Below are positions 1-64,000 of a stretch of DNA of 64,000 nt, in pieces (the first letter of the stretch is position 1; the number at the start of each line of letters is the position of its first letter). The stretch is from Desertivirga brevis (lineage in GTDB: Bacteria; Bacteroidota; Bacteroidia; Sphingobacteriales; Sphingobacteriaceae): NCBI RefSeq assembly GCF_017355835.1, contig NZ_JAFEWF010000002.1, positions 434,001 to 498,000 of the forward strand. The letters are read 5' to 3'. Below the pieces are notes generated by a model. That model worked only from the letters and a program-made list of their open reading frames with translations, was not told the DNA's origin and searched no databases. The translations under genes were made by a program, and so were the position numbers.

Positions 1-410
1 TCGTAGGCAAGATATTGGGCATAAGTTAAATCCTGCCCACCACCAATTATTACTGGAAGAACATCTTTTTTTATCAACTCTGAAACAGATGTTTTCAAAG
101 CGATGTAGGTATCTGTAATACTGTGGCCTGCTTTTATATTACCAAGGTCAACTATACGTGTAGAATAAGGACCTTCATACAGGCTGTAAAGCTTCTCGCG
201 TATATAATCAGGAGACAGGGACGTACCCTGATTATTTACAGCATTCCTGTCTTCTAATACACCGATGATGGCGATGTCAAATTTTTCTACCTCTAGATCC
301 GGGAATTCATTCGAGAAAATCTCCACCTTACTGCCCAACTGACCTGAAAAAAAGTTTTCAGGATTAAATTTATTCACGTCAACAGGTGAAAAGAAATCTG
401 CTAAAGACAT
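1..410 (-). CDS. Arginase/formimidoylglutamase family protein (3' end outside window)
   Basis: The first 136 residues are visible; the rest lies beyond the left edge. The start is the ATG at 408-410. The fold pattern fits the ureohydrolase (arginase, agmatinase, HutG) family, whose members hydrolyse guanidino or formimino groups with a dinuclear Mn centre. The key stretch is IIGGGQDLTYAQY at residues 121-133. The family normally has GGxHD here, with His as a Mn ligand, but the codon at 33-35 (minus strand) reads Gln126. The remaining metal ligands would lie in the missing part, so activity cannot be judged. It is divergent from the SDR gene at 541. The family call is fairly safe; the substrate is not. 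Confidence 0.75.
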   Translation of the reverse strand, partial: MSLADFFSPVDVNKFNPENFFSGQLGSKVEIFSNEFPDLEVEKFDIAIIGVLEDRNAVNNQGTSLSPDYIREKLYSLYEGPYSTRIVDLGNIKAGHSITDTYIALKTSVSELIKKDVLPVIIGGGQDLTYAQYLAY

Positions 411-507
411 CTGTTTTTTTAGGGATTAGTACTTTAAGTTTAATGGGGAATCTTCACAGGCTCTAACAAGCATCTCCCTTAATAGCTCAAATATCAACTT
501 TATTAAA

Positions 508-515
508 TACTTTTG
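508..515 (+). promoter_or_regulatory. Candidate Bacteroidota -7 promoter box
   Basis: TACTTTTG matches the Bacteroidota housekeeping -7 consensus TAnnTTTG. It lies 25 bases before the ATG of the SDR gene. No clear TTG/TTTG -33 partner is seen at the usual spacing, so this is a motif match only. Confidence 0.35.
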
Positions 516-540
516 AAAGCATTTTCAAATTTTACGCCGG

Positions 541-1512
541 ATGATACTGGTAACGGGCGCAACAGGTTTCCTGGGTTCAGAATTAGTTAAACAACTTGTT
601 AATAGTGGTAAAGCTGTTCGTGCCATAAAACGTAACTCCTCTCAGGTTCCCGAGATATTACAACCCTATTCCAATATCGAGTGGGTCAACGCTGATATCG
701 TAGATTATTTCTCCCTAGAAGAGGCCTTTCAGGGTATAAGTAAGGTATATCATTGCGCCGCTCTTGTTTCTTTTGATCCTGCTTATAAAAAACAGCTTCT
801 TAAAATTAATAAGGAGGGTACAGCTCATATAGTAAATCTTGCGCTTGATTATGGAGTAGAGAAGCTAGTGCATGTGAGTTCTGTTGCAGCTTTAGGAGAT
901 CCTAAAAAAGAAGAATTGATATCAGAAAGTACACAATGGGAATTTGACGGTACACAAAATGGTTACTCTATTTCTAAATATGAAAGCGAAATGGAGGTCT
1001 GGCGGGCTATTTCTGAGGGCTTAAATGCTGTTATAGTTAACCCTTCGCTTATCGTTGGAGCAAACGCTGGCACAAAGGGAACCGGGCAACTGTTTCAGAT
1101 GATCAAACGAGGCATGAAGTTCTATACAAATAATCTGATGGGGATTGTAGATGTTGAGGATGTTGTTGAAGCCATGATCAGGCTGATGGATAGTGACATC
1201 TTAGGAGAGAGGTTTATACTTAATGCACAAAATGTCTCATCGCAGGAGCTTTTTACAGAAGCTGCTAAAAGTATGTCTGTGAAGGCGCCAACTATAGAGG
1301 CAAGGCCATGGATGCTCGAACTAGCCTGGAGGGGTGCAAGTCTTCTTTCTCTATTTACGGGTAAGAATTACTCGCTTACTCGTGAAAGTGCCCGGAGTTC
1401 TACCAAGTTCAGAAAATATTCTAATCAAAAGCTCTTAAAAGCTTTTCCTGACTTTACTTACAAAACGTTAAATAAAACTTTGGAAGAAATTGCCAGTAAA
1501 TTAAATAGATAA
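541..1512 (+). CDS. NAD-dependent epimerase/dehydratase (extended SDR)
   Basis: This 323-residue protein begins at once with a Rossmann dinucleotide-binding motif, TGATGFLG (residues 5-12), and has the SDR active-site pair Tyr142 and Lys146 in YSISK, with a Ser-rich strand (HVSS, 111-114) before it. Length and layout fit the extended SDR group, which acts on nucleotide sugars, dihydroflavonols or sterol-like substrates. It has no signal peptide, so it is cytosolic. The closest general type is the dihydroflavonol-reductase-like SDRs common in Bacteroidota. The substrate cannot be read from the sequence. It stands upstream of the SerB-like fusion, 60 bases away, and each gene has its own promoter-like box. 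Confidence 0.85.
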   Translation: MILVTGATGFLGSELVKQLVNSGKAVRAIKRNSSQVPEILQPYSNIEWVNADIVDYFSLEEAFQGISKVYHCAALVSFDPAYKKQLLKINKEGTAHIVNLALDYGVEKLVHVSSVAALGDPKKEELISESTQWEFDGTQNGYSISKYESEMEVWRAISEGLNAVIVNPSLIVGANAGTKGTGQLFQMIKRGMKFYTNNLMGIVDVEDVVEAMIRLMDSDILGERFILNAQNVSSQELFTEAAKSMSVKAPTIEARPWMLELAWRGASLLSLFTGKNYSLTRESARSSTKFRKYSNQKLLKAFPDFTYKTLNKTLEEIASKLNR

Positions 1513-1523
1513 TATTCTATTGT

Positions 1524-1531
1524 TACATTTG
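1524..1531 (+). promoter_or_regulatory. Candidate Bacteroidota -7 promoter box
   Basis: TACATTTG fits TAnnTTTG and sits 41 bases before the ATG of the phosphoserine phosphatase fusion gene. No convincing -33 element was found. Confidence 0.35.
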
Positions 1532-1572
1532 CAGCAAATTTTATTTCGGTACCAAACCGTCCCATATAAATA

Positions 1573-2865
1573 ATGAAAAATTTTTACATCATAGACTTCG
1601 ACAGCACTTTTACGCAGGTTGAAGCGTTGGATGAGTTAGTGCGTATTTCCTTAAAGGACCACCCTGAAAGCGAAAAAATTTATAAAGAAATTGAAGATTT
1701 AACGAATGCTGCAATGGAAGGACGCTTGTCTTTCCGCGAAAGCCTGTCAGGAAGGGTGAAGCTACTTCATGCTAATCAAGAGCATTTAAAATTGCTGGTT
1801 AGTCGTTTGAAGAAGAAAGTTTCTGCTTCCTTCTCACGTAACCGGGCCTTCTTTAAGAAACATGCTGATGATGTTCTGATCGTATCAGGAGGCTTCAAGG
1901 AATTTATCACTCCTGTTGTTCTTCCCTATGGAATTAAACAGGAGAATATCTATGCTAATACATTCCAGTTCGACGAAGAAGGAAATATCATTGGTTATGA
2001 TGAAGAAAACCCTCTTTCCATGGAAGGTGGTAAGGTTAAGCTGTTGCGTGAATTAAATCTCCAGGGAAATATTTACGGAATTGGTGATGGATACTCGGAT
2101 TTTCAGTTGAAGGAATCAGGTCTTATCCAGAAGTTTTATGCCTACACCGAAAACATATCACGGAAAAGCGTAACAGAAAAGGCTGACCACATCACTCCGA
2201 GCTTTGACGAGTTTCTGTACCTAAATAAATTGCCAAGTGCTATTTCTTATCCTAAGAACCGTATCCTTTGCCTAATTGTAGGAAGCGTGCCTGAAGAAGC
2301 AATTAATGTTCTTAAAAAGGATGGATTCTCAATCAGGCATAAAGAAACCTTCGAAGAAAAATATGTAGCTGACGTAGGGATGCTACTTTTGGGTGATGGT
2401 GAAACAGTACCCGATTCTGTCTTAGAAAGAGCTGTTAAGCTTAAAACTTTGGGTTATCTGGGAAATAGTCGTCCTCAATTATCGCATGATATTGCAACAG
2501 AAATGGGCATTGTTGTCTTTGATGACTATAAGAATAACCCTAGAAACGTGAAGTTCATTCCAAAGCGAATGGCTGATTTTATCAACAATGGAGATACTCA
2601 CTTAAGCGCGAACTTTCCAAATTTGCAATTACCGAAAGTGAAAGATGCGCACCGGTTGATCCATATTCACAGCAATGTTCCCGGAATTATGGCGCAGATC
2701 AATCAGGTTTATGCTCGTCATAATATCAATATACTTGGTCAGTTCCTGAGAACCAATTCTCAGATTGGATATGTCATCACTGATGTGAGCGCACAATATG
2801 ATAGCCAGGTTTTAAAAGAACTCAAGGAAATTGATCACACGATAAAGTTTAGAGTACTGTATTAA
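1573..2865 (+). CDS. serB: Phosphoserine phosphatase (HAD) fused to a dehydrogenase-less SerA remnant with ACT domain
   Basis: Residues 1-215 are a HAD phosphatase of SerB type: motif I DFDST (8-12), motif II SGG (105-107), Lys154, and motif IV GDGYSD (171-176). This would dephosphorylate phosphoserine in the last step of serine synthesis. Residues 229-330 resemble the N-terminal substrate domain of 3-phosphoglycerate dehydrogenase. From about residue 333 the sequence jumps to the region just before the SerA ACT domain (ADFINNG, SANFP), then an ACT domain at 360-430 beginning RLIHIHSNVPG. The NAD-binding Rossmann domain with the catalytic Arg/Glu/His is absent, and the phosphate-binding Arg-Ser of the first SerA domain is not kept. 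The ACT domain may give serine feedback control of the phosphatase; that is inference. Confidence 0.82.
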   Translation: MKNFYIIDFDSTFTQVEALDELVRISLKDHPESEKIYKEIEDLTNAAMEGRLSFRESLSGRVKLLHANQEHLKLLVSRLKKKVSASFSRNRAFFKKHADDVLIVSGGFKEFITPVVLPYGIKQENIYANTFQFDEEGNIIGYDEENPLSMEGGKVKLLRELNLQGNIYGIGDGYSDFQLKESGLIQKFYAYTENISRKSVTEKADHITPSFDEFLYLNKLPSAISYPKNRILCLIVGSVPEEAINVLKKDGFSIRHKETFEEKYVADVGMLLLGDGETVPDSVLERAVKLKTLGYLGNSRPQLSHDIATEMGIVVFDDYKNNPRNVKFIPKRMADFINNGDTHLSANFPNLQLPKVKDAHRLIHIHSNVPGIMAQINQVYARHNINILGQFLRTNSQIGYVITDVSAQYDSQVLKELKEIDHTIKFRVLY

Positions 2866-2874
2866 TTGAAGCCT

Positions 2875-4137
2875 ATGCTGCCCAAAGGTCTGCCTGATTT
2901 ATTACTTTTTACTTTAAAGTGGTTAGGTCTGGCAACATTAACTGGGATACTTGCAGGGAGCGCTTCTGCTCTTTTTTTAATTTCGTTAGCAAAAGTTACA
3001 AACATACGCCAGGATAATCCCTGGCTTTTTTATTGTCTTCCTGTCGCCGGTTTCCTGATTGGATTACTCTACCATCATTTTGGTAAGGAGGTGGAAAAAG
3101 GCAATAATCAGATTATCGACGAAGTTATTGAGCCGCGGGAAAAAATCTCCTGGCGAATGGCTCCTTTTGTTCTCATAGGAACCTTATTGACACATCTTGC
3201 AGGTGGGTCAGCGGGAAGGGAAGGTACGGCTGTTCAAATGGGTGGCTCCCTGACCGATCAATTAACTCATTTTTTTCCCTTTAGTGCTGACGATCGAAGA
3301 ACTTTGCTTATATGTGGAGTTAGTGCTGGTTTTGCTTCAGTTTTTGGTACACCACTGGCTGGTACAGTTTTCGCTCTTGAAGTATACATTATCGGACGGA
3401 TGAGATACGAGGCTCTAATTCCTGCTTTATTTGCAGCTTTAGCTGGTGATTTGATTTGCAGATTTTGGGGAGCTCACCATACTTATTATCACATAGGCAC
3501 ATCAACTGAACTTAATGCATTACCCCTTTTGTATGCCGTAGCTGCGGGGCTTGTTTTTGCTTTTGGTGGCCGGCTGTTTACTACTGCAATATCCTTTTTT
3601 AAAAACTACTTCAATAAAGTTCCTTATCCTCCAATGCGACCTTTAATTGGTGGAATTGTTCTGTTACTTCTTTTTACAGTCGTCGACGAAACGCGTTTCG
3701 CCGGTTTGGGGCTAGGCACAATTGTAGAAAGCTTCAGTCGTCAGCAACCACTTTATTTTTTCCTTCTGAAGATTCTGCTAACGTCCTTAACACTGGCTTC
3801 TGGATTTAAGGGAGGTGAAGTAACACCATTATTCTTTGTTGGAGCAACTTTGGGCAGTGCTATGGCCCTTTTTATTCCTTTACCCGTTGACCTTTTAGCC
3901 GCAATGGGTTTTGTAGCCGTTTTTGCAGCAGCAGCCAACACTCCCTTGGCTTGTGTTTTAATGGGTATAGAACTATTCGGCAGTGAGCATGCTGTATTCC
4001 TCGCTGTAGCTTGCCTCGTTGCATATCTTTTCTCTGGCCATACCGGCATTTATTCATCTCAACTTATCGGTTCTCCAAAGCACATGATTTGGGGGATACA
4101 CAAGCGGAAACGACTTAATGACTTAGGCCGGAACTAG
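2875..4137 (+). CDS. CLC-family anion/proton antiporter, fluoride-exporter (CLC-F) like
   Basis: A polytopic membrane protein of 420 residues from the ATG at 2875; an in-frame TTG at 2866, right after the serB stop, is an alternative start. The gating-glutamate motif reads GREGT (about residues 114-118) rather than GREGP, and the first selectivity-filter motif reads GNNQI (about 76-80) rather than GSGIP. Both deviations, and the short length, match the bacterial CLC-F subgroup that exports fluoride against protons better than the chloride exchangers. No fluoride riboswitch can precede it, because the gene follows serB with no leader, so it appears cotranscribed. It overlaps the convergent queD by 4 bases. 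The family is certain; fluoride specificity is an inference from two motifs. Confidence 0.8.
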   Translation: MLPKGLPDLLLFTLKWLGLATLTGILAGSASALFLISLAKVTNIRQDNPWLFYCLPVAGFLIGLLYHHFGKEVEKGNNQIIDEVIEPREKISWRMAPFVLIGTLLTHLAGGSAGREGTAVQMGGSLTDQLTHFFPFSADDRRTLLICGVSAGFASVFGTPLAGTVFALEVYIIGRMRYEALIPALFAALAGDLICRFWGAHHTYYHIGTSTELNALPLLYAVAAGLVFAFGGRLFTTAISFFKNYFNKVPYPPMRPLIGGIVLLLLFTVVDETRFAGLGLGTIVESFSRQQPLYFFLLKILLTSLTLASGFKGGEVTPLFFVGATLGSAMALFIPLPVDLLAAMGFVAVFAAAANTPLACVLMGIELFGSEHAVFLAVACLVAYLFSGHTGIYSSQLIGSPKHMIWGIHKRKRLNDLGRN

Positions 4138-4490
4138 TCACCCTCATATATAACTCCTGAACCCGGTGTTTCATTTAGCTCAATCCTTTTCAATCCAGGA
4201 AGGTTAGTAATTATCTTGTTCCACAACCAGATCGCCAGCATTTCACTTGTAGGGTTATTCAATCCTTCAATTTGATTCAACAAATTATGGTCAAGCTCAT
4301 CGATAACAGGGCATACAGCCTTTTTTAGATCATTGAAATCAATCACCCATCCTAGCAGAGGATCAGGTTTTCCCTCTACGAAAACTTTCAATGTGTATGT
4401 ATGACCATGGAGATTGGCACATTTATGGCCAGCTGGTACCCTCGGCAAGTAGTGAGCAGAGTCGAATGTGAATGTTTTATATAATAGCAT
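4134..4490 (-). CDS. queD: 6-carboxy-tetrahydropterin synthase / 6-pyruvoyl-tetrahydropterin synthase family (QueD)
   Basis: This 118-residue protein has the complete signature of the PTPS/QueD family: Zn ligands His13, His28 and His30 (the last two in HGH), catalytic Cys24, the Asp67-His68 pair, and Glu107 near the C terminus in ELNETP. The length is typical. In bacteria the usual role is conversion of dihydroneopterin triphosphate to carboxytetrahydropterin for queuosine/7-deazaguanine synthesis. No other queuosine gene is adjacent, so a pterin role is not formally excluded. It is convergent with the CLC gene, overlapping by 4 bases with no terminator between them. Confidence 0.88.
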   Translation of the reverse strand: MLLYKTFTFDSAHYLPRVPAGHKCANLHGHTYTLKVFVEGKPDPLLGWVIDFNDLKKAVCPVIDELDHNLLNQIEGLNNPTSEMLAIWLWNKIITNLPGLKRIELNETPGSGVIYEGD

Positions 4491-4758
4491 ATCAACTGCA
4501 AAATTGAATGCTTAGGTGACGTTGAAAAATGATACCAGTCACAAATCCATACTTCGCGGAAGACAGAATTAAGTTTATCTTTTTAATTGTAGAAATGGCT
4601 GGGGAAGCAACATTGCCACAAAAAACTCCTTCAGTAGAAACTTAAAATCGGAGGATGAATGCAGCTTGAAGGTTCTTCTTGGCTTTAAAAAAACAATGAG
4701 ACTTTCAAGAAAAAAACGTTAATTTGCAGATTGTTGTCTCAAATAGCAAAAAATCGTT

Positions 4759-5823
4759 GTGACTGATACACTTGATATAAAGATTACCAAAACTACAGCT
4801 TCCCGTTTATCACAAACTGATTTCAGTGATTTGCCTTTCGGGAAAATATTCTCTGACCATATGTTTGTAGCCGACTATGAAGATGGAGAATGGAAGAACT
4901 TTCAAATTGTCCCTTTTGGAGACTTAAGTTTTAGTCCTGCAATTTCCAGCTTGCATTATGGTCAGGCTTTCTTTGAAGGGTTAAAGGCTTTTAAGCAAGC
5001 AGATGGAAGTGTGGTTACTTTTAGGCCTTATAAAAATGCGGAACGCTTTAATAGGTCGGCCGAGCGGATGTGCATGCCAGCTTTACCAGAAGATATTTTT
5101 GTTAAAAGTATTGCTGCTCTTGTTGATGTAGATCGCGAGTGGGTACCAACCGCGCCACAAACTTCCCTTTACATTCGTCCATTTATGTTTGCTACCGATC
5201 CTTATCTGGGTGTAGCTCCATCTAAAACATATAAATATATGGTTCTTACCTGTCCGGTAGGAGCTTACTTTTCCAAACCATTAAAAGTCAAGATCGAGAC
5301 TAAATATTCACGTTCAAGCGAGGGTGGCTTCGGTTACGCTAAAGCTGCTGGTAATTATGCAGGTTCTTTGTATCCGGCTATGGAAGCTTTAAAAGAAGGT
5401 TTTGACCAGTTGATCTGGACTGATGCCAAAGATCATGCATTTATAGAAGAATTGGGGGCAGCCAATGTAATGTTTATGATTAATGGAACACTGGTAACTC
5501 CTTTAACTCGCGACACTATCTTAAAGGGTGTTACTCGCGATACGGTGCTTCAACTCGCTAACAAATGGGGAATCCCTGTTGAAGAGAGAAGAGTTTCTGT
5601 AGAAGAAGTGGTTGAAGGGTTGAAAAGTGGTTCGTTAACTGAAGCATTTGGAGTAGGAACTGCTGCTACAGTCACATCTATTGCCACAATCGGTTATGAA
5701 GGAGAACTGTACGATCTTCCAGATCCAGCTAAAGCTGAATTTTCGACAAAGGCACTTAAATCATTAACAGATATGCGGTACGGCTTAGTGCCTGACGACT
5801 TTGGTTGGAACTATAAAATATAA
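4759..5823 (+). CDS. ilvE: Branched-chain amino acid aminotransferase
   Basis: A fold-type IV PLP aminotransferase of 354 residues. The start is GTG at 4759; no better ATG is near. Recognisable motifs are HYGQAFFEGLKAF (66-78), the PLP-binding Lys195 in YAKAAGNYA, and the substrate/phosphate-binding ELGAANVMF with a GT-rich C-terminal loop (FGVGTAATV). It catalyses the last step of valine, leucine and isoleucine synthesis with glutamate as amino donor, or the first step of their breakdown, in the cytosol. It stands alone, with an intrinsic terminator directly after its stop. The length and layout fit the larger type II BCATs. Confidence 0.93.
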   Translation: MTDTLDIKITKTTASRLSQTDFSDLPFGKIFSDHMFVADYEDGEWKNFQIVPFGDLSFSPAISSLHYGQAFFEGLKAFKQADGSVVTFRPYKNAERFNRSAERMCMPALPEDIFVKSIAALVDVDREWVPTAPQTSLYIRPFMFATDPYLGVAPSKTYKYMVLTCPVGAYFSKPLKVKIETKYSRSSEGGFGYAKAAGNYAGSLYPAMEALKEGFDQLIWTDAKDHAFIEELGAANVMFMINGTLVTPLTRDTILKGVTRDTVLQLANKWGIPVEERRVSVEEVVEGLKSGSLTEAFGVGTAATVTSIATIGYEGELYDLPDPAKAEFSTKALKSLTDMRYGLVPDDFGWNYKI

Positions 5824-5824
5824 G

Positions 5825-5852
5825 AAAATGGCCTGTTTATCGGGCCATTTTT
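5825..5852. terminator. Intrinsic terminator after ilvE, probably bidirectional
   Basis: AAAATGGCC and GGCCATTTT form a 9-bp stem with a 9-base loop, flanked by A on one side and T on the other. It follows the ilvE stop and overlaps the 3' end of the convergent AsmA-like gene, so it can serve both. Confidence 0.75.
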
Positions 5853-7651
5853 GTTGTACGTCTAACCTTTCTTCTAACTTTCCTTTTATCTCTTATTCTA
5901 TCTCTTTCATCTGCCGTCTTCTGATTAAAGCTTCTGAATTGATCAACCAATTCCTGCTCTCTTTCCTGACTAAGCCCTATCGTCTCTCTCAAACCTGTAT
6001 AAATGCTTTGCCATAAATAGCCAAAGAAGGCTATTGAGTCGGGTCGGGAATATGAAATTTTCCCGATTCTCGTCACACCATCAGAGGAAGGATTAGACTC
6101 TTTTAGCAGGACATTGTTAGCTACCAGTGATCTCAGCATTTGTTTATGTAATACTTTATTACTGTCAATCCTCAATAGACCAATGTTCAAATCTTTATAT
6201 TTCAATATTAGCCTACCTCTTGATTGCCTGTAATCAGCGTTCACTGAGAAGCTGGCCTCACTGATTTTACCAGAATTAATCCGTAGAAGTGCCAAGGGGC
6301 GGCTTAATAGATTGAAGTTTTTTGCATTCATCGTAGAAAGATGACCCGAATAATTGTAGCGGTGGGAGGGAGAAAGTAAGTTGAAGTTGAGGTTTAAATT
6401 AAGCTTGCTCTTTCCGTAGAAAAGCATGGTAAACTTGCTTCTAGTCCATGCATGTTTTCTTAAGCTAATGGAGTCATTGCTGAGATTATAAATAGATGCA
6501 TTTATTTTATTGAAGAAAACACGACCGCGACGGGCAGTTATTGGTGTATACTCAGAATAGTCTAAGGCCGAGTTTAATATACTCACAGTGTCAATAGTGG
6601 TATTCAGCCCCAGTCTCCCCAAGGCGATCTGAGGGAAATTCCGACCTCGGTCATATTCAGGCCTTTTATTTCGCAGATCAAGAAAGACATTTAGGTCGGC
6701 ATTGAACAAGGTTAGTGATGACGCTCTAAGCTGTCGTTTAGTTACCAGTCGCTTAAAGTCAATATTTAGCAATCGCGCCCCATTAAGGTTTAAATGCATC
6801 CTTGCTTTACGTTCTTTAACAAATTTATAGAACTCCATGTCGGGATATCTTGGAATCACTTTCAAACCCTTCACCAGGGCAAATTTGTTTGATGAGGAAA
6901 TGGAAAGATTCTCAAAAGTTATGTTGTAGAGTTTGTCGCGGCTCACATACTCATGATTTTTAACTTTAACAAATATCTCTTTGGTGAAATAAAACCGCGA
7001 CTTATCTTGTTCACTTAATGAATCTATAAGGAGATCTTTTATGTTTATCGAGAGATTTTTAACTCCGTCTATTTCGGGCTTACCCGAACTTCTATCAATG
7101 TATTTAAAGTCGATGTTGTCAAAAAATATCTCTTCAATCTTTATTACCTTCAAATACTTTGCGAGACGTTGCCAGGTACTTCTTTTATCTTCCGGTTCGT
7201 TGCTGTCATTGCGGGGGTTTTGATAATACACCTTTACAACAGGTCGTTCAATATGTAAGGACCTCAGATGAAGTTCTTTGTCAAAATAGACTTTTATAGG
7301 GTGCGCTTTTTTTAAAGTAAGACTTGCAATACTGATGGAATAAAGATGGGTTGGATGCAGATTTCGTTTTAATAAATTCTGATAAGTAGAATCGTTAGGT
7401 GTAAATTCAATATTGTCAAATCTAATACTTCCCGCAAAAGGGTTTAAGTGAATGTCAGAGAAGCTTATGCGATACAAATCGTTCGTAGAAGTTCTTACAG
7501 TTTCCTTTAATCGCATAGCTACAACAGGCTCGAGCTTAAAGGATAGGTAAAGTAAGGCAGAGAACACCAGGAAAAGGAATACGAGGGCAAATCCCAGTGC
7601 AGCTTTTAAACGTTTTGAAAATTTAAATTGCCTCTTTTCTGTACTTATCAT
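5837..7651 (-). CDS. AsmA-like / DUF748-type membrane-anchored protein
   Basis: I do not recognise an exact family. The 604-residue protein has a cytoplasmic basic N terminus, one transmembrane helix at about residues 15-36, and a long beta-rich extracytoplasmic region with repeated patterns such as LSINIKDL and LNLNGARL. A segment near residues 60-80 (DIHLNPFAGSIRFDNIEF) is typical of AsmA/DUF748/TamB-like proteins that help carry lipids across the periplasm. The C terminus ends in a strongly basic tail (about 575-604), which is odd for a periplasmic protein. It is single-gene, divergent from miaB and convergent with ilvE. Confidence 0.6.
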   Translation of the reverse strand: MISTEKRQFKFSKRLKAALGFALVFLFLVFSALLYLSFKLEPVVAMRLKETVRTSTNDLYRISFSDIHLNPFAGSIRFDNIEFTPNDSTYQNLLKRNLHPTHLYSISIASLTLKKAHPIKVYFDKELHLRSLHIERPVVKVYYQNPRNDSNEPEDKRSTWQRLAKYLKVIKIEEIFFDNIDFKYIDRSSGKPEIDGVKNLSINIKDLLIDSLSEQDKSRFYFTKEIFVKVKNHEYVSRDKLYNITFENLSISSSNKFALVKGLKVIPRYPDMEFYKFVKERKARMHLNLNGARLLNIDFKRLVTKRQLRASSLTLFNADLNVFLDLRNKRPEYDRGRNFPQIALGRLGLNTTIDTVSILNSALDYSEYTPITARRGRVFFNKINASIYNLSNDSISLRKHAWTRSKFTMLFYGKSKLNLNLNFNLLSPSHRYNYSGHLSTMNAKNFNLLSRPLALLRINSGKISEASFSVNADYRQSRGRLILKYKDLNIGLLRIDSNKVLHKQMLRSLVANNVLLKESNPSSDGVTRIGKISYSRPDSIAFFGYLWQSIYTGLRETIGLSQEREQELVDQFRSFNQKTADERDRIRDKRKVRRKVRRTTKMAR

Positions 7652-7805
7652 TCTTAATCACACTTGTGATCGTCTAAACATACGTTTTTTATTGAGAGTT
7701 TTTATTTGCGGATCAATATAAGAAGCTTTTTAATGAACAAGCAATACCCCGTTTTATTGCAAAAAATACATAATCTGCCAACCTGTCATTTAATGAAATG
7801 TTTCG

Positions 7806-7813
7806 TACTTTTG
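7806..7813 (+). promoter_or_regulatory. Candidate Bacteroidota -7 promoter box for miaB
   Basis: TACTTTTG fits TAnnTTTG and ends 20 bases before the miaB start. No -33 box was found at standard spacing. Confidence 0.4.
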
Positions 7814-7833
7814 GATCCTAAAATTTTTTAAAG

Positions 7834-9255
7834 ATGTTCAATACGCAGGTAAGTGAAAAAGAGCACGATGAAGCTAGACAGGGTGAAGCGTTGATGCTTG
7901 AGAATAAAACAGAGAAGAATGACGGACGGAGGCTGTATATCGAGAGCTATGGTTGCGCCATGAATTTTTCTGATAGCGAGATCGTTGCTTCTATCATGAT
8001 GGATATGGGATTTCAAACTACTTCTGATTATAAAGAGGCAGATGTTGTTTTCATAAATACCTGTTCTATCCGTGAAAATGCTGAACAGCGTGTTCGGAAT
8101 CGTCTGAGAGAATTTACAAGTGTAAAGGCCAAAAATCCAGGCCTTATTGTAGGTGTGCTGGGATGTATGGCAGAACGTCTAAAAGCAAAGTTCCTTGAAG
8201 AGGAAAAGCTGGTAGATGTAGTTGTGGGTCCCGATGCTTATCGTGATCTTCCTAATTTGATTGATAAGGTTGACGACGGAAGCAAGGCTGTTAACGTTTT
8301 ATTATCCCGCGAGGAAACTTACGCAGATGTCAGTCCTGTTCGTTTAAATTCAAACGGAATAAGTGCTTTCATTTCAATTATGAGAGGTTGCGACAACATG
8401 TGCTCTTTCTGCGTGGTGCCATTTACCAGAGGAAGAGAGCGGAGCCGCGATGCTTATTCAATTGTCAAAGAAGCACAGGATCTGTACAATCAGGGTTACC
8501 GCGAAGTAACTTTATTGGGCCAGAATGTTGACTCCTACAAATGGAGCAGCGAGGATGGTTCTGATTCCGTGAACTTTGCCCAATTGCTTGAAAGGGTAGC
8601 ATTGGTTAGTCCTGAATTACGTGTACGTTTTTCTACCTCCCATCCAAAAGATATTACAGATGAGGTGTTGTACACTATGGGCAAGTACGAGAATATCTGT
8701 AAATACATTCACCTGCCTGTACAATCCGGCAACTCCCGTATCCTGGACCTTATGAACCGGACTTACGACAGGGAATGGTACAAAGGAAGGGTCGACGCTA
8801 TCCGGCGGATACTTCCAGGTTGTGCTATTTCTACCGACATAATTGCCGGGTTCTGTACCGAGACAGAGGAAGAACATCAGGATACGTTGAGCATGATGGA
8901 CTACGTTGTTTACGATTATGCCTACATGTTCATGTACTCCGAACGTCCTGGAACTCTTGCAGCGAAGCGCTTTGAAGACGACATCCCGGAGGAAGTGAAG
9001 AAGCGTCGCTTAACCGAGATCGTTGGTAAGCAGCAACAGCATTCACACCGGAACATGCTTGCCCAGGTAGGAAAAGTTCAAAAGGTGCTGATTGATGGCT
9101 TCTCCAAAAAATCCAAAAATGACTACGCAGGGAGAAACGATTTAAATGCAACTGTTATTTTTCCCGTCGATGAACGATTCAAACCAGGCCAATACGTTAA
9201 CGTGTTGGTGGAAAGGTGTACGACCGCTACTCTTATAGGAAGAATAGCAGAGTAA
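7834..9255 (+). CDS. miaB: tRNA-2-methylthio-N6-dimethylallyladenosine synthase
   Basis: A radical-SAM methylthiotransferase of 473 residues. The N-terminal MTTase domain carries Cys41, Cys77 and Cys111 for the auxiliary 4Fe-4S cluster. The radical-SAM motif is CDNMCSFC (Cys186, Cys190, Cys193). A TRAM RNA-binding domain occupies about 410-473. It adds a methylthio group to i6A37 of tRNAs reading U-starting codons. The sequence [11 protein letters not shown] identifies MiaB/RimO-type enzymes, and the overall pattern favours MiaB over RimO. It lies 50 bases upstream of the sigma-54 activator. An alternative start at Met21 would remove the weakly conserved N-terminal tail. Confidence 0.95.
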
Positions 9256-9305
9256 ATTTTTGGTTTAGGTGGTGGAGCGATAGTTAAAAGTATTAGCATC
9301 TAACA

Positions 9306-10553
9306 ATGGACATTCAAGATATTAAAAACCGCTTCGGCATTATTGGTAATTCACCTCTGCTTAACAGGGCCATAGATATTGCCCGGCAGGTTGCTCCTAC
9401 AGATATTTCTGTTCTAATTACCGGAGAAAGCGGGAGTGGTAAAGAAGTTTTTTCCCATATTATTCATCACTTAAGTGCAAGGAAACACGGCGCTTTTATA
9501 GCGGTGAATTGTGGGGCTATCCCCGAAGGAACTATCGATTCAGAGCTTTTTGGTCACGAAAAAGGTTCCTTTACCGGTGCTCACGAGGCACGTAAGGGAT
9601 ATTTTGAAGTAGTAAATGGTGGAACGATCTTCCTTGATGAAGTAGCAGAGCTTCCACTTGGTACTCAAGCCCGTCTTCTACGTGTGCTTGAAACCGGCGA
9701 GTATCTTCGTGTCGGATCCTCTAAAGTTCAGAAAACAGATGTCAGGGTAATTGCAGCAACGAACGTTGATGTTTACGACGCTGTGAAAAATGGAAAGTTC
9801 AGGGAAGATCTTTATTACCGTTTGAATACTGTTCCGCTGAAAATTCCTGCTTTACGTGAGCGCAAAGAGGATATCTATCTTCTGTTCAGAAAGTTCATAT
9901 CCGACTTTACTAATAAATATAGAAGCCCTTCTGTCCAGTTAGATTCAGAAGCCCAGCAAATGATCGTGAATTACAGCTGGCCAGGAAATGTCAGGCAGCT
10001 AAAGAATATTGCTGAGCAAATTGCTGTTTTGGAGAAAGATCGAAATCTTACTGCTCAAAATATCCTTAACTATATTCCTCATGAGAACCCTCAATCGAAT
10101 CTGCCGATGAGAGTGAACCAGGACAAGAAAGAAGATTTCTCTGAACGCGATATTCTTTATAAGGTGCTGTTTGACATGAAAAGGGATATGGTTGAGTTAA
10201 AGAAGCTTGTAGCGGATATCATCCAGAATGGAGGAAATACAGCGGCCTTGTCTGCCAATCCTAATTTGGTTAAACAGCTCTACGGTGATGTGGAATTAGT
10301 GATGCCTGAAGTTCAGCAACAGGCTGCACCTACTATAACTATTCACCACCCGGATCAGGCTCCTAAAAGTGATTTTGATATCGCTCATCATACTGAAGAA
10401 GCTGAAGAGTCTTTATCCTTGATTGAAAAAGAATCCGATCTTATCAAAAAAGCACTTAAAAAGCACAAAGGGAAACGTAAATTAGCTGCACAGGAACTTG
10501 GGATCTCCGAAAGGACCCTTTATCGCAAAATAAAAGAACTAAACTTGAGTTAG
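9306..10553 (+). CDS. Sigma-54-dependent transcriptional activator (AAA+ and Fis HTH, no receiver domain)
   Basis: This 415-residue protein starts directly with the sigma-54 AAA+ domain: Walker A GESGSGKE (40-47), the sigma-54-contacting GSFTGA loop (87-92), Walker B TIFLDEV (107-113) and the arginine-finger region FREDLYYRLN. A C-terminal Fis-type helix-turn-helix covers about 375-413. It lacks an N-terminal receiver, GAF or PAS domain, so how it is switched is unclear; it may be constitutive or controlled by a partner. A variable linker (about 250-370) separates AAA+ and HTH. It opens a run with lptE (8 bases later), the acidic TPR protein and secG. No clear -24/-12 promoter was found nearby. 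Confidence 0.9.
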   Translation: MDIQDIKNRFGIIGNSPLLNRAIDIARQVAPTDISVLITGESGSGKEVFSHIIHHLSARKHGAFIAVNCGAIPEGTIDSELFGHEKGSFTGAHEARKGYFEVVNGGTIFLDEVAELPLGTQARLLRVLETGEYLRVGSSKVQKTDVRVIAATNVDVYDAVKNGKFREDLYYRLNTVPLKIPALRERKEDIYLLFRKFISDFTNKYRSPSVQLDSEAQQMIVNYSWPGNVRQLKNIAEQIAVLEKDRNLTAQNILNYIPHENPQSNLPMRVNQDKKEDFSERDILYKVLFDMKRDMVELKKLVADIIQNGGNTAALSANPNLVKQLYGDVELVMPEVQQQAAPTITIHHPDQAPKSDFDIAHHTEEAEESLSLIEKESDLIKKALKKHKGKRKLAAQELGISERTLYRKIKELNLS

Positions 10554-10561
10554 TAAGCTGA

Positions 10562-11068
10562 ATGAAAAATCTTAAGAAACTTTTGTTAGTAATAGCGCCG
10601 CTAACTCTCATCCTTTCAGGCTGCTGGATTTACAGTTTTTCAGGGGCTTCTATCCCGCTAAATATGAAAACTGTGAATGTGGTCTTTTTCGAAAATAACG
10701 CGCCAATTGTGGTTCCCAACCTTAGTACTCTTTTTACCGAGGCTTTAAAGACACGTATACGTAATCAATCAAATTTAACAGTAGTCAGAAATGATGCGGA
10801 CGGTACTTTTGAAGGCCGTATCACCGATTATAATATTAAGCCTGTGGCGATTACGGGAAATGACCGGTCAGAAGCTACCCGTTTAACCATTACGGTAAGC
10901 GTAAAGTATACCAATAAGCTGGTAGTTGAACAAAGCTTCGAGCAATCCTTTAGTCGCTTCAAAGATTTTCAGGGGAGTAATCTGGCGCCGGTGGAACAGG
11001 CATTAATTGCTGATATTAACCGTCAGCTTACGGAAGATATTTTTAACAGGGCATTTGCGAACTGGTAA
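10562..11068 (+). CDS. lptE: LPS-assembly lipoprotein LptE
   Basis: This 168-residue protein has a lipoprotein signal peptide with lipobox LSGC (Cys21). The mature part begins WIYSFSGASIP and keeps the LptE-family layout: two strands, a helix with NLSTLFTEALKTRI, then TVVRNDADGTFEGRITDY. In the outer membrane LptE plugs the LptD barrel and delivers lipopolysaccharide to the surface. Bacteroidota LptE proteins are divergent, so the call rests on the pattern, the length and the fixed neighbourhood (sigma-54 activator upstream, secG downstream). Confidence 0.82.
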   Translation: MKNLKKLLLVIAPLTLILSGCWIYSFSGASIPLNMKTVNVVFFENNAPIVVPNLSTLFTEALKTRIRNQSNLTVVRNDADGTFEGRITDYNIKPVAITGNDRSEATRLTITVSVKYTNKLVVEQSFEQSFSRFKDFQGSNLAPVEQALIADINRQLTEDIFNRAFANW

Positions 11069-11098
11069 TAACAATTCATCGATTTAAATTAGAACATA

Positions 11099-12898
11099 GT
11101 GGCACAACCTGGTATTATCGGAGAACAAGAATTTGCGAGACTAATCAGCACTCAGGATAGTTTTTCCGCACTTGATTTGCAGACTATTGAAAGATTAATT
11201 GCCAGATATCCCTATTGCCAGGCCTTTCACTATGTTAAGGCTGCTGGTTTAAAAAGGTTAAGGTCCGGGGAGCTCGACGCAAGCTTGCAACTTTCCTCAG
11301 CCTATAGCGGTGACAGAGAGCTACTATTCAGATTCGTAGAAAAATCTGACGAGCTTCAACGGTTATTTTATAATCCCTTACCGGAAGAAATTATTGAGGA
11401 GTCAGAACCGGCCTCTATCCCTGAATTGGCAGCTTATAGTTCTTCAAGTGAGTCTGATTCTGAAGACCGCATTGAAGATGTTGGCCACGCTCCACTAGAC
11501 GCTGACCATGAACAGACAGGGTCCGAGGAATTTGTTGCAGATGAAGGGACCTTGTCTCTATTGTCTGAATCTATACCTCCTGATAATGAACTTTCAGAAG
11601 GTTCACCATTTGAGCTCGATACAGAAGATACGAAGATTGCAGATGAGGAGCCTACCAAAGAGGAAGGCTTGGATGAGAATGATTCGCCTCTTGAGGAGAA
11701 GGTTCAGGCCGGACCAGAATCGGAAGAATTAAGGCTGGAGGAACCTGAGCAAATCGAAGCTTTCACCAGTTTGAACGGTTCGTCCGAAGATAATACAGCA
11801 GAAGTTAGTTCTCTTGCCGAGGATCAGAATTCTGATGATCAGGATGAGGAGGTCTTTGAAGAGATTTCAGAAGTGAGTTTACTTGATACCCTTACAGTTC
11901 AACAGGAGCCAGAGCCACTTACGGTTTATGCACCAGTAGAGGAAGGGGAGCAGCAATCAAACCCAGATGATAGTTCAACTTCAATCTCTTTGGAAATTTC
12001 CCCGGTTGTTATTGCCCCTTTTATTTCGCCAGGCATCATAACCGACATTGAGACCGTCATCCCTGACCTTGATCTTCCCGGTTTTTCTGACTACAAAGAT
12101 GAGCCTATAATCGAGAGTGAGGAGAAGGCGTTCCATGTAGAACATGAAGAGGAGCAACCCCTTGTGGAAGAAGTAAGTGTTCCAAGCGAAGAAATTCCTC
12201 AGGAAAGGCTTATTGTAGACAGTATAGCAGCTAAAGATTATTTCGTTTTTGACCGCTCGGTTGCTGATCCCCTGAAACAGGAAGGCCGGGAACCTAAGGA
12301 ACCAGTTCCCACTGAGCCTGTAGCTGAAGTTATACCCCCGGTAGCTACTCAGAGTGATTATAAATTGGTGGAGCCGGAGAAGGAGCAGGATGATGTTTCA
12401 AAGTATGATGACGATACTTTACCGTTCACATTCCGTTGGTGGCTTCACAAAACACGGAAAGAATATGATGCAAATTATCAGCCGTATATATCTTCTCCAA
12501 AAATGAATACTGTCGCTCCCGTCGAGGTGGCGCTTAATCAGCAGATTATAGAAAGTATTTTTCATGCTCAGCCCGAATTGAATACATTCCCTGAACAGCC
12601 GCAGATCAGTTACACTCTATCGAACAAAAAGAGGGAGGATGCACTTATTGAGCGATTCATCACCGAAGAACCTCATATCAAACCTCCCGCAGCTAATAAG
12701 TTAGACACAGAAAATAAGGCAAAGAAAAGTTCCGAAGATAACCTGGATCTGGTATCCGAAACTTTAGCTAAAATCTATATCGATCAAATGCTTTTTCACA
12801 AAGCTATAGACACTTACAAAAAATTAAGTTTGAAATTTCCAGAAAAAAGCACTTACTTTGCCGCTCAAATTTCTGAGTTAGAAAAGAAAATCAATTAA
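11099..12898 (+). CDS. Acidic low-complexity protein with C-terminal TPR-like segment
   Basis: I do not recognise a named family. The start is GTG at 11099. Of its 599 residues, about 1-95 form a folded-looking helical head (FARLISTQDSFSALDLQTIE, then RYPYCQAFHYVKAAGLKRL). Roughly 95-440 is a long, very acidic Glu/Ser/Pro-rich stretch expected to be disordered. The C terminus (about 545-599) has a TPR-like helix pair (AKIYIDQMLFHKAIDTYKKL). No signal peptide or membrane helix is seen, so it should be cytosolic. It lies between lptE (30 bases upstream) and secG (11 bases downstream), which suggests a tie to envelope biogenesis or secretion; that is inference only. Confidence 0.7.
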   Translation: MAQPGIIGEQEFARLISTQDSFSALDLQTIERLIARYPYCQAFHYVKAAGLKRLRSGELDASLQLSSAYSGDRELLFRFVEKSDELQRLFYNPLPEEIIEESEPASIPELAAYSSSSESDSEDRIEDVGHAPLDADHEQTGSEEFVADEGTLSLLSESIPPDNELSEGSPFELDTEDTKIADEEPTKEEGLDENDSPLEEKVQAGPESEELRLEEPEQIEAFTSLNGSSEDNTAEVSSLAEDQNSDDQDEEVFEEISEVSLLDTLTVQQEPEPLTVYAPVEEGEQQSNPDDSSTSISLEISPVVIAPFISPGIITDIETVIPDLDLPGFSDYKDEPIIESEEKAFHVEHEEEQPLVEEVSVPSEEIPQERLIVDSIAAKDYFVFDRSVADPLKQEGREPKEPVPTEPVAEVIPPVATQSDYKLVEPEKEQDDVSKYDDDTLPFTFRWWLHKTRKEYDANYQPYISSPKMNTVAPVEVALNQQIIESIFHAQPELNTFPEQPQISYTLSNKKREDALIERFITEEPHIKPPAANKLDTENKAKKSSEDNLDLVSETLAKIYIDQMLFHKAIDTYKKLSLKFPEKSTYFAAQISELEKKIN

Positions 12899-12909
12899 AT
12901 ACAGAAGAT

Positions 12910-13242
12910 ATGTTTTACGTACTTATCGTTATAGCAATAGTTATTTGTGTTATTCTGGGCCTGTTTATTCTTATCCAGGAACCAAAGGGTGGAGGCTTAT
13001 CTTCTGGGTTTGCTGGTTCAAACAATATTATGGGGGTTCAGCGGACCTCTGATATCCTTGAAAAAGGTACCTGGATATTGGTTATTTCTCTGATGGTAGT
13101 AGTTTTAATGATTAATGTAGTTATTCCGAAAGCTGGTGCCGGATCAGAATCTGAGGAATTACAAAACCAGATCAAAGCTCCTGCTACTACAGCGCCAATT
13201 GCTCCAGCGTTACCAAAAGCTACGGATACAACCAGGAATTAA
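12910..13242 (+). CDS. secG: Preprotein translocase subunit SecG
   Basis: This 110-residue inner-membrane protein has two transmembrane helices (about 2-22 and 54-74) joined by the conserved SecG loop LIQEPKGGGLSSGF, followed by a polar Ala/Pro/Thr-rich tail. SecG is the small accessory subunit of the SecYEG channel and assists the SecA-driven cycle; secA lies about 3.5 kb downstream. It is the last gene of the run that starts with the sigma-54 activator and is followed by an intrinsic terminator. Confidence 0.93.
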   Translation: MFYVLIVIAIVICVILGLFILIQEPKGGGLSSGFAGSNNIMGVQRTSDILEKGTWILVISLMVVVLMINVVIPKAGAGSESEELQNQIKAPATTAPIAPALPKATDTTRN

Positions 13243-13270
13243 TATTAGATATTCTAATTACCGTATATAG

Positions 13271-13300
13271 AAGGGTCTTCTGAAAAGAAGGCCCTTTTTT
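13271..13300 (+). terminator. Intrinsic terminator after secG
   Basis: AAGGGTCTTC and GAAGGCCCTT form a 10-bp stem (one G-T wobble) with a 6-base loop, TGAAAA, followed by a run of six T. It lies 28 bases past the secG stop. Confidence 0.85.
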
Positions 13301-13470
13301 GTTGTCTGACATTCCACTGACAACGTGGCACTTCGAGGTTAAGCGCTGGTTAAACAACTATTAAACCAAATGAAAAATTGACAAGGTTCACGGCAAAAAT
13401 TGCAGTAATGTGCCTTTGGCATAATAAGTGACGGGTAGCGATCAGAAAATAAAATATACATATTTAAACT

Positions 13471-13746
13471 ATGGCATTAAATATTAAACCAATCGCAGAC
13501 AGAGTAGTAGTTGAAGCTGCTCCTGCAGAAGAAAAAACAGCATCAGGTATCTATATCCCTGACACAGCTAAAGAGAAACCTCAAAGAGGAACTGTAGTTG
13601 CCGTTGGTGATGGCAAAAAGGATGAGCCTTTAACTGTTAAAGTTGGTGACCAGGTTTTATATGGCAAGTATGCCGGTACTGAAATTACCTATGATGGTAA
13701 AGAGTACTTAATCATGCGTGAAGCTGATATTTACGCGGTTCTTTAA
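13471..13746 (+). CDS. groES: Co-chaperonin GroES
   Basis: This 91-residue cytosolic lid of the GroEL chaperonin has the family sequence [11 protein letters not shown] at the start, a mobile loop with [20 protein letters not shown], and the C-terminal [13 protein letters not shown]. The length is normal. It sits 96 bases before groEL and the two should be cotranscribed. The 228 bases between secG and groES hold the secG terminator and presumably the heat-shock promoter. I see no CIRCE inverted repeat there, so control by HrcA is not supported. Confidence 0.97.
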
Positions 13747-15480
<1,734 letters not shown>

Positions 15481-15503
15481 GATCATAAAGCTTATAATAT
15501 ATG

Positions 15504-15533
15504 AAGCCCCGGCCTACGCTCCGGGGCTTTTTT
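15504..15533 (+). terminator. Intrinsic terminator after groEL
   Basis: AAGCCCCGG and CCGGGGCTT form a perfect 9-bp GC-rich stem with an 8-base loop, followed by a T run. It starts 24 bases after the groEL stop. Confidence 0.92.
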
Positions 15534-15592
15534 ATTGGAAAAATTTTCGGTTAGAGCAGTACCTTTCCTTTTTTCGGAGTAAACTGAGTTAG

Positions 15593-15671
15593 TAATAAGT
15601 CTATAGTAAGTCCATCCTTTCATCGAAATTTATGGTGTCACTATAGACTTATTATGGACTCACTATAGACT
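15593..15671. repeat. Three-copy 10-bp repeat able to form two alternative hairpins
   Basis: TAATAAGTCTATAGT (15593-15607) is a perfect 15-bp inverted match to 15640-15654. The same left arm, extended as AGTCTATAGTAAGTCCAT (15598-15615), also pairs with 15654-15671 with one mismatch. The element AGTCTATAGT thus occurs once forward and twice reversed, and the two hairpins exclude each other. It occupies the 328-base gap between groEL and the MscS gene, which otherwise holds only the groEL terminator. It could be a small palindromic intergenic repeat, a protein-binding site or an RNA switch. Confidence 0.6.
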
Positions 15672-15808
15672 CTTAGAAGCTGCGGTACCCTTGCAATACC
15701 AGTATTTTTCGTGCTTCCGCCATTTCATTTGGTTTTCGTTTTCAGAATTCAAACATTGTTTTCGTTAATTTGTCATTTCATACCTCCGGAACAAAGATTA
15801 GATCCTTA

Positions 15809-16609
15809 ATGGCACAAGTACCTGTAGATAATAGATCCTTAGAACAGAAAGCAATAGATTTTATAACCAACCATGGCCCTGATTTCCTTAGTGCATTAGT
15901 AGTACTGGTCGTTGGTTTGTGGCTGATCAAAATAGCGCGCAGATTACTCTCTACAGCAATGGACAAACGCGAGCTGGATCCCTCTTTGCAGCCATTTTTA
16001 AAAAGTATTATTATTATTTCGTTCCAGGTCCTGTTAATAATTGGAGTAATGCAGATCGCCGGTTTGCAATTAACGATCTTTACTACAGTGATCGGTGCTT
16101 TTGGTGTTGCAGCCGGTTTGGCTTTATCCGGAACTCTTCAAAATTTCGCTAGTGGTGTTTTAATCCTTATTCTTAAGCCCTTCAGGGTTGGAGATAATAT
16201 TATTGCCCAGGGACAGGAAGGAATAGTTCATTCCATTGAGATATTCTATACTGTAGTAACCACTTTTGATAACAAGACTGTAATTATCCCTAATAGTAAA
16301 TTATCCAATGAGATCATTATAAATACTAGTCGCGAAGGTAAACGGAGACTTGATGTTGAAATAAAGGTTGGCTATGGTACCGACTTTAAGATGATCTACC
16401 CCGTGATTGAGGACACAATTAAGGAATTTGGAAATATTATGCCCTCTCCTGCACCACGAATAGGGGTGGGGACCTTAGAAGGAGATGGGTATAAAGTATT
16501 ATTAAATGTGTGGGTGCCTGCTCACGGTTTCACCGACATGAAACTTAAAATACAGGAAAAACTGATCGATAAGATCAAGGCTGCGGAGATCAAGCTGCCA
16601 GGCATGTAG
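15809..16609 (+). CDS. mscS: Small-conductance mechanosensitive channel (MscS family)
   Basis: I chose the ATG at 15809 (266 residues); an in-frame TTG at 15770 would add 13 residues that do not look like part of the family. Three transmembrane helices are visible: about 20-40, 60-80, and the pore-lining TM3 with GAFGVAAGLALSGTLQNFASG. After it comes the MscS beta domain (FRVGDNII, TFDNKTVIIPNSKL) and an alpha/beta C terminus. The channel opens on membrane tension to release solutes during hypo-osmotic shock. It is a single-gene unit in the inner membrane. Confidence 0.92.
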   Translation: MAQVPVDNRSLEQKAIDFITNHGPDFLSALVVLVVGLWLIKIARRLLSTAMDKRELDPSLQPFLKSIIIISFQVLLIIGVMQIAGLQLTIFTTVIGAFGVAAGLALSGTLQNFASGVLILILKPFRVGDNIIAQGQEGIVHSIEIFYTVVTTFDNKTVIIPNSKLSNEIIINTSREGKRRLDVEIKVGYGTDFKMIYPVIEDTIKEFGNIMPSPAPRIGVGTLEGDGYKVLLNVWVPAHGFTDMKLKIQEKLIDKIKAAEIKLPGM

Positions 16610-16722
16610 CGCTGAAACTTATTCTTTTAGAAGCAAAATTCTTATAACTTTTTAACGTTAAAGTACATAATTTGGCGCAATTAATTTTTAGGCTCCAAAT
16701 ACATATAATTCATTTATTAATC

Positions 16723-16730
16723 TAATTTTG
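16723..16730 (+). promoter_or_regulatory. Candidate Bacteroidota -7 promoter box for secA
   Basis: TAATTTTG fits TAnnTTTG and lies 75 bases before the secA start. A 12-bp palindrome, TTTAACGTTAAA, lies at 16651-16662 further upstream and could be an operator; both are motif matches only. Confidence 0.35.
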
Positions 16731-16805
16731 TAGACCATGCCATAATGGCTTAAAAAGTGCTGATGGCTTAGTTGTTGCAGAATAAGGATTTTTACAAAAA
16801 TAATC

Positions 16806-19800
16806 ATGTTAGGATTTTTAAATAAAATATTCGGAAGTAAATCTGAACGCGATATAAAGCAGATACAACCTATTGTTGAACAGATTAAAGCTGAATATGC
16901 AAAGCTCACCAATATTAGCGATGATGACCTGAGAAATAGAACGGTTGAATTTAAAGCACGGATTGCCGGTGCTTTAGCTTCAATAGACAAAGAAGTTGAA
17001 GAGCTAAAAGCTAAAGCTGAAGAAACGGCAGATATTCATGAGAAAACCGAAATATATGACGAAGTAGACCGTCTTGGAAAGGAAAGGGATAAGGAGCTTG
17101 AAAAGGTCCTCATGGAAATACTTCCTCAGGCTTTTGCTGTTGTAAAGGAAACTGCTCGTCGCTTTACTGAAAATAAAACTATCCAGGTTACTGCTACAGA
17201 CTTTGATCGTGAACTTGCTGCAAGAAAACCTAACGTTAAAATAGAAGGAGACAAAGCTATTCATCATAATACCTGGATGGCTGCAGGTAACGAAGTTACC
17301 TGGAATATGATCCACTATGATGTTCAGTTGATTGGTGGTATCGTGTTGCACCAGGGTAAGATCTCTGAAATGGCTACTGGTGAAGGTAAGACTTTAGTGG
17401 GAACACTTCCAGCTTACCTTAATGCCCTTGCTGGACAGGGAGTACACATAGTAACAGTGAACGACTATTTGGCTCGTCGTGACTCGGAATGGAACGGCCC
17501 ATTATTTGAGTTTCACGGTATGACGGTAGATTGTATCGACAAACATCAACCGAATTCGGAGCAGCGTCGTAAAGCTTATCTGGCGGATATCACCTTCGGT
17601 ACAAATAACGAGTTTGGTTTCGATTATCTACGCGATAATATGACAAATACGCCTGAAAGTTTAGTTCAGCGTAAGTTGCATTATGCCATGGTGGATGAGG
17701 TGGATTCGGTTTTGATCGATGATGCCCGTACTCCTTTGATCATTTCCGGTCCTGTTCCACGTGGAGACGAACATGAATTTTATCTTTTAAAGCCGAGGAT
17801 CGAGCGTTTGGTTAATGCTCAGAAGAACTATATAACCTCTGTGTTAAACGAGGCAAAGAAGCAAATTAACGAGGGGAAAACTTCACCAACTGATGGTGGT
17901 TTAGCTTTATTCCGCGCATTTCGTGGTTTGCCAAAGAATAAGGCTTTAATAAAGTTCTTAAGTGAACCGGGAGTTAAACAGATCCTTACAAAGACTGAAA
18001 ATTATTACATTCAGGATCATGGAAGAGAAATGCCAAAGGCTGATGCCGAGCTTTTCTTCGTGATCGATGAGAAACATAACTCTGTTGAACTTACAGAAAA
18101 AGGTATCGAGTTAATTACAGCATCAGGAGAAGATCCACATTTCTTTGTAATGCCTGATGTTGGTTCTGAAATTGCCGAGATTGAGAAATCAAGTCTTCCC
18201 GGCGAAGAAAAGATTGCAAGGAAAGATGAGTTAATGCGTGATTTTTCAATCAAATCTGAACGTATTCACTCAGTAAACCAGTTGTTGAAGGCCTACACTT
18301 TATTTGAACGTGATGTAGAATATATCATTGATGAGGGTAAAGTTAAAATCGTAGACGAGCAAACGGGCCGTATTATGGATGGCCGCCGTTACTCTGATGG
18401 TTTGCACCAGGCGATTGAGGCTAAAGAGAATGTTAAGGTTGAGGATGCTACTCAAACTTACGCCACCATCACTCTTCAGAATTACTTCAGGATGTATCAC
18501 AAGCTTGCGGGTATGACCGGTACAGCTACTACTGAAGCCGGCGAGTTATGGCAGATCTATAAATTAGACGTTGTAGAGATTCCAACTAACGTTGAGAAGA
18601 GAAGGAAGGACATGGAGGATAAGGTTTATCGTACCATGCGCGAGAAGTACAACGCGGTTGTAGAAGAAATTACAGCTTTAACTCAGGCTGGAAGACCGGT
18701 GCTCGTAGGTACAACTTCTGTTGAAATTTCAGAGTTGTTGAGCCGGATGCTGAAACTCCGCGGGATCAAGCACAATGTATTGAATGCGAAACTACACCAG
18801 CGTGAAGCCGATATTGTTGCTGAAGCGGGTCAGGCGGGTACGGTTACTATTGCAACCAACATGGCTGGTCGTGGTACCGATATCAAATTAGGTCCTGGAG
18901 TTAAAGAAGCGGGAGGTTTGGCAATCGTAGGTACTGAACGTCACGAGTCTCGTCGGGTCGACAGGCAGCTTCGTGGTCGTGCCGGTCGCCAGGGTGACCC
19001 TGGATCTTCTCAGTTCTTCGTATCGCTTGAGGATAACTTAATGCGTCTGTTTGGTTCAGAGAGGATTTCCAACATCATGCTACGTATGGGCATTGAAGAA
19101 GGTGAAGTAATCCAGCATTCAATGATCACGAAGTCGATAGAGCGGGCGCAGAGGAAAGTGGAAGAGAATAACTTTGGTATTCGTAAACGCTTGCTTGAAT
19201 ACGACGACGTTATGAACTCTCAGCGTACAGTTGTTTATGCAAAACGTAAGAATGCGTTATTTGGTGAACGACTTTCTGTTGATATTAATAACACTATTTA
19301 CGATACTGTAGAAGACGTTGTAACTGAATATAAAGAGACGAATAACTTCGAAGGCTTCCAGTTGGAAATGCTAAGAGTATTTTCTTTCGATGCTGAGATT
19401 TCTGATAGGGATTTCGCTGATAATAATATCGCAAAGCTTACTGATCTTGTTTTCACTAAAGTTGCTGATTTCTACGAGCGTAAAAATCAGGCAATCGGGC
19501 AGCAAGCAATGCCGGTACTTACGCAGGTTTATGAAGAGCGAGGCCAATACATCGAGAATATCATTATTCCGTTTACAGACGGGATAAGAGGAGTACAGGT
19601 GGCGGCTAATCTAAGAAAGGCAGTAGAAAATGGCGGTAGGGAAATTACTACTGCGTTCGAAAAAACTGTGGTTCTTGCTTTAATCGATGATGCTTGGAAA
19701 GAGCATTTACGTGATATGGATGAGTTAAAGCAGTCAGTTCAGAACGCTGTTTACGAACAAAAAGATCCCCTTGTGATCTATAAGGTGGAAGCGTTTAATT

Positions 19801-20117
19801 TATTCCGTCAAATGCTGGTGTCTGTAAACAAGGATGTGGTTAGCTTCTTGTTCAGAGGTGGAATTCCTGTACAGGAATCAGAAGAAGTGCATGAAGCCCA
19901 ACCTGAACTTCAGCAAGACTTGTCAAAGTTGAAGGTTTCCAAACCCGAACTTGCTGCCGTAGACGCGCCAGGCAATTTCTCGAATGAGTTCGAAGATACA
20001 AGAGAATTAGAGAAACAAACTCCTGTAAGAGTAGAGCAGAAGATCGGTCGTAATGATCCATGCCCATGCGGTAGTGGTAAGAAATATAAGAATTGTCATG
20101 GTGCTGGTTTAGTTTAA
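16806..20117 (+). CDS. secA: Preprotein translocase ATPase SecA
   Basis: This 1103-residue motor drives proteins through SecYEG. Visible parts are Walker A GEGKTL (about 192-197), [15 protein letters not shown] (about 297-311), helicase motif [23 protein letters not shown], and the ATP-sensing [16 protein letters not shown]-terminal SEC-C zinc motif, [14 protein letters not shown], ends the protein. It is about 200 residues longer than the E. coli protein; much of the excess lies in an insertion after the DEAD-like box (about 310-460), as is usual in Bacteroidota. The gene is followed at once by the M20 amidohydrolase. Confidence 0.98.
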
Positions 20118-20123
20118 GAATTG

Positions 20124-21308
20124 ATGCTTAAAGACAAAATCCAGGCACTTGCCAAAGATATACACGGCGATGTGGTAAGACATCGCCGTCATCTCCATGC
20201 TAATCCAGAGCTTTCTTTTGAAGAATATCAAACATCTGCCTACGTCAAATCTGCACTTGACGAGTTGGGGATAGAATGGACAGCGATGGCCAACACTGGG
20301 GTAGTTGGAGTTATTAGAGGGGACATCCCTTCGGAAGCGGTGGTTGCTTTACGTGCTGATATGGACGCTCTGCCTATAAAAGAGGCAAACGATGTCCCTT
20401 ATCGTTCCAATAATGAAGGAGTTATGCACGCTTGTGGACATGACGTTCATACCTCATCTCTTTTGGGTACAGCAAAGATCCTTCAACACCTGAAATCTGA
20501 CTTTGCAGGAACTATCAAACTAATCTTTCAACCGGCAGAAGAAAAGCTTCCGGGTGGTGCAAGTTTGATGATTAAGGAAGGGGTTCTTGAAAATCCAAAG
20601 CCTCAGGCTGTGATCGGTCAACATGTAATGCCTTTAATAGATGCCGGAAAGATAGGTATTCGTTCGGGGAAATATATGGCCTCGACAGACGAGCTCTATG
20701 TTACTGTAACAGGTAAAGGTGGTCACGGCGCGCAGCCGCAGCAGAATATAGACCCTGTAGTAATAACCGCACATATTATTATTGCTCTACAGCAGATCGT
20801 TAGCCGCTTTGCTGATCCTAAGTTGCCTACTGTTCTTTCATTTGGGAAAATAATAGCCAATGGAGCAACAAATGTAATTCCTAATGAAGTTTATCTTGAG
20901 GGAACATTCCGCACGTTAAATGAAGAGTGGCGTGCTGAAGCCCACAAAAAGATGAAGAAGATGGCAGAGGGAATTGCTGAAAGTATGGGTGCAAACTGTG
21001 AATTCAAGATTGTTAACGGGTATCCATTTCTTGTAAACGAGGAGGCCTTAACCGCTCAGGTCCGTGGTTTTGCAGAAAATTACCTGGGCAAAGAGAATGT
21101 GGAAGATCTGGATATCTGGATGGCAGCAGAAGACTTCGCTTATTATTCTCAGGCTGCTGATGCCTGCTTTTACCGTTTAGGTATCAGGAACGAAGCAAGG
21201 GGAATAACCTCTTCTGTTCATACTCCTACATTTGATATTGATGAGTCAGCTCTGGCAACCAGTACTGGCTTAATGGCATACATTGCGCTTAAGCGGCTGG
21301 GTAATTAA
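20124..21308 (+). CDS. M20-family amidohydrolase (N-acyl amino acid / hippurate hydrolase type)
   Basis: This zinc peptidase-like protein has 394 residues from the ATG at 20124; a TTG one codon upstream is possible. The catalytic domain has ALRADMDALPIKE, MHACGHDVHTSSLLG (metal His and Asp) and IFQPAEE (metal-binding and catalytic Glu pair). A dimerisation domain is inserted around GGHGAQPQQNIDPV, and MAAEDFAYYSQ lies near the C terminus. The family removes acyl groups from amino acids, or hydrolyses indole-acetyl or diaminopimelate derivatives; the exact substrate is not readable. It begins 6 bases after the secA stop, so it is probably cotranscribed. No signal peptide. Confidence 0.88.
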   Translation: MLKDKIQALAKDIHGDVVRHRRHLHANPELSFEEYQTSAYVKSALDELGIEWTAMANTGVVGVIRGDIPSEAVVALRADMDALPIKEANDVPYRSNNEGVMHACGHDVHTSSLLGTAKILQHLKSDFAGTIKLIFQPAEEKLPGGASLMIKEGVLENPKPQAVIGQHVMPLIDAGKIGIRSGKYMASTDELYVTVTGKGGHGAQPQQNIDPVVITAHIIIALQQIVSRFADPKLPTVLSFGKIIANGATNVIPNEVYLEGTFRTLNEEWRAEAHKKMKKMAEGIAESMGANCEFKIVNGYPFLVNEEALTAQVRGFAENYLGKENVEDLDIWMAAEDFAYYSQAADACFYRLGIRNEARGITSSVHTPTFDIDESALATSTGLMAYIALKRLGN

Positions 21309-21438
21309 TAATATTTACGCTACCGCATTCTCTGCAATGGCTGCTTCATGGCCCTGATTTAATAATCGAATAATGGCTTGTCGCAAAAATTTGATTCTGA
21401 TCGTTCTGGGATCAAAACCTTAAATTGGAAGCCTTGAT

Positions 21439-22389
21439 ATGGTAAGATTTGTAGTTGTTGTCTTTTTACTTTGTATCTGTGCGTTTTCTGGCTCTGCTCA
21501 GCAGATCAAGCGATTTAATCCCGATACAGTTATTACCATCACTCTTGATTCCCCTGTGGTGATTCGCTCGGCTCGGTTAAGCACTCAGACTTTCATCAAT
21601 AAGATCCTAAACGATACAAGTTTTTACCAGGCTTTTCGCGATATGATGCATTACAGCTTTACTGCTGAAAATCGCATTTTTACCTACAACAAGAAAAATA
21701 AGGTAGAGGGAAAGATCTATCGCAAGATCTATCATAACAATAAAGGCCCCTACAAAATGCAATTCCTCACAAAGCAGGATAGTGGAAAAGTCTTCAAGAA
21801 GAACGGTAAATACCAGCTATATACGGTAGAGATGTTTGATTACATCTTTATGAATGCCTATAATAGCGATTTTATCGCTTCTATGGAGGCACCTGCAGTT
21901 AAGGGGAAAGGTTCAAATGAATCTTATAAGGATAAATTAAAAACGCTGATCTTCCGTCCCGGACATCCTATCAAAGGGATTCCGTTTATTGGGAATAAGA
22001 CAGCCATATTTACGCCTAATATGCGTCAGTATTACGATTACGCGTTTTCAAGTGCAATGTATTTAGATACTATTCCCGTTTATCGCTTTAAGGTTAGCGT
22101 TAAACCGGATCTCTCTGGCTGGACGAAAGACGACCTCATGATCAAAGAGATGGTGACGATCTTTGATAAGAGGGACTTAAGGATCTTAGGCCGTTACATT
22201 GATATGAAATGGGATAACCTGGCTTTCGACTTTGATGTCCAAATGAATATTGAAATGGCGCCGTTTGAGGATGGCGAGACACTTCTTCCTACAAAGATCA
22301 CTTACCAGGGTAATTGGGACATCGCTTTTAAAAAGCAGGAACGGGCTAGTTTCCTGATCTTGCATAAGGGATACAAAAAGGAAAAGTAG
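21439..22389 (+). CDS. Conserved secreted protein of unknown function
   Basis: I do not recognise a named domain. The 316-residue protein has an N-terminal signal peptide (VVVFLLCICAFSGSAQ, cleavage near residue 20). The mature part is rich in aromatic and basic residues, with patterns such as YRKIYHNNKGPYKMQFLTK and YFDYAFSS-like Tyr-rich strands in the middle, suggesting a mixed alpha/beta periplasmic or outer-membrane-associated protein. It ends convergently, 7 bases from the stop of the small secreted protein on the other strand. Confidence 0.6.
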   Translation: MVRFVVVVFLLCICAFSGSAQQIKRFNPDTVITITLDSPVVIRSARLSTQTFINKILNDTSFYQAFRDMMHYSFTAENRIFTYNKKNKVEGKIYRKIYHNNKGPYKMQFLTKQDSGKVFKKNGKYQLYTVEMFDYIFMNAYNSDFIASMEAPAVKGKGSNESYKDKLKTLIFRPGHPIKGIPFIGNKTAIFTPNMRQYYDYAFSSAMYLDTIPVYRFKVSVKPDLSGWTKDDLMIKEMVTIFDKRDLRILGRYIDMKWDNLAFDFDVQMNIEMAPFEDGETLLPTKITYQGNWDIAFKKQERASFLILHKGYKKEK

Positions 22390-22412
22390 GAAACGCTTAT
22401 TGCGCTCCTACT
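22385..22412. terminator. Possible shared hairpin between convergent genes
   Basis: AGTAGGA (22385-22391) pairs with TCCTACT (22406-22412), with an inner CGC/GCG pair and a TTATT loop. It covers both stop codons. There is no T tract on either side, so terminator function is uncertain. Confidence 0.35.
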
Positions 22413-22867
22413 GTCTCCGGACCAGACCAGATATATTTTTCCAATCTCTTTTTCAGATCGCTTTCTTTTGCTACCGTAATTCTTTCATAAGTTTTTCTGA
22501 AAGCAACTTCAGCCGATGCTGAAACAAAAAGTATGGCTACCCCGGCAGCAGCTGTACCAAGACCATCTCTGAGATTAGATCTAAATGGGCTTGCGGCTAT
22601 ACATGCTAGTCCCAGATAAGATGGAAAATAGAAAAAAGGATGCTTTTTAAGGCGATAAATCCTAATGCTTTTTATCTCGGATATTTTCCAGATTTTTTCT
22701 TTCCCTTTCCACCTGCTGGTTATCGTACTATCTGTTACCCCAAGGATAACTCCGCGTGATTCTTTTGATTTTGGATTATAGATCTGTGCGTAATAGTTTT
22801 GTTTCTTCTGACCGAAGGCTATTAAAAAATTTAGACTAAGTAATAAGGTTATCAGTATTTTTGCCAT
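22397..22867 (-). CDS. Small secreted or membrane protein of unknown function
   Basis: The open frame extends upstream to 23137, but that part overlaps dnaG. The ATG at 22865-22867 gives a 156-residue protein with a clean signal peptide (MAKILITLLLSLNFLIAFGQ), so I use it. The mature part has a short beta-strand pattern (GVILGVTDSTITSRWKGKEKIWKISEIKSI is its core, residues about 40-68) and a weakly hydrophobic Gly/Ala-rich segment (about 105-120) that may insert in the membrane. No known domain is recognised. It is divergent from dnaG with 48 bases between them. Confidence 0.6.
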   Translation of the reverse strand: MAKILITLLLSLNFLIAFGQKKQNYYAQIYNPKSKESRGVILGVTDSTITSRWKGKEKIWKISEIKSIRIYRLKKHPFFYFPSYLGLACIAASPFRSNLRDGLGTAAAGVAILFVSASAEVAFRKTYERITVAKESDLKKRLEKYIWSGPETVGAQ

Positions 22868-22915
22868 TTGGAAGTTTACTAAGAGATTTATTCTCGCCAA
22901 ATATAAAATGATTAA

Positions 22916-24919
22916 ATGATTGCGAAGGAGACCGTTGATAAAATATTGCAGGCTGTACGTATTGAAGATGTGGTTGGGGAGTTTGTACACCTGAAGAAAC
23001 GCGGTACAAGTCTTATTGGCAACTGTCCGTTCCATAATGAGAAAACTCCTTCTTTTAATGTCTCTGTCAATAAAGGGATTTATAAGTGCTTTGGGTGTGG
23101 AAAAGGGGGCGATTCTGTTCGCTTCATCATGGAACACGAGAAGTACTCCTATCCGGAGGCGTTAAAGTTCCTTGCCAATAAATACAATATCGAGATAGAG
23201 GAGATCGAAGCATCTCCTGAGCAGCAGGCAGCAGATAATCGCCGGGAAAGCTTATACATCATTTCTTCATATGCTTCTAAGTTTTTCGCTGAAACTATGT
23301 GGGAGACTACGGAAGGTCAAACGATAGGTCTTGGTTATTTTAAAGAAAGAGGATTCAGGGATGATATCATCCGGAAATTTGAACTAGGGTTTTCCCCTGA
23401 TAGCTGGGACGCTTTAATTGAGAAATCAAAAAGAGAGGGCTTTAATGAAGAGTTCCTGGAAACGACCGGCTTAGCGATTAGGAATGATAAGGGTAAACTG
23501 TACGACCGCTTCAGGGGCCGGGTGATGTTCCCGATCCACAATATCAGCGGAAGGATCATTGGTTTCGGGGGCCGTACCCTAGTAACCGACAAAAAGGTTC
23601 CGAAGTACGTCAACTCTCCTGAAAGCGAAATTTATCATAAGTCGAATGTTCTTTATGGCTTATTTCATGCAAAGAAGGCTATTCGTGATCTTGACAACTG
23701 TTACCTTGTAGAAGGATATGCAGACGTGCTTTCTGTGCATCAGGCTGGAATAGAAAATGTGGTGGCTTCTTCTGGTACTTCTCTGACCACAGAACAGATC
23801 CGCCTTATTTCCAGGTTTACAAAGAATGTCACGATTCTTTATGATGGGGACGCTGCTGGTATAAAAGCTTCTTTGCGGGGTTTAGATATGATCCTTGAAG
23901 AAGGTCTGGATGTTAAAGTGGTTTTGTTCCCCGACGGTCATGACCCTGATTCGTATGTACACCAAGTAGGGAGCTCTCAGTTTAAGTCGTATATAGAGAA
24001 GAATCAAAAAGATTTTATTCTTTATAAGACTAATATCCTGCTTAAAGATGCGGCTAATGACCCTATAAAAAAAGCTGCAGTAATTCACGATGTGGTGGAA
24101 AGCATCGCGAAAATACCAGATGATATTAAAGCCTCTGTCTTTATAAGAGAATGTAGCTTCTTACTTCAGATAGAGGAGCGGGTATTAATTGCTGAACTTA
24201 ACAAGTTGCGGTTAGGCAAACTGAAGAGAGATGGCAATCCTTCTCAGGGCTTCCCACCCTCCAATCAATATTCTCCTGGTGCTTATTCTCCAGTTCAGTA
24301 CCCTTCTGATCAGTTTCCTTCTGATCAGTCCCCTCCAGATGAACTACCTCCTCCTGATGAAATACTGTATGCCACGGAGAAGGCAGTAGAGACGGAGGAA
24401 AGGCAAGAGAAAGAGATAATCAGGCTGTTATTGAATTATGGTCATGAACTGGTAAAGTGGGACGATATCACTGATACTTATATTGCTCCTTATGTAATAT
24501 CTAATCTTGCCGACGTTACATTTGATAGTCCTGTTTGTGCTAAAATAATCCAGGAGTATAATAATTACATGGAGAGAGGTGAATTACCTACTGATCAGGA
24601 CTTCATTCACCATAGCGATCAGGAAATCTCTGATCTGACCATTTCCCTGGTTTCATCTCCGTATGCCCTCAGTGAAAACTGGAAAAATAGCAGAAAGATC
24701 TATGTGAAGCACGAGTCGGAAAACATGAGGAGCACGATCCTGGGCGGTATCTTTCATTTGAAAAAGAAGAAGGTGGATAAGATATTGAAGAATATCAGAG
24801 AGGAGATACAGAAAGAAACGGATGAAGATAACCAGATTATACTAATGCAGCGGTATGTGAGAGTGAAGGAGATAGAAAAAGGCATCTCAACTTTTTTAGG
24901 TTCTGTAGTGGTGAAATAA
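22916..24919 (+). CDS. dnaG: DNA primase
   Basis: This 667-residue primase makes RNA primers at the replication fork. The CHC2 zinc finger has Cys37, His40, Cys58 and Cys61. The TOPRIM catalytic core follows, with LVEGYADVL (Glu near 265) and YDGDAAGIKA (about 309-318), then a helicase-interacting C-terminal region. An unusual Pro/Ser/Asp-rich linker (about 442-482) with repeats like YSPGAYSP and FPSDQSPPDE joins the core to the C-terminal helical domain. yraN starts on the base after its stop, so the two are translationally close. Confidence 0.96.
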   Translation: MIAKETVDKILQAVRIEDVVGEFVHLKKRGTSLIGNCPFHNEKTPSFNVSVNKGIYKCFGCGKGGDSVRFIMEHEKYSYPEALKFLANKYNIEIEEIEASPEQQAADNRRESLYIISSYASKFFAETMWETTEGQTIGLGYFKERGFRDDIIRKFELGFSPDSWDALIEKSKREGFNEEFLETTGLAIRNDKGKLYDRFRGRVMFPIHNISGRIIGFGGRTLVTDKKVPKYVNSPESEIYHKSNVLYGLFHAKKAIRDLDNCYLVEGYADVLSVHQAGIENVVASSGTSLTTEQIRLISRFTKNVTILYDGDAAGIKASLRGLDMILEEGLDVKVVLFPDGHDPDSYVHQVGSSQFKSYIEKNQKDFILYKTNILLKDAANDPIKKAAVIHDVVESIAKIPDDIKASVFIRECSFLLQIEERVLIAELNKLRLGKLKRDGNPSQGFPPSNQYSPGAYSPVQYPSDQFPSDQSPPDELPPPDEILYATEKAVETEERQEKEIIRLLLNYGHELVKWDDITDTYIAPYVISNLADVTFDSPVCAKIIQEYNNYMERGELPTDQDFIHHSDQEISDLTISLVSSPYALSENWKNSRKIYVKHESENMRSTILGGIFHLKKKKVDKILKNIREEIQKETDEDNQIILMQRYVRVKEIEKGISTFLGSVVVK

Positions 24920-25276
24920 ATGGCTGCCCATAACGAACTAGGAACTAAAGGCGAAGCACTCGCCAGAACTTATCTAGAAGATAAGGGGTATCGAATCCTG
25001 GAGAAAAATTGGGTGTATGCGAGAGCAGAAGTTGACTTAATAGCTTACTATGACAAAAGGATCATTTTTGTCGAAGTTAAGGCGAGAACATCGGTAGGAT
25101 ACGGACAGCCGGAAGAATTTGTTGGTGATGCGAAGCAGCGAAACTTGAAACGAGCTGCTGAACAATATATATTTTGGAGGAATTTTAACGGAGAGATCCG
25201 TTTCGATATTATTGCAATAGTTTTTAACAAACAAGGTGGCTACACAATTCGTCACATTGAGGACGCTTTCTGGTAA
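24920..25276 (+). CDS. YraN / UPF0102 family endonuclease-like protein
   Basis: This 118-residue protein is typical of the UPF0102 family: GTKGEALARTYLEDKGY at the N terminus, then a PD-(D/E)xK nuclease-like core with Glu37-Val-Asp39 and VEVKAR (Glu52, Lys54). The family resembles Holliday-junction resolvases, but its biological role is not settled. The start codon directly follows the dnaG stop, and the next gene starts 11 bases after it. No signal peptide. Confidence 0.88.
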   Translation: MAAHNELGTKGEALARTYLEDKGYRILEKNWVYARAEVDLIAYYDKRIIFVEVKARTSVGYGQPEEFVGDAKQRNLKRAAEQYIFWRNFNGEIRFDIIAIVFNKQGGYTIRHIEDAFW

Positions 25277-25287
25277 AGAACATTAAT

Positions 25288-26325
25288 ATGAGAAATATAT
25301 ATATCGCTTTTCTTTGCGCTGTAATTCTTACAGCTTGTTCAAAGAAAGAAAACAAGTCAGTTTACTTTTTATCTCCTGAGGAGGGAAGCAATGTTTCGCT
25401 CGGGAAAACAATAACTCTGAAACTTGATATCAAGGAGGGAGCCTTTGACTCGATTCAATATTTTGTTGATACAACCAGTGCTGGAACAAAGAAAGATACC
25501 ACGGCTGCTAGCTTTGCTACCGGCAACAGTACTTTAGGTACTCATCTAATTACAGCAAAAGTTTTTAAGGGAGGTACGGCTGAAGAGATCACAACAAATA
25601 TAGTTCTACTCCCCGCTACAGCGCCTGCTAAATATAGTTATACGGTTGTTAATACCTTTCCTCACGATACGGCGTCGTTTACTGAAGGACTGGAATACAT
25701 AGATGGGAAGATTTTTGAAAGCGACGGAGAGTACGGCCAGTCAAGCATTAGAACCGCGGACCTAAAAACAGGAAAGGTCATTAATAAAGTAGACTTGGAC
25801 CCTAAATTTTTCGGGGAAGGGCTTACGGTAATTGGAGACAAGGTAATTCAAATTACCTATAGAGAGGGAGTTGGATTTATATATGATAAAAATACCTTGC
25901 AGAAGGTCGGAGAGTTCCCTTACCAGGCTGGAAGAGAAGGTTGGGGACTAGCGTTTGATGGTAAACAGATCCTTAACACTGATGGTACAAATAACATTTA
26001 TTTCCTGAATAAAGATACTTACCAAAAGGAAAAGACTATTGAGGTGTACGATAATAAAGGTGGGGTAAACAATCTGAATGAGCTTGAATTTATTGATGGA
26101 ATGATCTACGCAAATGTTTGGACAACGAATAGGATCGTGATCATTAATCCTGCTAATGGTGCTGTTGAGGGGGAATTAGATATGTCTAATTTATATCCGG
26201 AGGCTGATGACATCAACCCTGATGCTGTTCTTAATGGCATCGCCTGGGATGCTAAAGGTCGGAGACTTTTCGTTACAGGCAAGAAATGGGATAAGCTATT
26301 CGAGATAAAAATAAAGAAGGACTAA
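25288..26325 (+). CDS. Glutaminyl-peptide cyclotransferase-type lipoprotein
   Basis: This 345-residue protein has a lipoprotein signal with lipobox LTAC (Cys17). Residues about 25-105 form an Ig-like module. From about 115 the plant/bacterial type glutamine cyclotransferase beta-propeller begins: YTVVNTFPHDTASFTEGLEY, then ESDGEYGQSSIR, YREGVGFIYD, and NELEFIDGMIYANVW. This family converts N-terminal glutamine to pyroglutamate, which would protect exported proteins whose mature N terminus is Gln. It should act in the periplasm, membrane-anchored. It ends at a terminator shared with the convergent Rieske gene. Confidence 0.88.
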   Translation: MRNIYIAFLCAVILTACSKKENKSVYFLSPEEGSNVSLGKTITLKLDIKEGAFDSIQYFVDTTSAGTKKDTTAASFATGNSTLGTHLITAKVFKGGTAEEITTNIVLLPATAPAKYSYTVVNTFPHDTASFTEGLEYIDGKIFESDGEYGQSSIRTADLKTGKVINKVDLDPKFFGEGLTVIGDKVIQITYREGVGFIYDKNTLQKVGEFPYQAGREGWGLAFDGKQILNTDGTNNIYFLNKDTYQKEKTIEVYDNKGGVNNLNELEFIDGMIYANVWTTNRIVIINPANGAVEGELDMSNLYPEADDINPDAVLNGIAWDAKGRRLFVTGKKWDKLFEIKIKKD

Positions 26326-26338
26326 GCCTTCTTTATTT
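26311..26338. terminator. Bidirectional intrinsic terminator
   Basis: AAAGAAGG (26313-26320) and CCTTCTTT (26327-26334) form a perfect 8-bp stem; the loop contains the stop codon of the cyclotransferase gene. A/T-rich flanks on both sides suit both convergent genes. Confidence 0.7.
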
Positions 26339-26768
26339 AACTTTTAATTGCAGTTAGCGTTGTGCCGCTAAGTGTTGTACCGTAGATCTTCAAAGAGGAA
26401 GTAGCAGGGCCATTAATCAGAGCTCCTGTGGAGCTAAAGGAAGATCCATGCGCTGTACATACAACACGGCTTTGGCTCTGATTCCAGATTAGTTGCTTCA
26501 GGTTTTGGTGGGGGCAAGTAGGTTGTGTGGCAATAAAGGAACTTTCTTCATTTGATGCTGCAATCCTAAAGAAAAGGACACCATTGACTTCTCGGGAGCT
26601 ACCAACAGAAGTAAGTGTATTTATATCAACTGAAGCAGTGCTTCCAATGCCGTTGTTACTCTCTTCTTCTTCACCTGCTCCCCCCTTTTTACAAGCAGTA
26701 AAGCATGATCCTGTACATACCAATGCAAGACCGATCCCCAATGATTTTAAAAATTCGTCTCTTTCCAT
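26337..26768 (-). CDS. Rieske 2Fe-2S lipoprotein
   Basis: This 143-residue protein keeps the four Rieske ligands: Cys85 and His87 in TCPHQNL, Cys104 and His107 in CTAHGSSF, with normal spacing. The N terminus (MERDEFLKSLGIGLALVCTG) leads to a lipobox FTAC (Cys26), so the cluster should be held at the outer face of a membrane. It is shorter than respiratory Rieske proteins, and no cytochrome b is nearby. It is the last gene of the operon with the ECF sigma factor, barrel protein, YceI and DUF5777 protein. Electron donor and acceptor are unknown; a quinone-linked role is suggested only by the YceI neighbour. Confidence 0.88.
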   Translation of the reverse strand: MERDEFLKSLGIGLALVCTGSCFTACKKGGAGEEEESNNGIGSTASVDINTLTSVGSSREVNGVLFFRIAASNEESSFIATQPTCPHQNLKQLIWNQSQSRVVCTAHGSSFSSTGALINGPATSSLKIYGTTLSGTTLTAIKS

Positions 26769-26778
26769 AGTTTGTCGT

Positions 26779-27702
26779 TTAATAGATTTTAGAGTTTATG
26801 TCTGGGTTTTTTGATTTATGCAAGCCGAAGTTTCTGGACATTGTAAAGCCAAAGCGTACCCCTCCGTCGGTCCATGATTTTTGAGTGTTAGCGAGGAAAT
26901 TGTTTTCAAGGATAAAAGGAGAATTCATGAAGTTTAAAGCAAAGACATGTCCTCCTGTCTCGATCTCTATACCCACGCCTAAGGGATTGTAATAAGTGTT
27001 CGTTAATTTATCTGACCGCGACAAATTCGACCATTGATAATCGGCAATGAGCGAGAACCTTTTGTTAAGCTTTAGTCTTCCGGCAATACCTGCAACAAAC
27101 AGTCCTTTTTCATCTGCAGGATCAGTTATGACAGACCGAACAAGATAACCAGGAGAAAGTTGAAGGGATAGAAAATTAGAGAATTTCCTGGCAATTAATG
27201 CCTGGAAAAAGAAGGAGCTTCTGTCCCCTGTATTTTTAAATTCATTATTATTATCCTCCCTGGTTACCCAGGCACCTTGTACGAAAGCAGTAGCACTAAT
27301 TGGCAATGCCTTACCCTGTTGTAGCAATTTGTGCTTCAGAAATAAATTATAGGTTTCATCCTGTTTGCTTCTGCCCACCCCAACGGTAAAGCGGTCTGTA
27401 ACCCCGTAGTCAAGTCCAATGTATAGATCTGTAGCAACATCGAGTCCGTACAGTGTATGAGAACCGCCAAAGTCGCCGCCTATATCTCCAAACCGGTGGC
27501 CGATCAGCAAGTTCAGATCGTACTTTTTCTGTGTTTCAGTAGATTGCGAAAGAACAATACGGGTTGATTTAAAGGTTGCGCTTACTGTTTCTTCGTTATT
27601 CTTGTCTGTTAGTTGATTAAGTAATGAGTCTGTGTCCTGTGCTGTAACAGAAGATGAAATTCCTAGAAATACGAAAAGCGTTTTAAATTTTTTATGAATC
27701 AT
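26779..27702 (-). CDS. DUF5777 family beta-barrel protein
   Basis: This 307-residue secreted protein has a signal peptide (FVFLGISSSVTA) and beta-barrel-like strands. The characteristic region is NLLIGHRFGDIGGDFGGSHT (about 65-84), then LYIGLDYGVTDRFTVGVGRS; this pattern marks DUF5777. It is predicted to sit in the outer membrane. The ligand is unknown. It lies 10 bases upstream of the Rieske gene and starts 1 base after the YceI stop, so the three are surely one transcript. Confidence 0.8.
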   Translation of the reverse strand: MIHKKFKTLFVFLGISSSVTAQDTDSLLNQLTDKNNEETVSATFKSTRIVLSQSTETQKKYDLNLLIGHRFGDIGGDFGGSHTLYGLDVATDLYIGLDYGVTDRFTVGVGRSKQDETYNLFLKHKLLQQGKALPISATAFVQGAWVTREDNNNEFKNTGDRSSFFFQALIARKFSNFLSLQLSPGYLVRSVITDPADEKGLFVAGIAGRLKLNKRFSLIADYQWSNLSRSDKLTNTYYNPLGVGIEIETGGHVFALNFMNSPFILENNFLANTQKSWTDGGVRFGFTMSRNFGLHKSKNPDINSKIY

Positions 27703-27703
27703 A

Positions 27704-28267
27704 TTACTTGGTTATTGGGTTTAAGGTAGCATCTATATTAACATTGATAACTTCGGCTATTTTTGTCATTACCAGCTTCGGGATCTTTATATTATGGTCT
27801 GCACAGGCTACCTTAAAATTGGATAGCAACTGAACTTTTCCGTCCTTCACTATTACTTTTCCGTTTATTGTTCTCGGCTTATCCACACCATGCATAGACA
27901 AGTTGCCCATTGCAGACACATTGTATTCTCCATTTTTATTAAAATCCAGGTCCTTGTTAATTTTTCCTTTGAACCTGGCGACCGGATATTTATCGCTTTC
28001 CATATAGTTATCATTAAAGTGTTCCTGCATCAGGCCTCTTTCAAACTGGAAACTCTTTATAGGGACTTGAAATGCAATTTCTCCGGTTTTAGATACAAGC
28101 ACTGCCACGCCTTTATTGGAAACTGCTTTTATATCCTCTATGGGTGTAGAGGAGAAGAACCCAATTTTGGCAGTCCCTGTACTATAGTTAGTTTGTGCTT
28201 TTAATAAATACGGTAGAAGCAGACCGAATAGAAGGAATGTATTTTTAATGTTTTTTTGTAGTTCCAT
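27704..28267 (-). CDS. YceI family periplasmic protein
   Basis: This 187-residue protein has a signal peptide (about 1-25) and the YceI lipocalin-like beta-barrel. Typical stretches are IAFQVPIKSFQFERGLMQEHFNDNY across residues about 66-90 and MGNLSMHGVDKPRTI. Known YceI proteins bind polyisoprenoid chains such as quinones. It overlaps the upstream barrel gene by 23 bases, a sign of coupled translation. The context with a Rieske lipoprotein and an ECF sigma factor suggests a quinone- or redox-related envelope function, which is inference. Confidence 0.88.
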   Translation of the reverse strand: MELQKNIKNTFLLFGLLLPYLLKAQTNYSTGTAKIGFFSSTPIEDIKAVSNKGVAVLVSKTGEIAFQVPIKSFQFERGLMQEHFNDNYMESDKYPVARFKGKINKDLDFNKNGEYNVSAMGNLSMHGVDKPRTINGKVIVKDGKVQLLSNFKVACADHNIKIPKLVMTKIAEVINVNIDATLNPITK

Positions 28268-29468
28268 AAGTCATAGTTAAGCTTATTCCACTTGATTTTA
28301 ATTTGACCTTTCCCTCGCCAACACCTCCAAGTGGAAGCTTAACGTAGGGTTCTAGTCCGAAGCGAATATTTTGGTTAGTTGGTTTAAAGGTATATCGGGC
28401 AGAAAGGCCTGCTACACCGAAGTAACTTTGATTTGCGTTTGTCTTTGTAAGAATAAAGTCGTTCACCCCCGACTCGGGTGTGTATTCAAAAAGGTATTTT
28501 TCCTTAAGCATCAGGTAAGACGAAAGGCCCCCAATCACAGCTATATTTTTGTTCTTCCAGTAACTAATAGGAACAGAAAGCTGAACAGGAATTTCAAGGA
28601 CATTACAAGAAGCATCAATATTATAAATCTCGCTTGCTCTTGAAGGATTTCTGAGAGCATAGTCAAGTGCTTCCGCATCATATTTCTTTACTCCATATCT
28701 TGCTCCTGTACTGACAGTAAAGCTCCTCCAATTCACATTTATTAATAGCCCAACATTCAAATCCGCCCTTTTACCTGCGATAGCGCGGGTAGAACTGAAA
28801 TCCGGACCGGCAGAAAAAGTAAAACTAAGCTCTGGTTTGCCCAAAGGATGCCGGGTAAGCTTAGAGGAGCCGGAACCAGCTGTAATATTATCCACAATTG
28901 TTGGAGGTGGTAGTTTAGCATCGGGAATAGCTTTTTCCAGGCTCACCGCTAAAAGATCCAGATAAGGCAATGGCAAGGAGTCAAACGATGCGTGCGTATT
29001 CCGGCTTGATCTGTTTAAAGTCCCAGAATTGCGATCAAAAGTTTCCTCTTGTTTCAAGTACGGTTTTCCTGCAATTATGCTTTTATGACTTTTACTTTTC
29101 GCTACTATAACTTGCGATGGAATTTCTCTTTGCATTGCAGGATCTGCCCCTGCGGATTTTTCCATGGTTGCTGGGGTAACCTGATCTTTAATAACCTCGT
29201 TGGACCTTGGGGGTAAAGAAACTGAATCGGGGCCTCCTGTTTTTCGCGAAATGATAGCACCCTGTTTACCTTGGTACATGTATAAACCTGCTGCAAAAAG
29301 AAGAAGAGTGCAGGCCGCAATACTGAAATTTCTGAGAAAGATAGTACGGTCTTTCCTACGGAGCTTTTTCTCCATAAGAAGCCAGGCTTCTTCTTCAAAT
29401 TCATAGTCGAAATTTTGCGACTTTTCTTTGATCAGCCTGTCGAACTCGTTATCTGACACGTCTTTCAT
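28245..29468 (-). CDS. Membrane-anchored protein with C-terminal beta-barrel, partner of the ECF sigma factor
   Basis: The 407-residue protein has three parts: an N-terminal acidic helical segment (1-46, FDRLIKEKSQNFDYEFEEEA), one transmembrane helix (about 47-65), a Ser/Pro-rich linker (about 70-215), and a barrel-like domain (about 215-407) with FTFSAGPDFSST, FTVSTGARYGVKKY and RFGLEPYVKLPLGG. The N-terminal part with a single helix, directly after an ECF sigma gene (6 bases), is the layout expected of an anti-sigma factor. The barrel resembles small porin-like outer-membrane domains. How one chain would span both membranes is unclear. Confidence 0.7.
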   Translation of the reverse strand: MKDVSDNEFDRLIKEKSQNFDYEFEEEAWLLMEKKLRRKDRTIFLRNFSIAACTLLLFAAGLYMYQGKQGAIISRKTGGPDSVSLPPRSNEVIKDQVTPATMEKSAGADPAMQREIPSQVIVAKSKSHKSIIAGKPYLKQEETFDRNSGTLNRSSRNTHASFDSLPLPYLDLLAVSLEKAIPDAKLPPPTIVDNITAGSGSSKLTRHPLGKPELSFTFSAGPDFSSTRAIAGKRADLNVGLLINVNWRSFTVSTGARYGVKKYDAEALDYALRNPSRASEIYNIDASCNVLEIPVQLSVPISYWKNKNIAVIGGLSSYLMLKEKYLFEYTPESGVNDFILTKTNANQSYFGVAGLSARYTFKPTNQNIRFGLEPYVKLPLGGVGEGKVKLKSSGISLTMTYGTTKKH

Positions 29469-29474
29469 CAGCTT

Positions 29475-30032
29475 CTAGTATTGTTCTTTAATTTGGCCTG
29501 TCAGAGTTTCTTTCAGCATCTCTTTCAACTGCTGTCGTGCTTTAAACAAATTTGATTTGGATGTACCAACCGAAATTGACAGCATTTTCGAAATCTCCTC
29601 ATGATTGTAGCCGTCTATAACAAAAAGGTTAAAAACCGTACGATAACTTATTGAGAGCCTTTGAACAAGTTTTATAAGATCATTATAGTTAAGCTTTGCC
29701 AGTATGCTTTCAGTATCTTCCGAGTCGTGATTATTATTTAACTCCTCCATCTTTAGTCGTTTTATTCTTGCCCTGTAGTGATCAATCGAGGTATTAATCA
29801 TAATGGTACTAAGCCAGGATTGGAAAGGGCGCCCTTCATCTACCTTATTGACGCTATTGAAGACTTTTAAAAAACCGTCGTTTACCATTTCAATGGCCTC
29901 CTCCTTATTCTCTGAGTACCGCATGCATATCTTCATAGCAAAGCCAAAGAAGAGCTTATACAACTCTTTCTGACTTTTTCTATCATTTGCTTTGCAGCCA
30001 GCTAGAATTTCTTTAAAGTAAACAGGATCCAT
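29475..30032 (-). CDS. ECF-type RNA polymerase sigma factor
   Basis: This 185-residue protein has sigma region 2 (about 20-90, with YSENKEEAIEMVNDGFLKVF and FQSWLSTIMINTSIDHYR) and region 4 (about 125-180, with LSISYRTVFNLFVIDGYNHEEI, then MLSISVGTSKSNLFKARQQL). It has no region 1.1 or 3, as expected for ECF factors. It is the first gene of a five-gene operon and probably drives that operon together with its membrane-anchored neighbour. The upstream region contains inverted GGGTA repeats. Confidence 0.92.
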   Translation of the reverse strand: MDPVYFKEILAGCKANDRKSQKELYKLFFGFAMKICMRYSENKEEAIEMVNDGFLKVFNSVNKVDEGRPFQSWLSTIMINTSIDHYRARIKRLKMEELNNNHDSEDTESILAKLNYNDLIKLVQRLSISYRTVFNLFVIDGYNHEEISKMLSISVGTSKSNLFKARQQLKEMLKETLTGQIKEQY

Positions 30033-30046
30033 TGATTATTTACCCA

Positions 30047-30070
30047 ATATACCCAGAAGTACGGGTATAT
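30047..30070. promoter_or_regulatory. Inverted repeat upstream of the ECF sigma operon
   Basis: ATATACCC (30047-30054) and GGGTATAT (30063-30070) form a perfect 8-bp inverted repeat with an 8-base gap, starting 15 bases before the sigma gene start. Extra TACCC/GGGTA copies flank it at 30041-30045 and near 30090. On the minus strand TACTTCTG lies in the gap, one mismatch from TAnnTTTG, so the repeat may be an operator over a promoter. Confidence 0.4.
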
Positions 30071-30122
30071 ATAAGCAGGGGTTGCCTGAGGGGTAAAATA
30101 TTTTAAGCGGACGGAAAGGTGA

Positions 30123-30168
30123 GATAAAAAAAAAGAGGGAAGCGTTTTGCTTCCCTCTTTTTTTATCT
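30123..30168. terminator. Intrinsic terminator after pgi
   Basis: AAAAAAAGAGGGAAGC pairs perfectly with GCTTCCCTCTTTTTTT around a GTTTT loop. The stem reaches the pgi stop codon, and on the minus strand it ends in a T run. It separates pgi from the upstream region of the sigma operon. Confidence 0.88.
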
Positions 30169-31809
30169 CCAGTTCTTGTACTGATTTATTAGTCCATTTG
30201 TTGAGGAGTCATGACTTGTTATCGGAGTGAAGCTTTGAAGCTCTGGCAGTATAGTGCTAGCAAGCTGTTTGCCTAGTTCAACACCCCATTGGTCAAAGCT
30301 GAAAACATTCCATATAATGCCTTGAACAAATATCTTATGCTCATACATTGCAATTAATGCACCGAGGCTTTCGGGGGTAATTTGTTTCAAAAGAAAAGAG
30401 TTGGTTGGACGGTTTCCTTCAAAAACCTTGAATGGAGCAAGTTTTTCGATCTGTGCTTCTGATTTTCCTGCTGCTTTCAATTCAGCAACAACTTCCTCAT
30501 ATGTCTTACCATTCATTAATGCTTCTGTTTGAGCAAAGAAGTTTGAAAGAAGCAAGGTATGATGAACTCCTATCTTATTATGAGATTGAGCAGGAGCGAT
30601 AAAATCACAAGGAATAAGTTTTGTTCCCTGATGAATTAACTGATAGAAAGCGTGTTGACCGTTAGTGCCTGGTTCACCCCATATGATTGGCCCGGTTTGA
30701 TAGTTAACGGGTTCGCCGGTTCTGTCTACATATTTACCATTGCTTTCCATATCTCCCTGTTGGAAGTAAGCGGCGAAGCGATGCAAATACTGATCATAAG
30801 GAAGGATGGCGTGGCTTTCTGCTTCAAAGAAGTTGTTATACCAAATACCAAGCATTGCAAGCACTACAGGTATGTTCTGTTCAAACTCGGAATCCCGGAA
30901 ATGCTTGTCCATAGCATGCGCGCCGCCTAATAGAGCCTTGAAGTTTTCAAAGCCGATTCCGAGTGCTATTGAAGTACCAATTGCGCTCCACAGCGAGTAT
31001 CTTCCGCCAACCCAGTCCCAGAACTCGAACATGTTGTTAGTGTCAATACCAAAAGCGGAAACCGCAGTTGAATTGGTGGAGAGCGCAGCGAAGTGTTTAG
31101 CAACGTCATCCTCCATGGCGCCTTCCTGCAAGAACCAGTTCCGTGCAGAATGGGCGTTGGCCATTGTTTCCTGGGTGGTAAATGTCTTTGAGGCAATTAA
31201 GAATAAAGTGGTTTCCGGGTTCACTTTTTTCAATGTCTCTGCGATATGGGTTCCGTCGACATTTGAAACGAAGTGCAGGTTAAGATGAGTTTTATAAGGC
31301 CTAAGAGCCTCTGTAACCATAACCGGACCAAGGTCTGAACCTCCGATACCGATATTTACTACGTCAGTTATGGTTTTTCCTGTATATCCCTTCCAATCTC
31401 CTGAGAGAACAGAATTAACAAACTTTTCAATCTTTTCAAGAACAGCGTTAATTTCAGGCATTACGTCGGCTCCGTCTACCATTATTGGATCGTTGCCTTG
31501 GTTCCTAAGAGCAACATGTAATACAGAGCGACCCTCCGTTTCGTTGATCTTATCCCCTGTGAACATTGCCTCTATTGCTTCTTTTAATCCGCATTCTTTT
31601 GCTAATTGAACAAGCAGAGCAATGGTTTTATCGTTTATCCTGTTTTTAGAGTAGTCTAAAAGAATGTCGTTAAATTGAATTGAAAACTTTTCAAAGCGAG
31701 AAGGATCCTCAGCAAAAAGTTCACGCAGATGCTTATCACTAATTTCTACTAGATGATCTGACAGATACTTGTAAGCCTGAGTTTGTGTGAAGTTAACGGT
31801 AGGAAGCAT
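30163..31809 (-). CDS. pgi: Glucose-6-phosphate isomerase
   Basis: This 548-residue glycolytic enzyme interconverts glucose 6-phosphate and fructose 6-phosphate. Family motifs are [14 protein letters not shown] (about 151-164), [13 protein letters not shown], the catalytic Glu region [18 protein letters not shown], and the Lys-containing C terminus with [13 protein letters not shown]. The length equals that of the E. coli enzyme. It is a single gene with its own terminator and a promoter-like TTG-N18-TATCTTCG upstream. Confidence 0.97.
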
Positions 31810-31825
31810 TTTTTCGTTTTTTTAG

Positions 31826-31854
31826 CGAAGATATAATTCCTGTATTAAAGACAA
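31826..31854 (-). promoter_or_regulatory. Candidate promoter of pgi
   Basis: Read on the minus strand, TTG (31854-31852) is followed after 18 bases by TATCTTCG (31833-31826), one mismatch from TAnnTTTG and at the expected spacing. It lies 16 bases before the pgi start. Confidence 0.4.
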
Positions 31855-31882
31855 CAGTAATTATACCTTAAATAGTAAAATG

Positions 31883-32608
31883 TTATAATTTGTCACCTTT
31901 TTTTATTGCACAGCCGCTAAGCGGCTTTCCATTGATAACTAGCATGACGGAGTACTTATAATCCCTGTCAGACATTCCATCATTGCAACTCTCCTTTCTG
32001 ATGGTGATCTCCGCAATTTCCTGTCCGTCGCCGGTTTTATACACATATGTATTGTTGGTTATTCTTGGTTTTTGATAGGAAAACTTGTAGGCCTTACTGA
32101 CAGAGACGTCTTTTATAGCAATTGTATTTTCGTCGGGAATAATTTCAAGAGACCAGAATGGCTCAGTACCAATTCCAATAAACTCATAGTTGTAACAGTC
32201 GGTTTCAAACGACTTAGGTTTTACCTCTTTTACTTCAGCCACAACTATAGTGTCCCTGATACCTTTGGCGGACCCCTTTCTTAAGCGGCCGGAAATTTTG
32301 GCGGTTACACTTTCCCCTGGGTAAGAAAGGGCTACCTGATTCTTTTGATAATTACTCTTAAGAAGCATATTCTCGTCTCTTAGAATAACTTCGACGCCGG
32401 AGCAGACTACAAAGAAATCGCTGTCCTGGCTAGGATAATACCTTCCTGAAAATTCCTCAGTAGTTATGGATGATTTGACAGTAGTAGCCGTATCTGTTGT
32501 GTCGTTAGGAATATTAAGGGCAGCAATGGTGCCTGGAGGATTAGGGTTAGATGTACAACTTATGATTGAAATAGCTATAAGGGGATAAAAGTGTTGTAAA
32601 TATTTCAT
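31883..32608 (-). CDS. COG3650-like lipoprotein
   Basis: I use the ATG at 32606-32608 (241 residues), because it gives a good lipoprotein signal (MKYLQHFYPLIAISIISC, lipobox IISC); the longer open frame would overlap prfB. The C-terminal half has the COG3650 pattern: FIGIGTEPFWSLEI, then CNDGMSDRDYKYSVMLV and LSGCAIKKGD. The N-terminal half (about 45-125) has two Cys and a small beta-rich fold that could be a separate heat-shock/copper-resistance-like lipoprotein domain. Function is unknown. It is divergent from prfB with 70 bases between them. Confidence 0.72.
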   Translation of the reverse strand: MKYLQHFYPLIAISIISCTSNPNPPGTIAALNIPNDTTDTATTVKSSITTEEFSGRYYPSQDSDFFVVCSGVEVILRDENMLLKSNYQKNQVALSYPGESVTAKISGRLRKGSAKGIRDTIVVAEVKEVKPKSFETDCYNYEFIGIGTEPFWSLEIIPDENTIAIKDVSVSKAYKFSYQKPRITNNTYVYKTGDGQEIAEITIRKESCNDGMSDRDYKYSVMLVINGKPLSGCAIKKGDKL

Positions 32609-32665
32609 CAAAGTTGAAACAGGTTTAAAACTTATTAGGTTTCCAAAAACTTTAACCCTTTTAAC

Positions 32666-32673
32666 TACTTTTG
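32666..32673 (+). promoter_or_regulatory. Candidate -7 promoter box for prfB
   Basis: TACTTTTG fits TAnnTTTG and ends only 5 bases before the prfB ATG. If it is used, transcription would begin at or very near the start codon, giving a leaderless mRNA. Confidence 0.4.
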
Positions 32674-32678
32674 CAGCT

Positions 32679-33756
32679 ATGACCAAAGAACAACTACAGG
32701 ATTTGAGGGACAGAGCAGAGTCCCTGAGGAGGCATCTTTGACATCGAACGGAAGCTCGATGAATTACGCCTTGAACAAGAATTTACTACTACCGAAGGAT
32801 TTTGGGATAAGCCAAAAGAAGCAGAAAAGGTTCTGCATGCTATAAAAACCAAAAAAGTTTGGACCGACGGTTACGCTGATGTTACTGCATCGATCGAAGA
32901 TGTTGCGGTGATGTTCGACTTTTACCAGGCTGGTGAAGCAAGTCAGGACGATCTTAAGGAACAATACGAAGTCGCTTTGAAAAAACTCGAAGAACTGGAG
33001 TTTAAAAACATGCTCAGTTCGGAAGAGGATCAGCTTAATGCTGTAATGCAGATCACTGCGGGAGCAGGAGGAACTGAAAGTTGCGACTGGGCCCAGATGT
33101 TGATGCGCATGTACATTATGTGGGGTGAAAAGAATGGCTATAAAGTTACTGAGCAGGATTTCCAGGAAGGCGACGTGGCTGGTGTAAAATCTGTTACATT
33201 ACAGTTTGAAGGTGAGTTTTCCTATGGATACCTCAAAGGAGAGAATGGAGTTCATCGATTGGTAAGGATCTCACCTTTCGATGCAAATGCCAAACGGCAT
33301 ACTTCGTTTGCTTCAGTTTATGTCTATCCTTTAGTTGATGACACCATTGAGATTGACATCAATCCCTCTGATATCGAATTTGAAACTTTCAGGTCGGGTG
33401 GGGCAGGAGGCCAAAATGTGAATAAAGTGGAAACTGCCGTTCGTCTGTATCACAAGCCATCAGGAATTATTATTAAAAATCAGGAATCAAGATCGCAGTT
33501 GCAGAACAAAGAAAATGCGATCCGCTTGCTGAAGTCTCAGTTATACGAAGCCGAGATGCGAAAGAAGCGGGAAACCGTGGCTGCAATTGAAGGTTCTAAA
33601 AAGAAGATAGAGTGGGGATCTCAGATCCGTAACTATGTGCTTCATCCGTACAAACTGGTAAAAGATCTCCGTACCAACTACGAGACTTCTAATGCCCAGG
33701 CTGTGCTTGATGGAGATTTAAATGACTTTTTGAAAGCGTACTTGATGGAATTCTAA
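32679..33756 (+). CDS. prfB: Peptide chain release factor 2, with programmed +1 frameshift
   Basis: The gene starts at ATG 32679 and reads 20 codons to CTT TGA C at 32736-32742. The in-frame TGA (32739-32741) is preceded by a Shine-Dalgarno-like AGGAGG (32727-32732), the classical RF2 autoregulatory slip site. Skipping one T continues into the frame ending at 33756, for 358 residues in total. RF2 markers are the SPF anticodon tripeptide (about residue 198, [15 protein letters not shown]) and GGQ (about 243, [15 protein letters not shown]). RF2 reads UGA and UAA; low RF2 raises frameshifting and so raises its own synthesis. This is a normal gene, not a pseudogene. Confidence 0.96.
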
Positions 33757-33763
33757 AAAGCAT

Positions 33764-33804
33764 TGCAGTGTATGTTGGAACCTCTGTTTCCCGCTTACAC
33801 TGCA
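33764..33804. terminator. Possible bidirectional hairpin after prfB
   Basis: TGCAGTGTA (33764-33772) pairs with TACACTGCA (33796-33804) across a 23-base loop. It lies between two convergent genes. The loop is long and only short T runs follow, so function is uncertain. Confidence 0.4.
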
Positions 33805-33820
33805 TTGTTGTTTCTACTTT

Positions 33821-34684
33821 CTATTTTTCTCTTTCGACAACAGAAAGAAGCTCTTCGATTTCTTTTACTTTCTCATCATAACCAAGCTTTGTATATGAAG
33901 CAATAAGGTTCCTTAAAATCCTACGTACGATGTCTTCGTTTCGGCAGGGCTCGTAAAAGGTGCTCTCCGGTTTTAAATTGAGTTGCTTCAGAAAAGAATC
34001 GACATCCCGCTTGCCAAAGATGAAGCCTTTATTGAATGCATTTATATAGAATAGCACACTGTCCTGGCCGTACTCATTCGACTCGTCAACATATCCCAAT
34101 ATAAAGTGCTGAGGCAGGTTCACGCCATAAATGGGAATATCTAATTTTTGCGCTATAACAGAATAGATAACAGCAAGGGAGATCTGATTACCTTTTTTAC
34201 TTTCGATAACCTGACTGATATAGGAATTCTGTGGATCCTGATGATTAGTAGTGTTTCCGGAGAAGCCGTATATTCCGTAAAGAACATGGTTAATAAGTTT
34301 TACCTTCTCAACCGGGCTTGACTCGTAGATCATCTGCAGCCAGATTTCACGTTTGATGTCCTCGATTTGATTGATAATCTTTTGAGGATCCATATCAGGG
34401 TATTGGTATTTATTTATAATAATAACGCCCTGAAGCAAATCGAAAGCACCTCCCAGGTACCAGAGTTCGAGTTCTCTCTTTACATTGGTAAACTGAATTT
34501 TATGAATAAGATCTTCGAGCCGGTTTTGTAGTAAGGCATCGAATGACTGCTCCCATGCTGATTCAAGGTATTCGATAACTTCTGTACCGTATGACAGCAG
34601 TTTATCTTCAACATGTTCGGATATTTCTTTATCTGGGTCGTCCAGTAATTTAACAAGTGATTCTATTTCTTTTGGATTTATCAT
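33821..34684 (-). CDS. SirB1 / transglutaminase-like family protein
   Basis: This 287-residue cytosolic protein has a helical N terminus and a SirB1-type transglutaminase-like core (about 90-220). The recognisable segment is GNQISLAVIYSVIAQKLDIP, followed by GVNLPQHFILGYVD, where PxHF is the family's conserved His. The canonical Cys before the helix is replaced by the Asn/Gln of GNQIS, as in many SirB1 proteins, so protease activity is doubtful. The C terminus (about 250-285) resembles a TPR helix pair. Its role is unknown. Confidence 0.75.
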   Translation of the reverse strand: MINPKEIESLVKLLDDPDKEISEHVEDKLLSYGTEVIEYLESAWEQSFDALLQNRLEDLIHKIQFTNVKRELELWYLGGAFDLLQGVIIINKYQYPDMDPQKIINQIEDIKREIWLQMIYESSPVEKVKLINHVLYGIYGFSGNTTNHQDPQNSYISQVIESKKGNQISLAVIYSVIAQKLDIPIYGVNLPQHFILGYVDESNEYGQDSVLFYINAFNKGFIFGKRDVDSFLKQLNLKPESTFYEPCRNEDIVRRILRNLIASYTKLGYDEKVKEIEELLSVVEREK

Positions 34685-34860
34685 AGTGGATGCATGCTTT
34701 AAATCCTACATCTATCAGGCTTTACACAAAGCCTAATGCTATCAAACGCAGTTTTGGCAACTGCCTACATAAATATAAAGAAAATTATTTCGGTAAAAGT
34801 TTTTCAGGCTCATTTTGAAGGGAATCAAGTATAAATAGCAGTTTGAAGCGGTTAAAATCT

Positions 34861-34868
34861 TATTTTTG
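34861..34868 (+). promoter_or_regulatory. Candidate -7 promoter box for the methyltransferase gene
   Basis: TATTTTTG fits TAnnTTTG. It ends 5 bases before the ATG, again implying a nearly leaderless message. A TTTG lies at 34842-34845, but the 15-base spacing is shorter than usual. Confidence 0.4.
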
Positions 34869-34873
34869 AGCCA

Positions 34874-35659
34874 ATGATAAATACTCAGCTACTTAAATCT
34901 TTCATAAGACACAGGCTTAAGGCTAAAACCCGTCACGGGGTTCATTCCCCTTTTGTTTATAAATTGGTTGATGAAGTAATCTATAATTTCAGCTCAAATT
35001 CTGTTTATGAGGAGGTGGAGTCTTTGCGTAATGAATTGCTGAAAGATGCTCGCTTAGTGAGAATAACTGACCTTGGAGCTGGATCACATGTTAATAACAA
35101 TAAGGAGAAACAAGTTAGACAGATTGCAAAGAATGCATTAAAGCCAGCTAAGTTAGCTCAGCTTATTTACCGGCTTGCAGAAGAAAGGAAGCCGCGCATT
35201 ATCATTGAACTCGGTACCTGTCTGGGATTGACCACTTCTTATCTCGCTAAAGCGGCTCCGGATGCAGAGGTGATAAGTATTGAAGGTTGTCCGGAAACAG
35301 CTAAAGTGGCATCAGAGAACCTTCGGAAGCTAAATGCCTCTAATACCCAAGTGCTAACAGGAAATTTCGATTTAGTTCTCCCCCCGGTGATAGATGCTGC
35401 TGAGACACTGGATTTCGTTTTTGTTGACGGAAACCATCGGAAGGATGCTACCGTCAATTACTTTAAGTGGTGTTTACCAAAGGTTAATGAGAATACCCTC
35501 ATTATCTTTGATGATATTTATTGGAGTAAGGGTATGGAGGAAGCTTGGGAGGAAATCAAGGCTCACCCGCAAGTGACGGTTACTGTTGACCTATTTTGGA
35601 TAGGATTGGTTTATTTTAAAAAAGGACAACAAAAAGAGCACTTCTATATCAAATATTAG
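34874..35659 (+). CDS. Class I SAM-dependent methyltransferase
   Basis: This 261-residue cytosolic protein has the SAM-binding fold: motif I IIELGTCLGLTTSYLA (about 112-127), the acidic end of strand 2 VISIEGCPETA, and FVFVDGNHRKDAT (about 182-194), as in the Methyltransf_24 / O-methyltransferase type. The substrate is unknown. The N-terminal 80 residues, with HGVHSPFVYKLVDEVIY, are shared by a Bacteroidota group of these enzymes. It ends 4 bases inside the convergent barrel gene. Confidence 0.85.
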   Translation: MINTQLLKSFIRHRLKAKTRHGVHSPFVYKLVDEVIYNFSSNSVYEEVESLRNELLKDARLVRITDLGAGSHVNNNKEKQVRQIAKNALKPAKLAQLIYRLAEERKPRIIIELGTCLGLTTSYLAKAAPDAEVISIEGCPETAKVASENLRKLNASNTQVLTGNFDLVLPPVIDAAETLDFVFVDGNHRKDATVNYFKWCLPKVNENTLIIFDDIYWSKGMEEAWEEIKAHPQVTVTVDLFWIGLVYFKKGQQKEHFYIKY

Positions 35660-36789
35660 AAAGCTTCTCCAAAGGACAAGTAAAAACCTTGCTGTCTTTT
35701 CTCATCAGCACGTTTCTCCCCAAATGCATAGTCAAGCCTAAGAGTAGTTCCTCCTTTTGGACTTATAAAATATCTCAAGCCTGCACCTACAGATGGCTTA
35801 AGAGAGCTCAGAGAAAATCCATTGATAGCATATACGGTTCCGTAGCCAAGAAAGGCTGCTGCACCAATTCTCGGGATAAATCTATAGCGGAACTCGCTTT
35901 GTGCAGCCAGGAGGTTCTGGTCCCGATATCTTCCGGTATAATAGCCTCTCATCACCTGGTCATTGCCTAACTGTGGCAAAAGGTAAAAAGGAGGCCTGCT
36001 TCCTTGTAAGGTTTGATAATTTAGATTGAAACCAAGGGTAGCTTTAGGATTATAGCTTTTAAATGTTCTAAAATCTACTTTAAAAAGGCTTCCAGTAAAA
36101 TTGGCTCCGCCGAAGAAGTCGGGCGCAAAAGAGTAATTAACTTTGATGTAAGTTCCTCTTGTCGTATATGTATTTGTGTTCCTTGAGTCGATGATCTGGG
36201 ATAAGCCAGCGAATAAAACGTCTCCTCCGTCCTTATCATGCAACGCCAGGTTATTTGAGTACAGCCCGCCTTCCTCTTTATCGGTATATGAGTAATGTTC
36301 GTAGTTTAATGTGGCTCCGGTATATATGCCAGGCTTCAGTTTCTTTTCCACTTCGCCGCCAACTCTGAATAGTTTTTGTGTAATTACATCTTCGTTAGAT
36401 TTCCTTGTATCATTTCCGATACCGTAGAAATTGAAAGGGAAGTTCCGGTATTTGATGTCGGCAGTATAGTGATACTTATTTCCCGGCGACCAGATATCAG
36501 GTTTTAAAGCAAAGTGTGTTTGCTTTTTAGTAGTAATTGAGGCTAACCCGGAAATTGTGGAATTACGGGTTAAGGTGTCGGCCTTATCTGTATAGAAAGA
36601 AGTTAAAGTTACAAGTCCGAATTGCCAGCCTGTTTCCTGAGAATACGCAACAGCAGGTAATGGAAGGAAATAACCTTTTCTGCCGCTACTGTCACCTTGA
36701 GCGAGAAGTTTCTCAGCTAGTTTCCTCTGTGAAAAAGAATCAGTAGCACTTAACAAAAGTATGAACGCTAAAAATATTTTGTTTTTCAT
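35656..36789 (-). CDS. BamA/TamA-like outer-membrane beta-barrel (surface antigen family)
   Basis: This 377-residue protein has a signal peptide (IFLAFILLLSATDSFSQ) and the C-terminal barrel of the Omp85/bacterial surface antigen family, without POTRA domains. Typical segments are FPFNFYGIGNDTRKS, RDQNLLAAQSEFRYRF and SVGAGLRYFISPKGGTTLRLD, which lines up with the family's final strands. It ends in Phe (GEAF), as expected for outer-membrane barrels. With no POTRA it is unlikely to be the essential BamA; its cargo is unknown. Confidence 0.82.
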   Translation of the reverse strand: MKNKIFLAFILLLSATDSFSQRKLAEKLLAQGDSSGRKGYFLPLPAVAYSQETGWQFGLVTLTSFYTDKADTLTRNSTISGLASITTKKQTHFALKPDIWSPGNKYHYTADIKYRNFPFNFYGIGNDTRKSNEDVITQKLFRVGGEVEKKLKPGIYTGATLNYEHYSYTDKEEGGLYSNNLALHDKDGGDVLFAGLSQIIDSRNTNTYTTRGTYIKVNYSFAPDFFGGANFTGSLFKVDFRTFKSYNPKATLGFNLNYQTLQGSRPPFYLLPQLGNDQVMRGYYTGRYRDQNLLAAQSEFRYRFIPRIGAAAFLGYGTVYAINGFSLSSLKPSVGAGLRYFISPKGGTTLRLDYAFGEKRADEKRQQGFYLSFGEAF

Positions 36790-36866
36790 TTTACGGCACG
36801 AAGATAGCTATTAGAGAGATTCATTTATCTAATTTTCAGTTTAACCGATAAGCTTATTAAAAATAT

Positions 36867-36874
36867 TATTTTTG
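36867..36874 (+). promoter_or_regulatory. Candidate -7 promoter box for the DHS-like gene
   Basis: TATTTTTG fits TAnnTTTG and ends 23 bases before the ATG at 36898. No clear -33 box is seen. Confidence 0.4.
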
Positions 36875-36897
36875 CAACCAATTTTAAAAATATAACT

Positions 36898-37872
36898 ATG
36901 AGCAGAGGACCTATTTCCCAGTTTATCGAACATAATTACCGCCATTTCAATGCAGCGGCTTTAGTTGATGCAGCTAAAGGATACGAAGCCCATTTAGAAG
37001 AAGGTGGTAAGATGATGATCACCCTTGCAGGTGCGATGAGTACTGCAGAATTGGGTATATCATTGGCTGAAATGATCCGTCAGGGTAAAGTTGATATCAT
37101 TTCATGTACTGGTGCAAATCTTGAGGAAGATATCATGAACCTTGTAGCGCATTCACACTACAAACGTGTTCCTAATTATAGAGATTTAAGTCCGCAGGAA
37201 GAATGGGACCTGTTGGAGAATGGATATAACCGTGTTACCGATACCTGTATTCCGGAAGAAGAAGCATTTCGTCGCATTCAACGTCATATTCACAAAATTT
37301 GGAAAGATGCAGAAGAGAGTGGAGAAAGATACTTTCCGCACGAGTACATGTATAAGCTTTTGCTTAGCGGGGTGATGAAAGAAAACTATGAGATTCCAGT
37401 GGAAAATAGCTGGATGATTGCTGCAGCTGAGAGAAACCTTCCGATTATTGTTCCTGGATGGGAAGATAGTACAATGGGTAATATATTCGCTTCATACGTG
37501 ATTAAAGGTGAGCTTAAGGCAAGTACTATGAAGAGTGGTATTGAATACATGGCATGGCTTGCTGATTGGTACCGTGATAATTGTACAGGAAAAGGTATAG
37601 GCTTTTTCCAGATTGGCGGTGGTATTGCTGGTGATTTTCCTATCTGTGTTGTTCCAATGCTTTATCAGGATCTGGAGATGCACGAAATTCCTTTCTGGAG
37701 TTATTTCTGTCAGATCTCGGATTCGACAACATCCTATGGATCTTATTCAGGCGCTGTTCCAAACGAGAAGATCACATGGGGTAAGTTAGATATTAATACT
37801 CCTAAGTTTATTGTGGAATCTGATGCCACAATTGTTGCCCCGCTAATCTTTGCATGGGTATTAAAACAATAA
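36898..37872 (+). CDS. Deoxyhypusine-synthase family protein
   Basis: This 324-residue cytosolic protein has the DHS NAD-binding fold: MITLAGAMSTAELG (40-53), ISCTGANLEEDIM, and the C-terminal active-site segment with Glu290, Trp294 and Lys296 (NEKITWGK). The lysine that forms the enzyme-imine intermediate in DHS is therefore present. However, the eukaryotic segment GGGVVKHHI reads GGGIAGDFPI (about 240-248), so the catalytic His is missing, and the EFDGSDSG loop reads TSYGSYSG. Bacteria lack eIF5A; related bacterial enzymes have been linked to polyamine (homospermidine-type) chemistry, so such a role is plausible here but unproven. Confidence 0.85.
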   Translation: MSRGPISQFIEHNYRHFNAAALVDAAKGYEAHLEEGGKMMITLAGAMSTAELGISLAEMIRQGKVDIISCTGANLEEDIMNLVAHSHYKRVPNYRDLSPQEEWDLLENGYNRVTDTCIPEEEAFRRIQRHIHKIWKDAEESGERYFPHEYMYKLLLSGVMKENYEIPVENSWMIAAAERNLPIIVPGWEDSTMGNIFASYVIKGELKASTMKSGIEYMAWLADWYRDNCTGKGIGFFQIGGGIAGDFPICVVPMLYQDLEMHEIPFWSYFCQISDSTTSYGSYSGAVPNEKITWGKLDINTPKFIVESDATIVAPLIFAWVLKQ

Positions 37873-37924
37873 TAAATTGTTCAGTGAATTGCAAAACAGA
37901 ATTTTGAAATAAAAATCGGATTTG

Positions 37925-37968
37925 ATACAAAAAATGCTTTAACACGCCAGTTAAAGCATTTTTTGTAT
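37925..37968 (+). terminator. Intrinsic terminator after the DHS-like gene
   Basis: ATACAAAAAATGCTTTAAC pairs perfectly over 19 bp with its inverse at 37950-37968 around an ACGCCA loop, and the right arm contains a six-T run. It insulates the respiratory operon downstream. Confidence 0.9.
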
Positions 37969-38033
37969 TGTTTAGAATGATTATAAATTGATAATACAGG
38001 TCATGCTAGTGTCATCGGTCACTGAATAAATTA

Positions 38034-38041
38034 TACTTTTG
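38034..38041 (+). promoter_or_regulatory. Candidate -7 promoter box for the act-cox operon
   Basis: TACTTTTG fits TAnnTTTG, 66 bases before actA and after the preceding terminator. It is the best promoter candidate for the long respiratory transcript, though no -33 element is obvious. Confidence 0.4.
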
Positions 38042-38107
38042 TCATCCGAAAATGTGACGTAAAGCATTTTTAGTTTACACTCAATTTTTTTATCGTAAAA
38101 TATAAAT

Positions 38108-39427
38108 ATGAGAAGCATCTCATTGGTTTTAAGAAGAATTGCACAGTCTTTACTTTTAGTTTCAACCCTAAGTTTTGGTTTCCAGCAAGCCAGTGCACAG
38201 GCGCCAGCAGGAGGTGCTGCTCCGGCAGCTGCGGCTGGTGGAGGTGATGCAGCAGCAGGTGCAGCATTGTTTAAACAAAAATGTACCTCATGTCACGCCC
38301 TTGACCGTCAGGTTGTAGGTCCTGCCCTAAAAGGGATTTCTGGAAAACACAGTAGGGAGTGGTTAGTTAAATGGATTAGAAACTCGCAAGCACTTGTTGC
38401 TTCGGGTGATGCGGAAGCTGTTAAAGTATTCAATGAATACAACAAAACAGTAATGACGCCTTTTCCGGAATTGTCTGATGCTGATATCGACAACATCTTA
38501 GCTTACGTTGAGGTTGGTGATGCTCCAGCTCCTGGAAGCGAAGGCGGCGCAACTGGTACAGGTGCGGGAGGTGAAGCCAAGAAAGAAGGCATCAGTAACC
38601 TGATGATGGGCGGACTTATCCTAATTGTGGTTGTAGCATTATTGGTAATTGTTGTATTAAACAGGGTTATCAAAACCTTAGACCGCATCATCCTTCAAAA
38701 GCAAGGTTTGTTGCCAGAAGGTGAAGTGTTAGAAGAATCTTCGGCTGTTCGTTTCAGAAGATTAGCAAAGAATAAAAAGTTTGTATTCTTTGTAATCATC
38801 CTTTTGGTTGCCCTTTTTGGATCTTTAGGTTGGAAGGCAATGTGGAACACAGGTGTTCATACAGGTTATCAGCCAACTCAGCCAATTAAGTACTCTCACC
38901 AATTACACGCAGGTACTTTAAAGATCGATTGTCAGTACTGTCACTTTAGTGCATACAAATCTAAAAATGCTGCTATCCCATCATTAAATGTTTGTATGAA
39001 CTGTCACAACTACGTAACAGCGAGTGATAAGTATAACGGCGAAATTTCTCCGGAGATCTCTAAGATCTATAAGGCTTTAGACTACGATCCTCAAACTAAG
39101 CAGTACGGAAACAATCCGAAGCCAATTCAGTGGATCCGAGTTCATAATCTTCCAGATTTTGCATACTTCAATCACTCTCAACACGTAACTGTTGCTGGCA
39201 TTCGTTGCCAGGAGTGTCATGGACCAATCCAAACTATGCCAGAGGTTTATCAATACTCACCTCTAACTATGAAATGGTGTATCAATTGTCACCGTACAAG
39301 AGAAGTTAACTCTAAAGGCAATGCTTATTATGACAGAGTATTAAAGATCCACGATCAGTTGAAAAAGGGCGAAAAAGTTACTCCAGCTGTGCTTGGCGGA
39401 CTTGAGTGTGGTAAATGTCATTATTAA
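38108..39427 (+). CDS. actA: Alternative complex III subunit ActA: cytochrome c domain fused to pentaheme cytochrome
   Basis: This 439-residue protein has a signal peptide (cleavage near QASA, about 30), an Ala/Gly linker and six CxxCH heme c sites: C59, C275, C296, C367, C391 and C434. The first belongs to a separate monoheme cytochrome c domain (about 45-136, Met116 as likely axial ligand). Two transmembrane helices follow (about 166-186 and 225-243). The last five form the pentaheme domain of ActA. ACIII oxidises quinol and passes electrons to the terminal oxidase. It is the first gene of the act-cox run; actB is 41 bases downstream. Confidence 0.92.
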   Translation: MRSISLVLRRIAQSLLLVSTLSFGFQQASAQAPAGGAAPAAAAGGGDAAAGAALFKQKCTSCHALDRQVVGPALKGISGKHSREWLVKWIRNSQALVASGDAEAVKVFNEYNKTVMTPFPELSDADIDNILAYVEVGDAPAPGSEGGATGTGAGGEAKKEGISNLMMGGLILIVVVALLVIVVLNRVIKTLDRIILQKQGLLPEGEVLEESSAVRFRRLAKNKKFVFFVIILLVALFGSLGWKAMWNTGVHTGYQPTQPIKYSHQLHAGTLKIDCQYCHFSAYKSKNAAIPSLNVCMNCHNYVTASDKYNGEISPEISKIYKALDYDPQTKQYGNNPKPIQWIRVHNLPDFAYFNHSQHVTVAGIRCQECHGPIQTMPEVYQYSPLTMKWCINCHRTREVNSKGNAYYDRVLKIHDQLKKGEKVTPAVLGGLECGKCHY

Positions 39428-39468
39428 TAATTATTTAAGAACTTACGTATACAGTTTATATAGCTTAA

Positions 39469-42400
39469 ATGGAAAGCAATAAAAAATACTGGAAAGGTTT
39501 AGAAGAACTGCAACAAACTCCTGAATTTGTAGAAAGTAGTAAGAACGAATTCGCAGAGTCATTGCCAATTGAAGAAGTACTGAATGAAGCAGGATTAAAA
39601 ACTGTTACTCCTCGTCGTGACTTCTTAAAGGCTTTAGGTTTTGGTGTAGGAGCAGTTTCTCTTGCCGCTTGTCAAAAAGCTCCGGTACAGAAGTCAATTC
39701 CTTATCTTATTAAACCAGAGGAAGTTACTCCTGGTGTTCCAAATTTTTACGCTTCAAGTTACAACGGCTACGGAATTTTAGTTAAAACCCGTGAAGGTCG
39801 TCCTATTAAAATTGAAGGTAATCCATCATGTATTTTGGGCGAAGGACGCCTTGATGCGGTAGCTCAGGCTTCACTTCTAGATCTTTATGATGTATCTAAA
39901 CTCAAAAGCCCCCGGGTAAAAGGAGAAGATACTTCCTGGGATGAATTAGATAAATTTGTTCGCGCTGGATTAAGTCAGGCATCTGGGAAACAGATCCGGA
40001 TTATATCATCAACTATTAACGGCCCTTCAGCTAAGGGAGTTATAGCAGATTTCATCGCGAAATATCCTAACACTAAACATATTCAGGCTGATGCAATATC
40101 TTATTCAGGTATTATTCAGGCAAATCAGAGCAGCTTTGGTAGAGCTGTAGTACCTCACTACTATTTTGACAGAGCTGATGTTATCGTAAGTTTTGGAGCT
40201 GATTTCCTTGGTACCTGGATTTCACCTCTTGAGTATAACCGTCAGTGGGTTAAGAAAAGAAACATGGCTTCTTTGAAAAATAAGAAGATGTCTCGTCATA
40301 TTCAGGTAGAGTCAGGTCTTTCATTAACAGGTATGAACGCTGATGCGAGGATCCCTGTTAAACCATCTGATGAAAGCTTAGCTTTATTAAATCTTTTTAA
40401 TGCTTTAGGTGGTGCAGTGCCAGCTCAGAAGCTAGCTAGTCCGAAAGCTGAAAAGGCAATCGCCTTAGCAGCTAGAGAATTATCAGCTGCAAAAGGAAGA
40501 GCTTTAGTTGTAAGTGGATCTAATGATGTTGCTGTTCAAACTATTGTTAATGGTATCAACAGCCTTCTTGGTAGCTACGGCACTACAATAGATATTTCAA
40601 ATCCTTCATACCAGTATACAGGAAATGAAGCAGATCTTGTAACCTTTGTTAAGGAAGCTAATGCAGGACAAATCGGTGCAGTTTTCTTCCTGAACTCTAA
40701 TCCGGCCTATACCTTCCCTAACGCGAAGGAGTTTAGTGATGCATTATCTAAGGTAGCACTTAAAGTTTCTTTTGCTGATCGTCCGGACGAGACCGCTAGT
40801 TTATGTGATGCAATTGCTCCATCTCCAAACTATCTCGAGACCTGGAACGATGCAAATCCTGTTGCCGGTTACTATACTATCGTACAGCCAACCATCAACC
40901 CGGTTTACAATACCCGTCAGCCAGAGCAAAGTTTGTTGTTGTGGTCTGATAACCCTATCAAGAACTACTACCAGTACGTTAAAGCTACCTGGGAGAAAAA
41001 TATATTGCCACAAGCTGGCCTTACATGGAGACAATTGCTTCAAAAAGGCGTAGTAGCTTTACCGGCAGCTGCTGGTGCTGGAGCCACTTTTGCAGGTAAT
41101 GTTGGCGGAGCTGCTCAGTCAATCGTTAGTGCAAGTGGAGCTCTCAACAAGGCAGGGGAGAAGACTCTTCAATTAACTTTGTATCCTTCAGTTGCTATCC
41201 GTGACGGTCGCTACGCAAACAATGCGTGGTTGCAGGAGCTTCCTGATCCAGTATCCAAAGTTACCTGGGATAATTATGTCGCTATTAACCCTAAACATGC
41301 TGATGAATTAGGTTTCTACGAGTTCGAGAATGTAGTTGTTAAAGCTGGAGATCGTTCTATTGAACTTCCTTTACTTTTCCAACCTGGTCAGGCTAAAGGA
41401 ACTATATCTATCGCCTTAGGTTACGGTCGTACTCATGCTGGAAAAGTTGGTAATGAAGTAGGTAAAAATGCTTATCCATTCCTTGTTTTCCAAAGAGGTA
41501 CATTCCAGGGAGCAACTTCCGTAGAAATAGAGAGAGGTTCAGGAAGAAATGAATTAGCTCAAACACAAACACACCATACCTTTGAAGGGCGTAATGTAAT
41601 TCAGGAGACTTCATTCAAGAATTACGTTAGTAATCCTCACGCTGGTAGCAGCAAACACGGTGAGCACAAAGACTATGATCTTTGGCCAGAGCACAAACAA
41701 ATTGGGCATAGCTGGGTGATGGCGATTGACCTTAACGCTTGTACTGGTTGTGGCGCTTGTGTTGTTGCTTGTAATGTGGAGAATAATGTTCCTGTTGTAG
41801 GTAAAGACGAGGTTCGTCGTCGTCGTGAAATGCACTGGTTACGTATCGACCGTTACTACAGCGTACAAGCAGAAGGCAAGTCAATCACAGAAGAGAAAGA
41901 ACTTGAACATCTTGAAGATGATTTCGAAAATATAACTGTAGTTAACCAACCAATGCTTTGTCAGCATTGTGACCATGCTCCTTGTGAGACTGTTTGTCCG
42001 GTTATCGCTACAATGCACTCTTCAGATGGCTTGAACCATATGGCTTACAACCGTTGTGTAGGTACACGTTATTGTGCTAACAACTGTCCATATAAGGTTC
42101 GTCGCTTCAACTGGTTTAACTATTGGAACGATTCACGTTTCGATAACTACATGAATAATGAGTTCACACAATTAGTACTTAACCCTGATGTTACCACTCG
42201 TTTCCGTGGGGTAATGGAGAAATGTACAATGTGTTTACAACGTATCCAAGCTGGAAGACTACAGGCTAAGATTGAAAAGCGCCCTCTGCGTGATTTAGAA
42301 ATTCAAACTGCTTGTCAGCAAACCTGCCCTACTAATGCGATCATTTTCGGTGACGCTAACGATCCTAACTCTGAAGTTCGTAAAGCATTAGGGAACGAGC

Positions 42401-42483
42401 GTACCTACTATGTATTAGAGGAAATTAATACAAAGCCAGGTGTTGGTTATCAAACAAAAGTTAGAAATACATTAGAAGCTTAA
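39469..42483 (+). CDS. actB: Alternative complex III subunit ActB (molybdopterin-oxidoreductase-like and iron-sulfur protein)
   Basis: This 1004-residue subunit joins a molybdopterin-oxidoreductase-like domain (about 75-700) to a ferredoxin-like iron-sulfur domain (about 745-990). A Tat-type motif, RRDFLK (49-54), precedes a hydrophobic stretch ending LAAC. The cluster-binding Cys motifs are CTGCGACVVAC, CQHCDHAPCETVC, CVGTRYCANNC, and CTMC with CQQTC. In ACIII the molybdopterin-like part carries no cofactor, while the clusters relay electrons on the periplasmic side. The order and context (actA before, nrfD-type actC 30 bases after) make the assignment firm. Confidence 0.95.
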   Translation: MESNKKYWKGLEELQQTPEFVESSKNEFAESLPIEEVLNEAGLKTVTPRRDFLKALGFGVGAVSLAACQKAPVQKSIPYLIKPEEVTPGVPNFYASSYNGYGILVKTREGRPIKIEGNPSCILGEGRLDAVAQASLLDLYDVSKLKSPRVKGEDTSWDELDKFVRAGLSQASGKQIRIISSTINGPSAKGVIADFIAKYPNTKHIQADAISYSGIIQANQSSFGRAVVPHYYFDRADVIVSFGADFLGTWISPLEYNRQWVKKRNMASLKNKKMSRHIQVESGLSLTGMNADARIPVKPSDESLALLNLFNALGGAVPAQKLASPKAEKAIALAARELSAAKGRALVVSGSNDVAVQTIVNGINSLLGSYGTTIDISNPSYQYTGNEADLVTFVKEANAGQIGAVFFLNSNPAYTFPNAKEFSDALSKVALKVSFADRPDETASLCDAIAPSPNYLETWNDANPVAGYYTIVQPTINPVYNTRQPEQSLLLWSDNPIKNYYQYVKATWEKNILPQAGLTWRQLLQKGVVALPAAAGAGATFAGNVGGAAQSIVSASGALNKAGEKTLQLTLYPSVAIRDGRYANNAWLQELPDPVSKVTWDNYVAINPKHADELGFYEFENVVVKAGDRSIELPLLFQPGQAKGTISIALGYGRTHAGKVGNEVGKNAYPFLVFQRGTFQGATSVEIERGSGRNELAQTQTHHTFEGRNVIQETSFKNYVSNPHAGSSKHGEHKDYDLWPEHKQIGHSWVMAIDLNACTGCGACVVACNVENNVPVVGKDEVRRRREMHWLRIDRYYSVQAEGKSITEEKELEHLEDDFENITVVNQPMLCQHCDHAPCETVCPVIATMHSSDGLNHMAYNRCVGTRYCANNCPYKVRRFNWFNYWNDSRFDNYMNNEFTQLVLNPDVTTRFRGVMEKCTMCLQRIQAGRLQAKIEKRPLRDLEIQTACQQTCPTNAIIFGDANDPNSEVRKALGNERTYYVLEEINTKPGVGYQTKVRNTLEA

Positions 42484-42513
42484 TTGAATCATAGTTAAGA
42501 TTTATAAAAGATT

Positions 42514-43977
42514 ATGGCAGGTCATAACGAATCAATATTAAGGGAACCATTAATCACAGGGGAGAATATAACCTATTCTCAGATCACTGAAGATATTCTG
42601 GCTCCCGTTGAAAATAAACCAAATAAAGCCTGGTGGATCGGTTTTAGTATTGCAGTGTTCTTTGCCCTTGTTTGGGTGGTTACTATCAGCTACACCTTTT
42701 GGGTAGGTCTGGGTACCTGGGGACTTAATAAAACTGTAGGTTGGGCTTGGGATATCACCGGTTTCGTATGGTGGGTAGGTATCGGTCACGCTGGAACTCT
42801 GATCTCCGCGGTATTGCTACTCTTCCGTCAAAACTGGCGAAACTCCATCAACCGTTCAGCAGAGGCAATGACGATCTTCGCCGTTATTTGTGCTGCAACT
42901 TACATCTTCGCCCACATGGGACGTCCATGGTTAGCATATTGGGTTTTCCCTCTACCTAACCAGTTTGGTTCTCTTTGGGTAAACTTCAACTCGCCGCTTG
43001 TATGGGACGTATTTGCGATCTCTACATATTTCTCTGTATCATTAGTATTCTGGTATACAGGTTTATTGCCTGATATCGCTACGATCCGCGACAGAGCAAC
43101 AGGTGTACGTCGTCGTGTTTACTCTATCCTTTCTTTCGGATGGGCTGGTTCTGTAAAAAACTGGCAAAGGTTTGAGGCTGTATCATTAATTCTGGCTGGG
43201 GTTTCTACTCCTCTGGTACTTTCGGTACACACAATTGTATCCTTCGACTTTGCAACCTCATTGGAACCAGGTTGGCATACAACGATCTTCCCTCCTTATT
43301 TCGTTGCAGGGGCGATCTTCTCCGGATTCGCAATGGTACAAACACTATTGTTAATTGCACGTAAGGTGATGAAGTGGGAGAATTATATTACGATGTTCCA
43401 CATAGAATCTATGAACAAGATCATCACTGTTACAGGTTCGATTGTGGGTGTGGCTTATTTAACTGAGCTATTTATTGCCTGGTACTCTGGTGTGGAATAT
43501 GAACAATACGCATTCTTAAATCGTATCAGTGGTCCTTACTGGTGGGCATATTGGAGTATGATGACTTGTAATGTTATTTCTCCTCAGCTATTTTGGTTCA
43601 AGAAGATCCGTACAAGTATCTGGGCCTCATGGTTACTATCCATTGTTGTAAACATCGGTATGTGGTTCGAGCGTTTCGTAATTATCGTAACTTCTCTTCA
43701 CCGTGACTATATTCCTTCAAGCTGGGTTATGTTCTACCCTTCTGTAGTAGACGTTCTTCTATTCGTAGGTTCAATAGGTGTATTCTTTACATTGTTCCTT
43801 CTGTTCTTACGTGTACTTCCAGGTATTGCAATGGCAGAGGTGAAACTGATCCTTAAGTCGGCAAGTGATCAGTCTAAACAGAAGTTGATTCGCGAAGGAA
43901 AAGTTAAACCAGAGCAGGCAGAAGAATATCTTGACTCTCTGGAGAAATATGATAGTGTAGATTACCTAAAAGTTTAA
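42514..43977 (+). CDS. actC: Alternative complex III subunit ActC (NrfD/PsrC family)
   Basis: This 487-residue polytopic membrane protein of the NrfD family has about ten helices. The first begins near residue 37 (KAWWIGFSIAVFFALVWVV). Recognisable parts are GIGHAGTLISAVLLLF, HMGRPW and the helix pair around YWWAYWSMMTCNVISPQLFW. In ACIII this subunit carries the quinol-binding site next to the ActB clusters. The cytosolic C-terminal tail is polar (about 445-487). actD starts 6 bases after its stop. Confidence 0.95.
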   Translation: MAGHNESILREPLITGENITYSQITEDILAPVENKPNKAWWIGFSIAVFFALVWVVTISYTFWVGLGTWGLNKTVGWAWDITGFVWWVGIGHAGTLISAVLLLFRQNWRNSINRSAEAMTIFAVICAATYIFAHMGRPWLAYWVFPLPNQFGSLWVNFNSPLVWDVFAISTYFSVSLVFWYTGLLPDIATIRDRATGVRRRVYSILSFGWAGSVKNWQRFEAVSLILAGVSTPLVLSVHTIVSFDFATSLEPGWHTTIFPPYFVAGAIFSGFAMVQTLLLIARKVMKWENYITMFHIESMNKIITVTGSIVGVAYLTELFIAWYSGVEYEQYAFLNRISGPYWWAYWSMMTCNVISPQLFWFKKIRTSIWASWLLSIVVNIGMWFERFVIIVTSLHRDYIPSSWVMFYPSVVDVLLFVGSIGVFFTLFLLFLRVLPGIAMAEVKLILKSASDQSKQKLIREGKVKPEQAEEYLDSLEKYDSVDYLKV

Positions 43978-43983
43978 GTAATA

Positions 43984-44520
43984 ATGAGCAACACAAAATA
44001 TATTTTAGGTCATTTTGAAGATCCTGATGACATGATGCACGGGATCGATAAGTTACAGGAGAATAACGTTAAGATTTATGACGTATATACTCCAATGCCT
44101 ATCCACGGTATCGAAGACAAGCTTGGATACAAACGTTCTCGTTTGCCTATTGCAGCCTTTTGTTTCGGCATCACCGGTACTCTTGTTGGTTTTTCGATGA
44201 TTTATTATATGCTGGTTTACGACTGGCCAATGAATATAGGTGGTAAACCACCCTTTGCAATGCCTGACTTTGTGCCAATTTGTTTTGAGCTTACCATCCT
44301 TTTTGCTTCATACGGAATGATGTTTACATTTTTCTATGCAAACCACTTCTTTCCGGGAAGGGCTCCAAGAGTAATGGATCTTAGAGCAACTAACGATCGA
44401 TTTGTAATTGCTATTGACGCTCAGGCAAATCCATATCCAGATAAGATAAATAGTTTGTTAAACGAAGCAGGTGCTATTGAAATATTGCACAACGAAAGGA
44501 AGTATGTTAGTTATGAATAA
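43984..44520 (+). CDS. actD: Alternative complex III subunit ActD (DUF3341)
   Basis: This 178-residue protein of the DUF3341 family has an N-terminal soluble part (about 1-55, ILGHFEDPDDMMHGIDKLQE), two transmembrane helices (about 57-80 and 97-120), and a soluble C-terminal part. In ACIII, ActD is a small membrane subunit without cofactors. Its stop overlaps the start of actE (ATGAATAA), so translation is coupled. Confidence 0.93.
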   Translation: MSNTKYILGHFEDPDDMMHGIDKLQENNVKIYDVYTPMPIHGIEDKLGYKRSRLPIAAFCFGITGTLVGFSMIYYMLVYDWPMNIGGKPPFAMPDFVPICFELTILFASYGMMFTFFYANHFFPGRAPRVMDLRATNDRFVIAIDAQANPYPDKINSLLNEAGAIEILHNERKYVSYE

Positions 44521-45100
44521 GCTCAGGATATTAGGTATTACCTTTTTAACAGCTGCAGTTGCATCTGTTATTTCTTCCTGCGGAGATAATAAAGAACCTG
44601 GATTAGAATTTGCCAGGAACATGTATGACCCGATTGCACCTAATTACGATTCTCCAAACAGGAATTTTGCAAATGGGCAAACGGCTCAAATTCCTCCTGC
44701 CGGCACAGCTCCTGTTGGATATGATAAAGTAATGGACGACTATCCAAATACAATTGAAGGTTATCTGGCTGCCAGTGCAAACCTCAAAAATCCAGTGGCA
44801 AGAACCACAGAGACACTTGAACAAGGAAAGACTTTGTACTTACACATGTGTTCTCATTGCCATGGAAATACAGGTCAGGGTGACGGATCTATTGTGAAAT
44901 TGGAGAAGTTCCCGCCGCCACCATCCTACTCAACAGGTAATTCATCAAGAGGTGGTGCAATGAAGGATTTGACGGACGGAAAAATCTTCCACACGATCAC
45001 TTACGGATTAAACCTGATGGGGCCACACCGTACGCAGCTTTCACCTACTGAAAGATGGAAAATTGTAATGTACGTTCATGAATTGCAAAAAGTGCAATAG
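44513..45100 (+). CDS. actE: Alternative complex III subunit ActE (monoheme cytochrome c lipoprotein)
   Basis: I chose the ATG at 44513 (195 residues), since it gives a clean lipoprotein signal with lipobox ISSC (Cys23) and overlaps the actD stop by 8 bases; earlier in-frame starts sit inside actD. One heme c site is visible, CSHCH (113-117), with Met169 as likely sixth ligand. In ACIII, ActE is the lipid-anchored monoheme cytochrome near ActA and can hand electrons to the oxidase. actF starts 17 bases downstream. Confidence 0.94.
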   Translation: MNKLRILGITFLTAAVASVISSCGDNKEPGLEFARNMYDPIAPNYDSPNRNFANGQTAQIPPAGTAPVGYDKVMDDYPNTIEGYLAASANLKNPVARTTETLEQGKTLYLHMCSHCHGNTGQGDGSIVKLEKFPPPPSYSTGNSSRGGAMKDLTDGKIFHTITYGLNLMGPHRTQLSPTERWKIVMYVHELQKVQ

Positions 45101-45117
45101 TAAATTGTAATAGCCAA

Positions 45118-46353
45118 ATGGGAAATCATAATCATACACATAATTTCAGTCAACAATTTGAATTCGCAGGGAAAGCAAAATCCTGGAGTTTAATTGCCAT
45201 TGTCATAGGCGTTATTGCAATTGCCTATGGTTTTTTGCTCGACCCGCATGAAGCACATAGGGCAGAGCGTACATTCGCCAACCTATTGTTAATGGGTTAT
45301 TATTTTACTTGCGTTTGTGCTGCAGGAGCTTTCTTTTTAGCACTTCAGTTTGTTGCTCAAGCTGGATGGTCTGCAGGTATCCTTCGGGTTCCTCAAGCGT
45401 TTGCAAAGGTGTTACCTATTGCTTCGGTTGTATTAGTAGTTATTATAGCAGCAGGTTTATATTCACATAATCTTTATCATCACTGGAGTGAAGAGGGATT
45501 AACTGACCCTAACAGCGAGAATTACGATGCTTTAATTGCTGGTAAATCCGGATACTTAAATAAGCCTTTCTTCCTGATCAGACAAGTAGTGTTCCTTGGT
45601 ATCTATAGCATTTTCGCTCTAGCCCTTGCTCGCTTCTCAAATAATGAGGATTTGGAAGGTGGACTTTCAAATTATAACAAGAGCTTCAAGTACTCTGCTA
45701 TCTTCCTTGTGATCTTCGGTTTTACAACCCCTATATGGTCATTTGACACCATCATGTCCCTGGAAGCTCACTGGTTTTCAACAATGTTCGGCTGGTATAA
45801 TTTCGCAGCTATGTGGGTGAGTGGCTTATGTGCTATTACGCTGACTGTGATCCTGCTTAAAAAGTCAGGTTATTTAACTTGGGTAAATCAAAACCATTTG
45901 CACGATCTTGGTAAGTTCATTTTTGCATTCTCTATATTCTGGACTTATGTGTGGTTTGCCCAGTTCCTATTGATCTGGTACGCTAACATGCCTGAGGAAA
46001 CAGTATATTTCTATAAGAGATGGGAGCCTACTTATAAGCCATGGTTCTGGATAAATATCGTTATGAACTTCTTATCGCCAGTTCTAATTCTTATGACTCG
46101 CGATGCTAAGCGTCAGACAACTGTACTTACTTTCGTTTGTATATTCTTACTATGCGGTCACTGGTTGGATTACTATATGATGATCATGCCAGGAACAATG
46201 GAAGAGCACCACACTTTTGGAATTACCGAAATTGGTATCGCATTAGGATTTGCAGGATTATTCGCATACTTAATGTTAACGAAGTTAGCAGAGAAGCCAT
46301 TGGTGGCAAAGAATCACCCATTCCTGGAGGAAAGCTTACATCACCACATTTAG
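45118..46353 (+). CDS. actF: Alternative complex III subunit ActF (NrfD-like)
   Basis: This 411-residue polytopic membrane protein is related to ActC, with about ten helices. The N-terminal His/Asn-rich tail (about 1-18) precedes the first helix, SLIAIVIGVIAIAYGFLL. Typical ACIII features are YSHNLYHHWSEEGLTDP and MSLEAHWFSTMFGWYNFA. The second NrfD-like subunit of ACIII is structural and may take part in proton movement. coxB starts 11 bases after its stop. Confidence 0.94.
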   Translation: MGNHNHTHNFSQQFEFAGKAKSWSLIAIVIGVIAIAYGFLLDPHEAHRAERTFANLLLMGYYFTCVCAAGAFFLALQFVAQAGWSAGILRVPQAFAKVLPIASVVLVVIIAAGLYSHNLYHHWSEEGLTDPNSENYDALIAGKSGYLNKPFFLIRQVVFLGIYSIFALALARFSNNEDLEGGLSNYNKSFKYSAIFLVIFGFTTPIWSFDTIMSLEAHWFSTMFGWYNFAAMWVSGLCAITLTVILLKKSGYLTWVNQNHLHDLGKFIFAFSIFWTYVWFAQFLLIWYANMPEETVYFYKRWEPTYKPWFWINIVMNFLSPVLILMTRDAKRQTTVLTFVCIFLLCGHWLDYYMMIMPGTMEEHHTFGITEIGIALGFAGLFAYLMLTKLAEKPLVAKNHPFLEESLHHHI

Positions 46354-46364
46354 TGGAACTAATA

Positions 46365-47723
46365 ATGAAATTTACTAATTACGTATTTGTAGATAAAAAA
46401 ATGGGGTTTAATAAATTTTTTAAGATCGGGGCTCTACTTACTATGCTTTTACTATGTGTATTAGCTTTAAGTTCGCCTGTATCTGCACAGCAACCCGGCG
46501 CTAATGTTGCACCAGCGGATAATGTTGCTGCTGATACTTCAAAGAATATCAATTCAAATATTGGTTCTATTGGTGATACTCCGAGTGATGTAACCGTTTC
46601 GACTAGTGTTGAAGACGATACAGAGTTAGCTGATTTAGAAGCAGCACAGACAAGAGATGATTCAGAGGTGTACAAATCGGCTTACTATTATGTGCTATTG
46701 TTCGTATTAGTATGTGTATTCCTGGGAATAATCGGTAAGGTTCTAAAAGTATATGAGTTGAGCCGTGAAGTGCAAGGCAAAAAAGGTGGTGTTAACTGGA
46801 ACTTGCTTCAGAGTATACTATTTCTTGTATTCCTGGTTGCCGGTTTATACGGAACTTACTGGAGTTACAGCTACTGGGGAAATATATCAACTGCTGAATC
46901 AGCATCTGAACATGGTGTTACCCTTGACAACATGATGTATGTAACTATAGCAATCACAACTTTTGTGTTTGTTATTACCCAAATCCTTCTCTTTGTATTT
47001 GCATTTAAGTATACAGGTTCAAATAAGCGTAAAGCTTACTTTTACCCTCATAATAACGCAATCGAGCGTCTTTGGACCATCATTCCAGCCTTAGTTCTAA
47101 CTGGTTTAGTTGTTTTTGGATTCTTCACCTGGAGAAGGATAACAAATCCGCCGGAAGATGAGGTAAAAAATGCTTTAAGCCTTGAGGTTACTGGTGAGCA
47201 GTTCAAATGGAACGTAAGATATGCTGGTTCAGATAATCAACTAGGGAAGAGAAACTATAAGCTTACTTCTGCTACGAACTCACTTGGTATTGATTTTAAA
47301 GATCCGAAGAGCTGGGATGATAAGTTAGGAAGCGAAATCGTACTTCCAGTTGGTAAACCGGTAAGGGTTACTATCAATTCTAAAGATATCCTTCATAGTT
47401 TCTACATGCCTGAATTCAGGGTTCAAATGAACGCCGTTCCTGGTATGCCTACGTATTTCCAATTTACTCCGAGACTTACCACTCAGCAGATGCGTGAGAA
47501 GACAAATAATCAAGCCTTCAACTATATCCTTCTGTGTGCTAAAATCTGTGGTGCAGGGCACTATAATATGCAATATAAAGTTAGAGTAGTGGATCAAAAA
47601 GAATACGAAGAATGGTTAGCAAAACAGTCTTTGTTCTTTACAGATGATGTGAAAAAGGAATTACAGTCGGCGCAAAGTACTTCAGGAGCTGCTGTAAATA
47701 ATAAATTAGCTATTAACAATTAG
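46365..47723 (+). CDS. coxB: Cytochrome c oxidase subunit II
   Basis: I use the ATG at 46365 (452 residues), after the actF stop; ATG 46401 is also possible and would start right at the signal sequence. A signal-like helix (ends SPVSAQ) is followed by three further helices, one more than the usual two, including YYVLLFVLVCVFLGIIGKVL. The CuA domain holds His344 (HSFYMPEF), Cys391, Cys395, His399 and Met402 (CAKICGAGHYNM). No cytochrome c domain is fused at the C terminus, so electrons must come directly from ACIII or from a separate cytochrome. Confidence 0.94.
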   Translation: MKFTNYVFVDKKMGFNKFFKIGALLTMLLLCVLALSSPVSAQQPGANVAPADNVAADTSKNINSNIGSIGDTPSDVTVSTSVEDDTELADLEAAQTRDDSEVYKSAYYYVLLFVLVCVFLGIIGKVLKVYELSREVQGKKGGVNWNLLQSILFLVFLVAGLYGTYWSYSYWGNISTAESASEHGVTLDNMMYVTIAITTFVFVITQILLFVFAFKYTGSNKRKAYFYPHNNAIERLWTIIPALVLTGLVVFGFFTWRRITNPPEDEVKNALSLEVTGEQFKWNVRYAGSDNQLGKRNYKLTSATNSLGIDFKDPKSWDDKLGSEIVLPVGKPVRVTINSKDILHSFYMPEFRVQMNAVPGMPTYFQFTPRLTTQQMREKTNNQAFNYILLCAKICGAGHYNMQYKVRVVDQKEYEEWLAKQSLFFTDDVKKELQSAQSTSGAAVNNKLAINN

Positions 47724-47743
47724 AATTAGAGATAAAGCAAGAT

Positions 47744-49627
47744 ATGTCAAGCACAGCAATTCATCATACTTTAGAGCATTCTGGGCATGGACATGATGAT
47801 CATGGGCATCATCATGAAACATTCTTGACTAAGTATATTTTTAGTCAGGATCACAAAATGATTGCTAAACAATTCCTGATCACCGGTATCATAATGGGTG
47901 TAATAGGAATGTTTCTGTCAATCTTATTCCGTATCCAGTTAGGCTGGCCAGATCAAAGCTTTCCGCTGTTAGAAACTTTTCTTGGTAAGTGGGCAGAGGG
48001 GGGAAGGATAAAACCTGATTTTTACCTTGCACTAGTTACCATCCATGGTACTATCATGGTATTCTTCGTATTAACTGCTGGTTTGAGTGGTACATTTAGT
48101 AACCTTCTTATTCCATTGCAGATTGGGGCGAGAGATATGGCTTCTCCGTTCCTTAATATGCTATCTTATTGGTTCTTCTTCATTGCCAGTGTTATTATGA
48201 TGTCTTCTTTCTTCGTTGAAAGTGGACCGGCGAGTGCGGGTTGGACTATTTATCCTCCTCTATCTGCGGTACCTCAGGCAATTGCAGGTTCTGGTCTAGG
48301 TATGACCTTATGGTTGATAAGTATGGTGTTTTTTATCGCGTCTTCATTAATGGGTGCGCTGAACTATATCAGTACAATATTAAATATGCGTACAAAGGGT
48401 ATGGATCTTTGGAAGATGCCTCTAACCATCTGGGCTCTTTTCCTTACAGCTATCCTTGGTGTACTTTCATTCCCAGTTCTTGTAGCGGGGGTAGTATTGT
48501 TGATCTTTGACCGTAGCTTTGGTACAAGTTTCTACCTTTCGGATCTTGTGATCCAAGGGCAGGTTATGCCTCAGCAAGGTGGTAGTCCTATTTTGTTCCA
48601 GCATTTGTTCTGGTTCCTTGGTCACCCGGAGGTTTATATCGTAATTATGCCAGCTTTGGGTATTACTTCCGAAGTTATTGCAACAAATGCTCGTAAGCCG
48701 ATCTTCGGTTATCATGCAATGGTTTACTCCCTGATTGGTATTACAATCCTTTCCTTCATTGTTTGGGGTCACCATATGTTCGTTACAGGTATGAATCCTT
48801 TCCTGGGTGGGGTGTTCATGATCACTACTTTGATCATTGCAGTTCCTTCAGCTGTTAAGACGTTCAACTATCTTGCAACATTATGGCGTGGTAACATCCG
48901 TTTCACTCCAGCAATGATGTTTGCTATTGGACTTGTTTCTTTCTTCATCTCTGGAGGTTTAACAGGTATTTTCTTAGGAAACGCAGCGTTAGACATCAAT
49001 CTTCACGATACATATTTTGTTGTTGCTCACTTCCACCTGGTAATGGGTTCAGCAGCGATCTTCGGAATGCTATGTGGAGTATATCACTGGTTCCCTAAGA
49101 TGTTTGGAAGAATGATGGACGATAAATTAGGCTATTTACACTTCTGGTTGACCTTCATTGGAGCTTACCTTGTATTCTTCCCAATGCACTTTATGGGTCT
49201 TGATGGTGTGCCTCGTCGTTACTATGCATTCACTGAATTTGAATTCATGAAAGAGTGGTTAACAGTAAATACGTTTGTATCATGGGCGGCTATTGTTGCT
49301 GCTTTAGGTCAGATCGCTTTCCTTTGGAACTTTTTCAATTCGATCTTCAATGGAAAGAAGGCTACGGAGAATCCTTGGCAGTCAAATACTCTTGAGTGGA
49401 CTACACCTGTGGAGCACATCCATGGGAACTGGCCTGGTGAAATACCGACAGTATACCGTTGGCCATATGACTATAGCAAACCCGGACATGCTGAAGATTT
49501 TATTCTTCAAACTACTCCTTTCTCTGAAACAATGAGCTCTAATCTTCCTCACGATTTCGAAGGAAATGCAGAGGCAGAGCGTATTCAGCTAGAGTGGGAG
49601 AAACAGCATCAGGCAGAGAAAGTTTAA
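47744..49627 (+). CDS. coxA: Cytochrome c oxidase subunit I
   Basis: This 627-residue catalytic subunit of a heme-copper oxidase has an unusual His-rich N terminus (residues 4-26, HSGHGHDDHGHHHE), then twelve helices. Key sites are IHGTIMVFF (heme a His), GHPEVYIVIMPALG (CuB His cross-linked to Tyr, with the Glu of A1-type enzymes), WGHHMFVTG (CuB His pair) and HDTYFVVAHFHLVMG (heme a3 and heme a His). The GARDMASP segment keeps the Asp of the D proton channel. It reduces oxygen to water while pumping protons. A strong terminator follows. Confidence 0.97.
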   Translation: MSSTAIHHTLEHSGHGHDDHGHHHETFLTKYIFSQDHKMIAKQFLITGIIMGVIGMFLSILFRIQLGWPDQSFPLLETFLGKWAEGGRIKPDFYLALVTIHGTIMVFFVLTAGLSGTFSNLLIPLQIGARDMASPFLNMLSYWFFFIASVIMMSSFFVESGPASAGWTIYPPLSAVPQAIAGSGLGMTLWLISMVFFIASSLMGALNYISTILNMRTKGMDLWKMPLTIWALFLTAILGVLSFPVLVAGVVLLIFDRSFGTSFYLSDLVIQGQVMPQQGGSPILFQHLFWFLGHPEVYIVIMPALGITSEVIATNARKPIFGYHAMVYSLIGITILSFIVWGHHMFVTGMNPFLGGVFMITTLIIAVPSAVKTFNYLATLWRGNIRFTPAMMFAIGLVSFFISGGLTGIFLGNAALDINLHDTYFVVAHFHLVMGSAAIFGMLCGVYHWFPKMFGRMMDDKLGYLHFWLTFIGAYLVFFPMHFMGLDGVPRRYYAFTEFEFMKEWLTVNTFVSWAAIVAALGQIAFLWNFFNSIFNGKKATENPWQSNTLEWTTPVEHIHGNWPGEIPTVYRWPYDYSKPGHAEDFILQTTPFSETMSSNLPHDFEGNAEAERIQLEWEKQHQAEKV

Positions 49628-49642
49628 TTAAGATAAAAGTAC

Positions 49643-49692
49643 AAATTGGGGTATCTGCCGTAAGATCATACTTACAGATACCCCAATTTTTT
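49643..49692 (+). terminator. Strong intrinsic terminator closing the act-cox operon
   Basis: AAATTGGGGTATCT pairs perfectly over 14 bp with AGATACCCCAATTT, with a second inner stem GTAAG/CTTAC around ATCATA, followed by a T run. It lies between coxA and ctaA, only 10 bases before ctaA. Confidence 0.92.
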
Positions 49693-49702
49693 ATCCAGAT
49701 AT

Positions 49703-50770
49703 ATGTTTAGAAGCGGCGAGAGAAGGTTCTTAATTATTAATCATATTACGATTATTTCTCTTTTCGTTCTGATTCTTGCAGGGGGGGTAGTAAGAAGTTC
49801 CGGCTCGGGCATGGGATGCCCGGATTGGCCTAAGTGTTTTGGGAAGTGGATTCCTCCAACCGACGTTTCTGAATTACCTGATGATTATCAGGAGAAATAC
49901 GTAAGTCAAAGGGTTAAAAAGAATGAAAGGTTTGCCCGAACCTTGGATCTGTTTGGATTTTCCAATCTGGCCGATCAGTTGAGAACGGACAAAAGTGTTC
50001 TTGAACCCGAGTTATTCAATGCTTCCAAAACATGGACCGAGTACATTAACAGGTTAATAGGAGCGTTAACCGGTTTGTTTTTACTGGCTTGTGCTGTATT
50101 TTCGATAGTATACCTCAAGGTGAAGAAGCGGATTTTCTTTTTGAGTGTCTTCAACCTTCTCCTGGTAGTGTTCCAGGCCTGGCTTGGCTCGATCGTAGTT
50201 TCCACTAATCTTGTCTCCTGGATAGTAACTGTTCATATGCTAATAGCTATTGCGATCTTAGCTATAAGTATTTACACTTATTATTATGCAAGGGTGCTAA
50301 GAGATAGAATGTTGCTTGCCAATAAAGCTGCTGGTAACTTAAGGTCGTTGGCAATAGGCGCTTTGATTCTTACTGTGCTTCAAATTACTTTAGGAACTGA
50401 AGTTAGGGAAGCAGTTGATGAGGTAGCTGGATCTATGAATTATCTGAACAGGTCAGAGTGGGTAACAAAGGGAGACCTGGTCTATATTTTTCATAGTAAC
50501 ATGGCCATTTTAGTTTTTGGACTTAACGTGGTTATGCTGGTATTAATGAGAAGGAAGTATTTAGGTAATAGTTACCAGTTTAAGTTTATTGTGTATATAT
50601 TTTTTCTGATACTTGCACAATTAGTAACAGGTATAACATTAGCCTATCTGGCTTTGCCTCCTATAGCACAGGCGGCTCATATTTTACTTGCAACTTTAAC
50701 TTTCGGAGCGCAGTTCTATTTGCTTCTGATATTGAAACAGAATAAAATGTATAAGAAATCTTTTGTGTAG
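49703..50770 (+). CDS. ctaA: Heme A synthase (COX15/CtaA)
   Basis: This 355-residue inner-membrane protein has eight predicted helices. The opening helix is followed by GGVVRSSGSGMGCPDWPKCFG, whose residues about 26-46 include the conserved Cys pair of the first loop. Family His residues appear in WTEYINRLIG-type and VHMLIA helices and in the second half. It hydroxylates and oxidises heme O to heme A for the oxidase encoded beside it. It follows the operon terminator, so it may need its own promoter or read-through. Confidence 0.93.
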   Translation: MFRSGERRFLIINHITIISLFVLILAGGVVRSSGSGMGCPDWPKCFGKWIPPTDVSELPDDYQEKYVSQRVKKNERFARTLDLFGFSNLADQLRTDKSVLEPELFNASKTWTEYINRLIGALTGLFLLACAVFSIVYLKVKKRIFFLSVFNLLLVVFQAWLGSIVVSTNLVSWIVTVHMLIAIAILAISIYTYYYARVLRDRMLLANKAAGNLRSLAIGALILTVLQITLGTEVREAVDEVAGSMNYLNRSEWVTKGDLVYIFHSNMAILVFGLNVVMLVLMRRKYLGNSYQFKFIVYIFFLILAQLVTGITLAYLALPPIAQAAHILLATLTFGAQFYLLLILKQNKMYKKSFV

Positions 50771-50774
50771 TAAG

Positions 50775-51656
50775 GTGAGCGAGGAGAGTTTTATTTCGGA
50801 TTTTAAGAAGCTTATTAAATTAAGACTTACGTTCTTGGTCGTTTTCTCTGCGTCTGTTTCTTTTTTGATAGGCAATAAGCAGCAGGACGAGTCTATAAAT
50901 TGGATAAACTGGCTTATTTTGACTGTTGGTGGATTCCTTGTTACGGGCGCTGCAAACGGCTTTAATGAAATAATTGAAAAGGATCTTGATAAGTTGATGA
51001 AAAGGACCAGCGACAGGCCAATACCTGCCGGTAGGATGACTACGGGACAAGCCTTGGTTTTGAGTTTGTTTATGGGGATTGCTGGCACGTTGATCCTTGT
51101 CCGTCTCAACTTCCTCACCGGAGTGTTGTCTGTTTTTTCTATATTATTATATGCATTCCTTTATACGCCATCAAAACGAAAGTCGCCAATAGCTGTTTTT
51201 ATTGGAGCATTTCCAGGAGCTTTACCTCCATTGATTGGATATTTTGCTGCATTTGATCGCCCTCAGATTTCCTGGATACCAGTGATTCTGTTTCTTATAC
51301 AATTTGTATGGCAATTCCCGCACTTTTGGGCGATAGCCTGGGTTTTGGACGATGATTATAAGAAAGCAGGCTTCAGACTTTTGCCAACAACAAAAAGGGA
51401 TAAGATAAGTGCACTTATGACCTGGCTATCTACAATTGTATTGATACCAGTGAGCTTACTACCTACATTGATGGGGTTTGGTGGATGGTTGATCGGGGCA
51501 GTGTCATTGATTCTCGGGTTAATATTTTGCTGGTTTGGTTTTATGCTGTACAGAAATTTAGATATAAAGTCGGCGCAGAAAGTAATGTTCGGCTCTTTTT
51601 TTTATCTCCCTGTGGTACAGTTAGTGTTGTTGTTTGATTTTAACAGGATATTATGA
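50775..51656 (+). CDS. ctaB: Protoheme IX farnesyltransferase
   Basis: I choose GTG at 50775 (293 residues), just after the ctaA stop; a TTG four codons upstream is inside ctaA and unlikely. The UbiA-type prenyltransferase motif is NEIIEKDLDKLMKRTSDRP (about 64-82), with the Asp-rich metal/diphosphate site, and a second one near YKKAGFRLLP. Nine membrane helices fit the family. It attaches a farnesyl chain to heme B to give heme O, the substrate of CtaA. Its stop overlaps the next start by 4 bases (ATGA). Confidence 0.93.
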   Translation: MSEESFISDFKKLIKLRLTFLVVFSASVSFLIGNKQQDESINWINWLILTVGGFLVTGAANGFNEIIEKDLDKLMKRTSDRPIPAGRMTTGQALVLSLFMGIAGTLILVRLNFLTGVLSVFSILLYAFLYTPSKRKSPIAVFIGAFPGALPPLIGYFAAFDRPQISWIPVILFLIQFVWQFPHFWAIAWVLDDDYKKAGFRLLPTTKRDKISALMTWLSTIVLIPVSLLPTLMGFGGWLIGAVSLILGLIFCWFGFMLYRNLDIKSAQKVMFGSFFYLPVVQLVLLFDFNRIL

Positions 51657-52243
51657 CGGCTATTACAATGAAAAATTCATTTGAACAAGACCGGGTTAAT
51701 CTTCGGCCAAAGAAGTTTCTAATGTGGTTATTTATAATCACATCATTCATGCTATTTGCTGCTTTAACCAGTGGCTTTATTGTTTATACTGCTGGCGACC
51801 CTAGTAGAGGGATAAAAATGATTCTTCCAGCTGTATTCAATTATAGTACGGTAGCAATTATTTTAAGTAGCATTACAATGCACCTGGCGTATAAGTCCGC
51901 CAAGGAATTAAAATTCAGCAGCCAGCGCTTATATCTTTTATTAACACTGGGTCTTGGAGTTATATTTTTTGTACTTCAGGTCTCTGCCTGGAAATCATTT
52001 ATTGCTTCGGGTGTTTATTTTGTAAACCCTAATGCTTCGCAGTCTTTCTTGTATGTATTGACAGGAACCCATCTTCTGCATATTATAGGAGGTCTGGCTG
52101 TTTTGGTTAATGCCTATAGGGGAAGTGTCAAAAATATAGTGCAATACAGAAATTTGTTTAAGATGGAGCTAGCCTCTATTTTCTGGCATTTTCTGGATAT
52201 ACTATGGATTTATTTATATGTTTTCTTACTTTTGAACCAATAA
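51653..52243 (+). CDS. Heme-copper oxidase subunit III (first of two)
   Basis: This 196-residue protein has five membrane helices and the C-terminal pattern of subunit III: GTHLLHIIGGLAVL and FWHFLDILWIYLYVFLL. It lacks the two first helices of the seven-helix form, as in many bacterial subunit III proteins. The ATG overlaps the ctaB stop; an in-frame ATG 15 bases later is also possible. A second subunit III-like gene follows 10 bases downstream, so one may be the true CoxC and the other an accessory paralogue. Confidence 0.88.
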   Translation: MTAITMKNSFEQDRVNLRPKKFLMWLFIITSFMLFAALTSGFIVYTAGDPSRGIKMILPAVFNYSTVAIILSSITMHLAYKSAKELKFSSQRLYLLLTLGLGVIFFVLQVSAWKSFIASGVYFVNPNASQSFLYVLTGTHLLHIIGGLAVLVNAYRGSVKNIVQYRNLFKMELASIFWHFLDILWIYLYVFLLLNQ

Positions 52244-52253
52244 CGTAATATTA

Positions 52254-52958
52254 ATGAATACTACTACTGTATCAAAATTAGACGAAGTAAAAACAGGTCC
52301 GTGGGACGGTGGTACGTCGCCTGTTAATGTAGAATACGGAAAGATAATGATGTGGTTTTTTCTACTATCAGATGCTTTTACATTCTCTGCATTTTTGATT
52401 TATTATGGAGCGCAAAGATTTAGTAAATTAACTTGGCCTGATCCTGATAAAGTATTTCAATCTATTCCTGGAATAACTGACCATGGGGCTCCTTTGGTTT
52501 TCGTAGGGATCATGACTTTTATTTTGATTATGAGCTCTGTAACTATGGTTTTGGCAGTGGAAGCCGGTCATCGTGGGGCCAAAAAGGAAGTAGTATGGTG
52601 GATGGTTGCTACAATTATTGGTGGTTTCATGTTCCTTGGCTGCCAGGCTCTTGAATGGACACATTTACATCATGAAGGCTTTTGGTGGGGATCAGTACCT
52701 CATGCTGAAACTTTGAAAGAAATTGATGGGGACCATGTAAGTGTTCTACAGTTTTCTAACTTGTTCTTTACAATTACCGGATTTCACGGGTTTCACGTTT
52801 TTAGTGGTGTTATCATAAACATAATTATTTTGTTCATGACCATAGGTAATGTGTTTGAAAAACGCGGTACATACCTTATGGTTGAGAAAGTTGGTTTATA
52901 CTGGCACTTTGTAGACCTTGTTTGGGTATTCGTATTTACATTCTTTTATCTTGTTTAA
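52254..52958 (+). CDS. coxC: Cytochrome c oxidase subunit III (second of two)
   Basis: This 234-residue protein has five helices and the subunit III signature: MMWFFLLSDAFTFSAFLIYY, GFHGFHVFSGVI, and GLYWHFVDLVWVFVFTFFYLV at the C terminus. The stretch after helix three (HLHHEGFWWGSVPHAETLKE) forms a large loop. It is better conserved than the preceding paralogue, so I assign it as the main subunit III. It is followed 19 bases later by subunit IV. Confidence 0.93.
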   Translation: MNTTTVSKLDEVKTGPWDGGTSPVNVEYGKIMMWFFLLSDAFTFSAFLIYYGAQRFSKLTWPDPDKVFQSIPGITDHGAPLVFVGIMTFILIMSSVTMVLAVEAGHRGAKKEVVWWMVATIIGGFMFLGCQALEWTHLHHEGFWWGSVPHAETLKEIDGDHVSVLQFSNLFFTITGFHGFHVFSGVIINIIILFMTIGNVFEKRGTYLMVEKVGLYWHFVDLVWVFVFTFFYLV

Positions 52959-52977
52959 TCGCTAATCGGAACATCAA

Positions 52978-53328
52978 ATGGCTCACGAGCATCACTCACA
53001 TACAGAAGGTCATCACGAAGAACATGCTTCTATGACTAAAGGAAAGATCTGGCAAGTATTTTTTTACTTACTAGGTATTACTGTCCTTGAATTTATTATA
53101 GCATTAGTAATTAAGCCTAAGATTGGCTTAAGCGACGGGCTTACTAACTTCATATATATTGCATTAACTCTTCTTAAGGCATATTACATCGTAGCATATT
53201 TTATGCACCTTAAGTTTGAAAGGTATGCATTTATAACTAGCATCGTAATTTCGTTAATCTTTATAATTTATTTTATTGTACTATTACTAACAGAGGGTTC
53301 TTACCTGAATGTGCATATGCCTCACTAG
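52978..53328 (+). CDS. Cytochrome c oxidase subunit IV (prokaryotic type)
   Basis: This 116-residue protein has a His/Glu-rich N terminus (HEHHSHTEGHHEEHA) and three helices of the bacterial COX4 family: IWQVFFYLLGITVLEFIIAL, then LTNFIYIALTLLKAYYIVAYFMHLKFE, whose residues about 58-84 carry the family's conserved region. It is a small structural subunit of the oxidase. The sco gene begins 3 bases after its stop. Confidence 0.9.
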   Translation: MAHEHHSHTEGHHEEHASMTKGKIWQVFFYLLGITVLEFIIALVIKPKIGLSDGLTNFIYIALTLLKAYYIVAYFMHLKFERYAFITSIVISLIFIIYFIVLLLTEGSYLNVHMPH

Positions 53329-53331
53329 TGA

Positions 53332-54033
53332 ATGGCTAATAATAGATCTTCAATAAAAAAAATATTAATCCTGGTATCCATACTTGCGGTACCAGGATTT
53401 TTGTATTATTTACTTCAGGAAAAGGGAAAGAACAGGTACAAGCCCCTTAGTTTTTTTGGTCCTAAACAGGTTGCATCCACCTTTCATACTAAAAGGGGTG
53501 TGAAGATCCCCGACACTATCTATCACACCATAAGTGATTTTAAGCTTATCGATCAACGTGGTGACAGTGTTGGTCTTCCTGCAGACACCGCTCAGATTAC
53601 CGTTGTAAATTTCTTTTTTAGCCGTTGTCAGACGGTATGTCCCACTGTAAATCGCCAGCTGAAGCGTGTGGTGGAGGAATATAAGACCAATCCTCTTATA
53701 AAGTTTTATTCCATAAGCGTAGATCCTGAGAACGACAAACCGGAGGTACTGGAAAAGTACGCTACAGGGCAGGGTGCATTACCTGGAAAATGGTTCTTCA
53801 TGACAGGGGATAAGGGGAAGATCTATCAACTTGCAAAGAGAGATTTTTTAGTAGACGTGCTTGACACTGGTGCACCTGATAACATTAATCACAGTTCACT
53901 GCTTATTCTTGTTGATCCAAAAAAACGGATCAGAGGATATTACGATGGTACTAACAAAGAACAAGTTGATAAACTGATTGATGAAATTAAAGTGCAGGTA
54001 GCTGAAGAACTTCGAAAAGTAGCATATCGATAA
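53332..54033 (+). CDS. SCO family copper chaperone
   Basis: This 233-residue protein has one N-terminal membrane anchor (about 10-28) and a thioredoxin-like domain with copper ligands Cys99 and Cys103 (RCQTVCP) and His187 (NINHSSLLI). Sco/SenC proteins deliver copper to the CuA site of subunit II. The position, inside the oxidase assembly run, agrees with that job. Confidence 0.94.
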   Translation: MANNRSSIKKILILVSILAVPGFLYYLLQEKGKNRYKPLSFFGPKQVASTFHTKRGVKIPDTIYHTISDFKLIDQRGDSVGLPADTAQITVVNFFFSRCQTVCPTVNRQLKRVVEEYKTNPLIKFYSISVDPENDKPEVLEKYATGQGALPGKWFFMTGDKGKIYQLAKRDFLVDVLDTGAPDNINHSSLLILVDPKKRIRGYYDGTNKEQVDKLIDEIKVQVAEELRKVAYR

Positions 54034-54046
54034 TCTCGCTTAAATT

Positions 54047-54586
54047 ATGAATGATAAAGTAGTGTTACGTATAGTAACGGGTATTTCCATATTTGTTTTT
54101 CTTGTAGTATTAATCCTCCAGGCTAAAGTTTTAACCATATTTCCAAAAGGTCAGCAGTTTCCTTCCTGGGTGTATGTATTGCCGAAACTTAATGCCATCT
54201 TGAATGGCACGTGTAGTGTTCTTCTGGTTATTTCGTTATTTCAGATCAGGCAGAGAAACATCAGAACGCACAAGGTATTGAATGTTATTACTTTTATTCT
54301 TTCCTCTTTATTTCTTGTTTCCTATATTATTTTTCATGCCACGGGTATTAAGACAACTTATGGAGGAGATGGAACAGTCAGGTATGTTTATTATTTTATA
54401 TTAATTACACACATTATACTTGCTGCGGTTGTTCTTCCGTTAGTATTGCTGAGCTTCTATAGTGGTTTATTGATGAATGTAGAACGTCATCGTAAACTTG
54501 TTCGTTGGAGCTTCCCAATATGGCTGTATGTGACTGTAACTGGAGTAATTGTGTACATTATGATATCTCCATACTATAGCTTTTAA
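54047..54586 (+). CDS. DUF420 family membrane protein
   Basis: This 179-residue protein has five membrane helices and the DUF420 pattern with conserved His residues: FPSWVYVLPKLNAILNGTCS (about 40-59), HKVLNVITFILSSLFLVSY, IFHATG, and HRKLVRWSFPIWLYVTVTG near the C terminus. DUF420 (CtaM-like) proteins are encoded beside heme-copper oxidases and are thought to help oxidase maturation; one homologue, CtaM, is needed for caa3/aa3 activity in some Gram-positives. Its exact role here is inferred. Confidence 0.88.
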   Translation: MNDKVVLRIVTGISIFVFLVVLILQAKVLTIFPKGQQFPSWVYVLPKLNAILNGTCSVLLVISLFQIRQRNIRTHKVLNVITFILSSLFLVSYIIFHATGIKTTYGGDGTVRYVYYFILITHIILAAVVLPLVLLSFYSGLLMNVERHRKLVRWSFPIWLYVTVTGVIVYIMISPYYSF

Positions 54587-54597
54587 TAAATCAGGAA

Positions 54598-54873
54598 ATG
54601 AAAGTTGTGAAATATTGTGTAGTTGTTCTAGTTTTCCTTTCTACGTTTGCGATAGTCCCTAGTGCTTACTCTCAGTGTGCAATGTGCACTATGAATGCAG
54701 AGAACTCGGTGCAGAATGGTAACACCCAAGGCAAGGGACTTAATAATGGCATTTTGTACCTACTCGCGGCTCCCTATCTAGCTGTTGCAGCTGTTGGCTT
54801 CTTGTGGTATAAGAAGTATCGCCGTAAAAATGTAAGTATTGATATTAGGGATGAGAAAATAAACCTTAATTGA
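54598..54873 (+). CDS. Small membrane protein with a CxxC motif, next to the oxidase genes
   Basis: I do not recognise a named family. The 91-residue protein has a signal peptide (about 1-26), then a CAMC motif at once after it (SQCAMCTMNAENS), one transmembrane helix (about 52-69) and a basic cytosolic tail (WYKKYRRKN). The Cys pair would face the periplasm, where it could bind copper or heme or take part in thiol exchange. Its place between DUF420 and DUF983, 12 bases after one and 8 bases before the other, suggests an oxidase-assembly role. Confidence 0.7.
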   Translation: MKVVKYCVVVLVFLSTFAIVPSAYSQCAMCTMNAENSVQNGNTQGKGLNNGILYLLAAPYLAVAAVGFLWYKKYRRKNVSIDIRDEKINLN

Positions 54874-54880
54874 TCTTACG

Positions 54881-55264
54881 GTGGCAACGTCAAAGTTCGA
54901 AGCAGTAGCTCAGGCGAAGTGTCCGAAGTGCAGGAGAGGCAAAATTTTCCTTGGCCCGGTTTATTCGTTCAAGGGCCAAAAGATGAACGAACATTGTCCG
55001 AATTGCGGTATGAAGTATGAAGTTGAACCAGGATACTTTTATGCAGCAATGTATGTAAGTTATGCATTAAACGTAGCTGAGATTGTCACAACTGCCATGT
55101 TGACATATTATTTAAGTGGTGGGAGTGAAAATCCAATGCTTTATATCGGAACCATTTTTACTGTCATTTTTTTACTTGCTCCTTTCAATTACCGGTATTC
55201 AAGAGTTATTTTGCTACATTGGCTTTCGCCTAAAGTAAAGTACAATTCAGAATACGATAAGTAA
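54881..55264 (+). CDS. DUF983 family membrane protein with zinc-ribbon Cys motifs
   Basis: The start is GTG at 54881. This 127-residue protein has two CxxC pairs, Cys14/Cys17 (CPKC) and Cys39/Cys42 (CPNC), typical of a zinc ribbon, followed by two membrane helices (about 52-80 and 85-107). DUF983 proteins are widespread beside cytochrome oxidase genes. The next gene's ATG directly follows its stop codon. Its biochemical job is unknown. Confidence 0.88.
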   Translation: MATSKFEAVAQAKCPKCRRGKIFLGPVYSFKGQKMNEHCPNCGMKYEVEPGYFYAAMYVSYALNVAEIVTTAMLTYYLSGGSENPMLYIGTIFTVIFLLAPFNYRYSRVILLHWLSPKVKYNSEYDK

Positions 55265-55927
55265 ATGATCTTACCTTCAACATTTGATTTTTTAGAAAAA
55301 TTAAAAGACAACAATAACCGGGACTGGTTTAAACAAAATAAGCATCTTTACGAGAATTCCCATAAAAATGTGCTTGAGTTCGGCTCAACGATTATCAAGT
55401 CCCTTTCTAAGATTGATCGTACGATTCCCGAACATCTCGACCCGAAAGATTGTGTTATGCGTATTTACAGGGACATAAGGTTTAGTAAAGATAAATCGCC
55501 CTATAAACTGAATTTTGGAATAGCATTATCTGCAAATGGTAAAAATTTTGATGGAGCTGGATATTACCTTCATATTGAACCGGGAAAATGTTTTGTGGGG
55601 GGAGGCGCCTGGCATCCTACGCCAGAGCTTCTGAAATCTATACGTCAGGAAATAGATTATAATGGTTCGCACTGGCATGAAATCATAGATTCAGATAGCT
55701 TCAAGAATACCTTCAACACTCTTAGTGTTGAAGATAAGCTTCAAACGGCTCCTAAAGGATATCCATCGGACCATCCGGATATTGAATATTTGAAGCTTAA
55801 AAGTTTCGTTGCTACCCGGGCTTTAGATGATAATGAGCTTGCAGCCCCTAACGCCATAGAAATTGTGACTGATTCTTTCGAAAAATTATATCCTCTAATT
55901 GTTTTTTTGAGAAACGCGAATGCTTAA
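55265..55927 (+). CDS. DUF2461 family protein
   Basis: This 220-residue cytosolic protein matches DUF2461: FLEKLKDNNNRDWFKQNKH (about 9-27), RIYRDIRFSKDKSPYKLNFG (about 67-86), GYYLHIEPGKCFVGGGAWHP, and LKSFVATRALDD. The family is common in Bacteroidota and Actinobacteria and has no assigned function. It is directly adjacent to DUF983 without a gap, so it may simply be carried along on the oxidase-assembly transcript. Confidence 0.88.
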   Translation: MILPSTFDFLEKLKDNNNRDWFKQNKHLYENSHKNVLEFGSTIIKSLSKIDRTIPEHLDPKDCVMRIYRDIRFSKDKSPYKLNFGIALSANGKNFDGAGYYLHIEPGKCFVGGGAWHPTPELLKSIRQEIDYNGSHWHEIIDSDSFKNTFNTLSVEDKLQTAPKGYPSDHPDIEYLKLKSFVATRALDDNELAAPNAIEIVTDSFEKLYPLIVFLRNANA

Positions 55928-55936
55928 TATTGTACT

Positions 55937-56770
55937 ATGATGAGATGGTTTTTTACAGCTTTGGTAGCAGCTGTTTGTTTAAGTTCTTGTGTGGTGATGT
56001 CCACAAAAAAATATAAATCCCTTTTGGCTGATAAAGATTCGTTATCAGCGGGATGGAGTAAAGCAAATGTAAAAATAGAGAGTCTGGAGGAGGAAATTAG
56101 CCGTTTGAAAACAGATACTGCAGAGTTACATGGCAGGATTGCCGAACTTGAGGGCAAGTTTTCAGGTTTAGATAAGAACTATGCTACTTTGCGTGCGAAT
56201 AGCTCCTCAGAGATAAATAAGTTATCAGCTGATTTACAAAAAAGGGAAGCACGGTTGAAAGAGGTTGAGGATGTTTTAAGAAAGCGTGACGAGGCAACGA
56301 ATGCATTACGAGACAAGCTTCAGAAAGCTCTACTGGGTTTTCAACAAAGTGGTTTAACTGTTGAGATTAAGAACGGAAAGGTTTATGTTTCACTTACAGA
56401 TAAGCTTTTGTTTAATACCGGTAGTATTATTATAGATGACAAAGGTAGACAAGCCCTTACTGAGCTTGCAGCGGTTCTCAAATCACAACCGGAAATAAAT
56501 ATTGCTGTTGAGGGGCACACCGATAATCAAAAGGTCGCCAATTTGGGTCAGATTAAAGATAATTGGGATTTGAGCGTGCTAAGAGCAACCTCAGTAGTAA
56601 GATTTTTAACAGAAGTAGAAAAAATCGATAGCAAAAGGCTAACTGCTACAGGCAAAGGTCAATATCAACCACTTGCTTTAAGCAATTCTGCCGAGGATAG
56701 GAGCAAGAACAGACGTATTGAAATTGTTCTATCTCCGAAGCTTGACGAATTGTACGATTTGATCAAGTAA
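55937..56770 (+). CDS. OmpA-family outer-membrane lipoprotein with coiled coil
   Basis: This 277-residue protein has a lipoprotein signal with lipobox LSSC (Cys18), a long coiled-coil region (about 28-125) rich in Leu, Glu and Lys heptads, and a C-terminal OmpA peptidoglycan-binding domain (about 150-270): NIAVEGHTDNQKV, NWDLSVLRATSVVRFL and RRIEIVLSP. It should tether the outer membrane to the cell wall. It lies 9 bases after the DUF2461 gene, and a terminator follows. Confidence 0.93.
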   Translation: MMRWFFTALVAAVCLSSCVVMSTKKYKSLLADKDSLSAGWSKANVKIESLEEEISRLKTDTAELHGRIAELEGKFSGLDKNYATLRANSSSEINKLSADLQKREARLKEVEDVLRKRDEATNALRDKLQKALLGFQQSGLTVEIKNGKVYVSLTDKLLFNTGSIIIDDKGRQALTELAAVLKSQPEINIAVEGHTDNQKVANLGQIKDNWDLSVLRATSVVRFLTEVEKIDSKRLTATGKGQYQPLALSNSAEDRSKNRRIEIVLSPKLDELYDLIK

Positions 56771-56800
56771 ATGCATCGGTAGTAGTGAAGATCTCACTTT

Positions 56801-56853
56801 TTAAATACAAATGCCCCAGGCAGTTAGGAAACTGTTGGGGCATTTGTATTTAA
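56801..56853. terminator. Bidirectional intrinsic terminator between ompA-type gene and rfbC
   Basis: TTAAATACAAATGCCCCA pairs perfectly over 18 bp with its inverse at 56836-56853; an inner CAGTT/AACTG stem caps it. T/A-rich arms at both bases suit both convergent genes. Confidence 0.92.
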
Positions 56854-56865
56854 AAGAAAACTTGG

Positions 56866-57414
56866 TTAAAATGGGCTGACAAAGTCCTTAAAAGAGGGCA
56901 GAACTTTATCTTTCTCAGACAAAATAGCTTCTTCAGGTTCTATACCCCAGTCTATGTTCAAGTCTGCATCATTCCAAATAACACCGATTTCAGAGGCTTT
57001 ATCATAGAGATTAGTTACCTTATACGTGAAGATGGTGTTGTCTTCCAGAGTAACAAAGCCGTGCAAAAACCCGGGCGGAACCCAGAACATTCTAAAATTC
57101 TCTGCACTCAGTTCAATGCTAACATGTTGTCCGTATGTTGGTGAATTTTTTCTAATATCTACAGCTACGTCAATAACTTTTCCTTGAATAACACGCACCA
57201 ACTTTCCCTGAGCAAAAGGGTCTGCTTGTCCATGTAAACCTCTTAATGTGCCTTTTTGAGAGAAGGATTGGTTATCCTGGACGAACTCTGCATCGATACC
57301 AGCATCTGCAAAGATTTTCTTGTTATAACTTTCGTAGAAATAACCTCGGTCGTCTTTCCATATCTTCGGCTCAATAATTACTAATCCCTCAATTGTGGTT
57401 GGTATAATATTCAT
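56866..57414 (-). CDS. rfbC: dTDP-4-dehydrorhamnose 3,5-epimerase
   Basis: This 182-residue cupin-fold enzyme has the family's active-site segments: Arg23 in DDRGYFYESY, LRGLHGQ with His61, AQGKLVRVIQG with Lys71, DVAVDIRKNSPTYGQ and PPGFLHGFVTLED. It makes dTDP-4-keto-L-rhamnose for cell-surface polysaccharide. The residue after the catalytic His is Gly, where Tyr or Phe is common, but the rest is canonical. No other rhamnose gene is beside it. It starts 2 bases after the DUF4286 gene and is cotranscribed with it. Confidence 0.93.
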   Translation of the reverse strand: MNIIPTTIEGLVIIEPKIWKDDRGYFYESYNKKIFADAGIDAEFVQDNQSFSQKGTLRGLHGQADPFAQGKLVRVIQGKVIDVAVDIRKNSPTYGQHVSIELSAENFRMFWVPPGFLHGFVTLEDNTIFTYKVTNLYDKASEIGVIWNDADLNIDWGIEPEEAILSEKDKVLPSFKDFVSPF

Positions 57415-57416
57415 TA

Positions 57417-57719
57417 TTAGTCTATAAATTCCATTAAGGTGTTGAACGAAACAAACTTGTTGTTGAAGTTTATTGAGTGTTTATTCATCAATGAAGCGAA
57501 TTGATTCTGTTGAAAGGATTGGTAAGAAGCAATAGTATCAAGAACAAACTGCAGGCAATAGGTAATGCCTTCATTAGGTGAATCAAGAACTTTTAAAAGA
57601 CGCTTTGAAGCAATAAGATTGCTTGACATCGCTTCCGGGATAAATTCTTCATTGATCCACCTTAACCATTCATCATTTATACTATCATCGATGATGATAG
57701 TAATATTAAACAAAACCAT
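57417..57719 (-). CDS. DUF4286 family protein
   Basis: This 100-residue cytosolic protein fits DUF4286: an N-terminal strand NITIIIDDSINDEWLRW (about 5-21), then FIPEAMSSNLIASKRLLKVL and the C-terminal strand FVSFNTLMEFID. The layout suggests a small ferredoxin-like (alpha/beta) domain. Its function is not known. It stands between the TPR gene (27 bases upstream) and rfbC (2 bases downstream) in one minus-strand run. Confidence 0.8.
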   Translation of the reverse strand: MVLFNITIIIDDSINDEWLRWINEEFIPEAMSSNLIASKRLLKVLDSPNEGITYCLQFVLDTIASYQSFQQNQFASLMNKHSINFNNKFVSFNTLMEFID

Positions 57720-57746
57720 GTTGCGAAGATAAAGGTAAGATACATG

Positions 57747-59603
57747 TTAACCAATAGTATCACCTCTTAAGTTTCTGAAACGTTTCCGGGCTTCTGAGGC
57801 TAGTATACTGCCTGGAAAATCATTGATGATCTTCTGAAAACACTGTTTGGCCATTTCCTTGTCTTGTAGCTGGTTTTCGTATATATCTCCGAGCATGAAC
57901 CAAGCGTCGTCTGCCCAAAGATCATAGCTATAGTTTTGGGTAATGGATTGTAATTGAACGATAGCTTGTTGGAAGTCTTGTTGTTTAAGAAATATTTTAG
58001 CTTTAGTCATTAGAATATCGTCTTCCAACGAGTTGCCGGGATAAATCTTTTGAATGCTATCAAGAACAAGCAGCGCCTCTGAACCTTTATTTTTAAAAGT
58101 AAGGAGATCCGCATAAGCAAATTTCTTCAAAGCATTAGTGTCTATTTCGCTCGCAGTGTTTTCCTGGATTAGTAGGCTTAGATTTAAGGCATCATTAGCA
58201 ATGAGTTGCGATGTAGAGGTTTTCAACACATCAAGTTGAGCCTTCGCCCAATTAAACTCCCCTTGATAGTAAGAAAGCTTTGCACCTCTGAACTTAGCTT
58301 CCTGCCCGTTAGGTTCATTAGGAAACTCCTTTTCCACCTGTCCAAAGATTAGCGCCGCCTCCCAGGGTTCGTTATTTAAAATATAAATATCGCCAAGGTC
58401 AAGCTTAATCGCAGCGATGGAAGCAGGAGGAAGCCCAGGCACCTTAAGCGCGTTTTCGAGGAGTGTTTCAGCTTCGGAAAGCTTATGGAGATGAAATGCT
58501 TGTAAGTTGGCTAATTGTTTTACTGCGAAAACAGTATTATGAGTTCTTCCAAATTCATTGATAAGATCTTTATAGTCTTTTTCGAGCTGTAAAAGATTAT
58601 CCTTGGAAAATTTTCCATTAGTCAACAGTTGGTTCTTGCAATTCAATAGCTGTATTCTTGCTGGTATGTAGAACTGCTGCTCTTTGCCTTTTAACACTAA
58701 GTAATTTAGAGCTTCGACAGCGGGCTCATAAGCCTTATTAGCAATAAGGGTGGCGGCAAATTCGTATACTCTTTCACCGTCCTCCTTCTGACGCTTGTCA
58801 AGAGAGATAATTTGTTTAAGTGCCAAATTGTACTCTTTCTGCTGATAAAACAACCAGGCAAGGAGATCGGGAAATGCCAGGCTTTGCGGCTCTTTCTGAA
58901 TTTTTTTTAGCAGTGCTATTTTCAACTGATCATAATCCTCTGTAGTCTCAAGAACAGTTGCAAAAGCATTTTTGGCCTGATTAATAATGTTGGGCTGTAG
59001 TTCAGGAGAGCCTAAGAGATTTAAGTATTCCTGAATGAGCATTGGCTTATTTTTCTGGTAACGGTAGAGGGAAATAAGATCGTAAGAGAAAAGGCTTTCA
59101 TCTTTAAGTAGTTTTCGGCCTTGTAACAATGCTTTTGTAGCATAATCGTAGGCTGTAGCTCTATAAAAGGCGATAGAAACTTCACGAATGGCATGCTCGC
59201 TTGTTGGGAGGTTTTTGATGATATTGCCATACCACTCATTAGCTTTAGCCTGATGCCCCTGTTCCTGGAGGACCCGGCCATAATCTATTTTAAAGGAAGG
59301 GTTATCTGGAACATCTTTCAACATCTTTTTTACCACCTTCTCAGCATCATCATACCTTTTAATCTTAATCAGGGCGTTTAGATACTGGTCGTAGTATAGG
59401 GATGGATTTGGGGAACGGTTAAAAAGTTTTTCATAGATTATAGCAGCACGATCATATTCAGCGTTTTGATAATATTGTATAGCTAAGGCATCTTCAGAAT
59501 TGCGTTGGGCAGAAGCATGAAGAAATGCTAACACCAGTAATGTAATCATTACTGAAGGAGAAAATAGCAAGCTTTTTAAATCTAGGGATCTCAAAATTCT
59601 CAT
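57747..59603 (-). CDS. Tetratricopeptide-repeat protein, exported
   Basis: This 618-residue protein has an N-terminal signal-like helix (about 15-33, ending HASAQ) and many TPR-like helix pairs through its whole length, for example YYQNAEYDRAAIIYEKLF (about 44-61), KAKIFLKQQDFQQAIVQLQ, and WFMLGDIYENQLQDKEMAKQ near the C terminus. It should be a periplasmic or outer-membrane scaffold. The partner is unknown. It heads the run with DUF4286 and rfbC. Confidence 0.85.
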   Translation of the reverse strand: MRILRSLDLKSLLFSPSVMITLLVLAFLHASAQRNSEDALAIQYYQNAEYDRAAIIYEKLFNRSPNPSLYYDQYLNALIKIKRYDDAEKVVKKMLKDVPDNPSFKIDYGRVLQEQGHQAKANEWYGNIIKNLPTSEHAIREVSIAFYRATAYDYATKALLQGRKLLKDESLFSYDLISLYRYQKNKPMLIQEYLNLLGSPELQPNIINQAKNAFATVLETTEDYDQLKIALLKKIQKEPQSLAFPDLLAWLFYQQKEYNLALKQIISLDKRQKEDGERVYEFAATLIANKAYEPAVEALNYLVLKGKEQQFYIPARIQLLNCKNQLLTNGKFSKDNLLQLEKDYKDLINEFGRTHNTVFAVKQLANLQAFHLHKLSEAETLLENALKVPGLPPASIAAIKLDLGDIYILNNEPWEAALIFGQVEKEFPNEPNGQEAKFRGAKLSYYQGEFNWAKAQLDVLKTSTSQLIANDALNLSLLIQENTASEIDTNALKKFAYADLLTFKNKGSEALLVLDSIQKIYPGNSLEDDILMTKAKIFLKQQDFQQAIVQLQSITQNYSYDLWADDAWFMLGDIYENQLQDKEMAKQCFQKIINDFPGSILASEARKRFRNLRGDTIG

Positions 59604-59761
59604 ATCTGTAATAAAAGCGCTAATAATTTATCCGCGAAGCATAAGTTTAAAGATAACGACATAAATTATGATTTATGCTTGAAACAATACATTAGTTGTA
59701 TTCTAAATGTTACGTGTGACTGGTTGCAAAACAAATATTTTAGTAGTTCGTAATTTGAATA

Positions 59762-61666
59762 ATGAGGGGAAATAATTTTATGCTGAGATATTTTGGTATC
59801 TGTTTGCTGATGTTGTTGTTAAGTGTATTCGTGTGTTGCAAGCAGGAGAAGGAAGCCCGTAAAATTCCCCTTGAAGATTTTTTCAGAAATCCTGAGAAAA
59901 CGAATTTTCAACTTTCTCCTGATGGTAAACAATATGCCTTTCTTAAGCCCTACAGGAACAGACTAAATATTTTTGTTCAGGACCTTGATGGGAGCAATGT
60001 TAAACAGGTTACGCGATTAACCAGTAGGAATATCGGTTTTTATTGTTGGGCAAATAATAAATCCTTACTCTTCTCTCCGGATAGCAGGTCTGGCGCGTTT
60101 TTATATTCAGTAGACAAGGAAGGGAAAGCTGTAAAGGAGTTGTTTGCGGATGAGAAATTAAACATAAAGTTAATTAACTGGAAGAATATCACTAATAATG
60201 AGCTCGTGCTGGGACTTAATAAACGGGATTCAACCGTTTTTGACGCATATAAATTGAATTTGACGTCGGGGGCCTTAAAGCTTGTAGAGGAAAATCCTGG
60301 TAATATATTCCAATGGTTCACCGACGGAGAAGGAGATATTCGTATGGCACTGGCGAGTGATGGGGTTAATGAAACATTACTTTTCAGAGAAAATGCCAGC
60401 TTGCCATTCAGGCCGGTTGTTACCAATAATTTTAAGACAAAACTTAAGCCGGTAGCCTTTTGTGACAATGATCGCACTTGTATTTACGCTATTTCTAATA
60501 TAAAAAGAGATAAATCGGCCCTGGTACAGTTTGACTGTTCGCTTGGGAAGGAGACCAGGGAGTTGTACAGTCATGACGATGTCGATATAAGCGACGCGGA
60601 GTACTCTTATAAAAAAAGGAAATTGATTTCTGTAGGCTTTGAAACCTGGAAAAGAGAGAGATATTATCTCGATAGTGCGGCTAGTAAAGTATACAAGACC
60701 CTTCAAAAGCTTTTGCCTAATACCGAGGTAGTAATTGCAGATCAAAATATAACCGGTTCGATAAATATTATTCGGACTTTTACGGATAGGACCCAGGGGG
60801 CTTATTATTTATATAGGCCTGCGGCTAAGCAGCTAGGCAAAATAGCAGAAATAAATCCTTTGATTAAAGCAGAGGAAATGTGCCAGATGCAGGCGATTTC
60901 TTTTAGGAACAGGGAGGGGTCTGTTATAAAAGGATATCTTACTCTTCCTTTGAATAAAGATCCTGTAAATCTTCCCGTGATTGTAATTCCTCATGGCGGC
61001 CCAACTGATCGCAATTCCTGGGGGTATAGTTCTGAAGTACAATTTCTTGCCAATCGTGGATTTGCAGTTTTTCAACTTAATTTTCGTGGCTCGGGTGGTT
61101 ATGGAAAGCAGTTTTGGATTTCAGGTTTTAAAAAGTGGGGAACGATTGTACAGGATGATATCAGTGATGGAGTAAGATGGTTGATAAAGGAGGGAATTGC
61201 TGATTCAAAGCGAATTGGGATATATGGTGCAGGTTTTGGTGGGTTCAGCGCTTTAAGTGGATTGTCAAAACATCCGGAACTTTATGCTTGTGGCGCATCA
61301 CAATCAGGGTATATAAACTTGTTCACCTATCTTAAAGCTGTGCCTCCTTATTATAAACCTACTCTTCAAATGTATTACGAGATGGTCGGCAATCCTGAGA
61401 CCGACATAGATTATTTGAGAGATGCGTCTCCGGTTTTTCATGCTGATAAAATAAAGGCACCAGTGTTCATCGCACAGGATGCTAAAGACCCAAGGGTAAA
61501 GGTGAACGAAACAAATCAGTTTGTTAAAGAGCTGCGTAAAAGAAATATACCTGTGACCTATATTGTTAAGGAAACAGAAAAATATACTCTTCGTAACCCA
61601 GAAAATCGCTACGAGTATTACACCAAGCTTGAGAAGTTTTTTGAGAAGTACCTTTCTAATAAGTAA
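59762..61666 (+). CDS. S9 (prolyl oligopeptidase) family protein lacking catalytic Ser and His
   Basis: The 634-residue protein has an exported, possibly lipid-anchored N terminus (LLMLLLSVFVCC, residues 15-26; the lipobox is non-canonical), a beta-propeller (about 40-360) and an alpha/beta-hydrolase domain (about 375-634). The oxyanion HGGP (411-414) and Asp576 (AKDPRV) are kept. The nucleophile motif normally GxSxGG reads YGAGFGGF, with Gly491 in place of Ser (codon 61232-61234). The position of the catalytic His (usually HGF) is Tyr608 (KYTL). It is thus likely a pseudo-peptidase. A histidine kinase starts 6 bases after its stop. Confidence 0.9.
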   Translation: MRGNNFMLRYFGICLLMLLLSVFVCCKQEKEARKIPLEDFFRNPEKTNFQLSPDGKQYAFLKPYRNRLNIFVQDLDGSNVKQVTRLTSRNIGFYCWANNKSLLFSPDSRSGAFLYSVDKEGKAVKELFADEKLNIKLINWKNITNNELVLGLNKRDSTVFDAYKLNLTSGALKLVEENPGNIFQWFTDGEGDIRMALASDGVNETLLFRENASLPFRPVVTNNFKTKLKPVAFCDNDRTCIYAISNIKRDKSALVQFDCSLGKETRELYSHDDVDISDAEYSYKKRKLISVGFETWKRERYYLDSAASKVYKTLQKLLPNTEVVIADQNITGSINIIRTFTDRTQGAYYLYRPAAKQLGKIAEINPLIKAEEMCQMQAISFRNREGSVIKGYLTLPLNKDPVNLPVIVIPHGGPTDRNSWGYSSEVQFLANRGFAVFQLNFRGSGGYGKQFWISGFKKWGTIVQDDISDGVRWLIKEGIADSKRIGIYGAGFGGFSALSGLSKHPELYACGASQSGYINLFTYLKAVPPYYKPTLQMYYEMVGNPETDIDYLRDASPVFHADKIKAPVFIAQDAKDPRVKVNETNQFVKELRKRNIPVTYIVKETEKYTLRNPENRYEYYTKLEKFFEKYLSNK

Positions 61667-61672
61667 AAGGAT

Positions 61673-63346
61673 ATGATTATCAGGAAGTTCTCGGGAAAAA
61701 AGAACTTTGTTCTAAATATTGTATTTCTGATCTTAATAGCTGCCTCGTTAGTAGCAGCATTAACTATTGCCTATAATTTTACGTCAAGGTACGTGTATGA
61801 CGAATTTGAGAGAAAGAAAACAGAAGTTGTAGATGAAACTATAAAACCCTATAATGACTTTTTTCAAAATAGGATACCTGAGATTTCATTGTATCAGGGT
61901 TATCTCGATGCGTCTTCCGCCTACAAATTTTCAAAGACTATTCTTGACCAATTTCCTTTTGTTAGTCGTATTATCTTTTACGATACAGAAGTAAGTAATC
62001 ACAAAACGAAGTACGCATTCCGTGTAAATAATCTAACGATTGCACCAAAGGCTATTGCGCAGTATTACCGAAAGCAGCCGGAAGACTCGGTAGTTTTATA
62101 TACTAAGGCTTCAGGATTAAGACCTGTAAAGTATATAAACGAATTTAACCGCGTGTCAGTTAAGTTGGCTGCATTTCTGCAAAGTTTTGAGTTGAATAGA
62201 AGTACCTTATCAGATGAATCCTTAGGGACATTTTATAATGTAACAAACAATCGTGTTACTTTTATGAATATTCCCCGTGAGGAGGAGATTAAGGCTTTCA
62301 AGCAACTCATGGAAGATGAGGGTAGCAGATCACCGGTTTACCAGCAGGATGTTCTGTCTTTTCTACTAGATCCTGGAAAAATAAGGATAAAGAATATTCA
62401 TCCTCATCTTTACGAGGGAATAACCATAATACCTCTCACATCTGATATTATAGAGGTTGAACCAGAGCAGGTTTCTACGGAATTTCCGCTAACAGGAGCC
62501 TTTAGTAGCTATAAGCTTCATTTTGTTTCTTCATCGGATTTTCTCTCAGACGAAATAGTGCGGCGATATTTTCCTCTTGCTTTAGCCATTTTGATGGTTT
62601 ACGGTATTCTAATAGCAATAGGCTTCCTTATTTATCGCAATTTGAATATTAACAATAAGCTCTTCAAACTTCAATATGACTTCGTAAATAATTTAACACA
62701 TGAATTTAAAACACCAGTGAGTGTTATCAAGATAGCGGGGAACAATATTAGAAGAGCTAGTCAACTTAGCGAAAGAGAAAGATTACATTACGGGAAGATC
62801 CTTGATGAGGAGGCAGATAAATTGAACGATTTGATGAATAAACTTCTGTCTTTCACCCAGATTGAAAACCAGGTTATAAAGGTGAAACGTGAGAATATTA
62901 ATCTTGAAGTGTTTGTACAAAACATCGTTGATACGTATAATTTAAAGTATAACGACTTCCAAATATCGTATACCATTCGTAATGTGGATCACTTTTATAC
63001 TGACCCAGTTCTACTCGGAAGTCTTTTTCAAAATTTGATGGACAATGCGTATAAATACTCTCTTCGCGGTAAAAAGGAACTAGATATTGATATAGCCCAC
63101 GAAAAAACAGATATTGTTTTCAAGTTTACAGATAAAGGTATCGGTATTCCGAAAGAGGAAATGAAGAATATTTTCCAGAAGTTTTACCGTATTCAAAGCG
63201 AGTATAATCAACACGGAAGCGTAGGCTTAGGATTAGCATTTTGTAAGGAACTTGTTAATTTTATGGAAGGTAATATTACAGTAAGAAGTAAAGTGGGGCA
63301 AGGCTCTGAATTTACTATTACGCTTCCTTATAATTATATCCTGTAG
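61673..63346 (+). CDS. Sensor histidine kinase
   Basis: This 557-residue kinase has one N-terminal helix (about 12-34), a periplasmic sensor domain of about 260 residues (36-298) with no family I recognise, a second helix (about 300-321), then HisKA with the phospho-acceptor His343 (LTHEFKTP) and a HATPase domain: N box Asn458 (NLMDNAYKYS), G1 DKGIGIP (487-493), F box FQKFYRI and G2 GSVGLGLAFCK. There is no HAMP domain between helix and HisKA. It lies between the S9 pseudo-peptidase and an OmpR-type regulator. Confidence 0.95.
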   Translation: MIIRKFSGKKNFVLNIVFLILIAASLVAALTIAYNFTSRYVYDEFERKKTEVVDETIKPYNDFFQNRIPEISLYQGYLDASSAYKFSKTILDQFPFVSRIIFYDTEVSNHKTKYAFRVNNLTIAPKAIAQYYRKQPEDSVVLYTKASGLRPVKYINEFNRVSVKLAAFLQSFELNRSTLSDESLGTFYNVTNNRVTFMNIPREEEIKAFKQLMEDEGSRSPVYQQDVLSFLLDPGKIRIKNIHPHLYEGITIIPLTSDIIEVEPEQVSTEFPLTGAFSSYKLHFVSSSDFLSDEIVRRYFPLALAILMVYGILIAIGFLIYRNLNINNKLFKLQYDFVNNLTHEFKTPVSVIKIAGNNIRRASQLSERERLHYGKILDEEADKLNDLMNKLLSFTQIENQVIKVKRENINLEVFVQNIVDTYNLKYNDFQISYTIRNVDHFYTDPVLLGSLFQNLMDNAYKYSLRGKKELDIDIAHEKTDIVFKFTDKGIGIPKEEMKNIFQKFYRIQSEYNQHGSVGLGLAFCKELVNFMEGNITVRSKVGQGSEFTITLPYNYIL

Positions 63347-63384
63347 ATTTTTATTAACCATTTATAGAAAGAGATTAATATTAG

Positions 63385-64000
63385 ATGAAAAAGGAAGTTA
63401 AAATAGGAATAGTAGAAGATGATGATAATCTGCGTTTTTTGGTAGCACATAGATTGGAATCAGAGGGTTTTACAGTAGTAGAGGCCACCGATGGCGACGA
63501 AGGCGAACAGTTGATCTTGAATGAAAGGCCTGATATTGTCCTGTTGGATTGGATGCTACCAGGAAAGCAAGGCAATGAAGTGTGTAAGGACGTTAGGTCG
63601 AAGGGTTTTGAAAATGTGATTATAATGATGACAGCGAAAGCTCAGGATGTTGACAAAATTGATGCATACAGTGCCGGAGTTACAGATTATGTTACTAAGC
63701 CTTTTAATATGGATGTGCTAATTGCCTTAATTGAAAATAAAGTAAAATTTGTTATCCTTAATGAGAAAACTGAGGCTTACAAGTTTTCTAATATGGAGCA
63801 TTTCCCTAACACTCATTCTCTTGTAAAAGATGGTAGGAAGATAGAACTCACAATTTTGGAGAATAGAATTTTGTTGTATTTTCTTAAAAATCAGAATAAG
63901 GTTATTCACCGAGATGAATTAATGATGGTTGTTTGGGGCTATAATTCGGATGTAAATACCCGAACTTTAGATATGCACATTGTCAGACTGAGAAAGAAAA
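63385..64000 (+). CDS. OmpR/PhoB-family response regulator (3' end outside window)
   Basis: The gene starts at ATG 63385, 38 bases after the kinase stop, and runs off the right edge after 205 codons. The receiver domain has the acidic pair Asp12/Asp13 (VEDDD), phospho-acceptor Asp55 (LLDWMLPG), Thr83 and Lys105 (TKPFN). A winged-helix DNA-binding domain follows (about 145-205), with LTILENRILLYFLKNQNKV and VNTRTLDMHIVRLRKK. It is the cognate partner of the adjacent kinase; target genes are not visible. Confidence 0.95.
   Translation, partial: MKKEVKIGIVEDDDNLRFLVAHRLESEGFTVVEATDGDEGEQLILNERPDIVLLDWMLPGKQGNEVCKDVRSKGFENVIIMMTAKAQDVDKIDAYSAGVTDYVTKPFNMDVLIALIENKVKFVILNEKTEAYKFSNMEHFPNTHSLVKDGRKIELTILENRILLYFLKNQNKVIHRDELMMVVWGYNSDVNTRTLDMHIVRLRKK

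Follow-up and report, generated by a model that had tools for sequence, protein, structure and literature searches.

The window, by which is meant the whole 64,000-nucleotide stretch of Desertivirga brevis DNA that was analysed, closes with three forward-strand genes for a degenerate S9-family peptidase, a sensor histidine kinase, and a response regulator, with the following features in window coordinates:

59762..61666, + strand: S9-family pseudo-peptidase of 634 aa resembling acylaminoacyl peptidases, beta-propeller plus alpha/beta-hydrolase, lipoprotein-like N-terminus
59837..59839, + strand: Cys26 (codon TGC), homology-based lipidation site with Cys at position -1, where A, S, or G is usual
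61232..61234, + strand: Gly491 (codon GGT) replacing the nucleophile Ser; GAGFGG as compared with GxSxGG
61487..61489, + strand: Asp576 (codon GAC), the triad Asp, kept
61583..61585, + strand: Tyr608 (codon TAT) replacing the triad His; all intact relatives have His in this column
61673..63346, + strand: sensor histidine kinase, 557 aa, starting 6 bases past the S9 stop codon
61778..62566, + strand: periplasmic sensor of the kinase, residues about 36-298, predicted double-CACHE-like fold
63385..64000, + strand: OmpR/PhoB-type response regulator, 205 aa, after which the window edge cuts the frame

Reading of the window bore out what an earlier note on this DNA had given for the locus: the coordinates, the spacings of 6 bases between the first two genes and 38 bases between kinase and regulator, and the cut end of the regulator, whose full-length ortholog in another locus (L001) has 228 aa. 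In Pfam, the first gene product matches Peptidase_S9 (1.8e-40), the kinase HATPase_c and HisKA, and the regulator Response_reg and Trans_reg_C. The pair has the make-up of an orthodox OmpR-type two-component system, with a HisKA/HATPase kinase, a receiver/winged-helix regulator, and both His343 and Asp55 present. The phospho-acceptor His343 (codon CAT) is found in 188 of 188 aligned kinases, and Asp55 of the regulator (codon GAT) is presumably the phospho-acceptor, from its position in the family. The nearest named relative found was Desertivirga arenae, also of the Sphingobacteriaceae (S9 protein 87%, kinase 88%, regulator 95% over the part in the window).

The first gene product matches the S9 fold over its full length, with both the beta-propeller and the alpha/beta-hydrolase, and is nearest in fold to acylaminoacyl peptidases (5l8s; MEROPS label S9C). 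It differs from those enzymes in the absence of the nucleophile and the histidine, in its lipoprotein-like N-terminus, and in its fixed operon with a kinase. Because the codons at the three catalytic positions read GGT, TAT, and GAC, the nucleophile Ser and the catalytic His of an active S9 enzyme are gone and the Asp is kept. The earlier description of this protein as dead therefore appears to be correct, as judged from its triad (Gly491 and Tyr608). The N-terminus is cut in 53 of 184 loci (L015-L037 and L167-L196), so that the N-terminal counts rest on the remaining loci, from which two N-termini gapped in the Cys column were set aside. In all 129 N-termini with a residue in the lipobox column, that residue is Cys, and A, S, or G precedes it in 122; in the window copy it is preceded by Cys. 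With this membrane-anchor signature in its relatives, the S9 protein is lipoprotein-like and would be expected to face the periplasm.

The periplasmic part of the kinase, taken here as about residues 30-298, is predicted from structural matches to fold like double-CACHE domains. This is the large periplasmic domain that the earlier note had called unassigned. Several of the structural matches are, by their titles, domains solved with amino acids (Mlp24, Mlp37, Tlp3, and PctA), and a double-CACHE-like sensor could itself bind a small ligand.

A kinase match at 1e-55 was present in 246 of the 251 genomes of the family draw; each of these has a single match apart from G029, whose kinase gene is divided between two contigs. 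From these 246 kinase-positive genomes, 57 of which were left out, 189 distinct loci were assembled (109 + 80); an outside relative that has no kinase (L007) and seven loci that repeat genomes (L008-L014) stand outside the counts. The S9 gene lies directly upstream of the kinase gene, on the same strand, in 184 of the 189 Sphingobacteriaceae loci examined. The gap between the two has a median of 6 bases (5-95% range, -1 to 24) and is largest in L199, which is frameshifted, and L081 (186 bases); in L060, an S9 frame of 630 aa ends just before the kinase. The recurrence of this order in 184 of 189 loci places the S9-kinase pairing beyond chance, and an accident of one genome is ruled out as the source of the linkage. 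The genes on either side recur less often than the S9-kinase pairing: a divergent gene for a TPR protein was recognised in this position in 79 of the 127 loci whose flank is long enough, and a UbiA-like gene was recognised in 42 of 139, counts from which diverged copies could be missing. In the window, the TPR protein gene (57747-59603) is divergent from the S9 gene, and its product reaches no NCBIfam cut-off. It is important to note that gene order alone is no proof of joint function.

On this sampling, the unit appears to be specific to the family. At 1e-6, a profile of the sensor matched ten of the 295 class-draw genomes, every one of which is in the family draw as well. Among 60 genomes of the class that are not in the family draw, nine had an S9 match at 1e-40, and these nine S9 relatives have the nucleophile Ser in nine of nine cases and a triad-like His in seven. 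A kinase or regulator gene was seen near none of the nine in flanks of about 1.5 kb at most, some contigs being shorter, in a search that found its positive control. Regulator matches outside the family at 1e-35 occurred in 21 of 60 genomes and were relatives of only 31-38% identity.

The state of the S9 triad varies within the unit. Among 184 readable copies (183 loci and the window), 144 are broken and 40 keep Ser, Asp, and His, the last by a score that overcounts because it accepts His in any of three neighbouring columns. The nucleophile position is occupied by Gly in 132 copies, Ser in 43 (three without the His), Arg in five, Asn in two, and Glu in two. Of the broken copies, 98% retain the triad Asp; conservation has been lost at their His column, where the commonest residue is Arg at 25%. 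As a control, other S9-type loci from eight family genomes were examined (30 of the 59 matches listed, mostly high-scoring), and the nucleophile was Ser in 26 of 26. The linkage of S9 gene and kinase that the earlier note had proposed to survey in other genomes is thus found throughout the family, and most of the linked S9 copies are broken.

Intact and broken states are scattered over the kinase tree. On a tree of 190 kinases, which contains no S9 residues and which, like all trees used here, is quick, midpoint-rooted, and without bootstrap, at least 13 changes between intact and broken are required, and starred branches force 11 of these; when regain is disallowed, the number of loss clades is 16. 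These changes probably ran from intact to broken, because the nine outside relatives keep Ser and a regain of both Ser and His is unlikely. In three loci (L051, L053, and L175), all in a 60-row clade that is mostly Gly, the nucleophile is Ser though the His is gone; either the Ser was kept after loss of the His, or Gly changed back to Ser in a dead protein.

Constraint on the S9 protein is similar in broken and intact copies. Among close pairs with dS under 2, which were 26 of 49 pairs, the median dN/dS of the S9 gene was 0.047 in broken pairs (18 pairs, maximum 0.252) and 0.057 in intact pairs (8 pairs, maximum 0.075), and that of the kinase gene in the same pairs was 0.038 and 0.060, respectively. 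Some broken pairs lie above the intact maximum, at 0.142, 0.149, and 0.252. There are 115 columns between residues 150 and 631 that are at least 95% conserved in intact copies, and the broken copies hold the same residue at 90% in 80 of these and at 75% in 97. S9 frames reach at least 600 aa in 126 of the 130 copies with a visible upstream stop codon, and these long frames, together with the low dN/dS, rule out pseudogene decay for most copies. Low dN/dS, long frames, and kept columns therefore indicate that the broken S9 protein is maintained, presumably not for its classical reaction. In L199 and L205, which belong to triad-broken lineages, the S9 frame is broken by frameshifts, for which decay and assembly error are both possible.

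Taken together, the gene linkage, the membrane-anchor signature, the maintained sequence, and the dispensability of catalysis speak for an S9 protein that faces the periplasm and partners the kinase without acting as an enzyme. The best explanation, held here with moderate confidence, is that the S9 protein serves the double-CACHE-like kinase as a periplasmic partner for which catalysis has repeatedly proved dispensable; the repeated catalytic loss in a well-preserved protein suggests a role for the sensor rather than as an enzyme. The three genes would then encode a family-wide, three-component sensory unit made up of an S9-fold lipoprotein, a double-CACHE-like kinase, and an OmpR-type regulator. 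The S9 protein probably entered the unit as an active peptidase. Its retention there would not have depended on cutting, and its catalytic residues would have been lost many times, with fold and sequence remaining under selection. Most likely, the hydrolase pocket or the propeller would hold a peptide, an acylated amino acid, or a periplasmic protein, and the state of the S9 protein would set the activity of the kinase.

A dead S9 partner had been proposed in the earlier note, and this proposal stands in part: broken copies under purifying selection do lie beside the kinase, but deadness is frequent and recurrent rather than required. Active-looking S9 proteins in the same position, which had been named as a finding that would refute the proposal, do occur, namely the 40 of 184 copies that keep Ser, Asp, and His, and these copies show that a dead S9 protein is no requirement of the unit. 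In a more detailed version of the partner model, which is offered tentatively, the S9 protein would capture a peptide or acyl-amino acid and report its occupancy to the double-CACHE kinase, which would make the unit a bacterial counterpart to DPP10 and its Kv4 channels in animals. The pseudoenzyme would have been made a dozen or so times in parallel, and the triad-intact copies would represent a living ancestral state that both senses and cuts. Capture of such ligands is possible, as a guess that the fold makes natural.

The S9 protein could instead be a co-transcribed target rather than a part of the sensor, a reading that we regard as rather doubtful. It would be an envelope protein, once a peptidase, that now does something other than catalysis, for instance binds peptides or cell-wall fragments or protects another enzyme, and that is controlled by the kinase and regulator. 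The operon structure alone fits such a target, purifying selection requires only some function, and one clade retains the kinase and regulator in the absence of S9. The five loci concerned (L226, L235, L236, L238, and L239) come from genomes of 1.7-2.0 Mb and form a single clade with top support on the kinase tree. In the four with enough flank, the S9 gene is absent from its position, because the kinase gene adjoins a divergent gene resembling the TPR neighbour. Within this clade, 8 of 25 conserved sensor columns are changed in all five kinases, as compared with 5 of 91 in the kinase part, and the same column test in 24 partly nested control clades gave 0-6 changed sensor columns. Changes in the sensor after loss of S9 are thus suggestive, weakened by two sister rows that still have S9 and share 4 of the 8 changes.

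Co-evolution of the S9 protein and the sensor, which is not clearly beyond its control, also leaves room for a target. A mirror-tree comparison of propeller and sensor gave a partial r of 0.447 before control, and in the controlled comparison (73 loci) the values were 0.15 for the propeller, 0.23 for the hydrolase, and 0.16 for the divergent TPR neighbour. The mirror-tree argument was rejected on this control, and none of the comparisons made gave a direct sign of S9-kinase contact. What speaks against a mere target is that this S9 type occurs mostly in the unit. At 1e-40, the S9 profile had a match in every one of the 60 family genomes searched and only a single match in 51, and unsplit copies from the operon score 1e-200 and better. 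The five kinase-less family genomes, which are small and perhaps incomplete, contain no S9 protein of the unit type (0 of 5; no match, or 1.5e-23 at best). This tie is tighter than a target needs. A second, lower-scoring S9 relative of about 285-537 bits lies away from the unit in nine of the 60 genomes (G004, G019, G069, G103, G148, G153, G161, G188, and G212).

It is unlikely that the unit works in two modes, in which triad-intact S9 proteins would cut peptides to yield an amino acid or dipeptide as the ligand of the sensor, and broken ones would only bind, or the sensor would rely on free ligand. The amino acids in several structural matches of the sensor, Mlp24 to PctA, and the apparently whole triad of the 40 intact copies are consistent with this idea. 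However, the 13 or more changes of state came with no matching change in operon order or median dN/dS, which suggests that a cleavage product is not generally needed. That the broken S9 protein is not dead at all, with another residue as nucleophile or a different reaction, is very improbable: the fold, most conserved columns, and the triad Asp in 98% of broken copies do persist, but at the nucleophile position four different residues stand in for Ser (132 of 184 copies have Gly) and the broken copies no longer conserve the His column, whereas new residues should have become fixed if a new mechanism had arisen.

The non-catalytic partner favoured here has parallels in known systems. MtrAB-LpqB differs from the S9 unit in phylum and gene order, and the partner in the S9 unit is a complete S9 protein, unlike that in MtrAB-LpqB. 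As a mode of action, this actinobacterial system is the nearest: the accessory lipoprotein LpqB likewise shares an operon with a two-component system and modulates the kinase MtrB (PMC5487470). In Pseudomonas, the periplasmic protein AatJ is encoded beside the AauS-AauR two-component system and is needed for its full response, and in the authors' proposal AatJ, together with its ligand, may be what AauS recognises (PMC7386598). AatJ is described there as the solute-binding protein of an ABC transporter, in contrast to the S9 protein of the unit. No description of an S9-kinase-regulator unit was recognised in searches of open-licence literature.

For the fate of the fold, the nearest parallel comes from animals. 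DPP10 is an S9-fold protein rendered inactive by a Ser-to-Gly replacement (GKGYGG), membrane-anchored, and a modulator of Kv4 channels, and in DPP6 the nucleophile Ser is replaced by Asp (PMC4350108). These inactive S9B proteins share with the S9 protein of the unit the S9 fold and a replaced nucleophile, and they are membrane-anchored modulators of another membrane protein. They differ from it in being type II membrane proteins of animals with Kv4 channels as their targets, whereas the window protein is nearest in fold to acylaminoacyl peptidases, and DPP10 keeps the triad His that the window protein has lost (PMC4350108). By analogy, DPP10 may serve as a precedent for the fate of the S9 fold, from a Ser-to-Gly replacement to a modulator role. 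If the partner model is true, the unit would provide a natural series at one gene position (intact, half-broken, fully dead, and deleted) for the passage from enzyme to signalling part. It would also give access to a two-component system that has a match in 246 of the 251 genomes of its family.

Among the matches listed, the two-component system reaches no curated NCBIfam cut-off. The regulator of L001 scores 186.8 bits as compared with 300 for MtrA, and the window kinase 102.3 as compared with 450 for MtrB. RprX/RprY of Bacteroides is a two-component pair from the same phylum as the S9 unit; orthology to it was rejected on the score of the L001 regulator, at 129.6 bits versus the RprY cut-off of 370, and the S9 unit contrasts with it in a sensor whose profile gave no match at 1e-6 in class-draw genomes from other families. 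Farther upstream in the window, the gene at 55265-55927 encodes a TIGR02453 family protein, with 232.2 bits versus a cut-off of 105.4.
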